A stretch of 64,000 nucleotides of DNA from an uncultured Monoglobus sp. (GTDB taxonomy: Bacteria > Bacillota > Clostridia > Monoglobales > Monoglobaceae): positions 1-64,000 of the forward strand of contig CANQLT010000002.1 in NCBI GenBank assembly GCA_947624775.1. Reading direction: 5' to 3'. Numbering within the stretch: the stretch's first letter is position 1; every line of letters starts with the position of its first letter. The notes under the pieces are model-generated. The model had not been told where the DNA came from, did no database searches, and was given only the letters and a program-made list of their open reading frames with translations. Position numbers and translations under genes: made by a program. Positions 1 through 64,000 of this stretch are shown here, piece by piece.

Positions 1-147
1 GATCCGGTGCCTGTGTCGGCTGATCGGGTGCCTGTGTCGGCTGATCCGGTGCCTGTGTCGGCTGATCGGGTGCCTGTGTCGGCTGATCCGGTGCCTGCGT
101 GGGCTGGTCGGGTGCCTGTGTGGGCTGCTCAGGTGCCTCGGTTGCGG
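1..147 (-). repeat. 21-bp tandem repeat encoding a PTQAPDQ-type linker, continuing past the window edge
   Basis: Consecutive 21-nt units gatc(c/g)ggtgcctgtgtcggct. The early units alternate gatcc/gatcg, giving a 42-bp higher-order period. Confidence 0.85.
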
Positions 148-1654
148 GCGCCTGTGTGGGTGTCGGTATGGTTGAACCGTTTACAACGATCTCAAATTCA
201 ACCGTGCCCGCATCGGTCACGATCGAAACCTTGTGGCTTCCGTTGTAGAGCTTCGACAGGAAGTTGGGGCTGAACACAACGTCGTTGCCAACTATTGTGT
301 AATCCACACCTTCTTTAAGCTCGATCGACTGGCCGGCCTCATCGGTGCCGTTCCAAACAACGCTGTTTACTGTTATGTCTTTTCCGTCCTCGCTTACCAG
401 CTCGGCCTTAACTTCCGTGGGAGCTTCGGGATCGAATTCCTGCGTGGGATCTTTGATCGAAACCGTGGGAGCCTCAGACGGAGCCTCGGAAGCATCGGGA
501 GCGGGAGTAACGTCACCGGCATCTATAAAGCCGGCATATACGTTCAGATTGCCTGTGATTCGCTTTGTCGCAATGTTGATAAGTCCGTTTGCGCCGGCTT
601 TGTCGGCCAAGGCCTGGCTGCTGTACCAACCCGCGAAAGTCATGCCTTCTTTTTCGGGATCAGCGGGAATTTCAGCGTAGTTGTTTGATCTTACATAAAC
701 GCTGTCATACAGCTCGCCGTCAACATAGAAATTAACCACGTATGTGCGCGACGATGTGCCGCTGCCGCCGCCCGAACCGCCGTAGCCGTAGTTGGGGCTG
801 TATACGGAAACGCCGCTGTTGCCCGTTGTGGTGGTGTCGCTGCCCGTGCTTGTGATCTTCATGTTGGACGACAGATTCAGGATGTTGTTGCCAACCTGCG
901 AGTTTACGATATTGAGCTCGCCGCCCGCGGAAGGTGAAATAACAACGCCGTTGGCAACCACGCCGTTCAGCGTAACGCCGCCCGACTTAACCATGATGAT
1001 GCCGCCGTAATAATCGGGGCCGTAGGTTCCGGGACCCGTTATGTAGAGCTTGATCATGTTGTCAAGTATCTTGACAAACTCGCCTCTGGCGATGTTGTCC
1101 TGAGGTCTGATCGTGCCGTCGGGATATCCGTTTACGTAACCTGCCGCTGTCATGGCTCCGATATAGCCGTTGGCGTACTCGGAAATGCCGGAATAGTCGG
1201 CATAGTTGGTGATGCCCGCCATGTTGTTTACCGGAGCGAGGCCGTAGGCTCTGCCCAGCATGGTCATGGCTTCCTCACGCGTCATGTTGGCTTCGGGCTG
1301 CATTGTGCCGTCGCCGTAGCCTGTCAATGTTCCGGCAGCCGCCAGCTTCAGTACCGCGTCGGCGTACCAGGCGTTTGAGTCAACGTCACTGTACGCGTTG
1401 GCGCCCGTCGCGGCGTAGCCTATAACGTTCTGCGTTACCTGAGCCACCTCGGCGCGAGTGATGAAATCATCCGGTCTGAAATAGCCGCCGTCGCCCTGGA
1501 TAACGTCATAGCCCGACCATTTGTCGATCACGCCTTCTGCCCAGTGGCCTGCTGTGTCGGCATAATTTGCCGCCGAAACGGTCACTGCGCCAAAGGTCGT
1601 GAGTACCATGGCGATCGCCAGAACAATTGAAAGTGTTCTTTTTAAGGTTCTCAT
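1..1654 (-). CDS. SLH-domain surface protein, N-terminal part; CDS runs off the left edge of the window
   Basis: Not in the ORF track because it has no stop in the window. Reverse translation from the ATG at 1654 gives MRTLKRTLSIVLAIAMVLTTFGAVTVSA (signal peptide), then SLH repeats (GHWAEGVIDKWSGYDVIQGDGGYFRPDD, ITRAEVAQ, MTREEAMTMLGRAYGL, NIARGEFVKILD), then PTQAPDQ linkers at the edge. Strongly similar to the N-terminus of the 1862..9535 protein. Confidence 0.88.
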   Translation of the reverse strand, partial: MRTLKRTLSIVLAIAMVLTTFGAVTVSAANYADTAGHWAEGVIDKWSGYDVIQGDGGYFRPDDFITRAEVAQVTQNVIGYAATGANAYSDVDSNAWYADAVLKLAAAGTLTGYGDGTMQPEANMTREEAMTMLGRAYGLAPVNNMAGITNYADYSGISEYANGYIGAMTAAGYVNGYPDGTIRPQDNIARGEFVKILDNMIKLYITGPGTYGPDYYGGIIMVKSGGVTLNGVVANGVVISPSAGGELNIVNSQVGNNILNLSSNMKITSTGSDTTTTGNSGVSVYSPNYGYGGSGGGSGTSSRTYVVNFYVDGELYDSVYVRSNNYAEIPADPEKEGMTFAGWYSSQALADKAGANGLINIATKRITGNLNVYAGFIDAGDVTPAPDASEAPSEAPTVSIKDPTQEFDPEAPTEVKAELVSEDGKDITVNSVVWNGTDEAGQSIELKEGVDYTIVGNDVVFSPNFLSKLYNGSHKVSIVTDAGTVEFEIVVNGSTIPTPTQAPATEAPEQPTQAPDQPTQAPDQPTQAPDQPTQAPDQPTQAPDQPTQAPD

Positions 1655-1799
1655 AAAAACCCTCCTTTGTTTGTTTTTGTATATTTTAATTTTATTTTTT
1701 TGCATAGTAAAAATAGTTACAAATATGTAATTTATATTCTAACATATAATACACAAAAAATCAATTGATTTTTAGTCTTTTATTATTGTTTTTTTATCA

Positions 1800-1842
1800 A
1801 AAAAATTATAAAAATAAGGTACCGTGTTCGCGGTACCTTATT
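1800..1842 (-). terminator. Rho-independent terminator after the 2557-aa gene
   Basis: Perfect 12-bp stem aataaggtaccg-tgttcg-cggtaccttatt (1813..1842) followed on the minus strand by a T-rich tract. Confidence 0.8.
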
Positions 1843-1861
1843 ATATTTTGTAATTCGGCTT

Positions 1862-4800
1862 TTAGAATTCCACGTTTACCTTTGTGTCGGCCGCGGGCAT
1901 CTCGAAGGTGTAATATCCGTCCTTGCCCTCAACGGGTTTAACTTCCGTTCCGGGGAGCGTAAGAACGCTCTTTGCCTTCGGGCTGGTCTTGATCATGATG
2001 GTCTCGCCGGGAGCCGCCATATAAGACTTGGCCAAATTCTCATCAGACGGCGCCGTGCCGTAGTTCGCGGGAGCCCAGTCTCCGAAATACTGCTCGGGTG
2101 TGGGCAGCGTGTAGCCGTTGGCGTCGTATTTGCCGTTGGGGTTATCGGCCGAAGCCGTGATATCCGTCGCGGGATCGCTTGCCTTGTAAACGCCGTTTAC
2201 CACATAGTATATAGCGTCGGAAGGTTGAGAGCTGCTCATCGAGGTCCAGCCTGTGGGCTTGTTAACTCCGTCACCTATCGTGGTGTTATCGAAGATAGTA
2301 ACGGTCTTGCCCTTGCCGCCCCAAGGTCTGCCCCAGTTGCCGCCTTTTCCGGCCTGCATACCCGAAGCGGGGTTCTTGGTGATCGTGCAGTTCTTGAAGT
2401 AGTAGCCCAGGTCTGTCTCGGCCGAGTTCTTGCAGGCCGTGATGTAGCCGCCGTTATCGGTGTCGCTCATGCCCTGCCATCTCAGCTCGCAGTTCTCGAA
2501 GTAGCAGTTGTCGCCGCCGCAGATGTAGTCGGTGTTGCCCGAGATCAGGCAGTCCTTAACGTACATTGACTTCGCGCCTGTTCCGAATGTATCCTGGCTG
2601 GATACGAACGAGCAGTTGTAAAGCTCGATCTCGCTGCCGCCCGCGAAGATCGCCGCGGCTCTCTCGTTGTAGGTCCTGTTGTTTACAGCAGTGTCGAGGT
2701 CATCTCTGAATACGCCTACCTTGGCGTCGCCGCCGCCGGGAGTTACGTGGTCGCTGAGCTCCTTCTCGGTAATGTACAGATTGAAGCTGCTCTGAGCGTC
2801 GATGTTCTCCATGTAGAAACCTCTGTTCAGAGTTCTTATGGTCGATCCCCAGTTGTTGACCGTCCACTGGCTCGTCTTGGCTACCGCGTAGTCGGCGCTG
2901 TACCAGCCCTGATAGGACTTGCCCTCGCCGGTCTCGGGATCGCCCGCGTCTGTCTGAGGCGCAGATGAATCATAAACGTAGCCTATACCGTAGTACCAGG
3001 TGATCAAAGGTCTCTTGTCGCTGTCCTTCTCGGCTGCAGCAGGATCCGCGGCCTTGAGAGCTATGTCGTCAATGTTGACATAGAGCTGCTCTTCATAGGT
3101 GCCGGGATCGATAACGATGTTAACCACCTGTCCGGGCTCTCTGCTCATCAGTCTTACCGCCGCGAGAGCCTCGCTGATCGACTTGTACTCCTTGTCGCTG
3201 CCGACCGTCAGAGTGTCTTTATAATCAAGCGCCGCGGGGCCGTCCTTCATCAGAAGGATGTTCTTGAACGGAGCCTGATCGCCTGCCAGGAACTGATAGC
3301 TTCCGGACAGAGGCGACAACGTGTATGCCTGACCGTCCGCCGTTGTGAGCGCGATGTCATATGTCTCGTTGGACATCAGCGTCGCCTTGTATGTGCCGTC
3401 CGCCGCTACATCGGCTGTGGCATAAGGCTCGGCCGCGCCCTGCTTGGTGAATGTCAGCTTGGCGCCTATAGCCGCGTCGTAATCATATACGGGTGTAAGC
3501 AGATCGTGTGACGAGATCGTCGAAACCTTACCGCTTACTTCCGCGTCCGCAATAAGAACGAATGTGAGATCCATTTCCTGATTATATCTGTTCTGCTCGA
3601 TCGATATGTGCTGGCCTTCGATAGTTGTGCAAACATCGCTCTCGCCCTCGACTGTCGCGGTAAAGGTCTTGCCCTTGGGCAGTTTTACCATATAGTCGTC
3701 CGCAAAGGGAACAGTGTATGTCTCGCTCGGGTCGTCGTCGTTTGTGAATACTATGTTCTTGTCCGTAAAGTCACGGCCGGTCTGGTTCATGATAGAACCT
3801 GACAGCCACTTCTCGGGAGTCTCCTCGTAGTACTCGATAAATATCGCGTACAGGTTCTTGTTGGAGCCGCCGCCGTAGGTGTAAACGGGCTTACCGCTCG
3901 CCGCCTGCGCCGCTGTCATGTCGTATGTCACCGCTGTTGCGCCGGTCTCGGAGGCCTTTGAGGAAACAACCTCGGGTGTTCCGTCGCCGTCCGCGTCATA
4001 GGCGATGTTCTGGGTCCTGCCGGCTGAGCCGTGACCGTCGAACACTACCGTGACCGTGCAAGCACAAGGCTCGGGAATGATTGAAACATAGAGCTTCTCT
4101 GTGCTGCCGCTGCCGCCTCTCAGCGAGCCGGTTAAAGTATATTCCTGTCCATTGGCGTGGGTGTACTTAACGCTTCTGCTCGCGTCATATGTGTATCCGG
4201 GGCCTACAACGGCGCCGTCAACGTTTTCAACGGGAGCGGTGTCGGCTGTCTTGTAATTAGCCAGCGCGCTCTTGACCGCTTGGTTATCAAGCTTCCAGAA
4301 CTTATCCGCGGGGATTCCGCCGGGTTCACTTGACGCCGCGGGCTCGGTTGAAGCCGCGGGCTCGTCAGCCGCAGCAACCGCGGAAGCCGCAGCAGGTGAG
4401 AATACTATCGCGTAGTAGCTCGTGTTGTTGTCGCTGTAGATCTGAACGGTGTCGCCTGTAAACACGCCTGTCTTGGTGAATACGGGCAGATTGTCCGCGT
4501 CCTCTTCTTTTGTCTTGATAACAGTATATTTTGCAACATCACTGCCGTTGATCGCGAAAGTTATGTTTGCGTCGGTGTCGCTTCCGCCGCTTCTCGCGTA
4601 CAGTGTTATGGTTCCGTCAAACGGAGCTTTGAACTCAAAGCACTTGTCCTTAACGTCCTCGCCGGTCTCCTCGTTCGGGGTTATGCTGCCCCTGCCCTGA
4701 GACTTGATCATGCGGGTGAAGCTTGCGCCGTCGGAGAAAGTTCTGTTGCTGGGCTGGTTGGCGTTCAGCGAGGGCTTTGTGCCCAAATCGGATACCGAAT

Positions 4801-7800
4801 AATATGTCAGTCCGTTTACGTCAACGATAGACTCGGGACCGACGTTGTATCTGTCGATCTCGCCGGCATCGTTCTTGTGGTCGCCCTCGGGGAACATTGT
4901 GGTGTTCACCGTGCCGTCGGCGTTAACGAAGGGCTCCTTGCCGAAATCCCAAACGATCGAGCCTTCGGGATAGTTGTTACCTTCCGCGGGCTCTTGAGTT
5001 CCGGGAGTTTCTGCGGGAGGCGCCGCTGTGGGTGCCTCTGTGGGAGCCTCTGTCGCGGGTGCCGCTGTGGGCTCAGCCGGTGCTGCCGTAGGCGCCTCTG
5101 TGGGAGCAGGTTCCTCGGCGCTGTCGGGAACAACTATCCACGCGTCGCCCTCTCCGGTGATGTCGCCTATCGAGACTTCGTATTTGCTCGGTGCGCCGCC
5201 GGTGTATGTTACTTCAACCTTTACGTCCTGAGCGGGCATCGTGAAGGAATTGCCGCTTACGGAAATATCCTTGCCGTCAGCGCCCGTTACCTTGATAGTG
5301 GGTACCGCGCCCGCAACCGCGGGTGTGCCGCTGTATGTAACCGTCGCGCCTTCCTCGAACTGATATACCGTCGTTCCGGGCTCAGCCGTCGCGGGTGCCT
5401 GTGTGGGCTCCGCGGGAGCGTTTGTGGGCTCCGCCGGTGCCTGTGTGGGTTCAACCGAGCCGCCGCCTGCGGGTGTGAAGCTCAGAGCTGTCAGCCAGAA
5501 TCCGTTTGTGCTGCCCTTGCCGCCTACCTGGATCGTCTCGCCTGCCTTCAGGTCGTACGAGAAGTCTTTGCTAAGCTCTTCGGGCGTTACTGTGGTGTAT
5601 GCCTCGTTTGTTGCCTCTTTTGAACCTACCTTGATCAATACCGATCTGGGACTATCATCCTTCTTAGAGGGATCTTTTACTCCGTCGTTTACAACCGCTG
5701 CTCCCGAAGAATGGATAGTAAATGCGATCTTTCCGTCTGTCTCGGCCTTATACTTGAAGTACCAGCTGCCGCTGCCGCCAAGGTTCAGATATGTTGTCTT
5801 TCCATCATTTACCTTTTCATTTGTGGCAACCGTTATCTTCTTGCCTGCCGCGCCGCAGATCGTGATTCCGTCAACCGTCTGCTCGGTGGCAACCTCTTTG
5901 CCTTCGCCCGTAAACTCAGCCCATGCCTCGGATGAGAAATCCCATACCTTGGTCTCGCCGCCGACTGCCGGAGGATTATCCGGTGCCTGTGTGGGCTCTG
6001 CCGGTGCTGCTGTGGGCTCTGTGGGTGCCTGGGTGGGCTCCGCAGGTGCCGCTGTGGGCTGCTCGGGTTCTGTTGAACTGCCGTCGTCCTTGATAAACGT
6101 GAACGCAATGACCGTTCCTGTTCCGGCTGTACCGTCAAACCAGAAGTATACAATGTCGCCCGCTTTGGCGCTGTATGTTTCGGGCACTATAACATCGTCG
6201 TTTCTGTCCGCGCTGTACGAAAGTACCTTCTTTGTCGGGTTGTCGAGACCGAGTCCCGTCTGAGCGTTAATGCTCATATCGAGCACCCCGCTGCCGCCCG
6301 ACTGGCCGGCTCTTACCTGGATCTTGCAGTCATAGGGAGCGCAAACCGCTACAACGTTGTTGAGGTCAACTTCCCATCCTTCATCTTTCATTGTGCCTGT
6401 TCTCAGGATAATTCTGCCGCCGTCATAGGTCTTCGCGGTTCCGAGCTTGGGAGCCGTGCCCTCGTCCTTTCTGTATACGGTAATGTTCTTGTTGCCGAAC
6501 GTTGATTTATACGAAATCTCGCCGCTGTCGGGTTTGGTAAAGCTTATCTCCAGATTGTCGTCAACGTACTGCTCGCGTATATACTTGTAAAGACCATCGG
6601 TATCCTCAACGGGTGTCAGTTCCGCAGCCTCGGCTGTCGCGTCGGAAGCGGACGCCGCGGGTATAAACTCGTAGCCGTAGATCGTGCCGGTCGTGCCGCC
6701 CGCCCAGAGGCCGTAGAGCTTATCCTTGCTGAGGTTCCATGTCTTTGTGCCGTAGCCGTAATCCTGGGCCTCGGTTATTGTTTCGATATTCTCCGAAGCG
6801 CAGGGAACCGTTCCGGTTGTCTCGTCGGCAAGTTTGGTGTCTTTGCCGCCGTCGGGAGTAAAGTCGGTGGTCTTGCTTTCGGGCTGACGTCTGTAATAGA
6901 TCTTGAATACGCCGTCAACATGAGGCGTTATCTCAAGAATCGTGCAGTTAAAGCTTGAAGGCGTGCCGTCTTCATTCGTGGCGCCGGTGGAGGCAAAGAA
7001 TGTCAGATCGCTTACCGACTTCGGCTTGGAATTCTGGCTTCTTACTCTCAGGAAGCTTGTGCTGTCGAATTCTTTGCCGCCTATTGTCAGGGTCTGGGGA
7101 TTTTTGTCCTCGCCGACCTCGCTGATATACTTGCTCACAACCGTAACATTGGCGTCGTCTGTCAGCTTTGTGCCCTCGCTTATAAGCGCGTTTTTGTCAA
7201 CAGTGTATGAACTCGATCCCTCGGGCGCGGGTGCCGCTGTGGCATCTGTCGAAGGAGCCTGCGTGGGCTCCGCGGGCGCCTGTGTGGGCTCCGCCGGACC
7301 GGGCTCAACCGAACCGCCGCCTGCGGGTGTGAAGCTCAGTGCCGGGAGATAGAAGCCGTTTGTGCCGCCCGCTACCTTGATGGTCTCGCCTGCCGCCAGA
7401 TCATACGAATAATCCTTCGTCAGTACTACCGGATCCGCGCTGCAATATGTGTCCTCTTTCTCTTTCTCTGTGCCCTTTGTTATCTTTATTGATCTTAACG
7501 TTGTGTCTCCGTCCTTCTTGTACGGTGAATCGCCCGACGCCTTTACCGTGAACTTGATAGTTCCGGCCTCGGTCGCCGTATATGAGAAGTAGCAGCTTCC
7601 CGACGCGCTGAGCTTAAGTCCGTCCTCCGCGCTTGTCGTGATGCTCTTTCCTCCCGTTACGCCCTTTACCGCTCCTACGGTTATGCCGTCTACAGTTTTC
7701 TGCGAAGCGGCATTTTCATCAAGCGTGAACGAGAAATCTTTCCACTCGCCCTCGGTGAAGTTCCATACCTTGCTCTCGCCGCCGACTGCCGGAGGATTAT

Positions 7801-9535
7801 CCGGTGCCTGTGTGGGCTCTGCCGGTGCTGCTGTGGGCTCCGCGGGTGCCTGTGTAGGCTCTTCCGGCGCCGCCGCTGCCAGAGTTCCCTCGCCGCCGTT
7901 TACTTTAAGGGTGGCGTTATAAAGCTTTGCGGGAGCCTGGGTCGCGGGTGCCTGTGTGGCGGGTGCCTGTGTGGCAGGTGCCTGAGTTGCGGGCGCCTGT
8001 GTAGGCTCCGCGGGTACCTCCGTTGCGGGCGCTTCCGTCGCGGGAGCTTCCGTTGCGGGAGCCGCCGTGGGAACCGCTACGCTCGAGCCGTTTACAACTA
8101 TATCAAACGAAACCGCTCCGGCATCAGTCATGATCTGGATATTGTGGGTTCCGTCATAGAGACTCGACAGGAATTCTTCGCTGAATTTAACGGTATTTCC
8201 TTCGATGGTGTAATCCTTGTCCTTTGTAAGCGTCACTGACTGAGCGGCCGCTTCTGTGCCTCCCCATACAACCGAATTAACGGTAACGTCTTTTCCGTCC
8301 TTGGTTACCAGCTCGGCTTTAACTTCCGTGGGAGCCGAGGGATCATACTCCTCAGAGGGATCCTTGATCGAAACCGTCGGCGCCTGTGTGGGAACCGCCG
8401 ATGTCGCGGTGAAGCCCGCATAATAGTCGGTCGTGCCTGTTACTCTTGTCTTTGAAGGATCAATGGGTTCAAGCGTGTCAGCCGCATTCGCATCCTCCTG
8501 TGACTCGTACCAGCCTACGAATACCTGATTCGCAGCCGTGGGGTCAACCGGAAGAGAAGCGCTGAGATACGAGTTGTACGCGGCTGTCTTTGTCGCGTAA
8601 AGCTCGCCGTCAACATAGAAGCGGATCGTGTAGTTTCTAACTCCGCTGCTTGAGCTGCCGCCGCCGTAGCTGCCGCCGTAATAGCCGCCTGCTATAACGC
8701 CGCTGAGCGATGTGCCGTTGCCCTGCTCGGAATTAACAGTCGCCGAATCCGAAAGATTGAGCACGCCGTTTGTGAGCTGAGCGTTGTTTGTGACAACGTC
8801 TCCCGATACCAGCGGAGAAACAACCGCCTTGTCAGCGATAACTCCGTTCAGAGTAACGCCGCCGGACTTAACCATAACGATTCCGCCGAAATAGCCGGGG
8901 CCGTAGGTTCCGGGACCTGTGATGTAGAGCTTGATCATGTTGTCAAGGATCTTAACGAACTCGCCTCTGGCGATGTTGTCCTTGGGTCTGATAGTGCCGT
9001 CGGGATAGCCGCCCACATAACCGGCCGCTGTCATGGCGCCGATGTAGCCCTGCGCATAATCCGATATGCTCGAATAGTCGGCATAATTGGTGATGCTCGC
9101 CATGTTGTTAACGGGCGCGAGGCCGTAGGCTCTGCTCAGCATGGTCATGGCTTCCTCACGGGTCATGTTGGCGTCGGGCGTCATTGTGCCGTCGCCGTTT
9201 CCGGTCAGAACGTCGGCCGCAACCAGCTTGAGGATCGCGTCGGTGTACCACGCGTTATCCGCAACGTCGATAAATGAATTTGGTGCCGATGTTACATAGC
9301 CGATAACGTTCTGCGTTATCTGCGCGACCTCGGCGCGTGTGATCGCGTCGTCGGGTCTGAAGTAACCGCCGTCGCCCTGGATCACGCCGTGACCCGACCA
9401 TGTGTCGATCACGCCCTCGGCCCAGTGACCGTTTGTGTCGGCGTATGTATTGGCCGAAACCGTCACAGCTCCGAAGGTTGTGAGTACCATAGCGATGGCA
9501 AGCACTAATGCCAAAGTTTTTCTTAAGGTTCTCAT
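1862..9535 (-). CDS. Giant SLH-anchored multidomain surface protein with C-terminal pectin methylesterase-like (CE8) domain
   Basis: Signal peptide and three SLH repeats; InlB/Flg_new-like FYVDGELYATK...YAGF segment; X2/Ig-like segment; repeated beta-sandwich-like modules (KVWNF..., KVWDF..., IVWDF...) joined by P/T/Q/A linkers. The C-terminus has pectinesterase motifs: GGSEIELYNCSFVSSQDTF, DYICGG, GRPWGG. Confidence 0.88.
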   Translation of the reverse strand: MRTLRKTLALVLAIAMVLTTFGAVTVSANTYADTNGHWAEGVIDTWSGHGVIQGDGGYFRPDDAITRAEVAQITQNVIGYVTSAPNSFIDVADNAWYTDAILKLVAADVLTGNGDGTMTPDANMTREEAMTMLSRAYGLAPVNNMASITNYADYSSISDYAQGYIGAMTAAGYVGGYPDGTIRPKDNIARGEFVKILDNMIKLYITGPGTYGPGYFGGIVMVKSGGVTLNGVIADKAVVSPLVSGDVVTNNAQLTNGVLNLSDSATVNSEQGNGTSLSGVIAGGYYGGSYGGGSSSSGVRNYTIRFYVDGELYATKTAAYNSYLSASLPVDPTAANQVFVGWYESQEDANAADTLEPIDPSKTRVTGTTDYYAGFTATSAVPTQAPTVSIKDPSEEYDPSAPTEVKAELVTKDGKDVTVNSVVWGGTEAAAQSVTLTKDKDYTIEGNTVKFSEEFLSSLYDGTHNIQIMTDAGAVSFDIVVNGSSVAVPTAAPATEAPATEAPATEVPAEPTQAPATQAPATQAPATQAPATQAPAKLYNATLKVNGGEGTLAAAAPEEPTQAPAEPTAAPAEPTQAPDNPPAVGGESKVWNFTEGEWKDFSFTLDENAASQKTVDGITVGAVKGVTGGKSITTSAEDGLKLSASGSCYFSYTATEAGTIKFTVKASGDSPYKKDGDTTLRSIKITKGTEKEKEDTYCSADPVVLTKDYSYDLAAGETIKVAGGTNGFYLPALSFTPAGGGSVEPGPAEPTQAPAEPTQAPSTDATAAPAPEGSSSYTVDKNALISEGTKLTDDANVTVVSKYISEVGEDKNPQTLTIGGKEFDSTSFLRVRSQNSKPKSVSDLTFFASTGATNEDGTPSSFNCTILEITPHVDGVFKIYYRRQPESKTTDFTPDGGKDTKLADETTGTVPCASENIETITEAQDYGYGTKTWNLSKDKLYGLWAGGTTGTIYGYEFIPAASASDATAEAAELTPVEDTDGLYKYIREQYVDDNLEISFTKPDSGEISYKSTFGNKNITVYRKDEGTAPKLGTAKTYDGGRIILRTGTMKDEGWEVDLNNVVAVCAPYDCKIQVRAGQSGGSGVLDMSINAQTGLGLDNPTKKVLSYSADRNDDVIVPETYSAKAGDIVYFWFDGTAGTGTVIAFTFIKDDGSSTEPEQPTAAPAEPTQAPTEPTAAPAEPTQAPDNPPAVGGETKVWDFSSEAWAEFTGEGKEVATEQTVDGITICGAAGKKITVATNEKVNDGKTTYLNLGGSGSWYFKYKAETDGKIAFTIHSSGAAVVNDGVKDPSKKDDSPRSVLIKVGSKEATNEAYTTVTPEELSKDFSYDLKAGETIQVGGKGSTNGFWLTALSFTPAGGGSVEPTQAPAEPTNAPAEPTQAPATAEPGTTVYQFEEGATVTYSGTPAVAGAVPTIKVTGADGKDISVSGNSFTMPAQDVKVEVTYTGGAPSKYEVSIGDITGEGDAWIVVPDSAEEPAPTEAPTAAPAEPTAAPATEAPTEAPTAAPPAETPGTQEPAEGNNYPEGSIVWDFGKEPFVNADGTVNTTMFPEGDHKNDAGEIDRYNVGPESIVDVNGLTYYSVSDLGTKPSLNANQPSNRTFSDGASFTRMIKSQGRGSITPNEETGEDVKDKCFEFKAPFDGTITLYARSGGSDTDANITFAINGSDVAKYTVIKTKEEDADNLPVFTKTGVFTGDTVQIYSDNNTSYYAIVFSPAAASAVAAADEPAASTEPAASSEPGGIPADKFWKLDNQAVKSALANYKTADTAPVENVDGAVVGPGYTYDASRSVKYTHANGQEYTLTGSLRGGSGSTEKLYVSIIPEPCACTVTVVFDGHGSAGRTQNIAYDADGDGTPEVVSSKASETGATAVTYDMTAAQAASGKPVYTYGGGSNKNLYAIFIEYYEETPEKWLSGSIMNQTGRDFTDKNIVFTNDDDPSETYTVPFADDYMVKLPKGKTFTATVEGESDVCTTIEGQHISIEQNRYNQEMDLTFVLIADAEVSGKVSTISSHDLLTPVYDYDAAIGAKLTFTKQGAAEPYATADVAADGTYKATLMSNETYDIALTTADGQAYTLSPLSGSYQFLAGDQAPFKNILLMKDGPAALDYKDTLTVGSDKEYKSISEALAAVRLMSREPGQVVNIVIDPGTYEEQLYVNIDDIALKAADPAAAEKDSDKRPLITWYYGIGYVYDSSAPQTDAGDPETGEGKSYQGWYSADYAVAKTSQWTVNNWGSTIRTLNRGFYMENIDAQSSFNLYITEKELSDHVTPGGGDAKVGVFRDDLDTAVNNRTYNERAAAIFAGGSEIELYNCSFVSSQDTFGTGAKSMYVKDCLISGNTDYICGGDNCYFENCELRWQGMSDTDNGGYITACKNSAETDLGYYFKNCTITKNPASGMQAGKGGNWGRPWGGKGKTVTIFDNTTIGDGVNKPTGWTSMSSSQPSDAIYYVVNGVYKASDPATDITASADNPNGKYDANGYTLPTPEQYFGDWAPANYGTAPSDENLAKSYMAAPGETIMIKTSPKAKSVLTLPGTEVKPVEGKDGYYTFEMPAADTKVNVEF

Positions 9536-9796
9536 AAAAACCCTCCTTAAATTAATAATAAAATTTTAATATTTTATACAAATATATTGTCCTTCCGGCA
9601 GCATACACCGCCACTTATTATAAATTATACATCTTTTATTAAAAAAAGTCAATATGCTTTGTACAAAAATTTAAGCAAACGGCGGGTGGCGCGGCGAAAT
9701 TAATTTATTTTACCCCTTGATAAAATCTCACTCGTTTGGTATAATATGATGATGAAAGTTTTTAGGCCTTTATCAGATCAAACGGAGAAATAAAAC

Positions 9797-10384
9797 ATGC
9801 TTTATTATATTGAAGGAAAACTGGTTTTAAAAACCGATGATTGCGCGGTTATCGACTGCGGAGGCGTGGCCTACAGGCTGCGCATCACCGCGGCGACGCT
9901 TGACGCTCTCGGCGATGAGGGAAGCACCGCGCGGCTTTACACATACCTGAATATAAAAACCGCGTCGGACATATTCGCGCTGTACGGCTTTGCCACGATT
10001 GAGGAGCGCAATATTTTTGAGATGCTTCTCGGCGTCAGCGGGATTGGAGCCAAGACGGCGGTCAGCCTGCTTTCGAACATCTCGCCCTCCAAGCTGGTAC
10101 TGTGCGTAATGAGCGACGACGCGGCATATCTTTCAAAGCACACCCAGGGGCTGGGTCCCAAGGGCGCCAAACGCCTGATACTTGAGCTAAAAGACAAGCT
10201 CAAGGGCTACGACATAACACAAATCGCGGACGAGAGCACCGAGAGCGGCGCAACCCTCGAGGCGGTCTCGGCGCTGACAGCGCTGGGCTACTCGGGCGAG
10301 GAAGCGCGCAGAGCGGTCAGCGGAGCGCCTGAAGGCGCCTCGGTCGAAGATATAATAAAACACGGTCTCAAAAACCTGATATAA
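9797..10384 (+). CDS. ruvA: Holliday junction branch migration protein RuvA
   Basis: MLYYIEGKLV...GVSGIGAKTAVSLLSN HhH motifs; adjacent to ruvB. Confidence 0.96.
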   Translation: MLYYIEGKLVLKTDDCAVIDCGGVAYRLRITAATLDALGDEGSTARLYTYLNIKTASDIFALYGFATIEERNIFEMLLGVSGIGAKTAVSLLSNISPSKLVLCVMSDDAAYLSKHTQGLGPKGAKRLILELKDKLKGYDITQIADESTESGATLEAVSALTALGYSGEEARRAVSGAPEGASVEDIIKHGLKNLI

Positions 10385-10418
10385 AATATTACCAATAAAA
10401 TAATACCAAAAGAAATGA

Positions 10419-11459
10419 GTGAAACAGTTGGCAATCAACACAAGCAGCATCACGGACAGCGGCGAGGAGCGGATCGTCTCGACCACCGAGCAGAACGAGG
10501 ACGCGCAGATCGAGTTCGGACTGCGCCCCAAAACGCTTGACGAGTACATCGGCCAGGACAAGGTCAAGGAAAATCTGAAAATATTTATCGAGGCTGCCAA
10601 GCAGAGAGGCGAGCCTCTTGACCATACGCTGTTTTACGGCCCGCCCGGCCTGGGCAAGACCACGCTGGCCGGGATCATCGCCAACGAGATGGGAGTCAAT
10701 ATAAGGATAACTTCGGGCCCCGCCATCGAAAAGCCCGGCGACCTGGCGGCGCTGCTGACGAATCTGCAGCCCAACGACATACTTTTTGTAGACGAGATAC
10801 ACCGCCTGAGCCGCAGCGTGGAGGAAATTCTGTACCCGGCAATGGAGGACTACGCCCTTGACATAATAATCGGCAAGGGTCCGTCGGCCCGCTCGATAAG
10901 GCTCGACCTGCCCAAGTTCACACTGGTGGGAGCCACCACCCGCGCGGGAGCTCTGGCGGCGCCTCTTAGAGACAGGTTCGGCATAATCAACCGCCTTGAC
11001 ATGTACGGGACCCGCGACCTCAGAAAAATCGTGGAGCGCAGCGCGGGCATCCTGGGGATTGACACCGACGGCGGAGGCGCGGAAGAGATAGCCATGCGCT
11101 CCCGCGGAACGCCGAGGATCGCTAACCGCCTTTTGAAACGCGTCAGGGACTTCGCGCAGATAGACGGGACCGGGGCGATAAGCAAGGAACTGGCGAGAGA
11201 CGCGCTCAACCGCCTTGAAATCGACTCGCTGGGTCTTGACGCGATAGACAAACGAATGCTTATGACGGTAATCAATCACTACGGCGGAGGACCCGTGGGG
11301 CTTGAGACTCTGGCCGCCACCATCGGCGAGGAGGCCGGGACCATCGAGGACGTTTACGAGCCGTATCTGATGCAGATAGGATTCATAAACAGAACGCCCC
11401 GCGGCAGAGTAGTGACCCCGAAGGCATACGACCATTTCGGGATCAAATACGAGGCGTAG
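10419..11459 (+). CDS. ruvB: Holliday junction branch migration helicase RuvB (GTG start)
   Basis: [29 protein letters not shown] and GATTRAGAL motifs. Confidence 0.97.
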
Positions 11460-11514
11460 CGATTGGCTGCCGTCTGAAACGGATATATCAAAAATAAAGA
11501 CAGGAGAAAATATT

Positions 11515-13452
11515 ATGTGTAATAAAGAAAAATACTATATAACGACCGCGATAGTCTACACTTCCAAAAAGCCGCACATCGGCAACACCTACGAGCTGAT
11601 ACTGACCGACGCCATAGCCAGATTCAAGCGCTATATGGGCTATGACGTGCGTTTCTGCACCGGCACCGACGAGCACGGCCAGAAGATACAGGAATTGGCC
11701 GAGGCCGCGGGCATAACACCCAAGCAGCATGTTGACAAAATCGCCGGAGAGATAAAAGAGATAGCCGATATGCTGAACATAAGCTACGACATATTTATCC
11801 GCACCACCGACGATTACCACGAAAAGGCAGTGCAGAAGATATTCACCAAGCTATATGAGCAGGGCGATATTTATAAATCCGAATACGAGGGTCTTTACTG
11901 CACGCCATGCGAATCGTTCTGGACCGAGTCGCAGCTGGTTGACGGCAAGTGTCCCGACTGTGGCAGAGAGGTCCACAAGACCCGCGAGGAAGCGTATTTC
12001 TTAAAGCTCAGCAAGTATCAGGACAGGCTGATAAAGCATATCGAGGAGCACCCCGAATTCATTCAGCCCGAGGCGCGCAAAAAAGAGATGATAAACAATT
12101 TCTTAAAGCCGGGCCTTCAGGACCTGTGCGTGTCGCGCACCAGCTTTTCGTGGGGCATACCCGTTGAGTTCGACCCGGGTCATGTGATCTACGTTTGGGT
12201 AGACGCGCTCTCAAACTACATCACCGCCCTGGGCTACACGCCGGGCGCTCCCGGCGAGGACTACAAAAAATACTGGCCCGCCGACGTGCATATTATTGGC
12301 AAGGATATTTTGAGGTTCCACACGATATACTGGCCGATCATGCTGATGGCGCTGGGCGAGCCGCTGCCCAAGCAGGTGTTCGGCCACCCGTGGCTGCTGT
12401 TCGGCGAGGAAAAAATGTCAAAATCCCGCGGCAACGTTATATACGCCGACGATCTGGTGCGCCACTTCGGCGTTGACGCCGTGAGGTACTACTCTCTGCA
12501 CGAGATGCCCTTCGCACAGGACGGCAACATCACCTACGACATATTCATCAGCCGCTTTAACTCTGACCTCGCCAACACCTTGGGCAATCTGGTCAACAGA
12601 ACGGTCTCGATGGTAAACAAATATTTCGACGGAGTGATACAGCCCGGAGACGTTTCGGGCGAGTTTGACGACGACCTCAAGGCCGTCGCCTCGGGCGCTC
12701 TCAAAAAAATCACCGAAAAAATGGAGACACTGCATGTCGCCGACGCGCTTGACGAGATATGGAAGATCGTGAACCGCGCCAACAAATATATCGACGAGAC
12801 GACGCCGTGGATACTCGCCAAGAACGAGGCGGATATGCCGAGGCTCGGCACCGTGCTGTATAATCTTGTGGAGGCGATCAGGATAATAGCGTCGCTGCTG
12901 TCGCCGTTTATGCCCGAGACGTCCGAAAAAATCAAGGCGCAGATAAACGCCGCCGATCTGAGCGCGGAAAGCGCTGGAACATTCGGCGTGACCGAGGCGG
13001 GACGCAAGGTCGGCAGCCCCGAACCGCTGTTCGCGAGAATAGACGCGGACAAAAAGCTCGAGGAGCTGGCCGCGGAGTTCGCGGCGTCAAGCGAGGCGGA
13101 GGCCGCTCCCGAGATCGAGCCCTTTAAGGACGACATCAGCTTTGACGATTTTCTGAAGCTTGACGTCAGAGTCGGAAAGGTCAAGGTCTGCGAAAAGGTG
13201 CCCAAGTCCTCAAAGCTACTTCGGTTCGAGCTGGAGTGCGGCGGGGAGACGCGGCAAATACTGTCGGGCATCGCGAAATACTACAAGCCCGAAGAGCTTG
13301 TTGGCAAAAACGTGCTGTTTATCGCCAATCTGCCCCCGAGAAAAATGATGGGCCTCGAGTCCTGCGGAATGATACTCTCGGCCGAGCACGACGGCAAGCT
13401 GACGCTGCTCACCACCGAGGGCGACATCCAAAGCGGCGCGGTGATGGTATAA
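11515..13452 (+). CDS. metG: Methionyl-tRNA synthetase with C-terminal tRNA-binding domain
   Basis: TTAIVYTSKKPHIGNTYE (HIGH-type), KMSKSRGN motif, C-terminal FLKLDVRVGKV... domain. Confidence 0.96.
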   Translation: MCNKEKYYITTAIVYTSKKPHIGNTYELILTDAIARFKRYMGYDVRFCTGTDEHGQKIQELAEAAGITPKQHVDKIAGEIKEIADMLNISYDIFIRTTDDYHEKAVQKIFTKLYEQGDIYKSEYEGLYCTPCESFWTESQLVDGKCPDCGREVHKTREEAYFLKLSKYQDRLIKHIEEHPEFIQPEARKKEMINNFLKPGLQDLCVSRTSFSWGIPVEFDPGHVIYVWVDALSNYITALGYTPGAPGEDYKKYWPADVHIIGKDILRFHTIYWPIMLMALGEPLPKQVFGHPWLLFGEEKMSKSRGNVIYADDLVRHFGVDAVRYYSLHEMPFAQDGNITYDIFISRFNSDLANTLGNLVNRTVSMVNKYFDGVIQPGDVSGEFDDDLKAVASGALKKITEKMETLHVADALDEIWKIVNRANKYIDETTPWILAKNEADMPRLGTVLYNLVEAIRIIASLLSPFMPETSEKIKAQINAADLSAESAGTFGVTEAGRKVGSPEPLFARIDADKKLEELAAEFAASSEAEAAPEIEPFKDDISFDDFLKLDVRVGKVKVCEKVPKSSKLLRFELECGGETRQILSGIAKYYKPEELVGKNVLFIANLPPRKMMGLESCGMILSAEHDGKLTLLTTEGDIQSGAVMV

Positions 13453-13569
13453 CAATAAAATAATAATAATTTGTTCATATTCACGTAAACAATTATTCGG
13501 CGTACGTGGTATAATTATAATAAGATTATATGATTTACGCTGATATTTTTAAAGAATGGAGTGAATAAT

Positions 13570-14373
13570 ATGTTTTGTTCAAACTGCGGCAAGGAGCTCA
13601 AAGACAGTGATAAATTCTGCGACTCCTGCGGCATGATGGTAAAACGCGCGGAAACGGCCGAACCGGCGACCGAACCGCAAAATCAGCTTGTTCCGGCGCC
13701 CAAGAAAAAAAGCTCCGGTAAAATCGCCGCGATAATTATAGGCATTGTTTCGGGAGCGGTCATTCTGGCCTGTCTGGTCGCGCTGACCGCCGCATCGCTG
13801 ATCTCAAGCTACAGACACGATAACCGGCACAACGGGCACAATTATCCCGGAATGTATGACGATTACGATGACTATGATGATTTCGGCGACTACTTTGACG
13901 ATTTTTTCGACGATGACGGCGGCCTGTATCACGGCTACAGCGGCAGCAACGGCAGCAACGGCAGCGGACAACAAAATCCCGCGCCCGCTCAAACGCCCGC
14001 GGCCACAGTGCCGCCCGACGATTCGCTGCCTCCCGACTCAAACGGAAAGACCTACGACGATCCCGCCTATCAATGGCCGACCGGAGACGGCACATATGAG
14101 TTTTACGCCAAATCGACCATACCCAAGTTTGAGAGCGTGACCGGAAAGCCCTGCACCGACACCGATGTGGAGGACGACGGAAACACATATTACGAGTACG
14201 CTATGGATATGGACGCCTACAACGCGTACATAAAGGCTCTCGAGGCGGCGGGCTACAAACAGACCGAGTTTGACGCCCGAGGCAAAAATTCTTATGTCAG
14301 ATACGAAAAAGGCGTTCAGTACCTGGTGATTTATCTGATGAACACGGATAACGAGATCGTTATTATGGCGTGA
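13570..14373 (+). CDS. Zinc-ribbon membrane protein with Asp/Tyr-rich and Gly/Ser/Pro-rich extracellular linker
   Basis: MFCSNCGKELKDSDKFCDSCG zinc ribbon, one TM segment (IAAIIIGIVSGAVILACLVALTAASLI), acidic linker. The SD-like ggag favours the ATG at 13570 over the ORF-track GTG at 13561. Confidence 0.7.
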   Translation: MFCSNCGKELKDSDKFCDSCGMMVKRAETAEPATEPQNQLVPAPKKKSSGKIAAIIIGIVSGAVILACLVALTAASLISSYRHDNRHNGHNYPGMYDDYDDYDDFGDYFDDFFDDDGGLYHGYSGSNGSNGSGQQNPAPAQTPAATVPPDDSLPPDSNGKTYDDPAYQWPTGDGTYEFYAKSTIPKFESVTGKPCTDTDVEDDGNTYYEYAMDMDAYNAYIKALEAAGYKQTEFDARGKNSYVRYEKGVQYLVIYLMNTDNEIVIMA

Positions 14374-14448
14374 TCAAAAATAACACTTGATATTTTGCTT
14401 TGATTATGTTATAATTACATTACTTTTGATTATGGAGGAGTTTTAGTT

Positions 14449-14913
14449 ATGAAGAAATTAACAGCGTTGCTCGCAGCCGTGCTTATAGCGCTCTGCGGCA
14501 CCATGCCGGCTTTCGCGGTGGCTCAGAGTATTGTTTTAAACGGCGTTCCGTCCGAGATCCCGGCCGATATGGGCGAGATCATTGAGCAGGACGACAGAAC
14601 TTTTGTTCCCATCCGTTTCGTATCGGAGAATATGGGAAAAACGGTTAAATACGACGAGAACATAAACGCCGCCCTCATTCTGGATAAGTCCGACATGTAT
14701 ATAATCCAGGAAGGCGCGACGAATATTTTCAAGATATCCGACCTTGGACAGACAGTAACCACCCCTATGGACACGGCGGTGTTTGTAAAGCAGTATGACG
14801 AGGCGGGCGGCGGACGTATGTACGTTCCCATCAGATTCGTTTCCGAGGCCTTCGGCTACGCGGTCGGCTGGGACGACGCGACTCAAACGGTAACGATAGA
14901 CGCAGCTCAGTAA
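14449..14913 (+). CDS. Secreted copper amine oxidase N-terminal (stalk) domain protein
   Basis: Signal peptide; duplicated (T)FVPIRFVSE...V.YDE/GWDDATQTVTI signature. Confidence 0.8.
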   Translation: MKKLTALLAAVLIALCGTMPAFAVAQSIVLNGVPSEIPADMGEIIEQDDRTFVPIRFVSENMGKTVKYDENINAALILDKSDMYIIQEGATNIFKISDLGQTVTTPMDTAVFVKQYDEAGGGRMYVPIRFVSEAFGYAVGWDDATQTVTIDAAQ

Positions 14914-14920
14914 AAAATCA

Positions 14921-14946
14921 AGCGGCTCAACCGAGCCGCTTTTTTA
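14921..14946 (+). terminator. Rho-independent terminator
   Basis: agcggctc-aacc-gagccgct followed by T-run. Confidence 0.85.
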
Positions 14947-14955
14947 TTGCCGAAA

Positions 14956-15430
14956 ACCGCGGGCGGCCGGGGGTCGGCCGCCCCTACGGTGTTTTGTATA
15001 TTATTGTCCTATTCACTATTTGCTAATTACTAATCACTACGTTCGTAGGGCGGCTTGCCCACAAGCCGCCGGCCGGATGTGGGCATCCGGCCCTACAACA
15101 AATAGCGAGCCAAAGCGGGCGGATATTATCCGCCCCTACAAGATCATACAAAACGAACGCGGGAACACGACAAAGAAATCTGCCAAATTATTCCCGCGTA
15201 TTCGCTATTCTCTAATCGCTAATCACTACATAGGGCTCCCGCGGAAGCGTGCTTCCGTGGGAAAGAGGAGCCGACCCGGAGCGGATGAGCCTTCCCGCTT
15301 GCGGGAAGGTGATTTAGCGTAGGGATCGGCGACCAGGGCTCCCGCGGAAACGTGCTTCCGTGGGAAAAAGGAGCAAACCCGGAGCGGGCGCAGTTCCCGA
15401 CGCTGCGCGTCGGGACAAGCAAGCGTAGGG
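14956..15430. repeat. Intergenic block of dispersed palindromic repeats
   Basis: Contains gggcggccg...cggccgccc, a double palindrome at 15049..15091, gggcggatattatccgcccctac at 15116..15139, a CTAATCACTA-type element, and two direct copies of agggctcccgcggaa(g/a)cgtgcttccgtgggaaa (15232.. and 15335..). Related copies occur elsewhere in the window. Confidence 0.8.
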
Positions 15431-15440
15431 ATTTGCGACG

Positions 15441-16166
15441 TCAGCATGCCGTATATATCTGCTTATACTGGTTCTTGCTGTCGGGGGTGAGGACGAAAAA
15501 GTTTTTCTTCATTATTATCGCCTTGTCGCCGCCGAACATTTCTATATACTCGTCTATATAGCCTTCTATCTCGTCAAGGTCGGCCTTTTCGGCCTTGCGC
15601 GCGTTGATCTGCGGCGGAATGTCAAACGGCAGCTCCTCGCAGCGCAGGAATATCTTTCCGCCGTGCATGCCGGTGGCGCAGAACCTTTCGACAACCGTCT
15701 TTCTGTCGTCGTGTCCCAGACCCAGCACAATTATATATCCGCCCGCCTGGTACTCGCCGAGAAAGCTTCCGGCCTTGCCGCCGATCACCAGTACCGGGAC
15801 CTTGTCCTTGTACGCCTTCATGTGAATGCCTGCGCGGTAGCCCGCGTCGCCCTGCACGAAAATCTTGCCGCCGCGCATGGCGTAGCCCGTGGCGTCGCCC
15901 GACGAGCCGTGTATCGAGATCACACCGTCGTTCATGGTGTCGCCGGTGGCGTCCTGCGCGTTTCCGTAGACCGTCACGGTGCCGCCGTTCAGGTAGGCTC
16001 CCAGCGCGTTGCCGGGTGTGCCGTTTACCACAAGCTCCTTGCCGGAAATTCCGCAGCCGATATATCTCTGACCCAGGCAGTTGTCCACCTCGACTTTTTT
16101 GTCGCGTGTGGCGCGGATCTTTTTGTTTATCTCATCGTAGTATGTGAGTCCCGCGTTGATTTTCAT
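15441..16166 (-). CDS. GXGXG-domain protein (glutamate synthase alpha C-terminal-like subunit)
   Basis: Beta-helix repeats GNALGAYLNGGTVTVYGNAQDATGDTMNDGVISIHGSSGDATGYAMRGG; part of a gltS-type operon. Confidence 0.85.
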   Translation of the reverse strand: MKINAGLTYYDEINKKIRATRDKKVEVDNCLGQRYIGCGISGKELVVNGTPGNALGAYLNGGTVTVYGNAQDATGDTMNDGVISIHGSSGDATGYAMRGGKIFVQGDAGYRAGIHMKAYKDKVPVLVIGGKAGSFLGEYQAGGYIIVLGLGHDDRKTVVERFCATGMHGGKIFLRCEELPFDIPPQINARKAEKADLDEIEGYIDEYIEMFGGDKAIIMKKNFFVLTPDSKNQYKQIYTAC

Positions 16167-17404
16167 TACTTGACACCTCCTAAGTCGTCTTTTCTGACCG
16201 CTCTTGAGAACGCCATTTCCTGCGGCCTTTCTTTTATCGCCTCGAAATCTATCTCGTCAAGCGGCGTCTTTTCGCGCACCAGACGGGTGTAGATTCCGGC
16301 TCTTTCGATATCATCAATTAGTATGAATCCGCGCAGGTTATTGTTCGCGGTAACCAGCTTTTTGTACTTGGTTCCCTCACGCTTCACATACGCCTCGCCC
16401 TCGTAGTCGCCCGCGGTTATGATATGCAGGCCCCAGAATCCGATGGCGTTCATCGGAATGGCGTCGTCGTAGAGTTCCTCACCGCCGCTCATATTGACGC
16501 CCGCCGCGTGCCCCATCATGTAAGCGTTTGGCAGCAGCGCCAGAACTTGGCTCTTGCCCGTTATGCTGTTTAGGCACTCGGCGCAGTCGCCCGCGGCATA
16601 CACGTCGGGGATCGTGGTCGCGCACTTCAGGTCGGTCGCGATTCCGCGGTTCACCTCGCCGCCCGCGTCGGCCGCGAGAGCCGTATTGGGCCGCACGCCC
16701 ACCGCGATAACCACCGCGTCGTACTCTATCTTTTTACCGCTTGAAAGCGTCGCTGTTCCGTCTTTAAACTCGGCCACGCTGTCGTTTAAGTAAAACTTAA
16801 CGCCGCGGCGCTCGATGTGTTTCTGCACTATGGCGGAGCCCTTTTCGTCCAGAATGCTCGGAAGTATCCTGTTCGCCAGGTCGACAACGGTCAGGCTGCC
16901 CGCGCGGTCGCTTATTCCCTCGGCGCACTTGAGGCCGATAAGACCGGCGCCGACTATAAGCACCCGGCTGTCTTTGTCTATCGCGTCCGCCAGAGCCTTG
17001 GCATCGTCCAGCGTCATAAAGCTGAACTTCTTTTCCACGCCGTCAAGCCCCTTCATGGGCGGCACAAACGGCGATGAGCCCGCGGCGATCAGCAGCTTGC
17101 CGTAGCCGATATCGCGGCCGCCGCTGAGGCTGACCGTTTTCTTTTCGGGGTTTATTTTCTCGGCCCTTGTGCCGAGCATAAGCTCGACGTCGTTTTTCTT
17201 ATAAAAATTATCCGGCCTGTAGCTCAGCATCTTTTTCTCGGTTGTCTTGTTCCACAGATAGTAGGAGATCAGCGGCCGTCCGTAAACTCTGTAATTCTCA
17301 TCGGTAACAACGCAGATACTGCCCTCCGTGTCGTTCTCCCTTATACCCTCAATGCAGCCGACAGCGGCGATAGAGTTACCGATTATCAAGTAATCATATT
17401 TCAT
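16166..17404 (-). CDS. FAD/NAD(P)-dependent oxidoreductase
   Basis: N-terminal dinucleotide fold YDYLIIGNSIAAVG; second motif VLIVGAGLIGLKCAEG; DVYAAGDCAE. Confidence 0.88.
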   Translation of the reverse strand: MKYDYLIIGNSIAAVGCIEGIRENDTEGSICVVTDENYRVYGRPLISYYLWNKTTEKKMLSYRPDNFYKKNDVELMLGTRAEKINPEKKTVSLSGGRDIGYGKLLIAAGSSPFVPPMKGLDGVEKKFSFMTLDDAKALADAIDKDSRVLIVGAGLIGLKCAEGISDRAGSLTVVDLANRILPSILDEKGSAIVQKHIERRGVKFYLNDSVAEFKDGTATLSSGKKIEYDAVVIAVGVRPNTALAADAGGEVNRGIATDLKCATTIPDVYAAGDCAECLNSITGKSQVLALLPNAYMMGHAAGVNMSGGEELYDDAIPMNAIGFWGLHIITAGDYEGEAYVKREGTKYKKLVTANNNLRGFILIDDIERAGIYTRLVREKTPLDEIDFEAIKERPQEMAFSRAVRKDDLGGVK

Positions 17405-17413
17405 AATATCACC

Positions 17414-17851
17414 CTAAATCCTTTCCTCATATACTATCGCTCTGTTGGGGCAGCCTTTGACGCAGGCGGGCTCTCCCGACGCGTTATCCATGCAAAGCTG
17501 GCACTTCTGCACTACCGAATGGTCGCTCGACGGCATTATCGCGCCGTATGGGCAGGACAGTATGCAGGTGAAACAGCCCACGCACTTGTCGGTGTCTATC
17601 ACCACGACTCCGTCCTTGTCGCGCGACAGGGCGCCCGAAATGCAGCCCTTGACGCAGCGGGCGTCGGAGCAGTGGCGGCAGTTGACCGCGAAGCTAATCT
17701 TGTTGTCGCCCTCGACCTGTATCCTCGGGTGGATAGTCTTGCCCTTTAAGGCCTTGACCATATCGTCCATTCCCGAATTGGCGAAAGCGCATTGGTATTC
17801 ACACAAATGGCAGCCGAGGCACCATTCCTCATTAACATAAATTCTTTTCAT
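17414..17851 (-). CDS. 4Fe-4S dicluster electron-transfer protein
   Basis: CLGCHLCEYQC, CVGCFTCILSCPYGA and CQLCMDNASGEPACVKGCP cysteine motifs. Confidence 0.88.
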   Translation of the reverse strand: MKRIYVNEEWCLGCHLCEYQCAFANSGMDDMVKALKGKTIHPRIQVEGDNKISFAVNCRHCSDARCVKGCISGALSRDKDGVVVIDTDKCVGCFTCILSCPYGAIMPSSDHSVVQKCQLCMDNASGEPACVKGCPNRAIVYEERI

Positions 17852-17866
17852 TTCGGCATTCCCTCC

Positions 17867-19372
17867 TTATTCGCCCGCGTGTTTGATGCCCAGGATCTCA
17901 AGCTCCTTGTTTGTGAGCCCTATTCCTCTGAGCATAAGCCTGTTTCCGCGCAGAGCCTCAATCGAGTTGATGCCCATGCCGCCCATCATTTCTTTGATCT
18001 CATGGGTCCAGGCGTGAACCAAATTCACAAGCCTTTCCTTGCCGTCCGCGGGGTTGAGGCGCTTTACCAGCTCGGGCACCTGGGTGGCGATACCCCAGTT
18101 GCACTTGCCGGCCTGACAGCTGCGGCAGAGATGGCAGCCCAGAGCGATAAGAGCCGAGGTCGCGATATAGACCGCGTCGGCGCCCAGCGCTATCGCCTTT
18201 ACCACGTCGGCGCTGCTTCTGATGCTTCCGCCGACGACCACGGACACCTCGTCGCGGATGCCCTCGTCGCGGAGGCGCTGATCGACGCTGGCGAGCGCCA
18301 GCTCAATGGGAATACCCACGTTGTCGCGTATTCTCTTGGGAGCCGCTCCCGTGCCGCCGCGGTAGCCGTCGATGGCGATTATGTCCGCACCGCTTCTGGC
18401 TATACCGCTGGCAATCGCCGCCACATTATGCACGGCCGCGATCTTTACGATGACCGGCTTTTTGTAGTCGCTGGCCTCTTTCAGCGAGAACACCAGCTGG
18501 CGCAGGTCCTCGATCGAATATATGTCGTGATGGGGCGCCGGCGATATCGCGTCGGTTCCCTCGGGGATCATTCTTGTCTTTGAAATGTCGTCTACTATTT
18601 TCTCACCCGGCAGGTGTCCGCCGATACCGGGCTTGGCGCCCTGACCCATTTTGATCTCTATGGCGGCGCCCGCGTTCAAATAGTCCTCGTGCACGCCGAA
18701 TCTTCCCGACGCGACCTGAACTATCGTGTTGGGGCCGTACTGGTAAAAGTCCTCGTGCAGTCCGCCCTCGCCGGTATTGTATAAGATGCCCAGTTCCTCA
18801 GCCGCCGTCGCGAGGCTCTTGTGAGCGTTGTAGCTTATCGAGCCGTAGGACATGGCTGAGAACATGATCGGCGTCTCCAGCTCAAGCTGCGGCGATGTCT
18901 CGGGAATGATATTTCCGTTTCTGTCTCTTTGTATCTCCTCGGACTTTTTGCCGAGATACGTTTTTGTCTCCATAGGCTCGCGCAGCGGGTCGATCGAGGG
19001 ATTGGTTACCTGAGACGCGTTGATGAGCATCTTGTCCCAGTATACCGGGTATTCCTTCGGGTTGCCCATTGCGGAAAGCAGCACCGCTCCGGTGCCCGCC
19101 TGACGAATAACGTCGGTTATCGCCTCCTGCGTCCAGTTGGCGTTGAGCTTGAATGTATGGTCGCTCTTTACAATTTTAAGAGCGTGGGTCGGGCAGAGGC
19201 AAACGCATCTCTGGCAGTCGACGCAATTTGTGCTGTCGCTCACCATCTTGCCCAGGTCGCTGTCGAAGCGATGGACCTCGTTTGAGCATTGGCGCTCGCA
19301 GGCGCGGCAGCCGATACACAAATCGGAGTTGCGCACAGCCTCGTATTCGGGATATAAGTAGTCACGCAGCAT
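17867..19372 (-). CDS. Glutamate synthase FMN-binding domain protein with N-terminal ferredoxin domain (archaeal-type GltB)
   Basis: CIGCRACERQC...CVDCQRCVCLCPTHA, then SAMSYGSISYNAHKSLATAA, GTGAAPKRIRDNVGIPIELAL and GCHLCRSCQAGKCNWGIATQ. Confidence 0.92.
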   Translation of the reverse strand: MLRDYLYPEYEAVRNSDLCIGCRACERQCSNEVHRFDSDLGKMVSDSTNCVDCQRCVCLCPTHALKIVKSDHTFKLNANWTQEAITDVIRQAGTGAVLLSAMGNPKEYPVYWDKMLINASQVTNPSIDPLREPMETKTYLGKKSEEIQRDRNGNIIPETSPQLELETPIMFSAMSYGSISYNAHKSLATAAEELGILYNTGEGGLHEDFYQYGPNTIVQVASGRFGVHEDYLNAGAAIEIKMGQGAKPGIGGHLPGEKIVDDISKTRMIPEGTDAISPAPHHDIYSIEDLRQLVFSLKEASDYKKPVIVKIAAVHNVAAIASGIARSGADIIAIDGYRGGTGAAPKRIRDNVGIPIELALASVDQRLRDEGIRDEVSVVVGGSIRSSADVVKAIALGADAVYIATSALIALGCHLCRSCQAGKCNWGIATQVPELVKRLNPADGKERLVNLVHAWTHEIKEMMGGMGINSIEALRGNRLMLRGIGLTNKELEILGIKHAGE

Positions 19373-20493
19373 TATTCGTCACCTCCGATCTCTTCCATTG
19401 CCTCGTCGTAAAGCCGCACGATCACAGGCTCGCCGCCTCTGGGCGACCAGATAGTGTCAAGGTTGGGCTCTATCACGCGCATTGCACATTCCTCGCTGGC
19501 AATATAGACCATGTCGTCCTTCTCGCCCACGACCATGCTGCGCAGCTTGAGCCTGTCGTTTAAGGCCATCATGCCGCCGGTAAAGCCGAGCAGTATCGAG
19601 AACGGGCCCGTGATAAGCAGGCTGCTGAACTTGTTGCGCAGGAACTTGAGTCTGCTTTTTTCAGGCTCCTCCATATGGTCTATGGTCGACCAGAAGGGTG
19701 CGGCAACAACGCTCGCCATTTCCTCAAGGCTCAGCTTTTGCTTGCGGAGCAGGTAGTCGGTTATGTAGGTGATGACCTCTGTATCGGTCAAAAGGTTGCA
19801 TTTGTAGCCGTACATCTCGATAAAGCGGCGGTTCGCGTCGTAGGACGAGATCTCGCCGTTGTGCACGATCGAGTAATCAAGCATCGCGAACGGGTGCGCT
19901 CCGCCCCACCAGCCGGGGGTGTTTGTCGGATAGCGGCCGTGCGCCGTCCAGCAATAGCCGTCGTATTCGTTTAATCTGTAGAATCTGCCCACATCCTCGG
20001 GAAATCCCACCGCTTTGAACACGCCCATGTTCTTTCCGCATGAGAAAACATAGCAGCCGTCAAGCTTGGTGTTGATCCTGTTGACGCAGCGCACAACGTA
20101 CTCCTTTTCGTCAAGCTGCGAGGCAGCAAGGCGCGTGCGCAGGGGATCGACAAAATACCTCCAGATCAGGGGCTCGTCCTTGATCTCGGGGATCCTTCTG
20201 ATGGGTATTTTCGAAAGGTTGATAACGTCAAAATGACGGTCGAGGTACCTTTCGCAAATTTCTTTCGCCTCGTTTGTTTCGTAGAAAACGTGGAAGGCAT
20301 ACTGATTCTTGTATTCGGGATAAATGCCGTAACCCGCGAATCCGCCGCCGAGACCGTTTGAGCGGTCGTGCATAACGGAAATCGAATCGATGATTTGCTT
20401 GCCGTTGATTCTCGTTCCGCTTTTCGAGAAAATACCGGATATAGCGCATCCCGCCGGAATCCTGTTGCCGTTTTCGCCTTCTCTGAGTAGCAT
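19372..20493 (-). CDS. Class II glutamine amidotransferase subunit of glutamate synthase
   Basis: CAISGIFSKSG...GRYPTNTPGWWGGAHPFAMLDYSIVHNGEISSYDANRR. Start placed at the second ATG (20493) because ggaaggag lies just upstream. Confidence 0.88.
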   Translation of the reverse strand: MLLREGENGNRIPAGCAISGIFSKSGTRINGKQIIDSISVMHDRSNGLGGGFAGYGIYPEYKNQYAFHVFYETNEAKEICERYLDRHFDVINLSKIPIRRIPEIKDEPLIWRYFVDPLRTRLAASQLDEKEYVVRCVNRINTKLDGCYVFSCGKNMGVFKAVGFPEDVGRFYRLNEYDGYCWTAHGRYPTNTPGWWGGAHPFAMLDYSIVHNGEISSYDANRRFIEMYGYKCNLLTDTEVITYITDYLLRKQKLSLEEMASVVAAPFWSTIDHMEEPEKSRLKFLRNKFSSLLITGPFSILLGFTGGMMALNDRLKLRSMVVGEKDDMVYIASEECAMRVIEPNLDTIWSPRGGEPVIVRLYDEAMEEIGGDE

Positions 20494-20568
20494 AGCTCTT
20501 TCTCCTTCCAACATAGCGATCGGGGGATATTCGAACTAAAATAATCACCCGACGCCCGTATTCCGAGC

Positions 20569-20617
20569 AAAAAAACAGGCGTTCGCCGCTCATTGAGCAG
20601 ACGAACGCCTTTGTTCG
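20569..20617 (-). promoter_or_regulatory. Leader terminator/attenuator of the glutamate synthase operon with an overlapping ANTAR-like hexaloop hairpin
   Basis: Minus strand: cgaac-AAAGGC-gttcg (plus 20602..20617) overlaps the 5' arm of aggcgttcg-...-cgaacgcct-gttttttt (plus 20569..20610). Confidence 0.65.
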
Positions 20618-20625
20618 GTTTATAC

Positions 20626-20654
20626 AGTATACCACTATATAAGAAAAAAGTCAA
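20626..20654 (-). promoter_or_regulatory. Sigma-A-like promoter of the glutamate synthase operon
   Basis: Minus strand TTGACT-N17-TATACT; predicted TSS just upstream of the terminator. Confidence 0.7.
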
Positions 20655-20789
20655 CAAAAAAATTATACAAAACAGCCGCCGAAATACGCGACTTTTTTGT
20701 AAAACCGTCTCGGTGCTTGACACAACGGCAGAATTTATGTAAAATATATACCAAAGTCAAATAGCAAAATATACCGAAGTATTCCGATT

Positions 20790-20998
20790 CTGTAGGGGCG
20801 GATATCATCCGCCCGCCCTGCCTCGCCTTCCTTTAGGAGGGAGAGGTGGCGCCGAAGGCGACGGAGAGGGAGGCAATCGAACGCATGGATAGTACTCCCT
20901 CTCAGTCTTCTTCGCAGACAGCTCTCCCCCTTAAAAGGAGGAGAGCCAGACGGACTGCGCGAAATACAATAGAGAGATATTATCCGCCCGCTCGGTAA
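20790..20998. repeat. Intergenic repeats (gggcggatatcatccgccc and CTCCC...GACAGCTCTCCCCC families)
   Basis: gtaggggcggatatcatccgccc at 20792; ctccctctcagtcttcttcgcagacagctctccccc matches copies at ~32259, ~32519, ~44178 and ~44231. Confidence 0.7.
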
Positions 20999-21062
20999 CT
21001 CATAACAGACTTTTTGAAAATCAGGAAAATATTATAAATTTATCAATACAGGAGGAAACCAA

Positions 21063-21728
21063 ATGAAACATTCAAAATTTTTAAAACTGCTCTGTCTGAT
21101 TGCCGCGCTCGCTCTGGCATTGTCGGCGCTGACCGCCTGCGGCTCGCAGAGCTCGTCAAAATCAGACAACTCGTCAAAATCAGAAAGCGCGCCAAAGACC
21201 GAGGGCAAAGCCTTTGAGTTTGACGGCAAGGTCCCCGATGACGGCCCGACCGTTAAGTTCACCATGAGCGACGGCGGGACCTTTACCATAGTATGCGCGC
21301 CCGAGTACGCGCCCGAGACGGTCGAGAACTTTTTGAGCCTGGTAAAAAGCGGCTTTTACGACGGCCTGACCTTCCACCGCGTGATCGACGCGTTTGTGGC
21401 ACAGGGCGGCGACCCCGCCGGCAACGGCACGGGAAACAGCGAAAAAACAATCAAAGGCGAATTCTACTCAAACGGCTTTGAGCAAAACACGCTTCCGCAC
21501 CTACGCGGAAGCGTGGCGATGGCGCGCTCGCAGTCACCCGACTCGGCGTCCTGTCAGTTTTATATCTGCTATGACGATCTGCCGAACCTCGACGGCAACT
21601 ACGCAGTGTTCGGACAGGTGACCGAGGGCATGGAAGTCGTGGACGGATTTCTCGATGTTCCCAGAGACTCTCAGGGAATGCCCCAAACCCCGATAGTGAT
21701 AGAAAAAGCCGAGGTCATTTCGGAATAA
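21063..21728 (+). CDS. Peptidyl-prolyl cis-trans isomerase (cyclophilin-type) lipoprotein
   Basis: Lipobox LSALTACGSQSS; FHRVIDAFVAQGGDPAGNGTG; SCQFYICYDDLPNLDGNYAVFGQV. Confidence 0.93.
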   Translation: MKHSKFLKLLCLIAALALALSALTACGSQSSSKSDNSSKSESAPKTEGKAFEFDGKVPDDGPTVKFTMSDGGTFTIVCAPEYAPETVENFLSLVKSGFYDGLTFHRVIDAFVAQGGDPAGNGTGNSEKTIKGEFYSNGFEQNTLPHLRGSVAMARSQSPDSASCQFYICYDDLPNLDGNYAVFGQVTEGMEVVDGFLDVPRDSQGMPQTPIVIEKAEVISE

Positions 21729-21741
21729 TAATTTGAACGCG

Positions 21742-21772
21742 AAAAATCCGAGCCTTTCGGCTCGGATTTTTC
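21742..21772 (+). terminator. Rho-independent terminator
   Basis: aaaaatccgagcc-ttt-cggctcggattttt. Confidence 0.85.
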
Positions 21773-21917
21773 TAAGGGTTTTATTAATAAAACTCACCAA
21801 GTCGGCCGCCGCACCCGCCCGCGTCCGCTGATTATATTATAACACAAAAAAAGCGCAAAAAATCTCTACACGGTAAAACTGGTCTGTTTTTCGGAAAAAA
21901 TAGACCGATCGCTCAGA

Positions 21918-23210
21918 TCAATCGAAAATTTTATCAACAAAAATCATAATTTCGGATACAAAAACTCCGTTTTCATATTTTTGGACCGACTCTCCGTTGT
22001 ATTTGTTCACGATGCGCTTTATATTTCTAAGGCCGATACCGTGAAAGTCCGCGTCCGCCTTTGACGTTTTCAAAAAGCCGCGGCCGATTTTGACCGGATC
22101 CGACGTATTTTCAACGACGCAGAGCAGATAGTTGTTTCTGTATTTCAGCGTCAGATTTATCCGCTTTTCCTCCGCTGTTGCTCTTTCGCAGCCCTCAACG
22201 GCGTTGTCCAACAGATTGCCCAGAAGTATCACCGCGTCAACATTGCTTATTTTCAAATTTTCGGGAATGATTATTTTCTCGCGAAAATCTATACCAAGCC
22301 GCCGCGCGGCGCTCTTTTTTCCACTGACTAAAATATCTATCGCTGTGTTTCCGGTGTCGATCAGCCCGTCGGCGCCATCGAAGTCAAGATCCAGCTCGTC
22401 TATGTACCGATCCGCCGCTTCCGCCTCACCGCGCCGTATCAGCGATTGAATGACCCTCATATGGTTTATTATATCATGTCTGACCGACATGATATGCTCC
22501 TCTTTTTTGTCGATCTCCGCGGATTGACGCTTCTGTCCGCCCACCTGCTCGCTCAGCGTGTCGCGCTCCAAGAGCAGCGCCGTCAGCTTATCGAAAAGGT
22601 AAAACACAAGCAAGGTCGAATACATCGCAGAGACCGTCAGTATAACAAGAGAATATGAAAACTCCGCGTTGAGGCTGTAGAGATAGCGGGTGTAATGCAG
22701 AATAAAAATAATATTTACAACGGGAATAGAGAGTAGCAATATCCAATAACTCGTGCTGACTTTCGCGCGGTTTCTGTTAAAAAACAGCCCCGTGGCTTTA
22801 ACCATAATAGTCATCAGGATCATAACGATAACCAGACCCATGATATTGTACATGCTTTTGTCTCTTACCATTTCATCAATGGGTATCCCGAACGCCAGCC
22901 CCGCCAAAAGAAAAACAAAATTGGATACCGCCATAAAGAGCATATAAAGCAGCGACATCAATAATTTTTTCAGCACGCCGTCTTTATACACCGCGGTACA
23001 CATAAACGTTAAAAGCAGCATGATGACAAAAGACAAAACAAACGATTCGATATAAGTATTATATATCCATGAAAGGACGCAGTACGCCGCGCCGACCGCC
23101 GCGCGCGCCAAAGCGCCGCCCCTGCGCGAATCAAGCACCGCGTCAAAAAACATATATGTAACTATTATCTCAAACACCAATGTGATCAAGTCAATCGCCG
23201 TATATATCAT
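21918..23210 (-). CDS. AgrC-like GHKL sensor histidine kinase
   Basis: N-terminal multipass TM region; VRHDIINHMRVIQSLI; GNLLDNAVEGCERA; FHGIGLRNIKRIVNKYNG. Confidence 0.88.
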   Translation of the reverse strand: MIYTAIDLITLVFEIIVTYMFFDAVLDSRRGGALARAAVGAAYCVLSWIYNTYIESFVLSFVIMLLLTFMCTAVYKDGVLKKLLMSLLYMLFMAVSNFVFLLAGLAFGIPIDEMVRDKSMYNIMGLVIVMILMTIMVKATGLFFNRNRAKVSTSYWILLLSIPVVNIIFILHYTRYLYSLNAEFSYSLVILTVSAMYSTLLVFYLFDKLTALLLERDTLSEQVGGQKRQSAEIDKKEEHIMSVRHDIINHMRVIQSLIRRGEAEAADRYIDELDLDFDGADGLIDTGNTAIDILVSGKKSAARRLGIDFREKIIIPENLKISNVDAVILLGNLLDNAVEGCERATAEEKRINLTLKYRNNYLLCVVENTSDPVKIGRGFLKTSKADADFHGIGLRNIKRIVNKYNGESVQKYENGVFVSEIMIFVDKIFD

Positions 23211-23928
23211 AATTATCTCCGCTCACATACTCAAGAAAATCCTTTTTGAACTGCTGCCGCCTTGACTTGCTGACGGGTATATGCTCCCCGCCGCTCAGTA
23301 TTACCTCTTTCATGTTAAAGGTCTCCACCTTGTCGAGGTTAACAAAGTATGACTTATGGGGAGACGAAAAGCCGCAGGGCCCAAGCCGCTCCGAAATGCC
23401 CTTCAGCGTGCCGTATATTTCAAAATTCCCATCTTCGGTGTGTATCAGCACCTTTTTCGCGCTGCTTGTGATATAGTTCACGCTTCCGCGCGGGATCTTT
23501 TTATATTCGCCCCGACTTTTAAAGATAAGCTCTTTTTTCATGTCGGCCGACTTTCGGATAACTTCTTCAAAATCATCGCGCAAGACCTCATATTCGACAG
23601 GCTTGACCCAAAAATTCTCGGGCGCGGGCTTAAAGCAGTCGTAAACATATTTCGTGTGAGACGTCATGAAAAAAATAGCGGCATTCTTGTCCGCCACACG
23701 TACCTTTAAAGCAGTCTCGATACCCGACAACTCTTTAAGCTCAATATCAAGTATCAGAATATCAAAAAGTCTTTTCCCGCGGGAATAATGCTCAACAAGC
23801 TGCTCACCCGAATAGAATACCTCCCATTCGATATCCTTGTGAGACTTCTTGAATCTGATCAGATGTTCTTCTATCCTGTTCACCCAAGCATTCTCGTCGT
23901 CACAAATCGCAACACGCACATGCCTCAC
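23191..23928 (-). CDS. AgrA-like LytTR response regulator
   Basis: VAICDDE receiver start, ILDIELKELSGIE; C-terminal LytTR (ISERLGPCGFSSPHKSYFVNLDKVE). Confidence 0.9.
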   Translation of the reverse strand: MRHVRVAICDDENAWVNRIEEHLIRFKKSHKDIEWEVFYSGEQLVEHYSRGKRLFDILILDIELKELSGIETALKVRVADKNAAIFFMTSHTKYVYDCFKPAPENFWVKPVEYEVLRDDFEEVIRKSADMKKELIFKSRGEYKKIPRGSVNYITSSAKKVLIHTEDGNFEIYGTLKGISERLGPCGFSSPHKSYFVNLDKVETFNMKEVILSGGEHIPVSKSRRQQFKKDFLEYVSGDNYDIYGD

Positions 23929-24080
23929 CCTTTGATAAGCGCTTTTCTAAAAGCTATGATATTAAATTATAACAGCGTCCTCGAAAAGTGTCAATAATTT
24001 AATTCAAAAAACGCAAGTTAAAATACAACTCTAAAATTTATATACCCATATTCAACATATTCGATGTCTTTATAAAAAAT

Positions 24081-24118
24081 AAAAATGCACTTCGCATATC
24101 GTTACAAAGTGCATTTTT
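24081..24118 (-). terminator. Rho-independent terminator (possibly bidirectional)
   Basis: aaaaatgcactt-...-aagtgcattttt. Confidence 0.75.
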
Positions 24119-24179
24119 TATATTCTGTCATTATTTTAATGACATTGACATATAATCACGAGACAATCATTATATGTTT

Positions 24180-25778
24180 TTAATTTGCTTCTCCTATGAC
24201 ATTATTATTTTCATCAAGAGCAACCCCTGTTGTATATTCCTCATCAAAGGCATCGCTTACGCTCGCCATTAATTCATAACAAGGCACATTTTTTGTCCAT
24301 GCCCATTCGCTGCCATTAGGGTGATACGAAATTCTAAAGTTTGTATAACCGCTATCGCTTTTTACACCATCACCGGCGATAACATCAATATAATCGGAAT
24401 ATATATTCACAACTCCGTATTCAAGCTGCCCAAACGCGGTCGATACCAAATCAAGCGCCTTTTGCGGCTTTAAACCGTTTGATGTCTTATAATCCGCTGC
24501 ATGTACTAAATACTCGTCACTTATCGCCACAATATCTTCGTATGTATGCTGACCTTGCGTGTATTCTTCTACGGTGCTTTTGCCAACTATTTTGCCGCAG
24601 CAAAAATATTCCATACCGATTTGAGTTTGGTTTCCACCGGGTATTACAACATCCTTAATATTGGATGATGTACCGGTATTTGCACCTTCAATTAACGCAA
24701 CTTCACCGTTGTCGGCGTAAACATACAAGATCTCTCCCATATAACCCGAGCCGCCGTTTGCCGCCATGCTGTTTGAATACAATTTAAACTGATACGCGGA
24801 ACGTCCGTTGTAGACAATAAGTTCACCGCTTCCGGATAAAAAGATATCCGAGTCATTTACATAGGCATCGCCTTTCGCTTTTGCTTCCTCATACGTAAGC
24901 AAAGCGTTAACGGTACTATCAGCCGAACCACTATTCTGCTTTACAAACTCCCAAACGTTGTCATAAGGATTGCCTGTATTTATATCGTACATTGCATAGC
25001 TGATATTTCCGTTTGCCATAGGCGTAATAACATATTTTAAAGCAATTTTAGCCGTAACTCCGGAAGCTTTATCCGCTTCGACGACCTCACCGGTCGCAAC
25101 ATAGGAGCCGTCAGACTGAAGCGTTGCGGGTCCTGACGTGTAAGCATTGTTCGCGTCATGCCGTCTTGAATATGCAAAATTAATATTTCCGCTGCCGGCA
25201 TCTGTTATAGAAAGAGACGCCATTCCCTCGTTATCAACATACGCAATATAATCACCGATCAAAGATGCGTTGCTCACATTTGCCGAAGAATCGGAACCGT
25301 CCGCTCCGCCGTTGATATACACGGTTCTGGTGTTTGCATCCCAGTAAATACTCTGTCCGGTCATCTCGCAAAACGCTCTGATGGGCATGTAAAACACATC
25401 ATAATATTGCAAAGTTGCCGGAACCTCAAGCTGAACTGTTCTTGCAATTCCTCCTTCGCTGTTAAGCGCTATCGCCTCGTTATTTTCCGCCGTAAATTGA
25501 TAACCCACATTGCTTGTTGGTGACATAAAAACCACCGTCTTTGTTGCGTCGTCATAGGAATAATTTGTAAATCCCATAGCTTCAAATACCGGCACAAGTC
25601 TTACCAATGTTCTGTCATTAACGATAATAGGCTTATATTGACCGTTGTCAACAACCGTTCCGTTTACATAAACCGTCAGATCCTCCGAGTACGACCACTG
25701 GTCAAAAGCTGAAACATTGGCAAAACATGTCAATATCAAAGCAACCGACAATAATCCCGTAATAATTTTTTTCTTCAT
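24180..25778 (-). CDS. Secreted copper amine oxidase N-terminal domain protein
   Basis: Signal peptide; VNDRTLVRLVPVFEAMGFTNYSYDDATKTVVF and YMPIRAFCEMTGQSIYWDANTRTVYI. Confidence 0.82.
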   Translation of the reverse strand: MKKKIITGLLSVALILTCFANVSAFDQWSYSEDLTVYVNGTVVDNGQYKPIIVNDRTLVRLVPVFEAMGFTNYSYDDATKTVVFMSPTSNVGYQFTAENNEAIALNSEGGIARTVQLEVPATLQYYDVFYMPIRAFCEMTGQSIYWDANTRTVYINGGADGSDSSANVSNASLIGDYIAYVDNEGMASLSITDAGSGNINFAYSRRHDANNAYTSGPATLQSDGSYVATGEVVEADKASGVTAKIALKYVITPMANGNISYAMYDINTGNPYDNVWEFVKQNSGSADSTVNALLTYEEAKAKGDAYVNDSDIFLSGSGELIVYNGRSAYQFKLYSNSMAANGGSGYMGEILYVYADNGEVALIEGANTGTSSNIKDVVIPGGNQTQIGMEYFCCGKIVGKSTVEEYTQGQHTYEDIVAISDEYLVHAADYKTSNGLKPQKALDLVSTAFGQLEYGVVNIYSDYIDVIAGDGVKSDSGYTNFRISYHPNGSEWAWTKNVPCYELMASVSDAFDEEYTTGVALDENNNVIGEAN

Positions 25779-25843
25779 TTCTTTACCTCCTGATAAATTA
25801 TTTATATTTTTTAATATTTTTTATTATTACAAATAATAAATAC

Positions 25844-25900
25844 GTTAATGTAGCGTAATTATAACACAAATATATGATATTGTCAATACGTTACATTAAC
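25844..25900. promoter_or_regulatory. Inverted-repeat operator pair in the divergent intergenic region beside the XRE regulator
   Basis: gttaatgtagcg (25844..25855) and cgttacattaac (25889..25900) are near-perfect inverted copies. Confidence 0.6.
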
Positions 25901-25919
25901 TTATTTCGGAGTGATTTTC

Positions 25920-26177
25920 ATGAAACAAATTAAATTTTACAATAATAAAAATATAATATCGGGTCGTTTAAAATCGGCACGCGAACACAAAAAAATATCG
26001 CAAACCTCTTTGGCGGCACAATTACAAACTCTTAATGTAAACATTGATCAGCAAATGATAAGCAAAATCGAAAAGAATCAACGTCAGGTCACGGATTATG
26101 AAGTAGCAGCAATATGTAAATGCCTTAACATAACTTTTGAATGGCTGATAGGCGATTACAATGATTTATTTAAATAG
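25920..26177 (+). CDS. XRE-family helix-turn-helix regulator
   Basis: GRLKSAREHKKISQTSLAAQLQTLNVNIDQQMISKIEKNQRQVTDYEVAAICKCLNI. Confidence 0.9.
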   Translation: MKQIKFYNNKNIISGRLKSAREHKKISQTSLAAQLQTLNVNIDQQMISKIEKNQRQVTDYEVAAICKCLNITFEWLIGDYNDLFK

Positions 26178-26197
26178 CGAATTATTTTAAAAGTTCA

Positions 26198-26237
26198 AAA
26201 CGCCTCCGAATTATGATTCGGAAGGCGTTTGCTTTTT
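26198..26237. terminator. Bidirectional terminator between the XRE gene and the phage cassette
   Basis: aaacgcctccgaa-ttatga-ttcggaaggcgttt with T/A flanks. Confidence 0.8.
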
Positions 26238-26245
26238 TGAGCGCT

Positions 26246-27499
26246 TTACATGCCGAGCATGTTCTGAAGGATCAATTGGTTTATGCGCTCCTGCGTCAGG
26301 CGGTTGTTGAGGCGGTCGCCCTCCAGCTGCGCGCGGAGCATGTCGTTATAATATTCCATGTAGATCCCCTGCATAATATTCTCGTTCGCGGCGTTTTCAA
26401 GTCCCAGCATGTTGGACTGCGATTTCTGACCGTTCAGCACGTCGGTCCAGTTATAGTCCTGACTGTTCTGCATATCGGTCCATTTGTACTTCTGATTATT
26501 CAAAAGCTCATTCCAGTTGTAGTCCTGGGAGTTCATCGCCTCCGCCCAGCGGCGCTCGAAAGCGTCTTGGTCCCTCTCGGCGTTGCTCGACAGTGAGGAG
26601 TTCGCGTTGCTTATCGTCTTGTTGTTCACGGCATACGCGTTGCTCCAGACAGTGTCATAAAGTCCGATCATGTTATCAAGCAATTCCGCGTCGCGGCTCA
26701 GACTGTCCGAATAACGCTCATACGCCTGCTGCGCAAGCTCGGGTATCATTCCCGAAAGCTGGCTCATATAATACTGCTGCGCCAATCCCGCCGCGGTCAC
26801 CGCCGCCGAGTTTGAATATCCTCCGGTCATAGCGGAATACGCCGCCATCGTATCCTCGGCCGCGCGTCCGGCATTTAACATATATTGGTCGCGATAAGCC
26901 CCGTACACCGGGTCGGTCGCGGGATCATATGAAAATTCCTTTCGGTTCATGATCGAATTACTGAGACTTTCGATCTGCGGCAGGTACATATCATTGTACT
27001 GCTCGAGCAACTCGTTCGGCGAAACGGCTCCAATCGAGTTAACGTAATCGTCAACCGCCGAGCGCACATCGTTTTGGAACGCCCAGGCCTTGCCGTCGTC
27101 GTCTATATAAAGCGTGTCAAGCGGTATCCCGCCGATCGTTACAACTCCATTCGAGTAACCCAGCGCGTCGGCGGACAAGCCATATCTGCCCGCGTAGCCG
27201 CTGTAGGCGTCCGAGACCCTGACGACCGGATTGCTCGTGTTTGAGTAAAATTGGGCCACGCTGCGCTGTATATCCGCGGGCATTGAGAAAGAAATTCCCG
27301 CCTGCTCGTTTATATACTGCGGCCTCATCAGCTCTCTGCCGCCCAATGTGACCGTTTTGTTCGCCTCGTTGTAGCCTATCAGGCTGTTGTCGATCCCCAT
27401 GTTGCGCAGGGTGGCGCGAACTCCGACCATGCCGTCGGGACGCCGCGGGACCTCGACCTTGACCTGATTGGTTTTAGTTCTACCTGATGTCTTCGACAT
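26246..27499 (-). CDS. Phage virion-associated protein (tail/internal type), Gln/Asn-rich coiled C-terminus
   Basis: Last gene of the virion cassette; N-terminal VGVRATLRNMGIDNSLIGYNEANKTVTLGG; repeated NSQDYNW(N/T) motifs. Confidence 0.55.
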   Translation of the reverse strand: MSKTSGRTKTNQVKVEVPRRPDGMVGVRATLRNMGIDNSLIGYNEANKTVTLGGRELMRPQYINEQAGISFSMPADIQRSVAQFYSNTSNPVVRVSDAYSGYAGRYGLSADALGYSNGVVTIGGIPLDTLYIDDDGKAWAFQNDVRSAVDDYVNSIGAVSPNELLEQYNDMYLPQIESLSNSIMNRKEFSYDPATDPVYGAYRDQYMLNAGRAAEDTMAAYSAMTGGYSNSAAVTAAGLAQQYYMSQLSGMIPELAQQAYERYSDSLSRDAELLDNMIGLYDTVWSNAYAVNNKTISNANSSLSSNAERDQDAFERRWAEAMNSQDYNWNELLNNQKYKWTDMQNSQDYNWTDVLNGQKSQSNMLGLENAANENIMQGIYMEYYNDMLRAQLEGDRLNNRLTQERINQLILQNMLGM

Positions 27500-29171
27500 T
27501 CGTCTTACCTCCTGTGTAGGTTATCATTTCTATATCGTGGACGACCGCTTTTCCCTCGCCCTCCAGCATGATGCGGAAGCTGTCGCACTTCTTTAGCCTT
27601 ATCGGAATACGGTGTACCGAAAAGCCCTTTTCGCCTTTGATCTCGCCGCGGGCGGTGAAATCCTCATCGTCGGCCGCAAAACTTACTGTGACCTTGGTGT
27701 CGTACTCGGCCTCCAGACGGATATAGACGGCGTTCACGCTCTTGAAATCAAAATCGTCAAGCGTGAATTTTTTGGATACCACGCACCATCTTATTATCTC
27801 GTCCGCTTCCTCGTCTCCCAGCAGGTACATGTCGTTCTCGGTCGCGCCGTACAGCCTCTCGCCCAGGCGGACAAAGTCAACGAATTTCGTGTCGTCCTCC
27901 CTGTGCCATACGCCCATATCGGGATCATACACCAGCAGCGACGTTTTTCCGCTCTTGTCCGCGGCGCAGGCATAGTAACGCCTGCCGTCGGTGCCGCTCT
28001 TGCATGACGCGAACATGGTCTTGATCGGGCGGCTTATCCTCTCCGGCTCGCCGCCGGTATACTCATAAAAACCGTCTGCCGCCATGTAGTAAAGAACGCC
28101 GCCGACCTCGGCGACGCTCTTTCCGTCAAGAGCGCCGCTCAGCGTCTGCTTCGGCACCGAAAAATTGGTCGGCGAATCTCCGTAAACATGGTGGATATAG
28201 TCGCGCTTGAACGCCACGACCGATGTCCTGTAGCTGACAATTCCGGTAAAGGCGCCCGGCGTGCCGATCTCGGCGAACCAGCTGTCGTCGGCGAGGCCCC
28301 TGAACGACGAGAAGTTAAAGCAGTCGCCCAGCTTTGATGCGAAAATATACTCGCCGCTTTTCGAGGCCCCGAACAGGCGGTTGTTGTGCACGCACGCGCA
28401 GGCGATATCGGGAATATAGACCTCGATCTTGACCTCTGCGCTCTCGTGCCCGTTTTCAAAAAAGGCGTAGCCGCCCTTTTTGTTATAAAGCAGCAAATCC
28501 AGATCGCTTATGCCCGCCTTCTTGACGATCGCGCTGACGATGCTCTCATCCGAGGCCGTGTCTTTTTTGCTGTCAATCACGCACGTGTTGTTTTGCGTCT
28601 TGGAGCAGCCGGAGATCACAAGGCTGTCGCCGGGCTTGAAATACTTGTCAAACTGCGCACTGTTGTCTCGGCTGATCCTCGCCTGGTATCTGCCGCTTAT
28701 TTCGTCATAGCGGGAGTAAAACGATGCGTTTATCACCGTCATGCTTTTGCCCATCGGCCTGAGCTCGCTTTTGACCTGCCCGTCCTCGGGGTCGGGCAAA
28801 TAACGGTAGTACACCTTGTCGGGGAAAATGCAGATGTTGCCGCCGAAATCCACGATCGACTTTTCGCCCTTGCTCAGCGCAATATTGTCTATACGTCTGC
28901 CCTTGTAGTAAAAGCTCCCGTCCGCAACTCCAGTGAACGAGTCAAGACCAACCGGGTCGTACTCCGGAAGAGCCAGAGCGGTGATACCCTTCTGCGAGGC
29001 GATATGCCGTCTGGGTTTTCGGGGCGACAGGCAGGGCGCCTCGTCGGAGGACATATTGAGCATTTCCGCAAGCTGCCTGTCGTCGATCTTTTCTCTTTGG
29101 TCGTATCCGAAAAAGCTCAGGATATCGACCTTTTTGTTTTTGCTCTTTTGAGCCGCAATCGGCATATACAT
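27480..29171 (-). CDS. Phage structural protein, possibly gp10/tail-stabilization-like beta-propeller
   Basis: VVAFKRDYIHHVYGDSPTNFSVPKQTLSGALDGKSVAEVGGVLYYMAADGFYEYTGGEPERIS pattern; position in cassette. Confidence 0.6.
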   Translation of the reverse strand: MYMPIAAQKSKNKKVDILSFFGYDQREKIDDRQLAEMLNMSSDEAPCLSPRKPRRHIASQKGITALALPEYDPVGLDSFTGVADGSFYYKGRRIDNIALSKGEKSIVDFGGNICIFPDKVYYRYLPDPEDGQVKSELRPMGKSMTVINASFYSRYDEISGRYQARISRDNSAQFDKYFKPGDSLVISGCSKTQNNTCVIDSKKDTASDESIVSAIVKKAGISDLDLLLYNKKGGYAFFENGHESAEVKIEVYIPDIACACVHNNRLFGASKSGEYIFASKLGDCFNFSSFRGLADDSWFAEIGTPGAFTGIVSYRTSVVAFKRDYIHHVYGDSPTNFSVPKQTLSGALDGKSVAEVGGVLYYMAADGFYEYTGGEPERISRPIKTMFASCKSGTDGRRYYACAADKSGKTSLLVYDPDMGVWHREDDTKFVDFVRLGERLYGATENDMYLLGDEEADEIIRWCVVSKKFTLDDFDFKSVNAVYIRLEAEYDTKVTVSFAADDEDFTARGEIKGEKGFSVHRIPIRLKKCDSFRIMLEGEGKAVVHDIEMITYTGGKTNVEDIR

Positions 29172-29182
29172 ATTTCCGCCTC

Positions 29183-29959
29183 CTACCAGTAATTTTTGAA
29201 ACGCGCCAAATCGTTCAGCGGGTTCCGCGTTTTGTAGTCCCTTTTGTACTCATCGTAGATATTGTTGTACTGTATCATGTGGCTCGAGTATGTGTCGTAG
29301 TCATGCTGATACAGAGCGATCTTCGCCAGCAGATATTCGATGTACATGCGGTCATAGGGGGCTTCCGCCTCGGTCTCATCGTTTATCACGCGCTTTATCA
29401 CAAGCTTGGCGCCCGTTTCGGGAGTGAAGATATCATCGGTCAGACGCACCCTCTCGCCGTCGTTTTCATAGACGTAGGTGCGCGCGGGCTCAAATTCCGG
29501 ATCGTCCGGCATCTCGCAGATGATCTCATCGCCCTGCTCAAATGGCAGCATCCAGCCCTCGATCACGCTCTCACTTATGTTGAACTCGCCCTCGATACAG
29601 ATATCCCGCACCTCTCCCGGAGTTGTGAGATAAATAAGCTTGAGCAGCTTGGGCGAGCCGAAGGTCAGACCGAACCTGCGTCGGAGATCGGCGCCTGCCA
29701 GATATGGCAGGCTCCTGAGATCCGCCTTTGTCAGCGGTCTGCCTCCGAGATATGCCGCCTCGATATTGTCGATCGGGATATCCTCGGGCAGCTCCAGCTC
29801 CTCGCGGCAGGTCACAACGGTCTCGATGATGTCATAATATTTTTTGACGTGGCGGCGCAGGGACAGCGACACCTCGCCGCACCAGCCCAGCTTTTCCTCA
29901 AATTCAAAGCTGTTGGGGCTGAGGGCGTCAGCCGCCTCTATCGCTTTTAAAAGCTTCAA
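29183..29959 (-). CDS. Phage head-tail connector/adaptor-like protein
   Basis: C-terminal RMYIEYLLAKIALYQHDYDTYSSHMIQYNNIYDEYKRDYKTRNP typical of adaptor-like proteins; position after the capsid gene. Confidence 0.55.
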   Translation of the reverse strand: MKLLKAIEAADALSPNSFEFEEKLGWCGEVSLSLRRHVKKYYDIIETVVTCREELELPEDIPIDNIEAAYLGGRPLTKADLRSLPYLAGADLRRRFGLTFGSPKLLKLIYLTTPGEVRDICIEGEFNISESVIEGWMLPFEQGDEIICEMPDDPEFEPARTYVYENDGERVRLTDDIFTPETGAKLVIKRVINDETEAEAPYDRMYIEYLLAKIALYQHDYDTYSSHMIQYNNIYDEYKRDYKTRNPLNDLARFKNYW

Positions 29960-29972
29960 TCACATCACCGCC

Positions 29973-30221
29973 CTACGCCTTCAGGCTGTCCACGTATTTT
30001 TCGGCGGCGATCTCCTGCCTGTGGGCGCGCTCCACCGCCAACGCGACCTTTCGGGGGACCGTGACTGTCTCGCCGCGCTTTATCTGGTAGTTGGTGCCGT
30101 TGACCGTCACGGTCAGGTCGTCCTTGTTCTTCCAGTTGTCCTTCACCAGCATAAGGGGCACCGGCTCGTTATAGAACGCCTCGAGCTCAGCCTCGTATTT
30201 CTGTTTTTTTGTCATTGCCAT
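29973..30221 (-). CDS. Small conserved phage-cassette protein
   Basis: MAMTKKQKYEAELEAFYNEPVPLMLVKDNWKNKDDLTVTVNG; start chosen at 30221 from the SD ggaggcgag. Confidence 0.6.
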   Translation of the reverse strand: MAMTKKQKYEAELEAFYNEPVPLMLVKDNWKNKDDLTVTVNGTNYQIKRGETVTVPRKVALAVERAHRQEIAAEKYVDSLKA

Positions 30222-30238
30222 TTGTCTCGCCTCCCGAT

Positions 30239-31471
30239 TTAGTAGCTGCACGTGGTCTCGACTCTCACCATAAACTCGGGAGAAAGGATCTCCGCCGTCT
30301 GAGTGGCCTTCCAGCCAACGGTGCTTCTCTGGTCGAGAGGATCGCCCGTGCCGGCGCTGCCCTTCTGCTTGATGATAGTCTCAAGGCCGCCGCCCGTGAT
30401 ATTTGTGACGCCGTAGGCGTTCTGGCCGATGAACAGCGTGGAATAAATATCTCTGCCGTCCTTGCCGGCGCCCGCGGGATAGATTATCGAGCCCGTCGTC
30501 ACAGTGGGGCTCAGAGTCTCGGTCACCGTGATCTTCGCCGCTCCGGGCTCTCCCGGCGTTGCGGACGAGATCGTGTAGTCAAAGCCGTTTATCTGGATCG
30601 CCCTGCCCGTCAGAGCGGACGCGTCGCTCGTCGCGATCTCCTCGGACACAGTTATGACCTTGCCGGAAACTGCCGCTACGGTCAGGCTCTCGGGGTCGCC
30701 GATCATGATATTTTCCATCTTGCGCAGAGGCGCGGCTCTGAAAATTTTCGCCTCGGTAGACTCAACGAACACAACGCCGTGGATTTTGCCGATTGTGCCG
30801 TTGTACCAGTCCTTGGGATCAACGTTCTGCTTAACGGCCTTCCATTCGGGGTCGTTTGTCAGATCGTTCGCCACATCGGGGTGGATAATCGCCACATAGC
30901 AGCCGTCCTTGATGGGCTGAGCGTTGTTGCGCTTGAGCGTGGCGACCGCTCTCTTGACCGCGGCCACGCTGAGATAGTCGTTGCCGCTCGTCTGACCGCC
31001 CACAAGCACGTTTCTGTCAGCTTTGCCGTCGCCGTACTGCACGTTGGTGCCCGCGTTGATCTTCTCGCGGATAACAGTGTCGAGCGTTCTTCCCGCCTGG
31101 TCTCCCAGCACGTTCTGGGTCTCGACTATAACATTGTCGATGGCCGAAAGCGTCAGCATATCCGACAAGGTGACATAATCGCCGTACTGATCGACCGTCG
31201 ACTCAACGGTTGTCACGTTCAGCTGATTGCCCTTGGGCGTAACGCCCTCGGTCAGCGGCTTCATCGCCTTGGGCAGAGGGCTGAATCTGCGAAACTCGAT
31301 GGTCTTGCCCGAACCCTTGGGGATAGGCTTGCTCTGGCCAAACTGGGCATGAACCAGCTTGGGAGAGGCAAAGCGGATCATCTGCCTGTCGTAGTACGCC
31401 TTCATCTCGGGGGTAACGTTGTTGCCCACGCGGTTTGTGGTCGTTGTCTGGGTGTTGTAATTAATACTCAT
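30239..31471 (-). CDS. N4-gp56-type phage major capsid protein
   Basis: TPEMKAYYDRQMIRFASPKLVHAQFGQSKPIPKGSGKTIEFRRFSPLPKAMKPLTEGVTPKGNQLNVTTVESTVDQYGDYVTLSDML is typical of the N4-gp56 capsid family. Confidence 0.88.
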   Translation of the reverse strand: MSINYNTQTTTTNRVGNNVTPEMKAYYDRQMIRFASPKLVHAQFGQSKPIPKGSGKTIEFRRFSPLPKAMKPLTEGVTPKGNQLNVTTVESTVDQYGDYVTLSDMLTLSAIDNVIVETQNVLGDQAGRTLDTVIREKINAGTNVQYGDGKADRNVLVGGQTSGNDYLSVAAVKRAVATLKRNNAQPIKDGCYVAIIHPDVANDLTNDPEWKAVKQNVDPKDWYNGTIGKIHGVVFVESTEAKIFRAAPLRKMENIMIGDPESLTVAAVSGKVITVSEEIATSDASALTGRAIQINGFDYTISSATPGEPGAAKITVTETLSPTVTTGSIIYPAGAGKDGRDIYSTLFIGQNAYGVTNITGGGLETIIKQKGSAGTGDPLDQRSTVGWKATQTAEILSPEFMVRVETTCSY

Positions 31472-31512
31472 TAAAAATACCTCCGTTTAAAATTTTTGTT
31501 TTTTGTCTCGGA

Positions 31513-32088
31513 CTAAAACGAGATCTTCTCGCCGCGGCGGACGCGTCTTATGATGTCGTCAACCTCTTCGTCGCTCATGTCCTCGGGGTTCTTTTTCACC
31601 ATTCCGCTGCCACCGGGCTTTGAAGTCCCGTTCTCCGAAATCCTCTTTTCGGGCTCCTCGGGCTTTACGCGGTTGTTTTCGGCCTGCTCCTCGCCGCGAT
31701 GGGCCAGATAGTAGGCGTCCTCAACGCTGAGCCCGTTGCCCCACAGATAGTTGCAGAACTTGGGGTCCTGAAGCTCACGTCTGATGTCAAAATCGGGATT
31801 CTTTTTCGAGAACTCCCTGACCTGCGCGTCGATCTCCGCGGTTCTTTTGGCTATGTACGCCTCAAGCCGCGGATCGGCCGCGCCTCGCATACCCTGAGCG
31901 GGCATCGGCATACCATACTGCGCGGGCGCGGCACCGGGCATCATTCCGGGCGCCATTCCCTGCATGGGCGCTGCTCCCGGCTGCGCCTGCGCGGGATACC
32001 CCTGCGGCTGAACGGGATATCCGCCGCGCGCGGCCTCGAGATACTCCCGCTCCTCCGGATTCTGTTTTCTGTTTCCAAAACCAAGCAT
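31513..32088 (-). CDS. Scaffold-like phage protein
   Basis: Directly upstream of the capsid gene; Pro/Gln/Met-rich N-terminus, charged helical C-terminus; start placed at 32088 (aaaggag upstream). Confidence 0.55.
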   Translation of the reverse strand: MLGFGNRKQNPEEREYLEAARGGYPVQPQGYPAQAQPGAAPMQGMAPGMMPGAAPAQYGMPMPAQGMRGAADPRLEAYIAKRTAEIDAQVREFSKKNPDFDIRRELQDPKFCNYLWGNGLSVEDAYYLAHRGEEQAENNRVKPEEPEKRISENGTSKPGGSGMVKKNPEDMSDEEVDDIIRRVRRGEKISF

Positions 32089-32170
32089 AATTATGCTCCT
32101 TTCATAATAATTTCGCGCCGTTTTCCTCGGCACAATTTTATTATAAACGGCTTTGAGTGCCGCGTGGTGC

Positions 32171-32660
32171 CAACGTAGTGATTAGTGATTAGCGAATAGC
32201 GAATACGCGGAGATAATTTGTCAAAAATCATTCGCATATCCCCGCGAACTAAAAAAGGCTCGCCCTTGGGGAGAGCTGTCTGCGGAGCAGACTGAGAGGG
32301 GTTTGTATTCCGATTCCCTACGTTGACCCCTCTCCGCCCGCAAGCGGGCACCTCTAATGAAGCGCTTGGTGAAAATCGCAAGCGATTTTCAAAGGTCGCT
32401 TTGAACCCGCAAGTAAGCTTGCTGATTATCCCCAAGGGGCGAGGCAAACGGGCGGATAATATCCGCCCCTACGGCATTTGCATACCATGATCGTAGGGGA
32501 CGGCGCCCTCGACGTCCCGGCTCCCCCTCGGGGGAGCTGTCGGGCAAAGCCCGACTGAGGAGGAATCCTAATCACTATTCACTAATCGCTAATCACTACG
32601 TTGGCTGAGGGGTTTTCCTAGTCCCTAGGTCCTATTCTCTAGTCCCTACGTTAAAAGCGC
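32171..32660. repeat. Intergenic repeat block upstream of the phage cassette
   Basis: Contains an inverted copy of the GCGGGAACAC...CTAATCACTA element, CTCGCCCTTGGGGAGAGCTGTC..., gggcggataatatccgcccctac, gtaggggacggcgccctcgacgtcc, and CTAATCACTA decamers. Confidence 0.8.
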
Positions 32661-32681
32661 TATATTTAAATGACAAATCAT

Positions 32682-33251
32682 TTAAATATAACGCTTTAAA
32701 ATTTCCGCGGCTATGTTCGCTCGGCTTTCGCGTTTGTCCATAGCCTGCTTTTCTATAAATCGGTGGGCTTCCTTTTCGGTCATTTTCTCCCGCTCAATAA
32801 GCACGCATTTGGCCCTGGATATTATCCGCAGTTCCTCGTACTTTTTTTCCTGCTTCGCCATCTTTTTGTCGATCTCGGCGATCCGGGCGGAAAACGCCAG
32901 TCCAAGCCTCACCGCGCTCCAGAACTGCCGCTGCTGCAGCGGTTTCGGAACCACGAACACTCCGTCGCCCTCAACCTTTGACGCCAGCACATCGGCGATA
33001 TCATTCTTGGCTATCAGTATCACCGACGACCTTGTGCCGCGTATCATGTCCGCCGCCAGGTCGTTTCCCTGCTCGTCTTTGAGCGGCGCGTTTATAATAA
33101 TCAGAGCGTAGCCGACGCGCAACACCGCGCGTCTTGTCTCGGCTCCGCCCGAGGCAAAATCTATGTTGTTTATCGCGTATCTTCGCAGAATACGCGCCAG
33201 CGCGTCGGCGCTTTTTTCCGACGCGGAAACAATCAGAATCCTGTCATTCAA
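32682..33251 (-). CDS. ANTAR-domain response regulator (RNA-binding antiterminator)
   Basis: Receiver-like N-terminus; C-terminal AKCVLIEREKMTEKEAHRFIEKQAMDKRESRANIAAEIL ANTAR signature. Confidence 0.88.
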   Translation of the reverse strand: MNDRILIVSASEKSADALARILRRYAINNIDFASGGAETRRAVLRVGYALIIINAPLKDEQGNDLAADMIRGTRSSVILIAKNDIADVLASKVEGDGVFVVPKPLQQRQFWSAVRLGLAFSARIAEIDKKMAKQEKKYEELRIISRAKCVLIEREKMTEKEAHRFIEKQAMDKRESRANIAAEILKRYI

Positions 33252-33305
33252 TCGCTATCACATTCTTTCCCGTTATGAATTTGTGAATCTGTCGCAAATC
33301 CGTTT

Positions 33306-34577
33306 TTATTTTTTCTCGGATCTGAGATATTCTTCGTATTCGCGACGCTTTTCGTTGATATATGTCGCAGTTATGTTGCGCGGCAGCACCCGTTTCACAA
33401 ACTCGCTGTTTTCGGCAAAGCGCACGGCCTCCTCAAGATTCCGCGGCAGGCGCACGAGCCCCTCTATACCCTCCTTATAGGTAACGTTAACGGGGTCGGC
33501 GAGCCTCATTTCGTTTTTGATGCCGTCGATACCCGCGTAGATCATCAGCGCGATAACCAGATACGGATTGGAGCATCCGTCGGGCGAGCGCAACTCAAGA
33601 CGGCTCTCTCCCACCGTGTTTGTGGGGATGCGCATAAGCTGCTGGCGGTTCTGGTGCGACCATGTCACAAACTTCGGCGCCTCGAACTGACCCAGCCTGC
33701 TGTATGAATTCACGGTCGGGCACAGGAACAGGCTTATCTCATTTATATGCGCCATGATTCCGGCGATGAAGCGGCGGCCCGTCTCGCAGCCTATGTCAAT
33801 AAGGCTCTTTCCTGTCTTGCTCTCATATAAAGACAGATGAACGTGCATTCCGTTTCCGCTCTTGTCGGGAATGGGGCGCGGCATAAACGAGGCGTACAGC
33901 CCGTTCATATCGGCTATGGTCCGAACCAGATTTTTAAATGTCATCACATGGTCGGCCGCCTCAACGGGCGCGCCGTGGTTGTACACAATCTGGTGCTGGC
34001 CGGGACCGCCCGCGTGCTTTGAGCTCCTGGGTTGTATGCCCATTTCCTCAAGCGTCAGGCAGATCTCGCGGCGGATATTCTCGCCTCTGTCCGAGGGAGC
34101 CACGTCATAGTACGTTCCGTTGTCGTGGGGAATATCGGTCATCTCGCCGTGCTCGTCGAGATTGAACAGGTAGAACTTGCACTCGGTCCCTATCTCGCAG
34201 TACAGCCCGTTCTCTCCCAGATCGTCGATCGACTTTTTGAGTATGTTGCGGGAATCGCCCTCAAACATCTTGCCGTCGGGATAGCATATGTCGCAGAATA
34301 TTCTGAGAACTCTGGCGTGCTGGGGCCGCCACGGCAGTATCTCGGCGGTGGTCGGGTCGGGGCGCAGCATGAGGTCGCTCTCGCCCACGTTCATGAATCC
34401 GTTGATCTCCGAGGCGTCAAAGGTCACGCCGTACTCCAGCGCCCTCGGCAGCTCGGATGCGAAGATAGAGATGTTCTTCATATTTCCGAATATGTCAAAA
34501 AACACAAGACGTATGAACTTAACGTCGTTATCCTCGATATACTCCATTATATCGTCCAAAGAAAACAGCATACTCAT
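33306..34577 (-). CDS. glnA: Glutamine synthetase
   Basis: EIGTECKFYLF, GPGQHQIVYNHGAPVEAAD, GMHVHLSL, SYSRLGQFEAPKFVTWSHQNR. Confidence 0.93.
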   Translation of the reverse strand: MSMLFSLDDIMEYIEDNDVKFIRLVFFDIFGNMKNISIFASELPRALEYGVTFDASEINGFMNVGESDLMLRPDPTTAEILPWRPQHARVLRIFCDICYPDGKMFEGDSRNILKKSIDDLGENGLYCEIGTECKFYLFNLDEHGEMTDIPHDNGTYYDVAPSDRGENIRREICLTLEEMGIQPRSSKHAGGPGQHQIVYNHGAPVEAADHVMTFKNLVRTIADMNGLYASFMPRPIPDKSGNGMHVHLSLYESKTGKSLIDIGCETGRRFIAGIMAHINEISLFLCPTVNSYSRLGQFEAPKFVTWSHQNRQQLMRIPTNTVGESRLELRSPDGCSNPYLVIALMIYAGIDGIKNEMRLADPVNVTYKEGIEGLVRLPRNLEEAVRFAENSEFVKRVLPRNITATYINEKRREYEEYLRSEKK

Positions 34578-34779
34578 TACCCTTTCTATATTAAAATTTC
34601 GCGAATAAATAAACCGAACGAACGCGGGAACACAGCAAAGATTTTCACCAAAACTTTCCGCGTATTCGCTATTCGCTAATCACTAATCCCTATGTTAGCA
34701 CAAAACTCAAAATATGTCAATTAAAAAGCCGAGCCCCGACACGGGCCGATAACTGTGTAAAACCGACAAAAATTTAAAA

Positions 34780-34797
34780 GGACGGCCGAGGCCGTCC
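34780..34797 (-). terminator. Terminator after mecA
   Basis: ggacggcc-ga-ggccgtcc with T-rich tract on the minus strand. Confidence 0.75.
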
Positions 34798-34810
34798 CAT
34801 AAAAAACCAT

Positions 34811-35437
34811 TTACGAAAAATATTCAACCAGCACATTTACCGCGTCATGCCTTATCATGATCTCGCCCAGCTCATTGAGCCTGCCGTGGGATATGAGAGT
34901 GCGGTTCTGCTTGTCGGAAAACTCGAGCATTATTTTTTCAACGCTCAACATAATTCTTATGTCGTCAGGCGCGAGCAGCATATAATAGCTGCCGTCGCAC
35001 TTATACAGCATGCTGTCGCCCGAAAAATCTCTATGTATCGCCTCGGCCGCTCGGCACACGTTGTCGAAATCACCGAAACGGAATATGCGGCAGCTTTTTA
35101 TTCTGCTTTCCGCGTTCTCGGGATAGAGACAGCGTTTTTTGATCTTGCCTCTGTAGGAGCAGTTGGCGACCGCGGCATTTAGGTCCTTGTCGCTGAAAAT
35201 TCTGGTGATAAGCATCCCGAATCCGTCGGTATGCTCCGGGATAGCCTCAACAAACAGCTTGGCTCCGTCGATACTGAACCGCACCTCCTGCTGCGCCAGG
35301 CGTATGGCTGTTCTGAACATCTCCCGGACAGCGGGCGAATCGGACGCCATGTTGCCGGCGCTGATGTTCCATTCCCGAGCCTCGTCGGTGTCGATCAGAA
35401 CCTTTATTTTATTTTCGTTAATTTTTTCGATTCTCAT
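34811..35437 (-). CDS. mecA: Clp adaptor protein MecA family
   Basis: MRIEKINENKIKVLI...; acidic/aromatic C-terminal domain DFDNVCRAAEAI...LYKCDGSYYMLL. Confidence 0.82.
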   Translation of the reverse strand: MRIEKINENKIKVLIDTDEAREWNISAGNMASDSPAVREMFRTAIRLAQQEVRFSIDGAKLFVEAIPEHTDGFGMLITRIFSDKDLNAAVANCSYRGKIKKRCLYPENAESRIKSCRIFRFGDFDNVCRAAEAIHRDFSGDSMLYKCDGSYYMLLAPDDIRIMLSVEKIMLEFSDKQNRTLISHGRLNELGEIMIRHDAVNVLVEYFS

Positions 35438-35676
35438 ATTTTTTCTCCTGATTTTTCGAAAACCGTATCAATATAAAAGCTTAACAATATATTTATAATC
35501 AAAAATATGCGCTCACAATTTTAATTATACCTAAATAAAATATAATTTCAATGCAAAAAATATGGAAACAAGAAATTGTTAATTCCCTGTAAACCGCCCG
35601 AAAAAACTTGTAACAAAACAGAAACGTTTGTAACAATAATCAATTAAAATTGTTATAAAAAGAACATAAATATGTG

Positions 35677-35705
35677 TTGTATTTTCATGTTTTATATGAT
35701 ATAAT
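35677..35705 (+). promoter_or_regulatory. Promoter of the 6S-like RNA
   Basis: TTGTAT-N17-TATAAT. Confidence 0.65.
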
Positions 35706-35713
35706 ATGAACAT

Positions 35714-35912
35714 AAAATAATTCCCTGCGTTGTGCGTAATTATGACACTAATGTAAAACCAACAAAATTAATAAGGGATTTTAATCTTCGGAGGCGGCGC
35801 ACATGCCTCACACCCTTCGGGGTCGTCCAGTGGACTTGTAAAGTTTCCGAGAAAATCCCACCTGGTTTCCAGGTTTTTACTTTAGTCATTCTACGGCAAT
35901 CGCGGGGTTTAT
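35714..35912 (+). ncRNA. Probable 6S RNA (SsrS/BsrA-like)
   Basis: Closing stem ttCCCTGCGttgtgcgta ... tacggcaatCGCGGGGttt; inner stem gggatttt..ttcgga ... tccgagaaaatccc; about 190 nt; strong promoter; no ORF. Confidence 0.7.
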
Positions 35913-36050
35913 TTATGCAGACAAATAATTTGTTAAAATCGCTGTATTTTTACAAATTTATTTAAAACCCTTGACAAATTTACAATTTTGATATATAAAT
36001 ATAAGGTGAATGTAATTATTTTGAAAAATTCTTTCGTTTGGAGGCTTGTT

Positions 36051-36638
36051 TTGCGAATAATATCGGGCAAAAGACGAGGATACAAATTAAAGGCTCCCGA
36101 AGGGCTCAGCACCCGTCCCACAACCGACAGGGTAAAGGAATCGGTCTTTAATATAATTCAGTCTCATCTGCCCTGCGGCTTTGTGCTTGACATGTTCGCG
36201 GGCAGCGGAGCGATGGGGATCGAGGCTTTGAGCCGCGGAGCCGAGGGCGCCGTGTTTATAGAGCAAAACCCATTGTCATATAAAATCGTTGAGTCAAATC
36301 TCATCGGCTCCGGCCTGATTTACGGAGCCGCGCTGTTTAAGACTGACGCGTATCCGCTGATTAAGCGCCTCGCAAACGGAACTGTGACCGCCGTGACAGC
36401 CGGCGGAACCCGATTTGACACAAATCGCGGTTTTGACATAATATTCCTTGACCCGCCCTACAACAAGGGGCACGTCACAAAAGCGCTCGGCGAGATCGGC
36501 AGGCTCGGCCTGCTTAACGATAACGGCGTGATCGTGGCCGAGACCGAGGTCGGAGGAGAAGAAATTTCGCGGTGCGGCTTCAATATCATAAGAGAGGCGC
36601 GGTACGGCAAGACTATAATAACAGTTATGCAGAGGTGA
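36051..36638 (+). CDS. rsmD: 16S rRNA (guanine966-N2)-methyltransferase
   Basis: [65 protein letters not shown] start at 36051 preferred. Confidence 0.93.
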
Positions 36639-36642
36639 AGCT

Positions 36643-37131
36643 ATGAAAACTGCTGTATATCCGGGCAGCTTTGACCCATGCACCAACGGACATCTTGACG
36701 TTATAAGGAGAGCCTCCCGCCTGTTTGACAGACTTGTTGTGGCGGTACTTATAAACAGCTCAAAACAGCCGTCCTTTTCGGTTGAGGAGCGCGTGGAAAT
36801 GCTCAAACGCGTGACAAAAGATATGGACAACGTTGAGATCTGTTCGTTCTCCGGGCTGCTGGCGGATTTTATGAAAAATATTAATTCTAGTATAATTATT
36901 AAGGGAATTAGAGCGGTATCTGATTTCGAGTATGAATTCCAGATGGCATTGACCAACCGTACGCTGAACCCGGAGCTTGAGACTTTGTTTTTGCACACAA
37001 GTCATGACTACATGTTTTTAAGCTCCAGCATCGTTAAGGAGATCGCGAAGTACGGCGGATGTCTTGACGGGCTCGTTCCGAACGATTTAATCCCTGTTAT
37101 TAAGAGTCGTTTTGAAAACGCGGACGCATAA
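36643..37131 (+). CDS. coaD: Pantetheine-phosphate adenylyltransferase
   Basis: [53 protein letters not shown]. Confidence 0.97.
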
Positions 37132-37158
37132 TTCGGCTTTATATTTTTAAGGAGGTAT

Positions 37159-37689
37159 TTGCAAATGGATGCATTAGAACTGTTGGATGAACTGGAGGAT
37201 ATAATTGATAAAGGCGCTTCGGTGCCGTTTTCGGGTCGCTGCATTCTCGATAAGGACGAATTGCTGGATGTGCTTCAGGAGATAAAGCTGAAGCTTCCCG
37301 AGGATCTCAAGCAGGCCAAATGGATCAAGGAAGAGCGTCAGAGAATCCTTCAGGAGGCGCAGACCGAGTCCGACAATCTTATCAAGAGCGCCGAGGACAA
37401 GATTATCGCCATGGTGAACGAAAACGAGATCACCAAAAAGGCGATCGTTCAGGGCAACCAGATCATTGAAAACGCGCGCAGCAACGCTCAGCAGATCTCG
37501 GATTCTTCATACAACTACGCTGACAGTCTGCTTGAGACAGTCGAGAAGGTTGTTATGTCGTCAATGAAGGACCTTGAGCAGTGTGTGAACATTGTTCGCA
37601 GCAACAGAAGCGAGATGCGCAGCAACGGCAATGTTGTTCCCACAGCCACCGCGGGAGTCCCCGCCGACAACGCACAGCCTATCGAGTAA
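37159..37689 (+). CDS. Conserved coiled-coil protein downstream of coaD
   Basis: MDALELLDELEDIIDKG...FSGRCILDKDELLDVLQEIKLKLPEDLKQAKWIKEERQRILQEAQ. Confidence 0.75.
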   Translation: MQMDALELLDELEDIIDKGASVPFSGRCILDKDELLDVLQEIKLKLPEDLKQAKWIKEERQRILQEAQTESDNLIKSAEDKIIAMVNENEITKKAIVQGNQIIENARSNAQQISDSSYNYADSLLETVEKVVMSSMKDLEQCVNIVRSNRSEMRSNGNVVPTATAGVPADNAQPIE

Positions 37690-37701
37690 GACATAATCAA
37701 G

Positions 37702-37728
37702 CCTTCGGGAAAAACCCGAAGGTTTTTT
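37702..37728 (+). terminator. Rho-independent terminator
   Basis: ccttcggg-aaaaa-cccgaagg-tttttt. Confidence 0.88.
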
Positions 37729-37924
37729 CTTTTTAAAATTATCTTACAAAATTTATTATTGATATTTTATCATCATACATCGTAGGGGACGGCGCCCTCG
37801 ACGTCCCTATTAATTATATTTTAAATTATCTTACAAAATTTATTATTTTGGCTTGAAATATGTAATTTTATATGTTAAAATAGTTAGATGACAATTTGTG
37901 AAAACACTATTGGGAGGTTATATA

Positions 37925-38950
37925 ATGAAAGACCGGTTAAACAGTATAAAACTGAGCGCCGAAAGTGAGCTTAAAAACGCGGCGGACTTAAACGCCCTTG
38001 AGACGCTCAGAGTCAAATATCTCGGCAAGAAAGGTGAGCTCACCGCGGTTATGAAGGGCATGGGCAAGCTCTCCAAAGAGGAGCGTCCCGTGATCGGACA
38101 ACTGGCGAACAAGGTGCGCTCGGGTATCGAAAGCGCCCTTGAAGAAAAGAAAAAGGCGCTGACCGAGCTGGCAAAGGAAATGAAGCTCAAAGCCGAGACG
38201 ATCGACGTGGCGCTGCCCGGCAGAAAACCAGAGACGGGCGCCAAACACCCGCTCACAACGGTGCTCGACGATCTGCAGGACATATTCATCGGCATGGGTT
38301 TCTCGATCGTTGAAGGCCCCGAGGTCGAGCTCGACTACTACAATTTCGAGGCGCTGAATCTGCCGCCCGACCACCCCGCGAGAGACACGCAGGACACGTT
38401 CTATATCAGCGACAACGTGCTGCTCAGGACGCAGACCTCTCCGGTTCAGGTGCGCGTTATGGAAAAGCAGAAGCCGCCCATACGCATAATTTCGCCCGGC
38501 AGGGTTTACAGAAGCGACACGGTCGATGCCACTCACTCGCCTGTGTTCCACCAGGTCGAAGGTCTCGTTATCGACAAGGGCATCACGATGGCCGACCTTA
38601 AAGGCACGCTCGAGGTATTCGCCAAAAAGCTGTACGGCGACGACACGAGGCTCCGTTTCCGTCCCCACCACTTCCCGTTCACCGAGCCCAGCGCCGAGGT
38701 TGACATCTCGTGCTTCAACTGCAAGGGCAAAGGCTGTAACATCTGCAAAGGCGAGGGCTGGATCGAGATACTGGGCTGCGGAATGGTTCACCCCAAGGTG
38801 CTGCGCAACTGCGGCATCGACCCCGAGGTATACTCCGGCTTCGCGTTCGGAATGGGACTTGAGCGCGTGACCATGTTCCGCTACGGAATAAAGGACCTGC
38901 GCCTGTTCTACGAAAACGACCTTCAGTTCTTAAAGCAATTTAAGATATAA
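37925..38950 (+). CDS. pheS: Phenylalanyl-tRNA synthetase alpha subunit
   Basis: [52 protein letters not shown]; start at 37925. Confidence 0.97.
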
Positions 38951-38988
38951 AATATTTATGATATAAAATATTTATTCGGAATGATTAT

Positions 38989-39498
38989 ATGAAACGAGTA
39001 ATGGTATTCGGATTTTCGGGCGCGGGCAAATCCACGCTGGCGCGGCGAATAGCCGAAAAAATCGGGATCGAGCCCACCCATCTGGACGCGCTCCACTGGC
39101 TGCCCGGCTGGATCGAAAGCGGCAGAGAACACAAACGAAACGCCCTGCGCCCCGTTCTCGAGAGGGAAAAATGGGTCATAGACGGCAACTATATGAGAGT
39201 TCTGTTTGACGAGCGCCTTGATATGGCGGACACGGTCATATTTTTGGACTTTAACCGATTCATCTGCCTGTTTCGGGTGATAAAGCGGTATCTTAACTAC
39301 CACGGAAGATCCCGACCCGACATGGGCGAGGGCTGCCCCGAAAAGATCGACGCCGAATTTCTGCGCTGGGTGCTGATCGACGGACGGAAAAACCGCGAAA
39401 AATACCGCTCCGCGATCCGCAAGGCGACCGCTTCGGGCAAGCGGACCGAAACGCTGAAAACCCCGCGCGAAGTCAAAGATTTTCTGAATAATCTTTAA
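38989..39498 (+). CDS. FlaR/topology-modulation-like P-loop kinase
   Basis: VMVFGFSGAGKSTLARRIAEKIGIEPTHLDALHWLPGW; WVIDGNYMRVL. Confidence 0.85.
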   Translation: MKRVMVFGFSGAGKSTLARRIAEKIGIEPTHLDALHWLPGWIESGREHKRNALRPVLEREKWVIDGNYMRVLFDERLDMADTVIFLDFNRFICLFRVIKRYLNYHGRSRPDMGEGCPEKIDAEFLRWVLIDGRKNREKYRSAIRKATASGKRTETLKTPREVKDFLNNL

Positions 39499-39530
39499 AA
39501 ACAAGACATATAACAGTAGGAGGAATATAT

Positions 39531-41876
39531 ATGAACTTACCACTTTCATGGCTCAAGGACTACATGAACACCGACGGCATATCCGAAAAGGAGTACGCCG
39601 ACCGGCTCACCATGAGCGGCTCGATAGTTGAGGGGATCAAAAATCTCGGAGCCGAGTTCAAAAACGTGGTCGTGGGCAAGATCACCAAGATAGAAAAGCA
39701 TCCCGACGCGGACAAACTGGTTGTGTGCCAAGTCGACGTGGGGGACGAGGAAATACAGATAGTCACCGGAGCGCCCAACGTGTTCGAGGGCGCGGTAGTT
39801 CCGGTCGCCAAGCACAAGAGCACCCTGCCCGGCGGCATTAAGATCACCAAAGGCAAGCTCAGAGGCTTTATGAGCTTCGGCATGATGTGCTCGACCGACG
39901 AGCTTGGCATATCCAAGGAGCGCGCCACCGGAATACTGATCCTGCCCGACGACACTCCGATAGGCGAGGACATCACCCACACTCTGGGTCTTGACGAAAG
40001 CGTGGCGGAATTTGAGATAACATCAAACCGCCCCGACTGCATGAGCATAATCGGTCTCGCGCGCGAGACGGCCGCCACCTTCGCGAGAGACTTTAAGATT
40101 CCCGAGGTAAAGGCCACCGGCAACGACGAGGACGTGAACGACTACGCCGCGGTTGAGATCGCGGACAGCAAGCTATGCTCCAGATTCACGGCCAGAGCGG
40201 TCAAAAACGTCAAGATCGGCCCCTCGCCCAAATGGATGCAGAACCGCCTGACCGCCGCGGGTCTCCGCGCGATCAATAACGTGGTCGACATCACCAACTA
40301 TATCATGCTGGAATACGGCCAGCCGATGCACGCCTATGACCTTGACCATGTTGAGGGCAGAAAGATAATCGTGCGCGACGCCGGAAACGGCGAAATGCTT
40401 GAAACTCTGGACGACAAACCCAGAGAGCTGAGATCGGGCATGATCGCCATATCCGACGAGAAGCGCGCCATCGGCGTGGCGGGCGTTATGGGCGGAGCCA
40501 ATTCCGAGGTTACCGACGACACCACGACCGTGCTTTTTGAGAGCGCGTGCTTCAATCCGGTGCTGGTCCGCCGCGGCGCGAAAGCTCTGGGCATGAGGAC
40601 CGACGCGTCCGCCCTGTTTGAAAAGGGACTGGACAGCGAGAACTGCCTGCCCGCGATCAACCGCGCCTGCGAGCTGCTTCAGGACATGGACGGCGGCGAA
40701 GTTGTCGGCGGCGTTATCGACGTGTATCCCGTGAAAAAGCAAAACACCGTGCTCCCCTTTGAGCCCGAAAAAATAAACAAGTTTTTAGGTACCGACATTC
40801 CCGAGAGCAACATGATCGAGTACCTCGGCCGCCTCGAGTTTGAAGTCAAGGACGGCAATGTGATCGTTCCCACATTCCGCGGCGACATAGAGAGCATGGC
40901 GGATATCGCCGAGGAAGTCGCCAGACTGTACGGCTACGACAACCTGCCCGTCACCATGATGCAGGGCCGGGTGGTCGTCGGCGGCAAGACCTTTAAGCAG
41001 AAGATAGTCGACAGCATCAAAAACACGCTGACAGGCTGCGGACTGTACGAGGCGATGACATATTCGTTCATCGACCCCAAAGAGTTTAAGCAGACCCGAG
41101 TTTCCATGGACAATGTTGTGAAGATAACAAATCCTCTGGGCGAGGAAAACAGCGTTATGAGAACATCTATGCTCTCGTCGATAATAAAGACGCTCAAGGT
41201 CAACTACAACCGCAGAGCCTCATCGGCTAAGATCTTCGAGCTGGGCATGACATACAACCCGATCGGCGAAACCCTGCCCGACGAGCGGCAGATCGTGGCG
41301 ATCGGCATGTACGGCAAAACCGATTTCTTTGACCTCAAAGGCATAGTTCAGAATCTTTTAAGCCGTCTGGGCGTTTCGGACGTCGTCTTTGAGACCGAAA
41401 AAGAAAATTTATCATACCACCCCGGCAGATGCGCCAAGGTAACGGCGGGCGGCGACCTCATCGGTTATATCGGCCAGATCCATCCCGCGGTGGCCGACAG
41501 CTTTAAGATAGACACCGAGATCTACGCCGCGGAGCTTGACCTCAACACAATAATTGAGTGCGCCTCATTTGACAGAACATACAAGCCGCTGCCCAAGTTC
41601 CCATCCTCAAGCCGCGACATAGCGCTGGTTGTCGAAAAAGATATAAGCGTCGGCGAGATCGAGAAAATTATAAACAGCGTGAGCAGCGATATTCTCGAAA
41701 AAGTCAAGCTGTTCGACGTGTACGAGGGCGAGCAGGTCGGCGAAAACAAAAAGAGCGTGGCATACTCGCTGAAGTTCCGCGCCGCCGACAGAACTTTGAC
41801 CGACGACGAGGTAAGCGGCATGACCGAAAAGATACTCTCCGCCCTCAAGGACGGCGTAAACGCGGAACTGAGATAA
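39531..41876 (+). CDS. pheT: Phenylalanyl-tRNA synthetase beta subunit
   Basis: MNLPLSWLKDYMNTDG; EMAP-like N-domain; NRPDCMSIIGLARE; B5 and FDX-ACB domains. Confidence 0.97.
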   Translation: MNLPLSWLKDYMNTDGISEKEYADRLTMSGSIVEGIKNLGAEFKNVVVGKITKIEKHPDADKLVVCQVDVGDEEIQIVTGAPNVFEGAVVPVAKHKSTLPGGIKITKGKLRGFMSFGMMCSTDELGISKERATGILILPDDTPIGEDITHTLGLDESVAEFEITSNRPDCMSIIGLARETAATFARDFKIPEVKATGNDEDVNDYAAVEIADSKLCSRFTARAVKNVKIGPSPKWMQNRLTAAGLRAINNVVDITNYIMLEYGQPMHAYDLDHVEGRKIIVRDAGNGEMLETLDDKPRELRSGMIAISDEKRAIGVAGVMGGANSEVTDDTTTVLFESACFNPVLVRRGAKALGMRTDASALFEKGLDSENCLPAINRACELLQDMDGGEVVGGVIDVYPVKKQNTVLPFEPEKINKFLGTDIPESNMIEYLGRLEFEVKDGNVIVPTFRGDIESMADIAEEVARLYGYDNLPVTMMQGRVVVGGKTFKQKIVDSIKNTLTGCGLYEAMTYSFIDPKEFKQTRVSMDNVVKITNPLGEENSVMRTSMLSSIIKTLKVNYNRRASSAKIFELGMTYNPIGETLPDERQIVAIGMYGKTDFFDLKGIVQNLLSRLGVSDVVFETEKENLSYHPGRCAKVTAGGDLIGYIGQIHPAVADSFKIDTEIYAAELDLNTIIECASFDRTYKPLPKFPSSSRDIALVVEKDISVGEIEKIINSVSSDILEKVKLFDVYEGEQVGENKKSVAYSLKFRAADRTLTDDEVSGMTEKILSALKDGVNAELR

Positions 41877-41936
41877 ATCCCGCTCTCTAATCACTATTCA
41901 CAAATCGCTAATCACTATGTTAGGAGGTGTTTTTAA

Positions 41937-42185
41937 ATGGAAAATCAGGAAACCAAAAAATTCAATTTGGACATGGAAAGACCCGACCCGAAAAAGATAA
42001 TAATGACGGTATATGCGGCGCTAAACGAAAAGGGCTATAACCCGATAAATCAGATCGTGGGATATATTCTGTCGGGTGATCCCTCCTACATCACTTCATA
42101 CGATGGCGCCAGAAGTCTTATCCGCAAGCTGGAGCGCGACGAGATCCTCGACGAACTGGTCTCATTCTATGTGAACAATAATTAA
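41937..42185 (+). CDS. ireB: IreB family regulatory phosphoprotein (DUF965)
   Basis: [51 protein letters not shown]. Confidence 0.92.
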
Positions 42186-42197
42186 AACGACAAGAAA

Positions 42198-42222
42198 AGA
42201 CGCCCTCTGCCGGGCGTCTTTA
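42198..42222. terminator. Terminator between ireB and the convergent transglutaminase-like gene
   Basis: agacgccc-tctgcc-gggcgtct with T-tract. Confidence 0.8.
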
Positions 42223-42238
42223 TTAATTACTTTCCGAA

Positions 42239-42979
42239 TTAGCTCCATGCGTAGTGGTCAACAGAAATCTCAGCGTCGTTCTTCATGAAGTTATCATAGA
42301 AAGGAATCGTGTTCGTGTTCGATCCGTCTACGATGGGATCGTCCCAAGTTACATCAACATGGTACGCAGCACCGTTAACTTCGATAACGTTCCAGCTGTG
42401 ATTCATAGCTTCGCTCTCTACAACTGTGCAGGGAATACCAACCGCGTTCATAACATGCTGATAAGCGGAAGAATACGCCTGGCATACGCCTGTCTTGTTC
42501 ACGATCGCGTCATAAGCGGTTCTTCCCGTGTAGGACAGATCGTAAGAGCAGTTCTCGATAAAGTAATTGTGGATAATTCTTGCTTTTTCTTCTGCCGCCA
42601 TTGAACCGTCAACGAGGGCTGTGATTTTCGCAACCTCTGCGTCGAAAGCCGCAAGCTTCGCATTGATGGCTTCGGGGCTGTCAATATAAGTAATTGTCAG
42701 CTTTGTAGCCTTGTTTGTGGACGTTGAATAAGCGCAATCAACCGTCTTGGAAACGAAAAAGTTTCTCGGTGTCTTGTCCAAATAAGCCAAGAACGCGGTC
42801 ATAGCGTCATTGGGTGTAACATTGAACTTGCTAACGTCTACCGTCGTTGCATAGTTGGCGATAGCGGTCTCGAAAGCCGCGTCAAGCGCCGTGTTATCTT
42901 CAGCAGCATAAGCAGATACGCTGCAAACAGCAACAACTGCGATCAACAGAACAAAAATGCTCTTCAAAGTCTTTGTCAT
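42239..42979 (-). CDS. Secreted transglutaminase-like (papain-fold) protein
   Basis: Signal peptide MTKTLKSIFVLLIAVVAVCSVSAYA; catalytic-type TGVCQAYSSAYQHVMNAVGIPC ... MNHSWNVIEVNGAAYHVDVTWDD. Start at 42979 supported by ggagga. Confidence 0.82.
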   Translation of the reverse strand: MTKTLKSIFVLLIAVVAVCSVSAYAAEDNTALDAAFETAIANYATTVDVSKFNVTPNDAMTAFLAYLDKTPRNFFVSKTVDCAYSTSTNKATKLTITYIDSPEAINAKLAAFDAEVAKITALVDGSMAAEEKARIIHNYFIENCSYDLSYTGRTAYDAIVNKTGVCQAYSSAYQHVMNAVGIPCTVVESEAMNHSWNVIEVNGAAYHVDVTWDDPIVDGSNTNTIPFYDNFMKNDAEISVDHYAWS

Positions 42980-43060
42980 GATAATCCTCCAATCTTTCAC
43001 AAACCATTGCCAAGTGGCAATGACACTTATCACCTTTCGGTGACTCGACTTAATTAATAA

Positions 43061-43140
43061 GTAGGTGGCCGGGCTGTCATAGCAAGCGAGCTTGCTTTAG
43101 ACCCCATAGCTTTGCGTCCCCGGCTTTCGCCGGGTTTGCC
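43061..43140 (-). ncRNA. Cyclic-di-GMP-I (GEMM-I) riboswitch aptamer, gene-proximal copy
   Basis: Minus strand GGCAAACCCGGCGAAAGCCGGGGACGCAAAGCTATGGGGTCTAAAGCAAGCTCGCTTGCTATGACAGCCCGGCCACCT: GCAAACC, GAAA tetraloop, GGGACGCAAAGC, CTAAA and ATGACAGCCnGG elements. Confidence 0.9.
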
Positions 43141-43240
43141 GTTTGGTCAAGTTTTTATGGATTAAAACGATCAAACTTTCCTGTGGTATACCGCGATAAA
43201 TCGCAGAGCGCGAAACGCGCCCACTGCTTGTATACCAAAG

Positions 43241-43335
43241 CAGGCGGCCGGGCTGTCATGACCGAAACGCACGCGTCCGCGCGAAACTGTTTTAGACCCC
43301 ATAGCTTTGCGTCCCCGACTTTCGCCGGGTTTGCT
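43241..43335 (-). ncRNA. Cyclic-di-GMP-I (GEMM-I) riboswitch aptamer, middle copy
   Basis: Minus strand AGCAAACCCGGCGAAAGTCGGGGACGCAAAGCTATGGGGTCTAAAAC...CATGACAGCCCGGCCGCCTG. Confidence 0.9.
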
Positions 43336-43421
43336 CAATTATTAAATTGTAGTTCGATATGTCTTGTGACTCGGGACATACGGCAAGCCGCATATCCTTC
43401 GTCGCTGCCGGCATATCAGAA

Positions 43422-43515
43422 GCAGGCGGCCGGGCTGTCATTGTCAGCCGCGCGCGTCCGCGCGTCTCACTTTAGACCCCATAGCTTTGCGTCCCCGGCT
43501 TTCACCGGGTTTGCT
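43422..43515 (-). ncRNA. Cyclic-di-GMP-I (GEMM-I) riboswitch aptamer, promoter-proximal copy
   Basis: Minus strand AGCAAACCCGGTGAAAGCCGGGGACGCAAAGCTATGGGGTCTAAAGTG...AATGACAGCCCGGCCGCCTGC. Confidence 0.9.
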
Positions 43516-43628
43516 ACAATCGTTCATTGACGTTTAATGTTTTAAACATAAAAAGTCTTAAACGCGGAAAATGTGAACTTTGAAAAACACATCTCCCGGC
43601 TGAAGTGGAAATCCACCTCCGCATTGTC

Positions 43629-43658
43629 ATTTTATCACAGAGGCGGCAATTTTGTCAA
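43629..43658 (-). promoter_or_regulatory. Candidate promoter of the riboswitch array
   Basis: Minus strand TTGACA-N18-TAAAAT; would give a leader of about 640 nt. Confidence 0.5.
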
Positions 43659-43794
43659 TAATTTAACAGAAAAATTGTTCTAACATTTTGAGAGCAAACT
43701 TATCACATTTTACCAAAGAATCAAATTTTTAAATAAGACGCAAAATAAGCCTTGACAATCACACAAACTTATTGTATAATATATATTTGTGAGC

Positions 43795-43870
43795 GCCGAT
43801 ATAGCTCAGTCGGTAGAGCGATTCACTCGTAATGAATAGGTCAGCGGTTCGAATCCGCTTATCGGCTCCA
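43795..43870 (+). tRNA. tRNA-Thr (anticodon CGT), CCA encoded
   Basis: Cloverleaf: gccgata...tatcggc acceptor, tagctcagtcggtagagc D-arm, anticodon loop ctCGTaa, ggttcgaatcc T-arm, terminal CCA. Confidence 0.95.
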
Positions 43871-44270
43871 GCGGAAAAATGACCGCTATTTTTCGAAAGT
43901 CATGCAAAGCATGACTTTCTTTCTTTTTTAGCGGTCATTTTTCCGCTTTTCCCACGAAACGCACTTCGTTGGCGTTTCGCGGGAGCCCTAAGAAATCGCT
44001 TTTTTTGCGAACACCTTGCGGAGCAAGGTGTTCTTTTTTTACGGCGGTCGCTCCGCTTATCCCAAAAAGTCCTTCGGACTTTTCGGGAGCCCTGTTGACC
44101 GCTATTTTTCGAAAGTCATGCAAAGCATGACTTTCTTTTTTGTGCGGTCATTTTTCCGCTTTTCCCTCGACGTCCCGGCTCGCCCCTTGGGGAGGGCTGT
44201 CACCGAAGGTGACTGAGAGGGGTTAAGTTTCCCCCGGGGAGCTGTCCGCGGAGCAGACTAAGGGGGAGCC
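43870..44270. repeat. Array of palindromic hairpin cassettes downstream of tRNA-Thr
   Basis: 18-bp perfect IR agcggaaaaatgaccgct/agcggtcatttttccgct (43870..43887/43930..43947); the 25-nt palindrome gaaagtcatgcaaagcatgactttc twice (43895..43919, 44111..44135); hairpins gaacaccttgcggagcaaggtgttc and aaaagtccttcggactttt; three gggagccct elements. Confidence 0.88.
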
Positions 44271-44480
44271 CTGTTAATCAGTGCTTAAATAATATTTACA
44301 TTTTTCAAAAAAATATTGGCATTCCTCCCAATGTGCGATATAATATAGGTATAATATAATCAAGAATTCCAAATCCATACACGCCAAGCGGCGGAAAGGA
44401 TATCAATAGGAAACTCGCATCAATAAACCAAACAGACGAGAACCCGCTGCTTTTTGTGTTCTAAACAGGAGGTATTACAA

Positions 44481-45200
44481 ATGAATAATATGGATACATC
44501 CCCTCAGAGCGAGATCATCATATATCAGACAGAAAACGGCAATACTAAAATCGACGTCCGTATAGAAAACGATACCGTCTGGCTCACGCAAGCACAGCTT
44601 GTAGAGCTTTATCAAACCACAAAGTCTAATATAAGCGAACATATAAAACATATTTTCGAAGACGGTGAATTAAACGAAAGTGCAGTTGTTCGGAAAATCC
44701 GAACAACTGCATCTGACGGAAAAACATATAATGTAAAATATTATAACTTGGATATGATCATATCGTTAGGTTATCGTATTCGAAGTATAACGGCAACTCA
44801 ATTCCGCATCTGGGCGACCGAACGCCTGAAAGAATATATGATCAAAGGATTCACAATGGACGATGAGCGATTAAAGGGCTACGGCGGCGGTCGGTATTGG
44901 AAGGAACTGCTGGAACGCATCCGCGACATCCGTTCCTCCGAAAAAGTGCTGTATCGTCAGGTTCTTGATCTCTATGCCACAAGTGTTGATTACGATCCAA
45001 ACAGCGAGGTTTCAAAACAGTTTTTTAAAATAGTACAAAACAAGCTGCACTATGCCGCCCACGGTCATACCGCCGCCGAGGTGAGTCTTTCGCGCTTGTG
45101 CGAAAGCGAACAAATGCAGATTTCGGCGACGAGACGAAACAGGGGACGGCTATCATATAAGAGCTTTTTTAGCCCGCGACTTTATTATAGCTTTATTTAA
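44481..45200 (+). pseudogene. RhuM-family protein, C-terminally truncated
   Basis: VWLTQAQLVELYQTTKSNISEHIKHIFEDGELNESAVVRKIRTTASDGKTYNVKYYNLDMIISLGYRI is RhuM-like up to LHYAAHGHTAAEV, then an unrelated Ser/Arg-rich tail. Confidence 0.75.
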
Positions 45201-45317
45201 AACACTTTTTTGACAATCTGTATCTCACATTTTGTCAAGGGGATTTTTAATTTATATTAAAATTGAGCGTTTATTTATTATTTAAATATTTTGTCGAAAT
45301 TTGTTTTAAAGTTTTTG

Positions 45318-45346
45318 TTTACTTATGTTGCGGTCTGTGATATAAT
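45318..45346 (+). promoter_or_regulatory. Promoter upstream of the structured AbrB leader
   Basis: TTTACT-N17-TATAAT; predicted TSS about 45352. Confidence 0.6.
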
Positions 45347-45351
45347 AAGAA

Positions 45352-45517
45352 TTGCCAAATCATTTTAAAATTATTATTAATATCATTCTATGTGCATTTT
45401 TGCATTGTCAAAAATGCGTGCTCAATTTTAGCATATAGAATGGTATGTGTAAAATAAATGATTTGGCCATCATGAGCATAGCGTTTTTGGGCGCGGCGCT
45501 ATGCTTCGCGCCTTTTT
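45352..45517 (+). ncRNA. Highly structured untranslated leader/ncRNA upstream of the AbrB-like gene, with terminator-like 3' end
   Basis: Nested stems: 45354..45365/45456..45467 (12 bp perfect), 45380..45395/45431..45446 (16 bp with GU), 45396..45402/45409..45415; then gcatagcg/cgctatgc interleaved with ggcgcg/cgcgcc-TTTTT. Confidence 0.65.
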
Positions 45518-45546
45518 ATTTTACTTAAATTTACGGAGGTATTATT

Positions 45547-45786
45547 ATGATCGTCAAAATTGATTCTATAGGAAGGATAACCGTTCCCCAAAAATATAGG
45601 GAAGAGTTTAACTTAAAGCCTGATTCCGAGGCCAATATGCTGCCACTGCCCGACGGGATCGGAGTATCGCTGTTCAGACTGACGCCCAGATGCGCCAACT
45701 GCGGAGAAGAGAAGGGACTTGAAAAATTTGATAATATATCGCTGTGTGAGAATTGCAAAAAGATTTTGAAGTATGCAATAATGTAG
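45547..45786 (+). CDS. AbrB/SpoVT-type DNA-binding protein with C-terminal zinc ribbon
   Basis: MIVKIDSIGRITVPQKYREEFNLKPDSEANM; CANCGEEKG...CENCKK. Confidence 0.85.
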   Translation: MIVKIDSIGRITVPQKYREEFNLKPDSEANMLPLPDGIGVSLFRLTPRCANCGEEKGLEKFDNISLCENCKKILKYAIM

Positions 45787-45801
45787 GAACTAGAAACTAG
45801 G

Positions 45802-45933
45802 CGGGCGGCCGAGGTCGGCCGCCCCTACAGGTTTTATCACACCGTATGTGCGGATATTATCCGCCCGTTTGCCTCGCCCTATACCGTAGAGCCGGATGCC
45901 CACATCCGGCCGGCGGCTTGTGGGCAAGCCGCC
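45802..45933. repeat. Intergenic palindromic repeats; contains an exact inverted copy of 15049..15091
   Basis: gggcggccgaggtcggccgcccctac; gcggatattatccgcccg; gccggatgcccacatccggccggcggcttgtgggcaagccgcc (45891..45933). Confidence 0.85.
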
Positions 45934-45954
45934 ATACGGCACTAAACTATTTTT

Positions 45955-46539
45955 TCAAAAAATATGCTTGTATTCATCAATATATTCATATATATCTGCG
46001 CATTGCATAAAGCCTGACATGACGCAGACGCCGTCGGCGCCGGCGGATAACGCTTTTTGCGCGTTTTCGGGCGAGATACCACCCAAGGCATATACCGGAA
46101 TATCAACTTCGCTTTTTATATCACTAAGCAAGCCCGTACCGCGAGGCGCGAGCCCTTTTTTACAATCGGTGGAAAACACGTGCCCCGCCGTTATATAGGT
46201 GGCTCCAAGCTCTTGCGCGCGGACCGCTTCCTCCACGGAATGTGTCGAAGCGCCCACTTCGGCAAAGCCCGAGATGTCCGCCGTCTCAAGCAGCGGCAGC
46301 GGCAAATGTATTTTCGAGCAGCCGAAACTGCGCGCCGCCCCAACAAAGCTGTGCGCGACTATATTCTCGCGGTCGATCTCACACAGCAGCTTATAATACT
46401 CACGCTCAGTAAGATCTTTTTCGCGCAGAATAACCGGAATACCCTCGTCTATAATATCCCTGATACGCCTTATGAAATCCGTGCCGCACAGCGCGCGGTT
46501 TGAAATACAAATCAGCTTGCTACACATAGATATAATCAC
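45955..46539 (-). CDS. thiE: Thiamine phosphate synthase (ThiE/TenI-like)
   Basis: PVILREKDLTEREYYKL; GASTHSVEEAVRAQELGATYITAGHVFSTDCKKG; YALGGISPENAQ; end of thi operon. Confidence 0.85.
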   Translation of the reverse strand: MIISMCSKLICISNRALCGTDFIRRIRDIIDEGIPVILREKDLTEREYYKLLCEIDRENIVAHSFVGAARSFGCSKIHLPLPLLETADISGFAEVGASTHSVEEAVRAQELGATYITAGHVFSTDCKKGLAPRGTGLLSDIKSEVDIPVYALGGISPENAQKALSAGADGVCVMSGFMQCADIYEYIDEYKHIF

Positions 46540-47701
46540 TCATGACCGGCTGCATACCCATTTCCTCTATTTCCCTATAAACATCATCGACCGACGCGCT
46601 GTCGTTTATCTTAAACTGAGCATCGCCCTTTGCTTCCTCGCCCTCGATGTGGCCGCCTATCCCGGTAGACACTCCGGCGGAGATCTTGGTCGCCGCGATT
46701 GAGATAACATGTTTTCGGAATACATTGCTCTCGCGAGTGGAAATGGTTATGCTCGCAAACGGCAGAAACAGTCTGTACGCGCATATCACCTGCAGCAGCT
46801 GACGCTCGTGCACGTCCTTCGGATTGATCTTGTCGTTATTTATAATAGGTCTGAGTCTCGGGCACGATATGGCGATTTCCGCATGTGGATATTTTTGCTG
46901 CAAAAGATACGCGTGATAACCCGTCGCGAACCCGTCCTTTCTGAAATCGTCAAGCCCCAGCAGTGCCGCGAATCCCACGCCCCTCATTCCGCCGAGTATA
47001 GCTCTCTCCTGCGCGTTGAAGCGATAGGGCCAAATGCGCTTGTGCCCCGCAAGGTGGAGAGTTTCGTATTTGTCGCTGTTATAGGTCTCCTGAAACACCG
47101 TGACATAATCCGCTCCGCATTCGTGGAGATATTTGTATTCGTCGGAATTCATCGGATAGACCTCAAGCCCTATGACCTTGAAATACTTGCGCGCAAGTTT
47201 GCACGCTTCGCCTATATACCGAACATCCGAACCCTTGCGGCTCTCGCCCGTGAGAATAAGCACCTCCTGAAGGCCCGTTTTCGCAATGGCCTCAAACTCT
47301 CTTTCCATTTCCTCAAAGTCGAGTTTTGCCCTGCGTATCTTGTTGTGGCGGTTAAAGCCGCAATATACGCAGAAATTCTCGCAGTAATTGGCGATATACA
47401 CCGGCGTGAACATCATGACGGAATTCCCGAAATGCTTTCGAGTTTCCATCTGTGCGCGCCGCGCGATCTGTTCCAGCAGCGGTTCAGCCGCGGGCGAGAG
47501 CAGAGCCCCGAAATCGCGCGGAGACAGCACATCCTTTTCAAGCGCCGCAAGCACGTCGTTTTCGGTAAAAAACGTATAATCATATTCGTTCATAGCCTTA
47601 ACGACCCGTTTATCAAGGTCCGAGTCAATTACCTCCATATCGGGCAGATATGTCATATGGTCGATCCTGTTTTTGGGGTCAAGCTCTTTGATTTTTTCCA
47701 T
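46520..47701 (-). CDS. thiH: 2-iminoacetate synthase ThiH (radical SAM)
   Basis: NYCENFCVYCGFNRHNKIRRAKLDFEEMEREFEAI; YNSDKYETLHLAGHKRIWPYRFNAQERAILGGMRGVGFAALLGL. Confidence 0.94.
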   Translation of the reverse strand: MEKIKELDPKNRIDHMTYLPDMEVIDSDLDKRVVKAMNEYDYTFFTENDVLAALEKDVLSPRDFGALLSPAAEPLLEQIARRAQMETRKHFGNSVMMFTPVYIANYCENFCVYCGFNRHNKIRRAKLDFEEMEREFEAIAKTGLQEVLILTGESRKGSDVRYIGEACKLARKYFKVIGLEVYPMNSDEYKYLHECGADYVTVFQETYNSDKYETLHLAGHKRIWPYRFNAQERAILGGMRGVGFAALLGLDDFRKDGFATGYHAYLLQQKYPHAEIAISCPRLRPIINNDKINPKDVHERQLLQVICAYRLFLPFASITISTRESNVFRKHVISIAATKISAGVSTGIGGHIEGEEAKGDAQFKINDSASVDDVYREIEEMGMQPVMSDYIYV

Positions 47702-47713
47702 GTCGCGCCCTCC

Positions 47714-48481
47714 TTAATCGGCAAGAAAGCCCGTGAGCGGCGATGACGCCGCCGCGCCCGTTTCAAGCACGCGGCCTGTGCCCGCCAGGTATGCCGCGCG
47801 TCCAGCCGCGATCGCGTACCGAAACGCTTCTGCCATCGCGGGAACGTCGCCCGCCGTGGCTATGGCGGTGTTCGCCATTACCGCCGCCGCGCCCATCTCC
47901 ATCGCCTCGCACGCCTGCGACGGTTTGCCGATGCCCGCGTCAACGATCACCGGCAGGTCGATCTCCTCGATCAGTATTTTGATAAATTCCTTTGTCGCGA
48001 GACCCTTGTTGGTACCGATAGGCGCGCCGAGCGGCATAATGCAGGCGGCGCCGGCATTTGCCATATCGCGCGCCGCGTTAAGGTCGGGATACATATACGG
48101 CATCACGACGAATCCCTCCTTCGCCAGAATCTCCGTAGCCTTTGCGGTTTCGTAGTTATCCGGCAGAAGATATTTTGAATCCCTTATGCACTCGATCTTG
48201 ATGAAATCGCCGCAGCCAACCTCTCTCGCGAGACGCGCGATACGCACGGCCTCCTCGGCGTTTCTCGCGCCGGAGGTGTTAGGCAGCAGGGTCACGCCCT
48301 TTGGTATGTAGTCAAGAATATTCGCGACGTTTCCCGTCGCGGCGCGGCGCAGAGCGAGCGTTATTATCTGCGCTCCCGCGTTCTCGACCGCCGCCTTTAT
48401 AAGGTCAAGTGAATATTTACCCGATCCGAGAATAAATCGGGACGTGAACTCGTGGTTGCCTAATTTCCATGTGTCTTTCAT
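47714..48481 (-). CDS. thiG: Thiazole synthase ThiG
   Basis: [69 protein letters not shown]. Confidence 0.96.
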
Positions 48482-49138
48482 TTATACTTCCCTCTCTCCC
48501 AATATCAATCTGATAATCATATTTGCCTGATGATTCGCGCATATCGCAACGCGCGGCGCCATGAGCCCGTTCACATCCGCGCTGTCGGTCACGCCGTCGC
48601 CGCATATGTAGAGCCGATCAAACGCGCGCTTTGTCTGTATCATATTCGAGCTGAGATAACCCGCCATACCTGAGCCCGAGACTATCACGGTATCGCAGCA
48701 TTCGCCGAGCAGCGCGCTTATCAGCATCGCCTTTCTGTCCGCGCGGTCAAACGCCTCGCAAACGATATCGAAACCGCCGAATATCTCGGCGGCATTCTCC
48801 GCCGTAACCTTTATTGTTTTGCGGGTCAGTTTCACGTAGGGATTGATTCGCGTCAATCTCTCGGAAAGCGCCTCGGTTTTGTATCTTCCCAGATCCGCGA
48901 TCTCGTACTGCTGACGGTTAAGATTGCTCAAATCTACCCTGTCAAAATCAACCAGCATCAGCTCGCCCACGCCCGCGCGGGCGAGAGATACGGCGACGTT
49001 TGAGCCTAAGCCCCCAAGCCCCGCGACAGCGACACGAGCCGATCTCAGCTTGTCATACACCGGACGGGTGTGGCGTTCTATCATCACCCGTTCAAATTCT
49101 TCATATGAAGGCGTCATAAAATCAACCCCCTCCGACAA
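48482..49138 (-). CDS. thiF: Sulfur carrier protein adenylyltransferase ThiF
   Basis: VAVAGLGGLGSNVAVSLARAGVGELMLVDFDRVDLSNLNRQQY. Confidence 0.94.
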   Translation of the reverse strand: MSEGVDFMTPSYEEFERVMIERHTRPVYDKLRSARVAVAGLGGLGSNVAVSLARAGVGELMLVDFDRVDLSNLNRQQYEIADLGRYKTEALSERLTRINPYVKLTRKTIKVTAENAAEIFGGFDIVCEAFDRADRKAMLISALLGECCDTVIVSGSGMAGYLSSNMIQTKRAFDRLYICGDGVTDSADVNGLMAPRVAICANHQANMIIRLILGEREV

Positions 49139-49319
49139 AGCTTACGACTTCCAAACAGTCTCCATCCTTTAGCACGACGGCGCTGTAGCTGTCTTTTTTC
49201 ACAATATCGCCGTTCAGCTCGACCGCGATATATGACTCCTTATATCCAAGGCCGCAAAGCAGCTCCGACAACGTTTTGCCGACAAAACCATCGCAGTTTT
49301 CGCCGTTTACTTTTATCAT
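49122..49319 (-). CDS. thiS: Sulfur carrier protein ThiS
   Basis: Ubiquitin-like, C-terminal VVSFVGGG; start at 49319 (MIKVNGENCD). Confidence 0.92.
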   Translation of the reverse strand: MIKVNGENCDGFVGKTLSELLCGLGYKESYIAVELNGDIVKKDSYSAVVLKDGDCLEVVSFVGGG

Positions 49320-49345
49320 CTTACCCCGCCTTTCCAAAATACTAG

Positions 49346-49398
49346 AAAAATAAAAATCAAAAGGAACCGTACCCGTGGTGGTGCGCCCCTTTTGATTT
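49346..49398 (-). promoter_or_regulatory. Terminator-like hairpin at the very start of the thi operon transcript (candidate attenuator)
   Basis: Minus strand aaatcaaaagg-ggcgcaccaccacgggtacggtt-ccttttgattt followed by ttattttt; stem arms 49354..49364 / 49388..49398. Confidence 0.7.
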
Positions 49399-49403
49399 AA
49401 TTC

Positions 49404-49432
49404 AGTATACCATGTGTTTCGGGTTTTGTCAA
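49404..49432 (-). promoter_or_regulatory. thi operon promoter
   Basis: Minus strand TTGACA-N17-TATACT. Confidence 0.75.
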
Positions 49433-49476
49433 GAGCGTTTTATCCGCAATCCGAAACGGAAAACCCAAATAATATA

Positions 49477-50904
49477 TTACTCGATCAGGTCCGCGTCGGA
49501 ATCGTCGTCATCTTCATTCGAGGATGTGTCAACATAATCGCTGTCGTCCGAGGATTCATCATCAGACGAGGAAGAATCATCAACATTCGATTTTGATTTC
49601 GGCCTCGGAGTCGCCGTCGCTTTGGGCGATTTGGTCGATTTAGGATTCGCCGTGGATTTTGACCCTCTTTCCTCATCGCTTTCATCGTCATTTTTGTTTT
49701 TATCCGATTTCTCTGCGTCCTCCTCGTCAAACTCCTCGTCCGCGTCAGGATCGGGCGTGGCCTCTGCCTCGATAACTATCGGGGTCCTGTAGTTCGCCGA
49801 GCGGACGTACAGCTTTGAGTCGCGGAAATCAATTATAGCGTGCTCATACGGCGAAAGATTATTGTTTATCACCGTGGCGGTAAATTTCGCCTTATACTCG
49901 AACTCTTCAAAGGTGCCGAACCACACCTCCAGCCGATCCTCTATTGTAAACCTTACGTCATTCACATTTTCGGCATCAAACTTGGTCGTTCTGTCCAAAA
50001 GTCCGGCGGTGTCAAGCGCTCGGAGCGCGCTCAGTACCGATTCCAGCTTCTCATTGTCGCTGCTCTCTATTCTTTTTCCGACGTCATATTTTTTAAGCTC
50101 TACGCCGTAAACCACGGGCGCGCTGTATATGACCGCGCCGCTTTGAGTGCGCTGCAGTTCCCCGTCTTTATGCTTTTCGTCTTTCGGTTCATCGCTGGGC
50201 TCGGGCGTTTCATCGGGAGTGTCATCCACGAAAAATCTGTTGCCATCCTCGTCAAACTCGTAATGTCCGCCGTTGACGCGGTATATCGGGTCGCCGTCGT
50301 CGTCATAGCCCCAGATGGTACCGTCCGCCGTTGACTCGGGGTCGGGCTCGTCCGAATCATCCTCGTCGTTCTCATCGTCGGGAGACGGAGTTCCGGTCGG
50401 TTCCGGTTCCTCGGTTATTTTCGTCTTTATGATCTCTTCCGCGTCGGCGGAATTCAGAACCTCAAGAACGCCGCCGTCCATATCGGTCACCGCCAGACCG
50501 CCCGTCAAATTAAAGTAGGCCGACGGGTGCCTCTCGACCACGACGATCTTTATAGTGTCCGGCAGTTCGCGGGTTATCTCGCAGCTTTCGATATAGTCCA
50601 GCTCCTCAATATGCCTTTTCTTGTCCGAAAGGGACGTCAGAAAAATATTTCTTCCCGTTTGTATCCCCGAGGTCTGCGCGAGAACCTCGGAGCTGATCTT
50701 GGTGTTTCCCTCGCACGCCACCGTCTCTATGTCAAAGGCGGGTGCAAGCAAAAAAACACACACCAAAATCACCGCGAGCGCCGCTATTCCCGCCGCGCCC
50801 ATAGCGATCACGCGCGTTTTGATAGGGTCGCGTCTGGTCGCGCGGCGACGCGACTGTCGATTTCCGCCTCTGTAGTTTGGCCGCCTTGTATTTCTTTCGT
50901 TCAT
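49477..50904 (-). CDS. ftsQ: Cell division protein FtsQ/DivIB with long acidic insert and acidic C-terminal tail
   Basis: TM followed by POTRA-like FDIETVACEGNTKISSEVLAQTSGIQTGRNIFLTSL...; dcw context. Confidence 0.85.
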   Translation of the reverse strand: MNERNTRRPNYRGGNRQSRRRATRRDPIKTRVIAMGAAGIAALAVILVCVFLLAPAFDIETVACEGNTKISSEVLAQTSGIQTGRNIFLTSLSDKKRHIEELDYIESCEITRELPDTIKIVVVERHPSAYFNLTGGLAVTDMDGGVLEVLNSADAEEIIKTKITEEPEPTGTPSPDDENDEDDSDEPDPESTADGTIWGYDDDGDPIYRVNGGHYEFDEDGNRFFVDDTPDETPEPSDEPKDEKHKDGELQRTQSGAVIYSAPVVYGVELKKYDVGKRIESSDNEKLESVLSALRALDTAGLLDRTTKFDAENVNDVRFTIEDRLEVWFGTFEEFEYKAKFTATVINNNLSPYEHAIIDFRDSKLYVRSANYRTPIVIEAEATPDPDADEEFDEEDAEKSDKNKNDDESDEERGSKSTANPKSTKSPKATATPRPKSKSNVDDSSSSDDESSDDSDYVDTSSNEDDDDSDADLIE

Positions 50905-50961
50905 GGCAATTCTCCTATGTACTTTACTGAATTTTTCAAATTTTGTGTATTGCGTATTTTT

Positions 50962-52233
50962 CTAACAGCTCTTTTTTATGTCCGCGCCCAGCGCCTCAAA
51001 ATCGGCGGCTATATCCTCATATCCGCGCTCAATGTGCTCCGCGCCGCTCACGCGCGTGGTCCCGTCGGCTATCAATCCGCCGATAACCATGGCAGCTCCG
51101 CCTCTCAGATCAAAGGCTCTGACATCGGCTCCGCTCAAACATTCCCTACCGCGGACAATTGCGTGGCATATATTCACGTCTATGTCAGCGCCAAGCTTGA
51201 CAAGCTCGGGTGCGTGCCTGAATCGGTTTTCAAAGATAGACTCGACAAACACGGTGGCGCCTTTAGCTATCGTCATCGCCGCCATAAACGCGGGCTGAGC
51301 GTCGGTGGGAAAACCCGGATAATACAAAGTTTTTATCCTCTTGACCGCCCTCGGGCGTCCTTTCATCTCAAGCGATACGCTGTCGGCGGTTATTTTTATC
51401 TCCGCGCCCATATCTCTGAGCACCGCCAAACAAATCGACAAATGCTCCGGATTCACGTCTTTAAGATATATCTTTCCTCCGCATGCCGCCGCTGCGGACA
51501 TATATGTAAGCGCGGCGATCCTGTCGGGCATTATTTCAAACTCCGCTCCGCGCAGACGCTTTACTCCGTTTATAACAATAACGTCGCTGCCCGCGCCACG
51601 AATATCAGCGCCCATCGCGTTGAGAAAATTCTGCAGATCAACGATCTCGGGTTCTCTTGCGGCGTTCCTGATAACCGTCTCGCCGTCCGACTTTGCCATA
51701 AGCAGCATAATGTTTTCGGTGGCTCCCACGCTCGGGCAAAGCAGCGGCACCTGAGCGGGCTTTAAGCCCGAGCGAGCGCGGCAGCGGATCATTCCGCCCT
51801 CTTCCTCTATCTTTACCCCCAGTCTTCTGAAAGCGCCGAGGTGCATGTCTATCGGCCTTAAACCGATCTCGCAGCCTCCGGGATAACCCAAATCGGCCTC
51901 TCCGTTTCTTGAAAGCATTGCACCCATAAACAGTATCGACGACCTCATTCGGTTCATCATTTCATTTTCGATAACCGTGCCGAACACGTTTTCCGCGTCG
52001 GTCTCGATAATTTTCTCTTTTTCGTAAAAGGCGCATCTGCAGCCCAGTGTTTCCAAAATCTCAGCCGTGTTTTCCACATCGGTGAGACGCGGACAATTTT
52101 TCAGGCGGCAACGTCCTTTTTCGCACAGCAGGCAGGCGGTCAGGCAGGGAAGCGCTGAGTTTTTGCAGCCCTGGACCTTGATCTCACCCGACAGCTTTCT
52201 TCTTCCGCTTACGGTCAAACAGCTGTCTGTCAC
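50962..52233 (-). CDS. murA: UDP-N-acetylglucosamine 1-carboxyvinyltransferase
   Basis: LSGEIKVQGCKNSALPCLTACLL; GGCEIGLRPIDMHLGAFRRLGV; YPGFPTDAQPAFMAAMTIAKG. Confidence 0.94.
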   Translation of the reverse strand: MTDSCLTVSGRRKLSGEIKVQGCKNSALPCLTACLLCEKGRCRLKNCPRLTDVENTAEILETLGCRCAFYEKEKIIETDAENVFGTVIENEMMNRMRSSILFMGAMLSRNGEADLGYPGGCEIGLRPIDMHLGAFRRLGVKIEEEGGMIRCRARSGLKPAQVPLLCPSVGATENIMLLMAKSDGETVIRNAAREPEIVDLQNFLNAMGADIRGAGSDVIVINGVKRLRGAEFEIMPDRIAALTYMSAAAACGGKIYLKDVNPEHLSICLAVLRDMGAEIKITADSVSLEMKGRPRAVKRIKTLYYPGFPTDAQPAFMAAMTIAKGATVFVESIFENRFRHAPELVKLGADIDVNICHAIVRGRECLSGADVRAFDLRGGAAMVIGGLIADGTTRVSGAEHIERGYEDIAADFEALGADIKKSC

Positions 52234-52306
52234 ATAAATCCCTCCGTTTTTTACACATATTAAATCCCTTTTAAAGATATAATATGCGCCGAAAGCGGGT
52301 TTGTGA

Positions 52307-53413
52307 TTAAGACGTCAGCCGTTTTACCTCTTTGTATATATCCTCCGTGGCGGTGACTGTGCCCGCGTTTTTCGCCGCGCGACGCATTTCCGCGAGCTTT
52401 TGCTTGTCAAAAGCCAGCTTTTCGATAGCTCCGCCGAGCGCCTCGGGAGTGAAATCCTTTTCAAGGATAACTTCGGCTCCACCCTCTTTTTCGACCGCTC
52501 TGGCGTTGTGCTCCTGATGATTGGCCGTCACATACGGCGACGGGACAAGCAGCGAGGGCTTGCCGAGCGCGGTCAGCTCGCTGAGCGTGCTTGCGCCCGC
52601 GCGGCACACCACCAAATCAGCCGCCGACATAACGATGTCCATATCATATATATATTCATTGACGTCAATATCGGGATTATTTTCGATATTAACTCCGTTT
52701 TCTTTGAATCTCTCAAGTACCGCGTCATATTGATGGAACTTTCCGGTTCCCATCATTATGCGGTACTTCTTGCTTTCGGCGATGCTTGATATCCAGTCAA
52801 CGACCGTTTTGTTAAAATCCTTCGCGCCCAGACTGCCGCCGAAAAACACGATAAAAGGCCGCTCATCCAGTTTGAGCCTGCGCCGGGCATCAAAAGAGTC
52901 AGCCGACAGGATCGAAGGCCGCACCGGATTTCCGGTATAAAGCACGCGTTTCGCGTTTTGCATATAATTTGCAGCGGGCTTGGCGCCGATCGCCACGGTA
53001 TCGACCCGCGGGGCCAGCATTCGCGTGGTCACGCCCGGATAGGCGTTTGACTCGTGAACCAGAGTTGGGATCCCCATTTTTGCTGCCGCCAGCAAAACCG
53101 GGCCGCAAACATAGCCTCCCGTGCCTATCACTATGTCGGGCTTAAATTCTTTAATAATTTTTCTCGAAGCCGAATAGCTCAAGGGCAGCTCGAAAATGTT
53201 TTTGAAGTTCTGCAAATTGAGCGTCCGCTCAAAGCCGTGTATTTTTATAAGATAGAGCTTATGCCCAAGCCTCGGTATGAGCTCCGCCTCAAGACCTTCC
53301 TTTGTGCCCACAAAGGCGATCTCGGTTTTTTCCTGTCCGCAAATATAATTGGCGATGGCAAGAGCGGGATTAATATGTCCCGCGGTGCCGCCGCCCGCAA
53401 ATAAAATTCTCAT
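52307..53413 (-). CDS. murG: Lipid II GlcNAc transferase MurG
   Basis: MRILFAGGGTAGHINPALAIA; ELTALGKPSLLVPSPYVTANHQEHNA. Confidence 0.96.
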   Translation of the reverse strand: MRILFAGGGTAGHINPALAIANYICGQEKTEIAFVGTKEGLEAELIPRLGHKLYLIKIHGFERTLNLQNFKNIFELPLSYSASRKIIKEFKPDIVIGTGGYVCGPVLLAAAKMGIPTLVHESNAYPGVTTRMLAPRVDTVAIGAKPAANYMQNAKRVLYTGNPVRPSILSADSFDARRRLKLDERPFIVFFGGSLGAKDFNKTVVDWISSIAESKKYRIMMGTGKFHQYDAVLERFKENGVNIENNPDIDVNEYIYDMDIVMSAADLVVCRAGASTLSELTALGKPSLLVPSPYVTANHQEHNARAVEKEGGAEVILEKDFTPEALGGAIEKLAFDKQKLAEMRRAAKNAGTVTATEDIYKEVKRLTS

Positions 53414-53414
53414 G

Positions 53415-54707
53415 TCACAGCACCCTCTCCTGTCTTGAAACATTCAGAATAAGCCCGATTTCCGCCATTGTTATGGCAAGCGCCGTGCCGCCGTAGCTGA
53501 AAAACGGCAGCGGCATTCCGGTAACAGGAAACGAAGCCGAAACAACGCCAATATTTATCAAAGCCTGCACACCTATCAATCCTATACAGCCGACCACAAT
53601 AAGCATTCCCAGCATATCGGGGGCCTTTTGCGCTATTCTGATTCCGCGCCACACGAGGCAGATAAACAGAGCAATAACCACTATAACACCGAACCAGCCG
53701 AGCTCCTCGGCGAGAACCGAAAATATAAAGTCATTGTGAGGCTCGGGCAGCGACATATACTTCTGTCTGCTCTGTCCGAAGCCGACGCCGAATATTCCGC
53801 CCGAACCGATGGCATACAGCGACTGGACTATCTGCCAGCCCGAGCCCTGCTTGTCGCCGAAAGGATCCATAAACGCCGTTATTCTCTGAAGTCTGTAGGG
53901 CGAGGTGATTACCATCGCAATTCCGCCCAAAAGAACGGGTATGCACATTATTCCGAAGTGGCGGTATTTCGCTCCGGCCGCGAACATCATCAAAAGTCCG
54001 GTGAACACAATAAGGATCGTGGCGCTGAAATGGGGCTCCAACATCAAAAGCACAGCCACGACCGCCAAAAGCAAGAGACAAGGCAAAAATCCCGTAAAGA
54101 AATTCCCCAGCTTATCCCGATTTTTATCAATGTACCACGCCATCACAATTATCATGATCATCTTCACGATCTCGGAGGGCTGGAAGAAAAGCAGCCATCT
54201 TGTCGCTCCGCCGGCGGTTTTTCCGAGGCCGGGCACAAACACCAAGGCAAGCATTATTATTCCCGCAACATACATCCACGGCGAAAACTTTGCCAGCACA
54301 TGATAATCAATCTTGATAGCGAAATACATCAGAACAAGGCCCAAAGCGAGGCCTTCAAGCTGTTGTTTGACATAAAACAGGCTGTCGCCGTCTTGATTGG
54401 CGTACGCTCTCGAACTGCTGGCGCTGTACAGCATTATTATGCCGAAAGCCACAAGAATGATCGTAATCAAAAGGAACTGGTAGTCAAAGGCTCCCAGCCT
54501 GATTTTCATATCGCCTATCCTGAGTATATTTCTTGCAGCCGCCCGCGCTCCGGAAGCCTGTTTTCGGCCTTTGCCGTTTTGTCCGGCGCGTCTGTCAGGC
54601 GCGGGGCGCCGCGCTTGTTCATAGGAATAGCCCCGCTCTCCGACGGGCCTTCGTCCGTTATTCATATTTCTGTTATAATCCGCCAATAAAATCACCTCAC
54701 AGGGCAT
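53415..54707 (-). CDS. ftsW: FtsW/SpoVE lipid II polymerase
   Basis: Multi-TM; GVGFGQSRQKYMSLPEPHNDFIFSVLAEELG; GMPLPFFSYGGT. Confidence 0.93.
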   Translation of the reverse strand: MPCEVILLADYNRNMNNGRRPVGERGYSYEQARRPAPDRRAGQNGKGRKQASGARAAARNILRIGDMKIRLGAFDYQFLLITIILVAFGIIMLYSASSSRAYANQDGDSLFYVKQQLEGLALGLVLMYFAIKIDYHVLAKFSPWMYVAGIIMLALVFVPGLGKTAGGATRWLLFFQPSEIVKMIMIIVMAWYIDKNRDKLGNFFTGFLPCLLLLAVVAVLLMLEPHFSATILIVFTGLLMMFAAGAKYRHFGIMCIPVLLGGIAMVITSPYRLQRITAFMDPFGDKQGSGWQIVQSLYAIGSGGIFGVGFGQSRQKYMSLPEPHNDFIFSVLAEELGWFGVIVVIALFICLVWRGIRIAQKAPDMLGMLIVVGCIGLIGVQALINIGVVSASFPVTGMPLPFFSYGGTALAITMAEIGLILNVSRQERVL

Positions 54708-54734
54708 AGAGATTTTTCAAACAATTCCGCCGCT

Positions 54735-55730
54735 CTAACCAAAGAAATACATAACCGCGCAGAGCAGCAGCGTCACGAGCGAGAACACGCATACTATTTT
54801 TTCCTCGCTCCAGCCGCACATCTCAAAATGATGATGAATGGGCGACATTTTAAATATTCTCTTGCCGGTCAGCTTGTAGGACGTCACCTGCATGATAACC
54901 GACAAAGTCTCGATCACGTAAACAAGTCCGACAATAAGCAGCGTGAGCGGCTGCCTCAGAGTTATCGCGAGGCCGCAAACGGCGCCGCCGAGAAACAGCG
55001 AGCCCGTGTCGCCCATGAAAACCTTTGCCGGCTTTCTGTTATAGAACAAAAATCCCGCCAGCGCGCCAAGCATAACCGCCGCGAAAAGCGCCATTGCGCT
55101 GTTTTTTATTCTCAGCGAGATCAAAAGATAAAACAGCATTACAACCATAGTTATGGTAGTCGCGAGACCGTCGAGACCGTCGGTAAGATTAACGCTGTTG
55201 ACCGTCGCGAGCATAACAAATATAATAAACGGAATATAGAACCAGTTTAAATCAATATTTGTCTTGGCGAACGGCAAATCAATAACCGTTCCGGTATCTC
55301 CAAACACCGCGACAAACGTCGCGAAAACCAGCGACACCAAAAACTGCAAACTGAATTTTTGAACCGCGGTCAAACCCAAATTGCGCTTTTTCACAACCTT
55401 GATATAGTCGTCGATAAAACCGATAACGCCGAACGACAGCGAAAGCAGCTCCACTATCAAAAGCTCGGTAAAACTGCCGCTTCTTCCGCCGACCAAGAAA
55501 CCCCACAGGCAGGTGATAATAAGCGCCGCCGCCGAGGATATAATAAAAATTACTCCTCCCATCGTGGGGGTTCCGGATTTTGCCGCATGCCATGACGGTC
55601 CGATCTCGCGGATCTCCTGACCGAATTTAAGGCGTCTGAGCATCGGAATGGTAAACATTCCCAGCAAAAGCGACAGCGCGAGCGCCGCGACACCTCCGAT
55701 TATATAATACATAAGCTTCTCTCCCATCAA
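54735..55730 (-). CDS. mraY: Phospho-N-acetylmuramoyl-pentapeptide transferase
   Basis: GTPTMGGVIFI; GFIDDYIKVVKKRNLGL; NLTDGLDGLA; VFMGDTGSLFLG; SPIHHHFEMCGWSEEKIV. Confidence 0.97.
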   Translation of the reverse strand: MMGEKLMYYIIGGVAALALSLLLGMFTIPMLRRLKFGQEIREIGPSWHAAKSGTPTMGGVIFIISSAAALIITCLWGFLVGGRSGSFTELLIVELLSLSFGVIGFIDDYIKVVKKRNLGLTAVQKFSLQFLVSLVFATFVAVFGDTGTVIDLPFAKTNIDLNWFYIPFIIFVMLATVNSVNLTDGLDGLATTITMVVMLFYLLISLRIKNSAMALFAAVMLGALAGFLFYNRKPAKVFMGDTGSLFLGGAVCGLAITLRQPLTLLIVGLVYVIETLSVIMQVTSYKLTGKRIFKMSPIHHHFEMCGWSEEKIVCVFSLVTLLLCAVMYFFG

Positions 55731-55759
55731 ATAAATTCAGGATCAATCCGTATTCAAAT

Positions 55760-57163
55760 TTAATCCCTGTTTCCCAGCTTATCGAGCGCCTCGGCAATCT
55801 TTTCAAGGCGCATGCCTCTTGAGCCTTTTATCCATACAACGTCGCCTTTTCGAATGATCGAGCCGATTTTTTCTATGGCGTCGGCTCCCGATTCAAACTC
55901 ATAAATATCATTGGGATTCATTCCGTTTTGAGCGGCGCCGCGCGCGATATTGCGCGCCATCTCCCCAATCGTGATCAGGCAGTCGATTTTTTTCTCGGCA
56001 CACATTCCGCCCACCTTGTAATGAGCCTCAAGCGACTTGTCTCCGAGCTCCAGCATATCGCCCAGACACGCCACCTTGCGCGCTGTGCCGCCGTTTTCCT
56101 CGGCGGTGAGCCCGAGAACGTCCATTCCCGATTCCATCGAATCGGGACAGGCGTTGTAGCAATCGTTTATAACCGTAAAATCGCGGTATTTGCTGACCGA
56201 CTGTCTGAATCCCTCGGGCGCAAAATCATGCACGCCCTTGATCATGTTCTTGACACTGACGTTGTATCTGTAGCCCGTCAGTATAGCGGCCAGCGCGTTA
56301 TAAATATGATGCACTCCGGGAACGTTTGTTTCAAATCTGTAGTCCTCGCCGTCTATGCGCACCGTGAATTCGCTTCCCGATGAAAACAGCCTGATATCGC
56401 TGGCGACCAAGTCGCAAGCCTTGTTTTCGATACCGTAATATAAAGTCTCAAATTCAAGCTCGCCGTTTTTTGACCAGAGCAGATCGTCGTCGCCGTTTAA
56501 AATAACGGTTCCGTCGATTGAAAGTCCGTCCAGTATCTCGGTTTTTGCCTTTAAAATTCCCTCGCGGCTGCCCAGATGCTCGATATGCGATATTCCGATA
56601 TTTGTGATAACCGCAGTGTCGGGCTTGACGATCTGCGACAAGCGCGAGATTTCGCCAAACGCGCTCATGCCCATCTCAATAACGGCGGCCTCGTCATCAT
56701 CCGACAGACGAAAAAGCGTCAAAGGGACGCCGACCTCGTTGTTATAATTGCCCTCTGTTTTGAGGGTGGCAAACTCGGTGCTCATGACCGAGGCTATCAT
56801 GCCCTTGGTTGAGGTCTTTCCGACGCTGCCTGTTATGCCTATAACCGGAATGTTAAATCGGTCGCGATAGGCCGACGCGATATCGCGAAGCGCCTTAAAG
56901 GTGTCGTCCACTGCCACCACGGGCAGGCTCCCGAAATCGCCCTCCTCCTTGTTCACAACGCAGCAGACAGCACCGTTTTCCACCGCTCTTTCCACAAATC
57001 TGTGGCCGTTGTTGTTCTCGCCTCTGAGGGCCACAAAGACTGTGCCCTCCTCAACTTCTCTGTCGTCACGCACGATGTTTTTAACGATCTCGTCGCCGCT
57101 CAGATTACGTATCTCTCCGCCCGAGGCTTTTGCTATCGCGCTGACGTTCATACACCATTTCAT
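55760..57163 (-). CDS. murF: UDP-MurNAc-tripeptide:D-Ala-D-Ala ligase
   Basis: VIGITGSVGKTSTKGMIASV; TEGNYNNEVGVPLTL; INDCYNACPDSMESGMDVL. Confidence 0.95.
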   Translation of the reverse strand: MKWCMNVSAIAKASGGEIRNLSGDEIVKNIVRDDREVEEGTVFVALRGENNNGHRFVERAVENGAVCCVVNKEEGDFGSLPVVAVDDTFKALRDIASAYRDRFNIPVIGITGSVGKTSTKGMIASVMSTEFATLKTEGNYNNEVGVPLTLFRLSDDDEAAVIEMGMSAFGEISRLSQIVKPDTAVITNIGISHIEHLGSREGILKAKTEILDGLSIDGTVILNGDDDLLWSKNGELEFETLYYGIENKACDLVASDIRLFSSGSEFTVRIDGEDYRFETNVPGVHHIYNALAAILTGYRYNVSVKNMIKGVHDFAPEGFRQSVSKYRDFTVINDCYNACPDSMESGMDVLGLTAEENGGTARKVACLGDMLELGDKSLEAHYKVGGMCAEKKIDCLITIGEMARNIARGAAQNGMNPNDIYEFESGADAIEKIGSIIRKGDVVWIKGSRGMRLEKIAEALDKLGNRD

Positions 57164-57199
57164 AACTCTCTCTCCTTAGTTTGCCTATATCTTTAAAAT

Positions 57200-58645
57200 T
57201 CAGACCCCGAGAAGCTTTGTAACTATCTCACGCTCGTCAAATTTTATCGTTTCGGTCCCAAGTATCTGATATGTCTCGTGGCCTTTGCCCGCAAGTAATA
57301 TTATATCATCTTTTTGGGCGTGGTCAAGAGCGTATTCGATCGCCTCGAACCTGTTTGTTATCACAACATAATCGCAGTCTGTCTGCTTCACGCCCTCAAC
57401 GACCTGCTGCACGATCTTTTCGGGATCCTCGGTGCGCGGATTGTCGCTGGTGACAATGCAAAAGTCCGAAAGCTCCGCCGCGATCTTGCCCATCTTGGGG
57501 CGCTTGGTCGCATCGCGGTCGCCGCCACAGCCGAACAGCGTCACCACGCGGCCCTTGGCAAAGCCTCTGATGGCGTTTATAACGTTCAGAAGTCCGTCGG
57601 GCGTGTGAGCGTAATCAATTATCACTGTGTAATCCGTGCCCGGGGTCTTGACAATCTCTATCCTGCCCTTTACTCCGTGGGCGGTGTGTATTCCGTCAAC
57701 CGCATCTTTAAGAGAGATCCCGTCCGCCAAGCAGCAGCCTATGGCAGTCATGGCGTTGTATACCGAGAATCTGCCGGGTATCGGCAGGTCGACTCTTTGC
57801 GTCTCGCCGTTAAAGCTCAGGTCAAACTTCACGCCGTCGCTTCTGAGCTCAATATTTGACGCCTTCAGGTCGCAGTCGCTGTCAATGCCGTAGGTTATGA
57901 CGCTGTCGCACGTCTCTTTTTCAAGCAGCAGCTTACTTCCGCTGTCGTCGGCGTTTATCACGCCGTTTTTACAGATGTTAAAGAGTATGCTTTTCGCGGC
58001 GAGATATTCCTCCATCGTCTTATGAAAATCCAGGTGGTCCTGGGTTATATTCGTGAACGCGCCCACATTAAACTCGCACGAGGTAACTCGATCAAGAGCG
58101 AGCGCGTGGGACGAGACCTCCATAACCACATAGTCAACATTGTGCTTTGCTATCTCATCAAAAAGCTGCATAAGCTCCAGAGAATCGGGCGTGGTGCGCG
58201 ATGTGGGTATGACCATATCGCCGATCATATTCTGGTTCGTGCCGATTAAGCCGACCTTTTTGCCCATATGCTCAAGGATGGCTTTTATCAAATATGTTGA
58301 TGTGGTCTTGCCGTTGGTTCCGGTTATGCCTATAAGATTGAATTTCTTAAACGGATAATCATAATATGTGGCGGCGATATGAGCCATCGCCTTTCTGGTG
58401 TTTTCGACAACCACGCAGGGCACATCGACCGTCGGCAGATCATGCTCCGCTACGACCGCCACCGCACCGTTTTCCACCGCGGACCGCGCGAACTTGTGTC
58501 CGTCGGTCGCGTATCCGGTTATGCAGACAAAAACATAACCCGGCTTTACTTTTCTTGAATCATAGGCGACTCCGCTTATTTTCATTCCGCCGCCGCCCGA
58601 CATTTTTTTAATTTTCACATCTTTCAGCAATTCCGATAAAGTCAT
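57200..58645 (-). CDS. murE: UDP-MurNAc-dipeptide:diaminopimelate (or equivalent) ligase
   Basis: LIGITGTNGKTTSTYLIKAI; VIIDYAHTPDGL; VTSDNPRTEDPEKI; start at 58645. Confidence 0.94.
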   Translation of the reverse strand: MTLSELLKDVKIKKMSGGGGMKISGVAYDSRKVKPGYVFVCITGYATDGHKFARSAVENGAVAVVAEHDLPTVDVPCVVVENTRKAMAHIAATYYDYPFKKFNLIGITGTNGKTTSTYLIKAILEHMGKKVGLIGTNQNMIGDMVIPTSRTTPDSLELMQLFDEIAKHNVDYVVMEVSSHALALDRVTSCEFNVGAFTNITQDHLDFHKTMEEYLAAKSILFNICKNGVINADDSGSKLLLEKETCDSVITYGIDSDCDLKASNIELRSDGVKFDLSFNGETQRVDLPIPGRFSVYNAMTAIGCCLADGISLKDAVDGIHTAHGVKGRIEIVKTPGTDYTVIIDYAHTPDGLLNVINAIRGFAKGRVVTLFGCGGDRDATKRPKMGKIAAELSDFCIVTSDNPRTEDPEKIVQQVVEGVKQTDCDYVVITNRFEAIEYALDHAQKDDIILLAGKGHETYQILGTETIKFDEREIVTKLLGV

Positions 58646-58689
58646 AACCCTTTCTCCTTCTTCTGTCAATTGCGCAAATTTATTTTAAT

Positions 58690-60936
58690 CTAATCATTGG
58701 TCGTTTCCGACTCGTCATATCTGAAATTAAGCGTCACAACCGTTCCCGGTTCAACCATGGTTCCCTCGACCGGCGACTGACCGATACATGTCGCGTTTTT
58801 GCCGAACTTTGAAACGCCTTTGATCCTGGCGTTCAGCCCGTTGTTTTCAAGTGTCGCATTTGCCGAGGCGGGAGTTTCGCCGACCACGTTGGGGACCGCT
58901 ACCGTGCGCTCGGCTCCGCCGCTTTCGGTATACGCGACGATCGTGCTGCCCTGAGTTACTCTGGTGTGGGGCTTGGGTATCTGGTCGACGACAGTCTCGC
59001 CGTTTCCGCTTATCTTTATGACAAGTCCGTTCTCATCCGCCGCGATACCGGCGTCGGACTTGCTCATTCCCGCCACATCGGGAACCTCCACGTCTATATA
59101 CTCTTCCTCATTTGAGTTGTACATGGGCTCGACTCCCAGATACTGCAGGGTCTCGCCCAAAATATCACGCACGACCGGAGCCGCTATCTGTCCGCCGTAG
59201 TAGCTGTCGCCGTTCGGCTCATCCATAATAACCAGACAGAGCACGCGCGGATCGTCGGCCGGAGCGAATCCTATAAACGAGGCGATGTATTTTCCGTTTC
59301 CTCTCGGGATCTTCTCGGAGGTTCCGGTCTTGCCGGCTATTCTGTATCCGGCGAGATAAGCATTTTTACCGCCGCCCTCCGACACGACCGATTCGAGTAT
59401 CTTGCACATTTCCGCGCTGGTCTCTTTAGAGATGACCTGGCGCACGGTCTCGGGCTCGGTGCTTTCAACAATTCCCATATCGGAATTCACTATCTGCTTC
59501 ACGATATGCGGCTTCATCAATGTGCCGCCGTTCGCCACCGCGCTGACCGCCGCCGCCATTTGAAGGGGCGTGACAGTTATCGACTGACCGAACGACTCGG
59601 TGGCGAGATCGACGTCGCTCATGCTGGCGTCATATCCCATACCGGCGGCCTCTCCGGGGATCTCGATACCTGTTTTGCTCAAAAATCCGAAGGCCTTGAC
59701 GCCGTTTACAAATCTTTCTTTGCCTATTTTCTGACCTATCTGAATAAACGCGGGGTTGCAGGAATTCTGCACCGCCTGCGAAAAGTCCTGTGTTCCGTGA
59801 CCCGAGGTATTTGCGCAGTTTATGGTTCTGTCAGCCACCTGATACGAGCCGCCGCAGGTAAACATATCTGTCAGCGCGCAGGCGCGCGTGTCAAGCGCGA
59901 TCGAGGCTGTTACCGACTTAAACGTCGAGCCGGGTTCGTACGAGTCGACCACCGCCTTGTTGCGGCGGACCGTCTGCATTACCTCTCCCAGCTTTTCATT
60001 ATACTCCTCGCCTTCCAGTTTTTCAAGCTCTTGTTCAATATCAGGATATTTTTCTTTTATAGCGTCAGTAATTTCAAAGGGTTCGTTCAGATTATAGTCC
60101 GGCTCGGTGCACATAGCTAAAATTTCGGCCGTGTCTACATCCATAACGATAGCCGCGGCTCCCTCGGCCAATCTGTTGTCCGCCGCGGCGGCCTCCAGAT
60201 TTTTCTGGGCGTAGTTCTGTATCGTCTCGTCTATTGTGAGCACAACGCTGTTGCCGTCCTGAGCGGCGATATAGTTTTCATATCCGCTGTTTCCCTCAAG
60301 ACCCGTGGACTGCTGCGCGGAAACAACCCTGCCGGGCACTCCGCTGAGCTGGTCGTCGTATATACTCTCGATACCCTCAAGGCCCTGATTGTCTGTTCCA
60401 CAGAATCCGATGACCTGCGCGGCAAAATTGTTGTACGGGTAATAACGCTTCACGTCTTCGGTAAACACAACGCCGCTCAAGTCGACCGACTCCACATACT
60501 CGCGCAGCTTGTCGGCGACCTCTTTGTCCACTTTCTTTTTCAGGGTTTCGCTTTGGATCTTCTTGTCGATCTTGTCCTTAACCGTTTCCATATCCATATC
60601 GAGAATATCGCCGATATTTTTCGCCACGTTGTCCACGCCGAGACCCTTCTCATCAATGGAATCCCTGACGGTCCCGGGGCTTATGCTTATCGACTCAACG
60701 GTTATGTTTGAGGCCAGGACCTTATAGTTGCGGTCATATATATTGCCGCGTTTCGCGCTCACGGTGTTGTCGCTGGTCTGCTGGTCGAGAGCCTGCCGCG
60801 ACAGATCCTTGCCGCGCACGATCTGTAGCCAACCAACGCGCAAACAAAGCAGCGCCATCAAAAGCGCAAAGGCAGCGGCTATGAAAATAAGTCTGCCGCT
60901 TGTTCCACTTTTCTTTTTTGCCTTTTTAGCCGACAT
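58690..60936 (-). CDS. PASTA-domain penicillin-binding protein (FtsI/SpoVD-like)
   Basis: YEPGSTFKSVTASIAL; transpeptidase RIAGKTGTSEK; C-terminal PASTA repeats. Start at 60936 (ggaggaaag SD). Confidence 0.93.
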   Translation of the reverse strand: MSAKKAKKKSGTSGRLIFIAAAFALLMALLCLRVGWLQIVRGKDLSRQALDQQTSDNTVSAKRGNIYDRNYKVLASNITVESISISPGTVRDSIDEKGLGVDNVAKNIGDILDMDMETVKDKIDKKIQSETLKKKVDKEVADKLREYVESVDLSGVVFTEDVKRYYPYNNFAAQVIGFCGTDNQGLEGIESIYDDQLSGVPGRVVSAQQSTGLEGNSGYENYIAAQDGNSVVLTIDETIQNYAQKNLEAAAADNRLAEGAAAIVMDVDTAEILAMCTEPDYNLNEPFEITDAIKEKYPDIEQELEKLEGEEYNEKLGEVMQTVRRNKAVVDSYEPGSTFKSVTASIALDTRACALTDMFTCGGSYQVADRTINCANTSGHGTQDFSQAVQNSCNPAFIQIGQKIGKERFVNGVKAFGFLSKTGIEIPGEAAGMGYDASMSDVDLATESFGQSITVTPLQMAAAVSAVANGGTLMKPHIVKQIVNSDMGIVESTEPETVRQVISKETSAEMCKILESVVSEGGGKNAYLAGYRIAGKTGTSEKIPRGNGKYIASFIGFAPADDPRVLCLVIMDEPNGDSYYGGQIAAPVVRDILGETLQYLGVEPMYNSNEEEYIDVEVPDVAGMSKSDAGIAADENGLVIKISGNGETVVDQIPKPHTRVTQGSTIVAYTESGGAERTVAVPNVVGETPASANATLENNGLNARIKGVSKFGKNATCIGQSPVEGTMVEPGTVVTLNFRYDESETTND

Positions 60937-61084
60937 ACGCTTTCCTCCATAAATCCAACAAGGCGACCGTGCGCGGCCGCCGTTCTCTTTAAGCAAACGC
61001 TGATCAAAGCGCGTTTACTTGGAAAGTTTATTTCAAATTTCACTGCTTTAGAACAGTTCGGTTATATAAAATCCGAAACCGACG

Positions 61085-61912
61085 CTATTTTGATGATGAA
61101 GATTTGACGACCTCGTCCTTGGCGCCCATATCCACATAAAAGACCTGAGACGAATCGGGATTGATCATTCCCAACCGATTCTTCGCGTAGGTTTCAAGGT
61201 TTCCCAATTCTATAGACCTGTCAATGTTCGACTGAATACCCTCGTTTTTCACAAGTATTTCGGACAGCGTGGTATTCAGAGAATCGATCTCTCTGCCTTT
61301 TCCGAAAATCGCCGTCTGTCTGTATATCATAACCAGGCTCATAAGAGATAGTACTAAGATAAGACCAATCATTTTCAGTCTGGAACGCACCTTTTCGCGG
61401 CGTTCCTCGCGCTGCTCACGCGTGAGGACGCGCCTCTGCTCCGGCTGCGACTCGCGGGTCTCATAGCGCCGCTCACGCGTCGGATCGCTGTATTCGCGTC
61501 TCGGGGGTGCGGTTTGGGTATAACCGGTGTAGGCTCCGTATCTCGGCGCGGCGTAGTCCGTGCCTCGCGCATCTCTCTCCGAATAAGGCCGAACGGACGC
61601 CGAATAACCGGTCCCGCGGTCATATCCGTATCTGTCGTATACGCCCGCGCCGTTATACGAGCCGCCCGAGTATCGGCGGCTGTCGGCGGTTTGAGCGTTG
61701 TAGTCGTAACGCGAACGGCTATAGGTCTGCGCAGCGCGCGCATCTCTTTGATTATTTACGCGTCTTTGGCTATCGGCGCGCCTTTGCTCTTGATATCTGT
61801 TATCATAACGGGACGGCGCGGCTGCCCGGTATTCGTTTCTGTAACTGTAATTACGATTCGGCGCCGACTGACGCCTATATGTCTCTCTTTGCTTGGTTGG
61901 CACCCGACCCAT
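61085..61912 (-). CDS. FtsL-like septum protein with Arg/Tyr-rich N-terminal extension
   Basis: Single TM (MIGLILVLSLMSLVMIY) then coiled coil ending ETYAKNRLGMINPDSSQVFYV; located between rsmH and pbp. Confidence 0.78.
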   Translation of the reverse strand: MGRVPTKQRETYRRQSAPNRNYSYRNEYRAAAPSRYDNRYQEQRRADSQRRVNNQRDARAAQTYSRSRYDYNAQTADSRRYSGGSYNGAGVYDRYGYDRGTGYSASVRPYSERDARGTDYAAPRYGAYTGYTQTAPPRREYSDPTRERRYETRESQPEQRRVLTREQREERREKVRSRLKMIGLILVLSLMSLVMIYRQTAIFGKGREIDSLNTTLSEILVKNEGIQSNIDRSIELGNLETYAKNRLGMINPDSSQVFYVDMGAKDEVVKSSSSK

Positions 61913-61927
61913 CCCTTTCTGTAAATT

Positions 61928-62863
61928 TTAAAGTTTTCTCGCCGCTCTCAGCTTGGCGCTGTGAGCGCGGTTGTTTTCTTTGAGCTCGTCCTCCGCCGCG
62001 ATTATCGGCTTGCGGTTTATAAGCTCTATTTTCGGTTTATTGCCACAGACGCACACCGGAAAATCCTTCGGACATGTGCAGCCTGTTTTAAGCTTGTTAA
62101 ATGTGTTTTTAACTATTCGATCCTCCAAAGAATGGAATGTGATGACCGCCAGAACTCCGCCGGGACGCAGCGCTTCGATAAAATCCTCAAGCGCTTTGTC
62201 AAGGCCTTTGAGCTCGCCGTTGACCTCAATCCTGATTGCCTGAAAGCTCCGCTTTGCGGGATGCTTGTCCCCGTAGCGTTTTTGCGGCGGAAACGAATAT
62301 TTTATTATGTCACTGAGCTCCGTCGTGGTTTCTATCGGTTTTTTCTCACGCGCCCGCACGATCGATCGAGCGATTTTCGCCGCGTTTTTTTCCTCGCCGT
62401 ATTCTCTGAGTATTTTTTTCAGTTCTTCCTCGGAGTATGTGTTGACGACATCCGCGGCGGTCAGACGATCCTCTCGATTCATTCTCATATCAAGGGGCGC
62501 GTCCAAATTGTAGCTGAAGCCGCGCTCGGCCTCGTCGAGCTGGTGTGAGGACACTCCCAGATCCAAAACGGCGCCGTCTATCTTTTCAATGCCCAAATCA
62601 TCAAGTATCACTTTTATGTTAAAAAAGTTGTCGTGGCGGATTATTATCCCGCATTTGTATTTTCGGAGCCTCTCGCTCGCGGCTTCCAGCGCTTCGGGAT
62701 CGCGGTCGATGCCGATTAAAGTTCCGCTCTCGCCGAGCTTTTCGCAAATAAGCGACGCGTGTCCGCCTCCGCCGAGCGTGCCGTCCGCATAGACGCCACC
62801 GGGCCTTATGCCGAGCATTCTGACGCACTCGTTTGGCAGCACGGAAATATGATTAAATTCCAT
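61928..62863 (-). CDS. rsmH: 16S rRNA (cytosine1402-N4)-methyltransferase
   Basis: [53 protein letters not shown]. Confidence 0.97.
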
Positions 62864-62865
62864 AC

Positions 62866-63273
62866 TTATATCAGCTCATGTTCTTCCATAATTTTTCCGA
62901 TATTCTCGGCGCTGTATTCATCGTCGTCAAAGTATTCGTTCCACGCGTCTCTGTTCCAGATTTCAACGTGCCTGAATGTTCCGACGACCGCTATCTCCTT
63001 TTTGAGCCCCAGATACTCGCGCAGATCGGGCGGTATAACGACTCTTCCCTGAGTATCCAGCTCGCACTCCTTGGAACCCGAAGTAAAAAACAGCAGCTTC
63101 TTTCTCTCTTTTATCCTGTTGAGGAAGCCTTCCCATTCGGAGCGCGGATAAAGCGCGATGCAGTTCACGCCCTTGGCAACGACGAATGTCTGACCAAGCT
63201 CCGCGCGGAAACCCGCGGGAACATTAACTCTGAACTTAGCGTCCACAGTCTGCAAATATTCGCCAATAAACAT
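62866..63273 (-). CDS. mraZ: Transcriptional regulator MraZ
   Basis: [41 protein letters not shown]; start at 63273. Confidence 0.94.
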
Positions 63274-63657
63274 GTCGTCGCGCTCCTTTCTCGCCATTTT
63301 AATACATTTCAATACATTTCGTCCCACTTTTTCTCTATTTTACTACATCCCGCGACAATATGCAAGGGTTTTTTGCAAAATTATTACAAAATTTTTAAAA
63401 AAGATAATATAATCGTATTTTGTAAAAGCAAGCGGAAAATTATACCTCGGGAAAGCGGAATTTATCGCACATTTGCGGAATATACTGTGCAATATATCTG
63501 TAATATACCGCGTTAAAATATCCGCATCTCAATATCCGCCGCGTTTTCCATAATTATACAGCGGTTCTCGGAATAAAAAAGGTGAATTTTGAAAACTCGG
63601 GCTTACAAAAAGTTAAAAATAATATTACAAATTGATAAAAACAAAGGGTGATGCAAA

Positions 63658-64000
63658 ATGATGAATTATATATGGGGCGGAATGATAATCATTTCTCTGA
63701 TCGTGTCGGTATTCACGGGGCGGGTCGAGCAGACCGCAGCCGCCGCGGTAAGCGGCGCGGGCGAGGCTGTCAATCTCACGGTATCACTGCTGGGGATAAT
63801 GTGCCTCTGGACAGGGATCTCAAAAATCGGCGAGAAAGCGGGACTGATAAAAATTATCGCCAAGGCTATGGGCCCGGCGCTCCGCCGCCTGTTTCCGCGG
63901 CTCAAGCCGGACAGCGAGGCCTTCGGCGGCATTGTTATGAATATTGTGGCGAATCTTTTGGGCATGGGGAACGCCGCTACTCCGCTCGGCATAAACGCGG
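63658..64000 (+). CDS. spmA: Spore maturation protein A (SpmA), truncated by right window edge
   Basis: Not in the ORF track as a plus-strand ORF. Translation from 63658: MMNYIWGGMIIISLIVSVFTGRVEQTAAAAVSGAGEAVNLTVSLLGIMCLWTGISKIGEKAGL...GNAATPLGINA. Confidence 0.92.
   Translation, partial: MMNYIWGGMIIISLIVSVFTGRVEQTAAAAVSGAGEAVNLTVSLLGIMCLWTGISKIGEKAGLIKIIAKAMGPALRRLFPRLKPDSEAFGGIVMNIVANLLGMGNAATPLGINA

Follow-up and report, generated by a model that had tools for sequence, protein, structure and literature searches.

Podovirus-like head, packaging and lysis genes dispersed over the Monoglobus chromosome: a probable host-domesticated gene transfer agent

A capsid cassette without neighboring packaging genes was found in a 64,000-nucleotide stretch of contig C2 (hereafter, the window) of a Monoglobus genome (2.77 Mb, 182 contigs). 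This cassette is probably the head and connector operon of a dispersed, host-domesticated gene transfer agent (GTA) of the podovirus type. At the level of sequence, the parts of the system, their dispersion, their inheritance, the selection acting on them and their common late promoters are well established. The bacteria probably package and release their own DNA with this machine, because its parts are chromosomal, share one promoter design and are inherited across the family.

The head cassette and the other loci

The cassette (positions 26246-32088, locus 1) is made up of six co-directional genes on the minus strand, all of them open. Their intactness and their position between ordinary chromosomal genes (ANTAR and GlnA on one side, a Cu-amine-oxidase-N protein and an XRE gene on the other) agree with a previous sequence-only reading. 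The operon starts with a scaffold-like gene (31513..32088, minus strand) that matches an unnamed family (phrog_13908, E 8e-11) and that is placed between the portal and the major capsid protein (MCP) in the relatives whose portal lies alongside. It is followed by the MCP (30239..31471, minus strand), whose proposed N4-gp56 identity was confirmed by its matches to NCBIfam TIGR04387 (277 bits, cut-off 60) and phrog_1357 (276 bits). The next gene codes for a small virion-cassette protein (29973..30218, minus strand) which belongs to a family without assigned function (phrog_15239, E 2e-18) and occupies the same position as in phage contigs. The fourth product (29183..29959, minus strand), previously called a connector, matched no named family and is tentatively described as a head-to-tail adaptor-like protein: the best PDB matches to its AlphaFold model (pLDDT 88) are podophage tail or adaptor chains (Pa223 tail, E 7e-4; GP4 portal-tail complex, E 4e-3), although these matches are weak, with TM of only 0.38-0.46. 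The gp10-like identity of the fifth protein (27480..29171, minus strand) was also upheld by a 151-bit match to phrog_511, an 'internal virion protein'. The last gene (26246..27499, minus strand) codes for a putative tail or internal virion protein with homologues at the equivalent position in phage contigs and in Faecalibacterium; its phage-conserved part spans approximately residues 168-285 and its structural model is poor (pLDDT 63). Sequence searches of solved structures gave no match for the MCP, the portal or the gp10-like protein. A terminator-like hairpin that closes the operon can be read from the sequence (~26198..26230), but it is absent from the list of a consensus terminator scanner. 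Among the related loci, the XRE gene beyond it (window 24180-26177) had no match and the Cu-amine-oxidase-N protein of the same interval had a weak match in L017 only; both genes seem peculiar to the form that the site takes in the present genome.

The sequence-only reading had regarded the cassette as an orphan. This is accurate for the window, which contains no packaging gene, but not for the genome: when a relative's portal and the TerL of a phage contig were used as queries, they retrieved one P22-like portal and one TerL, both on contig C35 and unlinked to the capsid genes. This second locus (L132) sits between secDF and yqgF and successively contains a fibre gene, the portal, a divergent S24/CI-type repressor, a small cysteine-bearing protein, an ArpU/RinA-like regulator, a 75-residue protein and TerL. 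The same order is kept in the genus and in G016, G017, G018 and G027. The names ArpU and TerS are tentative, as the regulator was only weakly assigned (phrog_36, E 5e-5) and the 75-residue protein in the TerS position had no family match. The suggested check for a terminase and a portal elsewhere in the genome was therefore productive, although it revealed what looks like a dispersed GTA-like set and not a complete prophage. The lack of a packaging gene in the window itself would fit the earlier proposal of a DNA-free particle or domesticated compartment, or of a helper-dependent satellite. Nevertheless, the conserved, unlinked portal and TerL are under purifying selection, a promoter element ties the loci together and their inheritance tracks that of the host, all of which make this proposal highly improbable.

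Two further loci complete the set. Locus 3 (contig C12) carries tail-fibre genes and locus 4 (contig C13) an SPP1-type holin followed by an amidase. A search with the holin family PF05105 missed this SPP1-type holin, and the amidase query also matches ordinary cell-wall amidases, so that only the 291-residue copy adjoining the holin was accepted. The tail-fibre locus was not found in G002 or G005 with an N-terminal query. The distance between loci varies: in the one-contig genome G009, approximately 270 kb separate the capsid locus from the portal locus, which is more than one headful for any known podovirus; loci 2 and 4 are ~8-30 kb apart on one contig in G011 and G005; and fibre, holin and amidase are consecutive in G018, from another genus.

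The content of these loci bears on a second reading, that of a killing particle comparable to PBSX from Bacillus subtilis, in which heads filled with host DNA would be released without delivery and variable tail fibres would kill competitors. PBSX has a long contractile tail and is encoded at one locus. Like the Monoglobus system, it is a defective phage carried on the chromosome of a Gram-positive bacterium; the Monoglobus parts, by contrast, are podovirus-like and lie at several loci, and in none of the four loci were contractile-tail genes observed. Although PBSX has been cited as the second GTA-like precedent from Gram-positive bacteria (PMC12946183) and the tail-fibre sequences do diverge strongly between species, a killing particle seems rather unlikely. 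Sequence separates a killer from a GTA poorly, because killing would use the same machinery. Elsewhere in the genome (G000 contig C53, L182), contractile-tail or baseplate-like genes were observed near a 728-residue recombinase-like gene and are perhaps a separate prophage or tailocin.

A late promoter common to several loci

The head operon is preceded by a putative late promoter, TGGCACCACGCGGCACTCAAAGCCGTTTATAAT (32140..32172, minus strand), of a design that is also found at the fibre-portal, tail-fibre and holin-amidase loci. The element (TGGCAY-N5-TGGCACT-N10-TANAAT) was first read upstream of locus 1, the fibre-portal genes and the tail fibre. Since the pattern was taken from those sites, it was tested in two ways. 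In the first, a weight matrix trained on the fibre-portal sites of locus 2 alone was compared with 200 shuffles. The matrix score exceeded 200 of 200 shuffles at the window cassette, the tail fibre, the holin-amidase pair and a DnaD-like gene on contig C20, and it did not exceed all shuffles upstream of the TerL operon, the repressor, XRE or ANTAR. The holin-amidase site is the cleanest test because it was unknown when the matrix was built; the score at locus 1 is not fully blind, as the resemblance of the training sites to locus 1 was already apparent when they were chosen. The scaffold site surpassed all shuffles in 10 of the 11 genus genomes tested (not in G008) and also in G017, G024 and G027, and fell below that level in several other genera. 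The holin-amidase site recurs in eight genomes of the genus (G000, G003-G007, G010 and G011), in a scan whose shuffles preserve base composition only. The prophage holins of G009, G008 and G001 lack the element.

In the second test, the core pattern was counted in whole genomes. It matched four times in the 2.77-Mb genome (versus 0 for a reversed control), three of them at loci of the system, and 27 times over the 12 genomes of the genus (versus 1). Loci 1-3 account for 20 of these 27 matches, and six precede DnaD-like or HTH genes with a C-terminal peptide in common. The remaining one, on G002 contig C49, is not followed by a phage gene and was rejected as probably due to chance. As judged from sequence, locus 1, the fibre-portal genes and loci 3 and 4 are thus under one promoter design, from which the TerL operon is exempt. 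The words CAACGTAGTGATTAG and its complement, which occur upstream of both locus 1 and locus 2 (window 32089-32681 and L132:12504-13335), have the look of a dispersed intergenic repeat and were excluded as evidence.

The DnaD-like gene on G000 contig C20 (L328:6081-6596) codes for a 171-residue HTH/DnaD-like protein, and similar genes lie behind the late promoter in G001, G004, G007, G009 and G011. Their C-terminal peptide is common and their N-terminal domains are exchangeable; in G009 and G001, Lin1244-like proteins whose C-terminal peptide is similar also stand behind the promoter. The Bartonella GTA over-replicates host DNA by run-off replication. Because the Monoglobus regulon includes a phage-type DnaD/primosome-like gene, it is conceivable, if speculative, that we are dealing with a GTA which over-replicates host DNA before packaging, was domesticated independently of the Faecalibacterium GTA and was kept across a bacterial family.

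If the preferred GTA reading is accepted, the inferred course of events is as follows. DNA damage or stress would relieve the S24/CI-type repressor, and an early operon would then make TerL and the ArpU-like protein, the latter of which would activate the four late promoters, with locus 1 supplying the scaffold, capsid, adaptor and tail-base proteins. The heads would take up pieces of host DNA, the holin and the amidase would lyse the cell, and the released particles would deliver their DNA to related cells.

Inheritance and selection

The portal was found in all 12 of the genus genomes searched and the MCP, as a single copy, in 11 of them; both extend to several genera of the family. The exception is G006, in which the portal and TerL are present and the MCP was not found, perhaps because of an assembly gap. 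The MCP is present in 26 of 60 related genomes and every one of the 26 also yields a portal match, although the count comes from related genomes, which are not independent and are mostly metagenome-assembled. Neither gene was found in the small genomes of genera g2, g4 and g9. The evolutionary distances of the MCP, portal and TerL correlate with those of the host SecD (r 0.93-0.94) and with one another (0.94-0.97), and their trees are closely similar. The MCP distance is 0.77 of the SecD distance, that is, the capsid evolves more slowly than SecD. The Monoglobaceae TerL and portal sequences form one supported clade each. The reading frames are full length in nearly all relatives, so the frequent frameshifts that would speak for decay did not appear, and the proposed comparison of relatives for dN/dS below 1 gave values of 0.01-0.3 for the particle genes. 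Taken together, the sequences indicate that the head and packaging genes pass down with the host chromosome and that purifying selection acts on them. This supports the suggestion of the sequence-only reading that the cassette was retained for a function.

These data also weigh on the possibility of an old prophage that was split by rearrangement and is now decaying. Neither an integrase nor a set of replication genes was seen at loci 1 and 2, as might be expected in that case. Yet the genes are dispersed and intact, their dN/dS is well below 1, the capsid changes more slowly than a host protein and the promoter is conserved at several loci. Decay is accordingly a very poor candidate.

Relationship to known gene transfer agents

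Three of the criteria that have been listed for GTAs (PMC9662315) can be compared with these results. The first is the derivation of particle proteins from Caudoviricetes, and here the MCP, portal, TerL, gp10-like protein and holin have family matches. The second is an endogenised genome, often split over multiple loci; the Monoglobus genes occupy at least four chromosomal loci with host flanks. The third is a mostly vertical inheritance with host co-diversification, to which the correlation with SecD corresponds. A further criterion, an own genome that does not fit whole into one particle, may apply as well, given the ~270 kb between capsid and portal loci in G009. The list also comprises random chromosomal DNA of the host as the main content of the particles and its delivery to other cells, both of which would be predicted for the Monoglobus system. 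As the agreement concerns the three criteria that sequence can test, the system is classed here as GTA-like rather than as a proven GTA. The bias towards cheap amino acids published for GTAs was not seen consistently.

The closest comparison is FpGTA from Faecalibacterium, whose two unlinked operons produce ~40-nm particles with ~9 kb of host DNA. It has a podovirus-like TerL, portal, scaffold and MCP and a separate tail-fibre/lysis operon, and no replication genes have been reported for it (PMC12946183). The Monoglobus system is likewise a podovirus-like set in unlinked loci. A probable FpGTA homologue was found in 30 of 31 Faecalibacterium genomes, and these loci are probably FpGTA I itself, as judged by their near-universality, span of roughly 9.5 kb and gene set, not by an accession match. 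TerL, portal, scaffold, MCP, the small protein, the gp10-like protein and the tail protein are common to both systems (~23-48% identity). In contrast to FpGTA, the Monoglobus TerL and portal lie apart from the capsid genes, lysis genes and tail fibres are at further loci, and an S24 repressor stands between portal and TerL. Moreover, the TerL and portal of Monoglobaceae group in supported clades separate from those of Faecalibacterium. The best reading of these sequences is that the two systems are related and that the Monoglobus one is separate in the trees.

RcGTA is run by host regulators, whereas the regulation in Monoglobus looks phage-like (S24 repressor, ArpU-like protein). RcGTA also has another phage ancestor and another host phylum. 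Nevertheless, the Monoglobus genes resemble those of RcGTA (Rhodogtaviriformidae) in being scattered and vertically inherited, as the structural, regulatory and lysis genes of the latter are distributed over several loci (PMC9662315).

In five loci of other Clostridia (L053, L054, L057, L058 and L059), another capsid cassette occurs without adjacent TerL or portal, in all but L057 beside a phosphopentomutase-like gene; it is possibly a second dispersed system. Compact islands in Clostridia contigs (L030, L034, L037, L042 and L087) have their particle genes in a single row: TerL (where the locus reaches that far), portal, scaffold, MCP, small protein, adaptor, gp10-like, tail, amidase-like and fibre. 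These islands may be further GTA-like elements or prophages.

Few GTAs are known outside Alphaproteobacteria, and FpGTA, reported in 2026, is the first from gut Clostridia. In the paper collection searched, no publication linked Monoglobus with gene transfer agents. The Monoglobus system looks like a separate GTA lineage in a further family. Each of its pieces looks orphan on its own because they are so scattered, and the common promoter element offers a simple means of assigning such genes to one system. If active, the system would allow gut bacteria to exchange genes and would be a tractable example of a host that dismantled a phage and kept it.

Follow-up and report, generated by a model that had tools for sequence, protein, structure and literature searches.

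The window, a 64,000-nucleotide stretch of DNA from an uncultured gut Monoglobus bacterium, carries on its minus strand a leader with three tandem c-di-GMP-I (GEMM-I, RF01051) aptamers ahead of one gene for a secreted transglutaminase-like protein. The parts of the locus, in the direction of transcription, are as follows.

43629 to 43658, minus strand: promoter, TTGACA, 18-nucleotide spacer with TG, TAAAAT (11 of 12 consensus positions matched).
43532 to 43627, minus strand: 5' portion of the leader, with two hairpins before copy 1; pairing is kept in all seven species compared, with one two-sided change (AU to GC).
43422 to 43525, minus strand: c-di-GMP-I aptamer copy 1, the 5'-most (RF01051, 56.3 bits, E = 2.5e-8).
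43346 to 43421, minus strand: spacer 1, a GATATG/CATATC stem enclosing a GCGGCttGCCG hairpin, then a CAATTTAATAATTG hairpin before copy 2; no terminator (alignment, pair counts).
43240 to 43345, minus strand: c-di-GMP-I aptamer copy 2 (RF01051, 57.6 bits, E = 1.2e-8).
43187 to 43239, minus strand: first part of spacer 2, a TGGTATAC/GTATACCA stem that cannot coexist with CTGCTT/AAGCAG (pair counts).
43147 to 43186, minus strand: invariant segment of 40 nucleotides, 5' of and reaching into copy 3 (0 changes in seven species).
43179 to 43159, minus strand: predicted anti-Shine-Dalgarno (anti-SD)/anti-start strand, complementary to the Shine-Dalgarno sequence and start region.
43061 to 43150, minus strand: c-di-GMP-I aptamer copy 3 (RF01051, 73.9 bits, E = 1.2e-12).
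43005 to 43062, minus strand: region separating copy 3 from the ribosome-binding site, with three small hairpins, ACTTA/TAAGT, TCACC-GNAA-GGTGA, and CATTGCC/GGCAATG (stems invariant and loops variable in seven species).
42966 to 43004, minus strand: predicted expression platform, with GTTTG (43004 to 43000), the Shine-Dalgarno sequence GGAGG (42990 to 42986), the start codon, and the first codons (fold probabilities).
42239 to 42979, minus strand: open reading frame of the putatively regulated gene, for a secreted transglutaminase-like protein of 246 amino acids (PF01841, E = 4.6e-11).

A sequence-only reading of the same DNA had described three GEMM-I cores in series on the minus strand, upstream of a single secreted-protein gene, and had predicted three significant minus-strand matches to the covariance model. 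Rfam cmscan returned three, each above the gathering score of 35 bits that defines membership of RF01051, and the PF01841 gene lies directly behind the leader. A tandem c-di-GMP-I riboswitch is defined by at least two aptamers of the same class in a single leader, and this leader has three. No further c-di-GMP-I aptamer was found outside the array in the whole 2.77-Mb assembly, which is 96% complete. P2 with its GAAA tetraloop, P3 with the receptor, the GACGCAAAG core (A47), and C92 are present in all three copies in the sequence and the cmscan alignment; the core sequences are as the sequence-only reading gave them, and the peripheral stem, P3, differs in every copy. The positions needed small corrections. 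The array begins at 43525 rather than 43515, and the 3' edges of neighboring copies are 182 and 179 nucleotides apart rather than 181 and 180. The 5' edges are 180 and 195 nucleotides apart, the difference being due to the shorter P3 of copy 3.

The transcript is expected to start at about 43622 to 43627, and the positions of the promoter and of the start codon (42979) give a leader of about 640 nucleotides. Short open reading frames within the leader were set aside, as they lack a ribosome-binding site and any other support. The leader serves one gene only; the next gene downstream (41937 to 42185), of the IreB family, is convergent. The transglutaminase-like protein has a hydrophobic N terminus resembling a signal peptide, and the Cys (GVCQAY), His (NHSWN), and Asp (HVDVTWDD) residues of the catalytic motifs can be seen in its sequence. 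Its orthologues in the six other array-bearing species are 83 to 97% identical to it, and the nearest named genomes, in which the protein is 94 to 97% identical, are metagenome-assembled genomes of uncultured Monoglobus. Other elements of the window include a tRNA-Thr (CGT) gene at 43795 to 43870, which diverges from the riboswitch leader and has a perfect TTGACA-N17-TATAAT promoter (43752 to 43780). Downstream of the tRNA gene, positions 43870 to 44170 form a mosaic of perfect palindromes, two of GAAAGTCATGCAAAGCATGACTTTC and one of GAACACCTTGCGGAGCAAGGTGTTC, each followed by a T-run and with GCGGTCATTTTTCCGC units in between, that resembles clustered REP- or terminator-like repeats. A 6S RNA lies on the plus strand at 35719 to 35912 (Rfam, 82.6 bits).

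The complete triplet precedes the orthologous gene in seven species of the genus (G000, G002, G003, G004, G005, G007, and G010), which fall into two clades. Across these species 84% of the leader positions are invariant, as are 82% of the gene (first 537 aligned columns) and 34% of the DNA upstream of the promoter; the -35 element is invariant and the -10 element nearly so. The distances between 3' edges are 181 to 182 and 179 nucleotides in G000, G002, G004, and G005 but 182 to 183 and 169 nucleotides in G003, G007, and G010. Thus, the regular spacing of about 180 nucleotides to which attention had been drawn does not extend beyond one clade, and spacing as a functional phase is ruled out. 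Base pairs in which both sides changed between the clades number two in P3 of copy 1, two in P2 of copy 2, and one in P2 of copy 3. One further two-sided change lies in the hairpins before copy 1 and one in the TGGTATAC/GTATACCA stem of spacer 2, which also has two one-sided changes. These comparisons are between two clades only and therefore represent few independent events. Nevertheless, every copy has at least one two-sided helix change, which indicates that the folds of all three copies are under selection.

Conservation of the folds does not extend to identical ligand pockets. Numbered as in the Vc2 aptamer, the base immediately preceding GCAAA is position 20. Positions 17, 18, and 20 are the counterparts of A11, A12, and A14 in the cGAMP aptamer, bases that contact the ligand (PMC6274999). 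The consensus bases A17, A18, and G20 are found in copy 3 (J1/2 CCAAAC; G20 at 43140), with G20 in all seven species. Copy 1 has T17, G18, and A20 in all seven (A20 at 43515 in the window). Copy 2 has T17, T18, and A20 in four species (A20 at 43335 in the window) and T17, G18, and G20 in G003, G007, and G010. Thus, the consensus J1/2, A17-A18 with G20, is complete in copy 3 only, both other copies are without A17 and A18, and A20, the mark of c-AMP-GMP (GEMM-Ib) aptamers, occurs in copies 1 and 2 only. The ligand-core sequences GACGCAAAGCTAYGGGGTCTAAA...ATGACAGCCCGGCCGCC of copies 1 and 2 are conserved as well as those of copy 3. The earlier statement that all copies share one ligand core is therefore correct as regards P2, P3, and the GACGCAAAGC core; J1/2, with contact positions 17, 18, and 20, is the exception. 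Similarly, the proposal that selection has maintained three working sensors is borne out at the level of the fold, in seven species and with two-sided changes in each copy, but not for three equal sensors, given A20 and the loss of A17 and A18 in copies 1 and 2.

Among 50 other clostridial c-di-GMP-I aptamers, a sample biased toward high scores and tandems, G20 was found in 40, A20 in 9, A18 in 42, and A17 in 44. A17, A18, and G20 thus appear to be common states of c-di-GMP-I aptamers, not absolute requirements. At least three other clostridial genomes have tandem pairs that mix G20 and A20 (G133, G111, and G207; loci L085, L089, and L090). At L090 the A20 copy and its neighbor also differ in Rfam family, one of them scoring best as the variant c-di-GMP-I-GGC. 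G20 has been termed a selectivity factor, not a hard filter (PMC9262584). One study describes A20 as the mark of c-AMP-GMP aptamers and reports that an A20-bearing D. acetoxidans aptamer binds c-AMP-GMP much better and c-di-GMP perhaps slightly more weakly (PMC9481103). A20 together with the absence of A17 and A18 predicts weaker c-di-GMP binding or a changed specificity for copies 1 and 2.

Each of the two GGDEF proteins encoded by the window genome has the GHxxGD and GGDEF motifs in canonical form, and the substrate position is Asp in every orthologue read from other species. Hypr GGDEF enzymes have serine at the base-recognition position (PMC6456294); none was present among the GGDEF sequences read, and no SMODS nucleotidyltransferase was found in the window genome. 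On these grounds cGAMP from known synthases was ruled out. The canonical GGDEF enzymes, the lack of a SMODS protein in the window genome, and the mixed G20/A20 pairs elsewhere favor c-di-GMP as the ligand of copy 3 and, less firmly, a weaker sensing of c-di-GMP by copies 1 and 2. Single c-di-GMP-I aptamers precede EAL-like genes in four genomes from other genera of the family (L043, L044, L046, and L049; one gene confirmed by Pfam), which fits c-di-GMP as the ligand and reads as a feedback arrangement.

The c-di-GMP network of the seven array species is very small: each has two or three GGDEF proteins, EAL proteins are absent, and HD-GYP-type proteins do not exceed one (in the window genome, with the motif HHERWDGRGYP). 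All of their c-di-GMP-I aptamers lie in the triple leader. No PilZ match was found in the window genome. No c-di-GMP-II aptamer was found, but the same search gave no match in control genomes either. It may be suggested, but only suggested, that the c-di-GMP output of the array clade is confined to one gene. The size of the network differs widely within the genus: one genome (G011) has no GGDEF protein, no EAL protein, and no aptamer, and another (G009) has 14 GGDEF proteins, 4 EAL proteins, and two single aptamers, one of them before a different putative secreted protein.

By the criterion for tandem (pseudo-cooperative) riboswitches each aptamer has its own expression platform, usually a terminator; in this leader only copy 3 adjoins the ribosome-binding site. 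A scan of positions 42900 to 43800 revealed no minus-strand terminator-like site behind any copy, which rules out transcription termination between the copies as the platform. The predicted anti-SD strand (43179 to 43159) can pair with positions 42987 to 42966, which comprise part of the Shine-Dalgarno sequence, the start codon, and the first codons. In whole-leader folds of the seven species this helix has a probability of 0.82 to 1.00, with the start codon only 1 to 6% unpaired, and CAAAC in J1/2 of copy 3 (43145 to 43141) pairs with GUUUG (43004 to 43000), also with a probability of 0.82 to 1.00. Both strands of the anti-SD helix lie within longer invariant runs, of 40 and 58 nucleotides; the 58-nucleotide run is the longest, includes the predicted platform, and extends into the coding sequence. 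Because the strands are identical in all seven species, they offer no covariation to prove the pairing. In shuffles of the upstream segment, 300 for each of the two clades, the start codon was more accessible than in the real leader in 290 and 295 cases and equally hidden in 10 and 5. For the bare anti-SD duplex the result was marginal, with 51 and 45 of 1000 shuffles equalling it. The shuffles lend suggestive, not decisive, support to occlusion of the start codon. Translational control via copy 3 would be the likeliest platform, because the invariant segment 5' of copy 3 is the one predicted to pair with the Shine-Dalgarno sequence and start codon.

In the fold model, holding J1/2 of copy 3 open costs 4 to 7 kcal/mol and alone is not enough to expose the start codon; when the anti-SD strand is withheld from pairing, start-codon accessibility rises to 30 to 63%. 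In the nascent RNA, before the Shine-Dalgarno sequence has been made, the model allows J1/2 to pair with the anti-SD strand instead, which would permit control of the opposite sign. A local AAGUUU/AAACUU hairpin that would hide the anti-SD strand was discarded, its probability being near 0. Inspection by eye revealed no canonical P1 helix from the flanking strands of any copy. In its place copies 1 and 2 may each be preceded by a local hairpin, which is probable only in the case of copy 2; copy 3 is enclosed by a long-range helix. The probability of P3 of copies 1 and 2 in the whole-leader folds is about 0 in four species and 0.74 to 1.00 in the other three. The P3 arms of the two copies (43449 to 43464 and 43268 to 43283) are GC-rich, 94% identical, and nearly self-complementary, so that copies 1 and 2 could pair together in the first clade. 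In the whole-leader folds the GC-rich arms of that clade fold elsewhere, probably with each other; the local P3 of each copy should form first.

The explanation that we prefer, to which we give an even chance of being correct as a whole, is that the triple leader controls the transglutaminase gene, with copy 3 as the main c-di-GMP sensor and a translational platform, and copies 1 and 2 as weaker sensors. Copy 3, with its complete pocket (A17, A18, and G20), would be situated between the invariant anti-SD strand and the ribosome-binding site and start codon. Without ligand, its CAAAC would pair with GUUUG beside the Shine-Dalgarno sequence and help to close the helix that hides the start codon. 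Binding of c-di-GMP would occupy the junction strand of copy 3, weaken the closed form, and turn translation on. We put an ON switch only somewhat ahead of an OFF switch. Copies 1 and 2 would be retained as folded aptamers with altered pockets, and their weaker c-di-GMP sensing may widen the concentration range of the response. The explanation gives these copies no platform of their own, and this counts against it.

Another possibility is that all three copies sense c-di-GMP equally and independently and act as a pseudo-cooperative digital switch with a steep response, like the triplet of Bacillus thuringiensis. Selection on all three folds would be consistent with this, as would the precedent of a stringent triple array (PMC4759541) and the pseudo-cooperative model of PMC9481103. 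However, in B. thuringiensis the digital response is produced by three complete riboswitches that have a terminator each (PMC4759541). No copy in Monoglobus is followed by an intrinsic terminator, the pockets are unlike at positions 17, 18, and 20, and the spacing is not conserved. We regard the switch as rather unlikely, and the related idea of an in-phase array with a steep dose response has the spacing and the lack of terminators against it. If, instead, copies 1 and 2 were structural elements that bind nothing, insulator or stability domains, copy 3 would be the sole working switch. The loss of the J1/2 bases at positions 17, 18, and 20 in both copies points in this direction, as does the location of these bases in copy 2 within a local hairpin, CAAUU/AAUUG, with a probability of 0.94 to 0.98. 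Yet the ligand cores of copies 1 and 2 are as conserved as that of copy 3, and a mere structural element would not need them, which makes a purely structural role unlikely.

The A20 bases raise the further possibility that copies 1 and 2 sense 3',3'-cGAMP, self-made or external, that copy 3 senses c-di-GMP, and that the gene integrates both signals. A20 is the selectivity mark of c-AMP-GMP aptamers, as in the D. acetoxidans aptamer described in PMC9481103, and in copy 1 it is fixed in seven species. However, A20 is not rare among the sampled clostridial c-di-GMP-I aptamers (9 of 50), at least three other genomes combine it with G20 in a tandem, and copy 2 has G20 in three species. Furthermore, copies 1 and 2 are without A17 and A18, unlike most other A20 aptamers in the sample, the GGDEF proteins read have Asp in place of the Hypr Ser, and the window genome has no SMODS nucleotidyltransferase. 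Integration of the two signals is quite improbable on this evidence. The same low probability attaches to a broader two-messenger leader, with copies 1 and 2 for cGAMP or another dinucleotide, copy 3 for c-di-GMP, and one gene as the detected c-di-GMP output of the clade.

The triple is not novel in itself, as triplets are known (PMC4759541, PMC9481103, and PMC12452182). The characterized Bc3-5 array of B. thuringiensis also has three c-di-GMP-I aptamers serially in one 5' untranslated region (PMC4759541). However, Bc3, Bc4, and Bc5 each have a terminator platform and precede cspABCDE. The Monoglobus leader lacks terminators, precedes a transglutaminase gene, and has pockets that are unequal, and its predicted platform is at the ribosome-binding site. 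Contiguous c-di-GMP-I aptamers, 94% doublets and 6% triplets, are also recorded for COG1305 transglutaminase genes of Bacillota (PMC12452182), which share riboswitch class and gene family with the Monoglobus locus; the paper lists the association, and no mention of pocket differences or a translational platform was found in it. The same arrangement is represented among the doublets and triplets of PMC9481103, in the available part of which mixed position-20 identity within a same-class tandem was not found. Copies 1 and 2 resemble the c-AMP-GMP (GEMM-Ib) riboswitches of Geobacter in having A20 but differ from them in a J1/2 without A17 and A18, and no Hypr GGDEF was present among the sequences read. 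A further triple c-di-GMP-I array was seen in a different clostridial family (L091; G227:C1:1860000-1860800, minus strand, 484 to 399, 342 to 257, and 80 to 1).

The Monoglobus arrangement belongs to a known kind, and its unequal pockets, predicted translational platform, and small c-di-GMP network might be the points of interest for the specialist. Triple c-di-GMP-I arrays are rare, with 12 triplets against 347 doublets in one survey (PMC9481103), and the Monoglobus triplet has been kept across seven species. If no other effector exists, the c-di-GMP pathway of these bacteria would be close to a one-gene circuit, which would be a clean setting for comparing a triplet with a single aptamer and for following the effect of unequal pockets on the dose response. 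With their mix of A20 and G20, the pockets would allow one to test directly whether sensors that differ in affinity or specificity are combined in tandem arrays.
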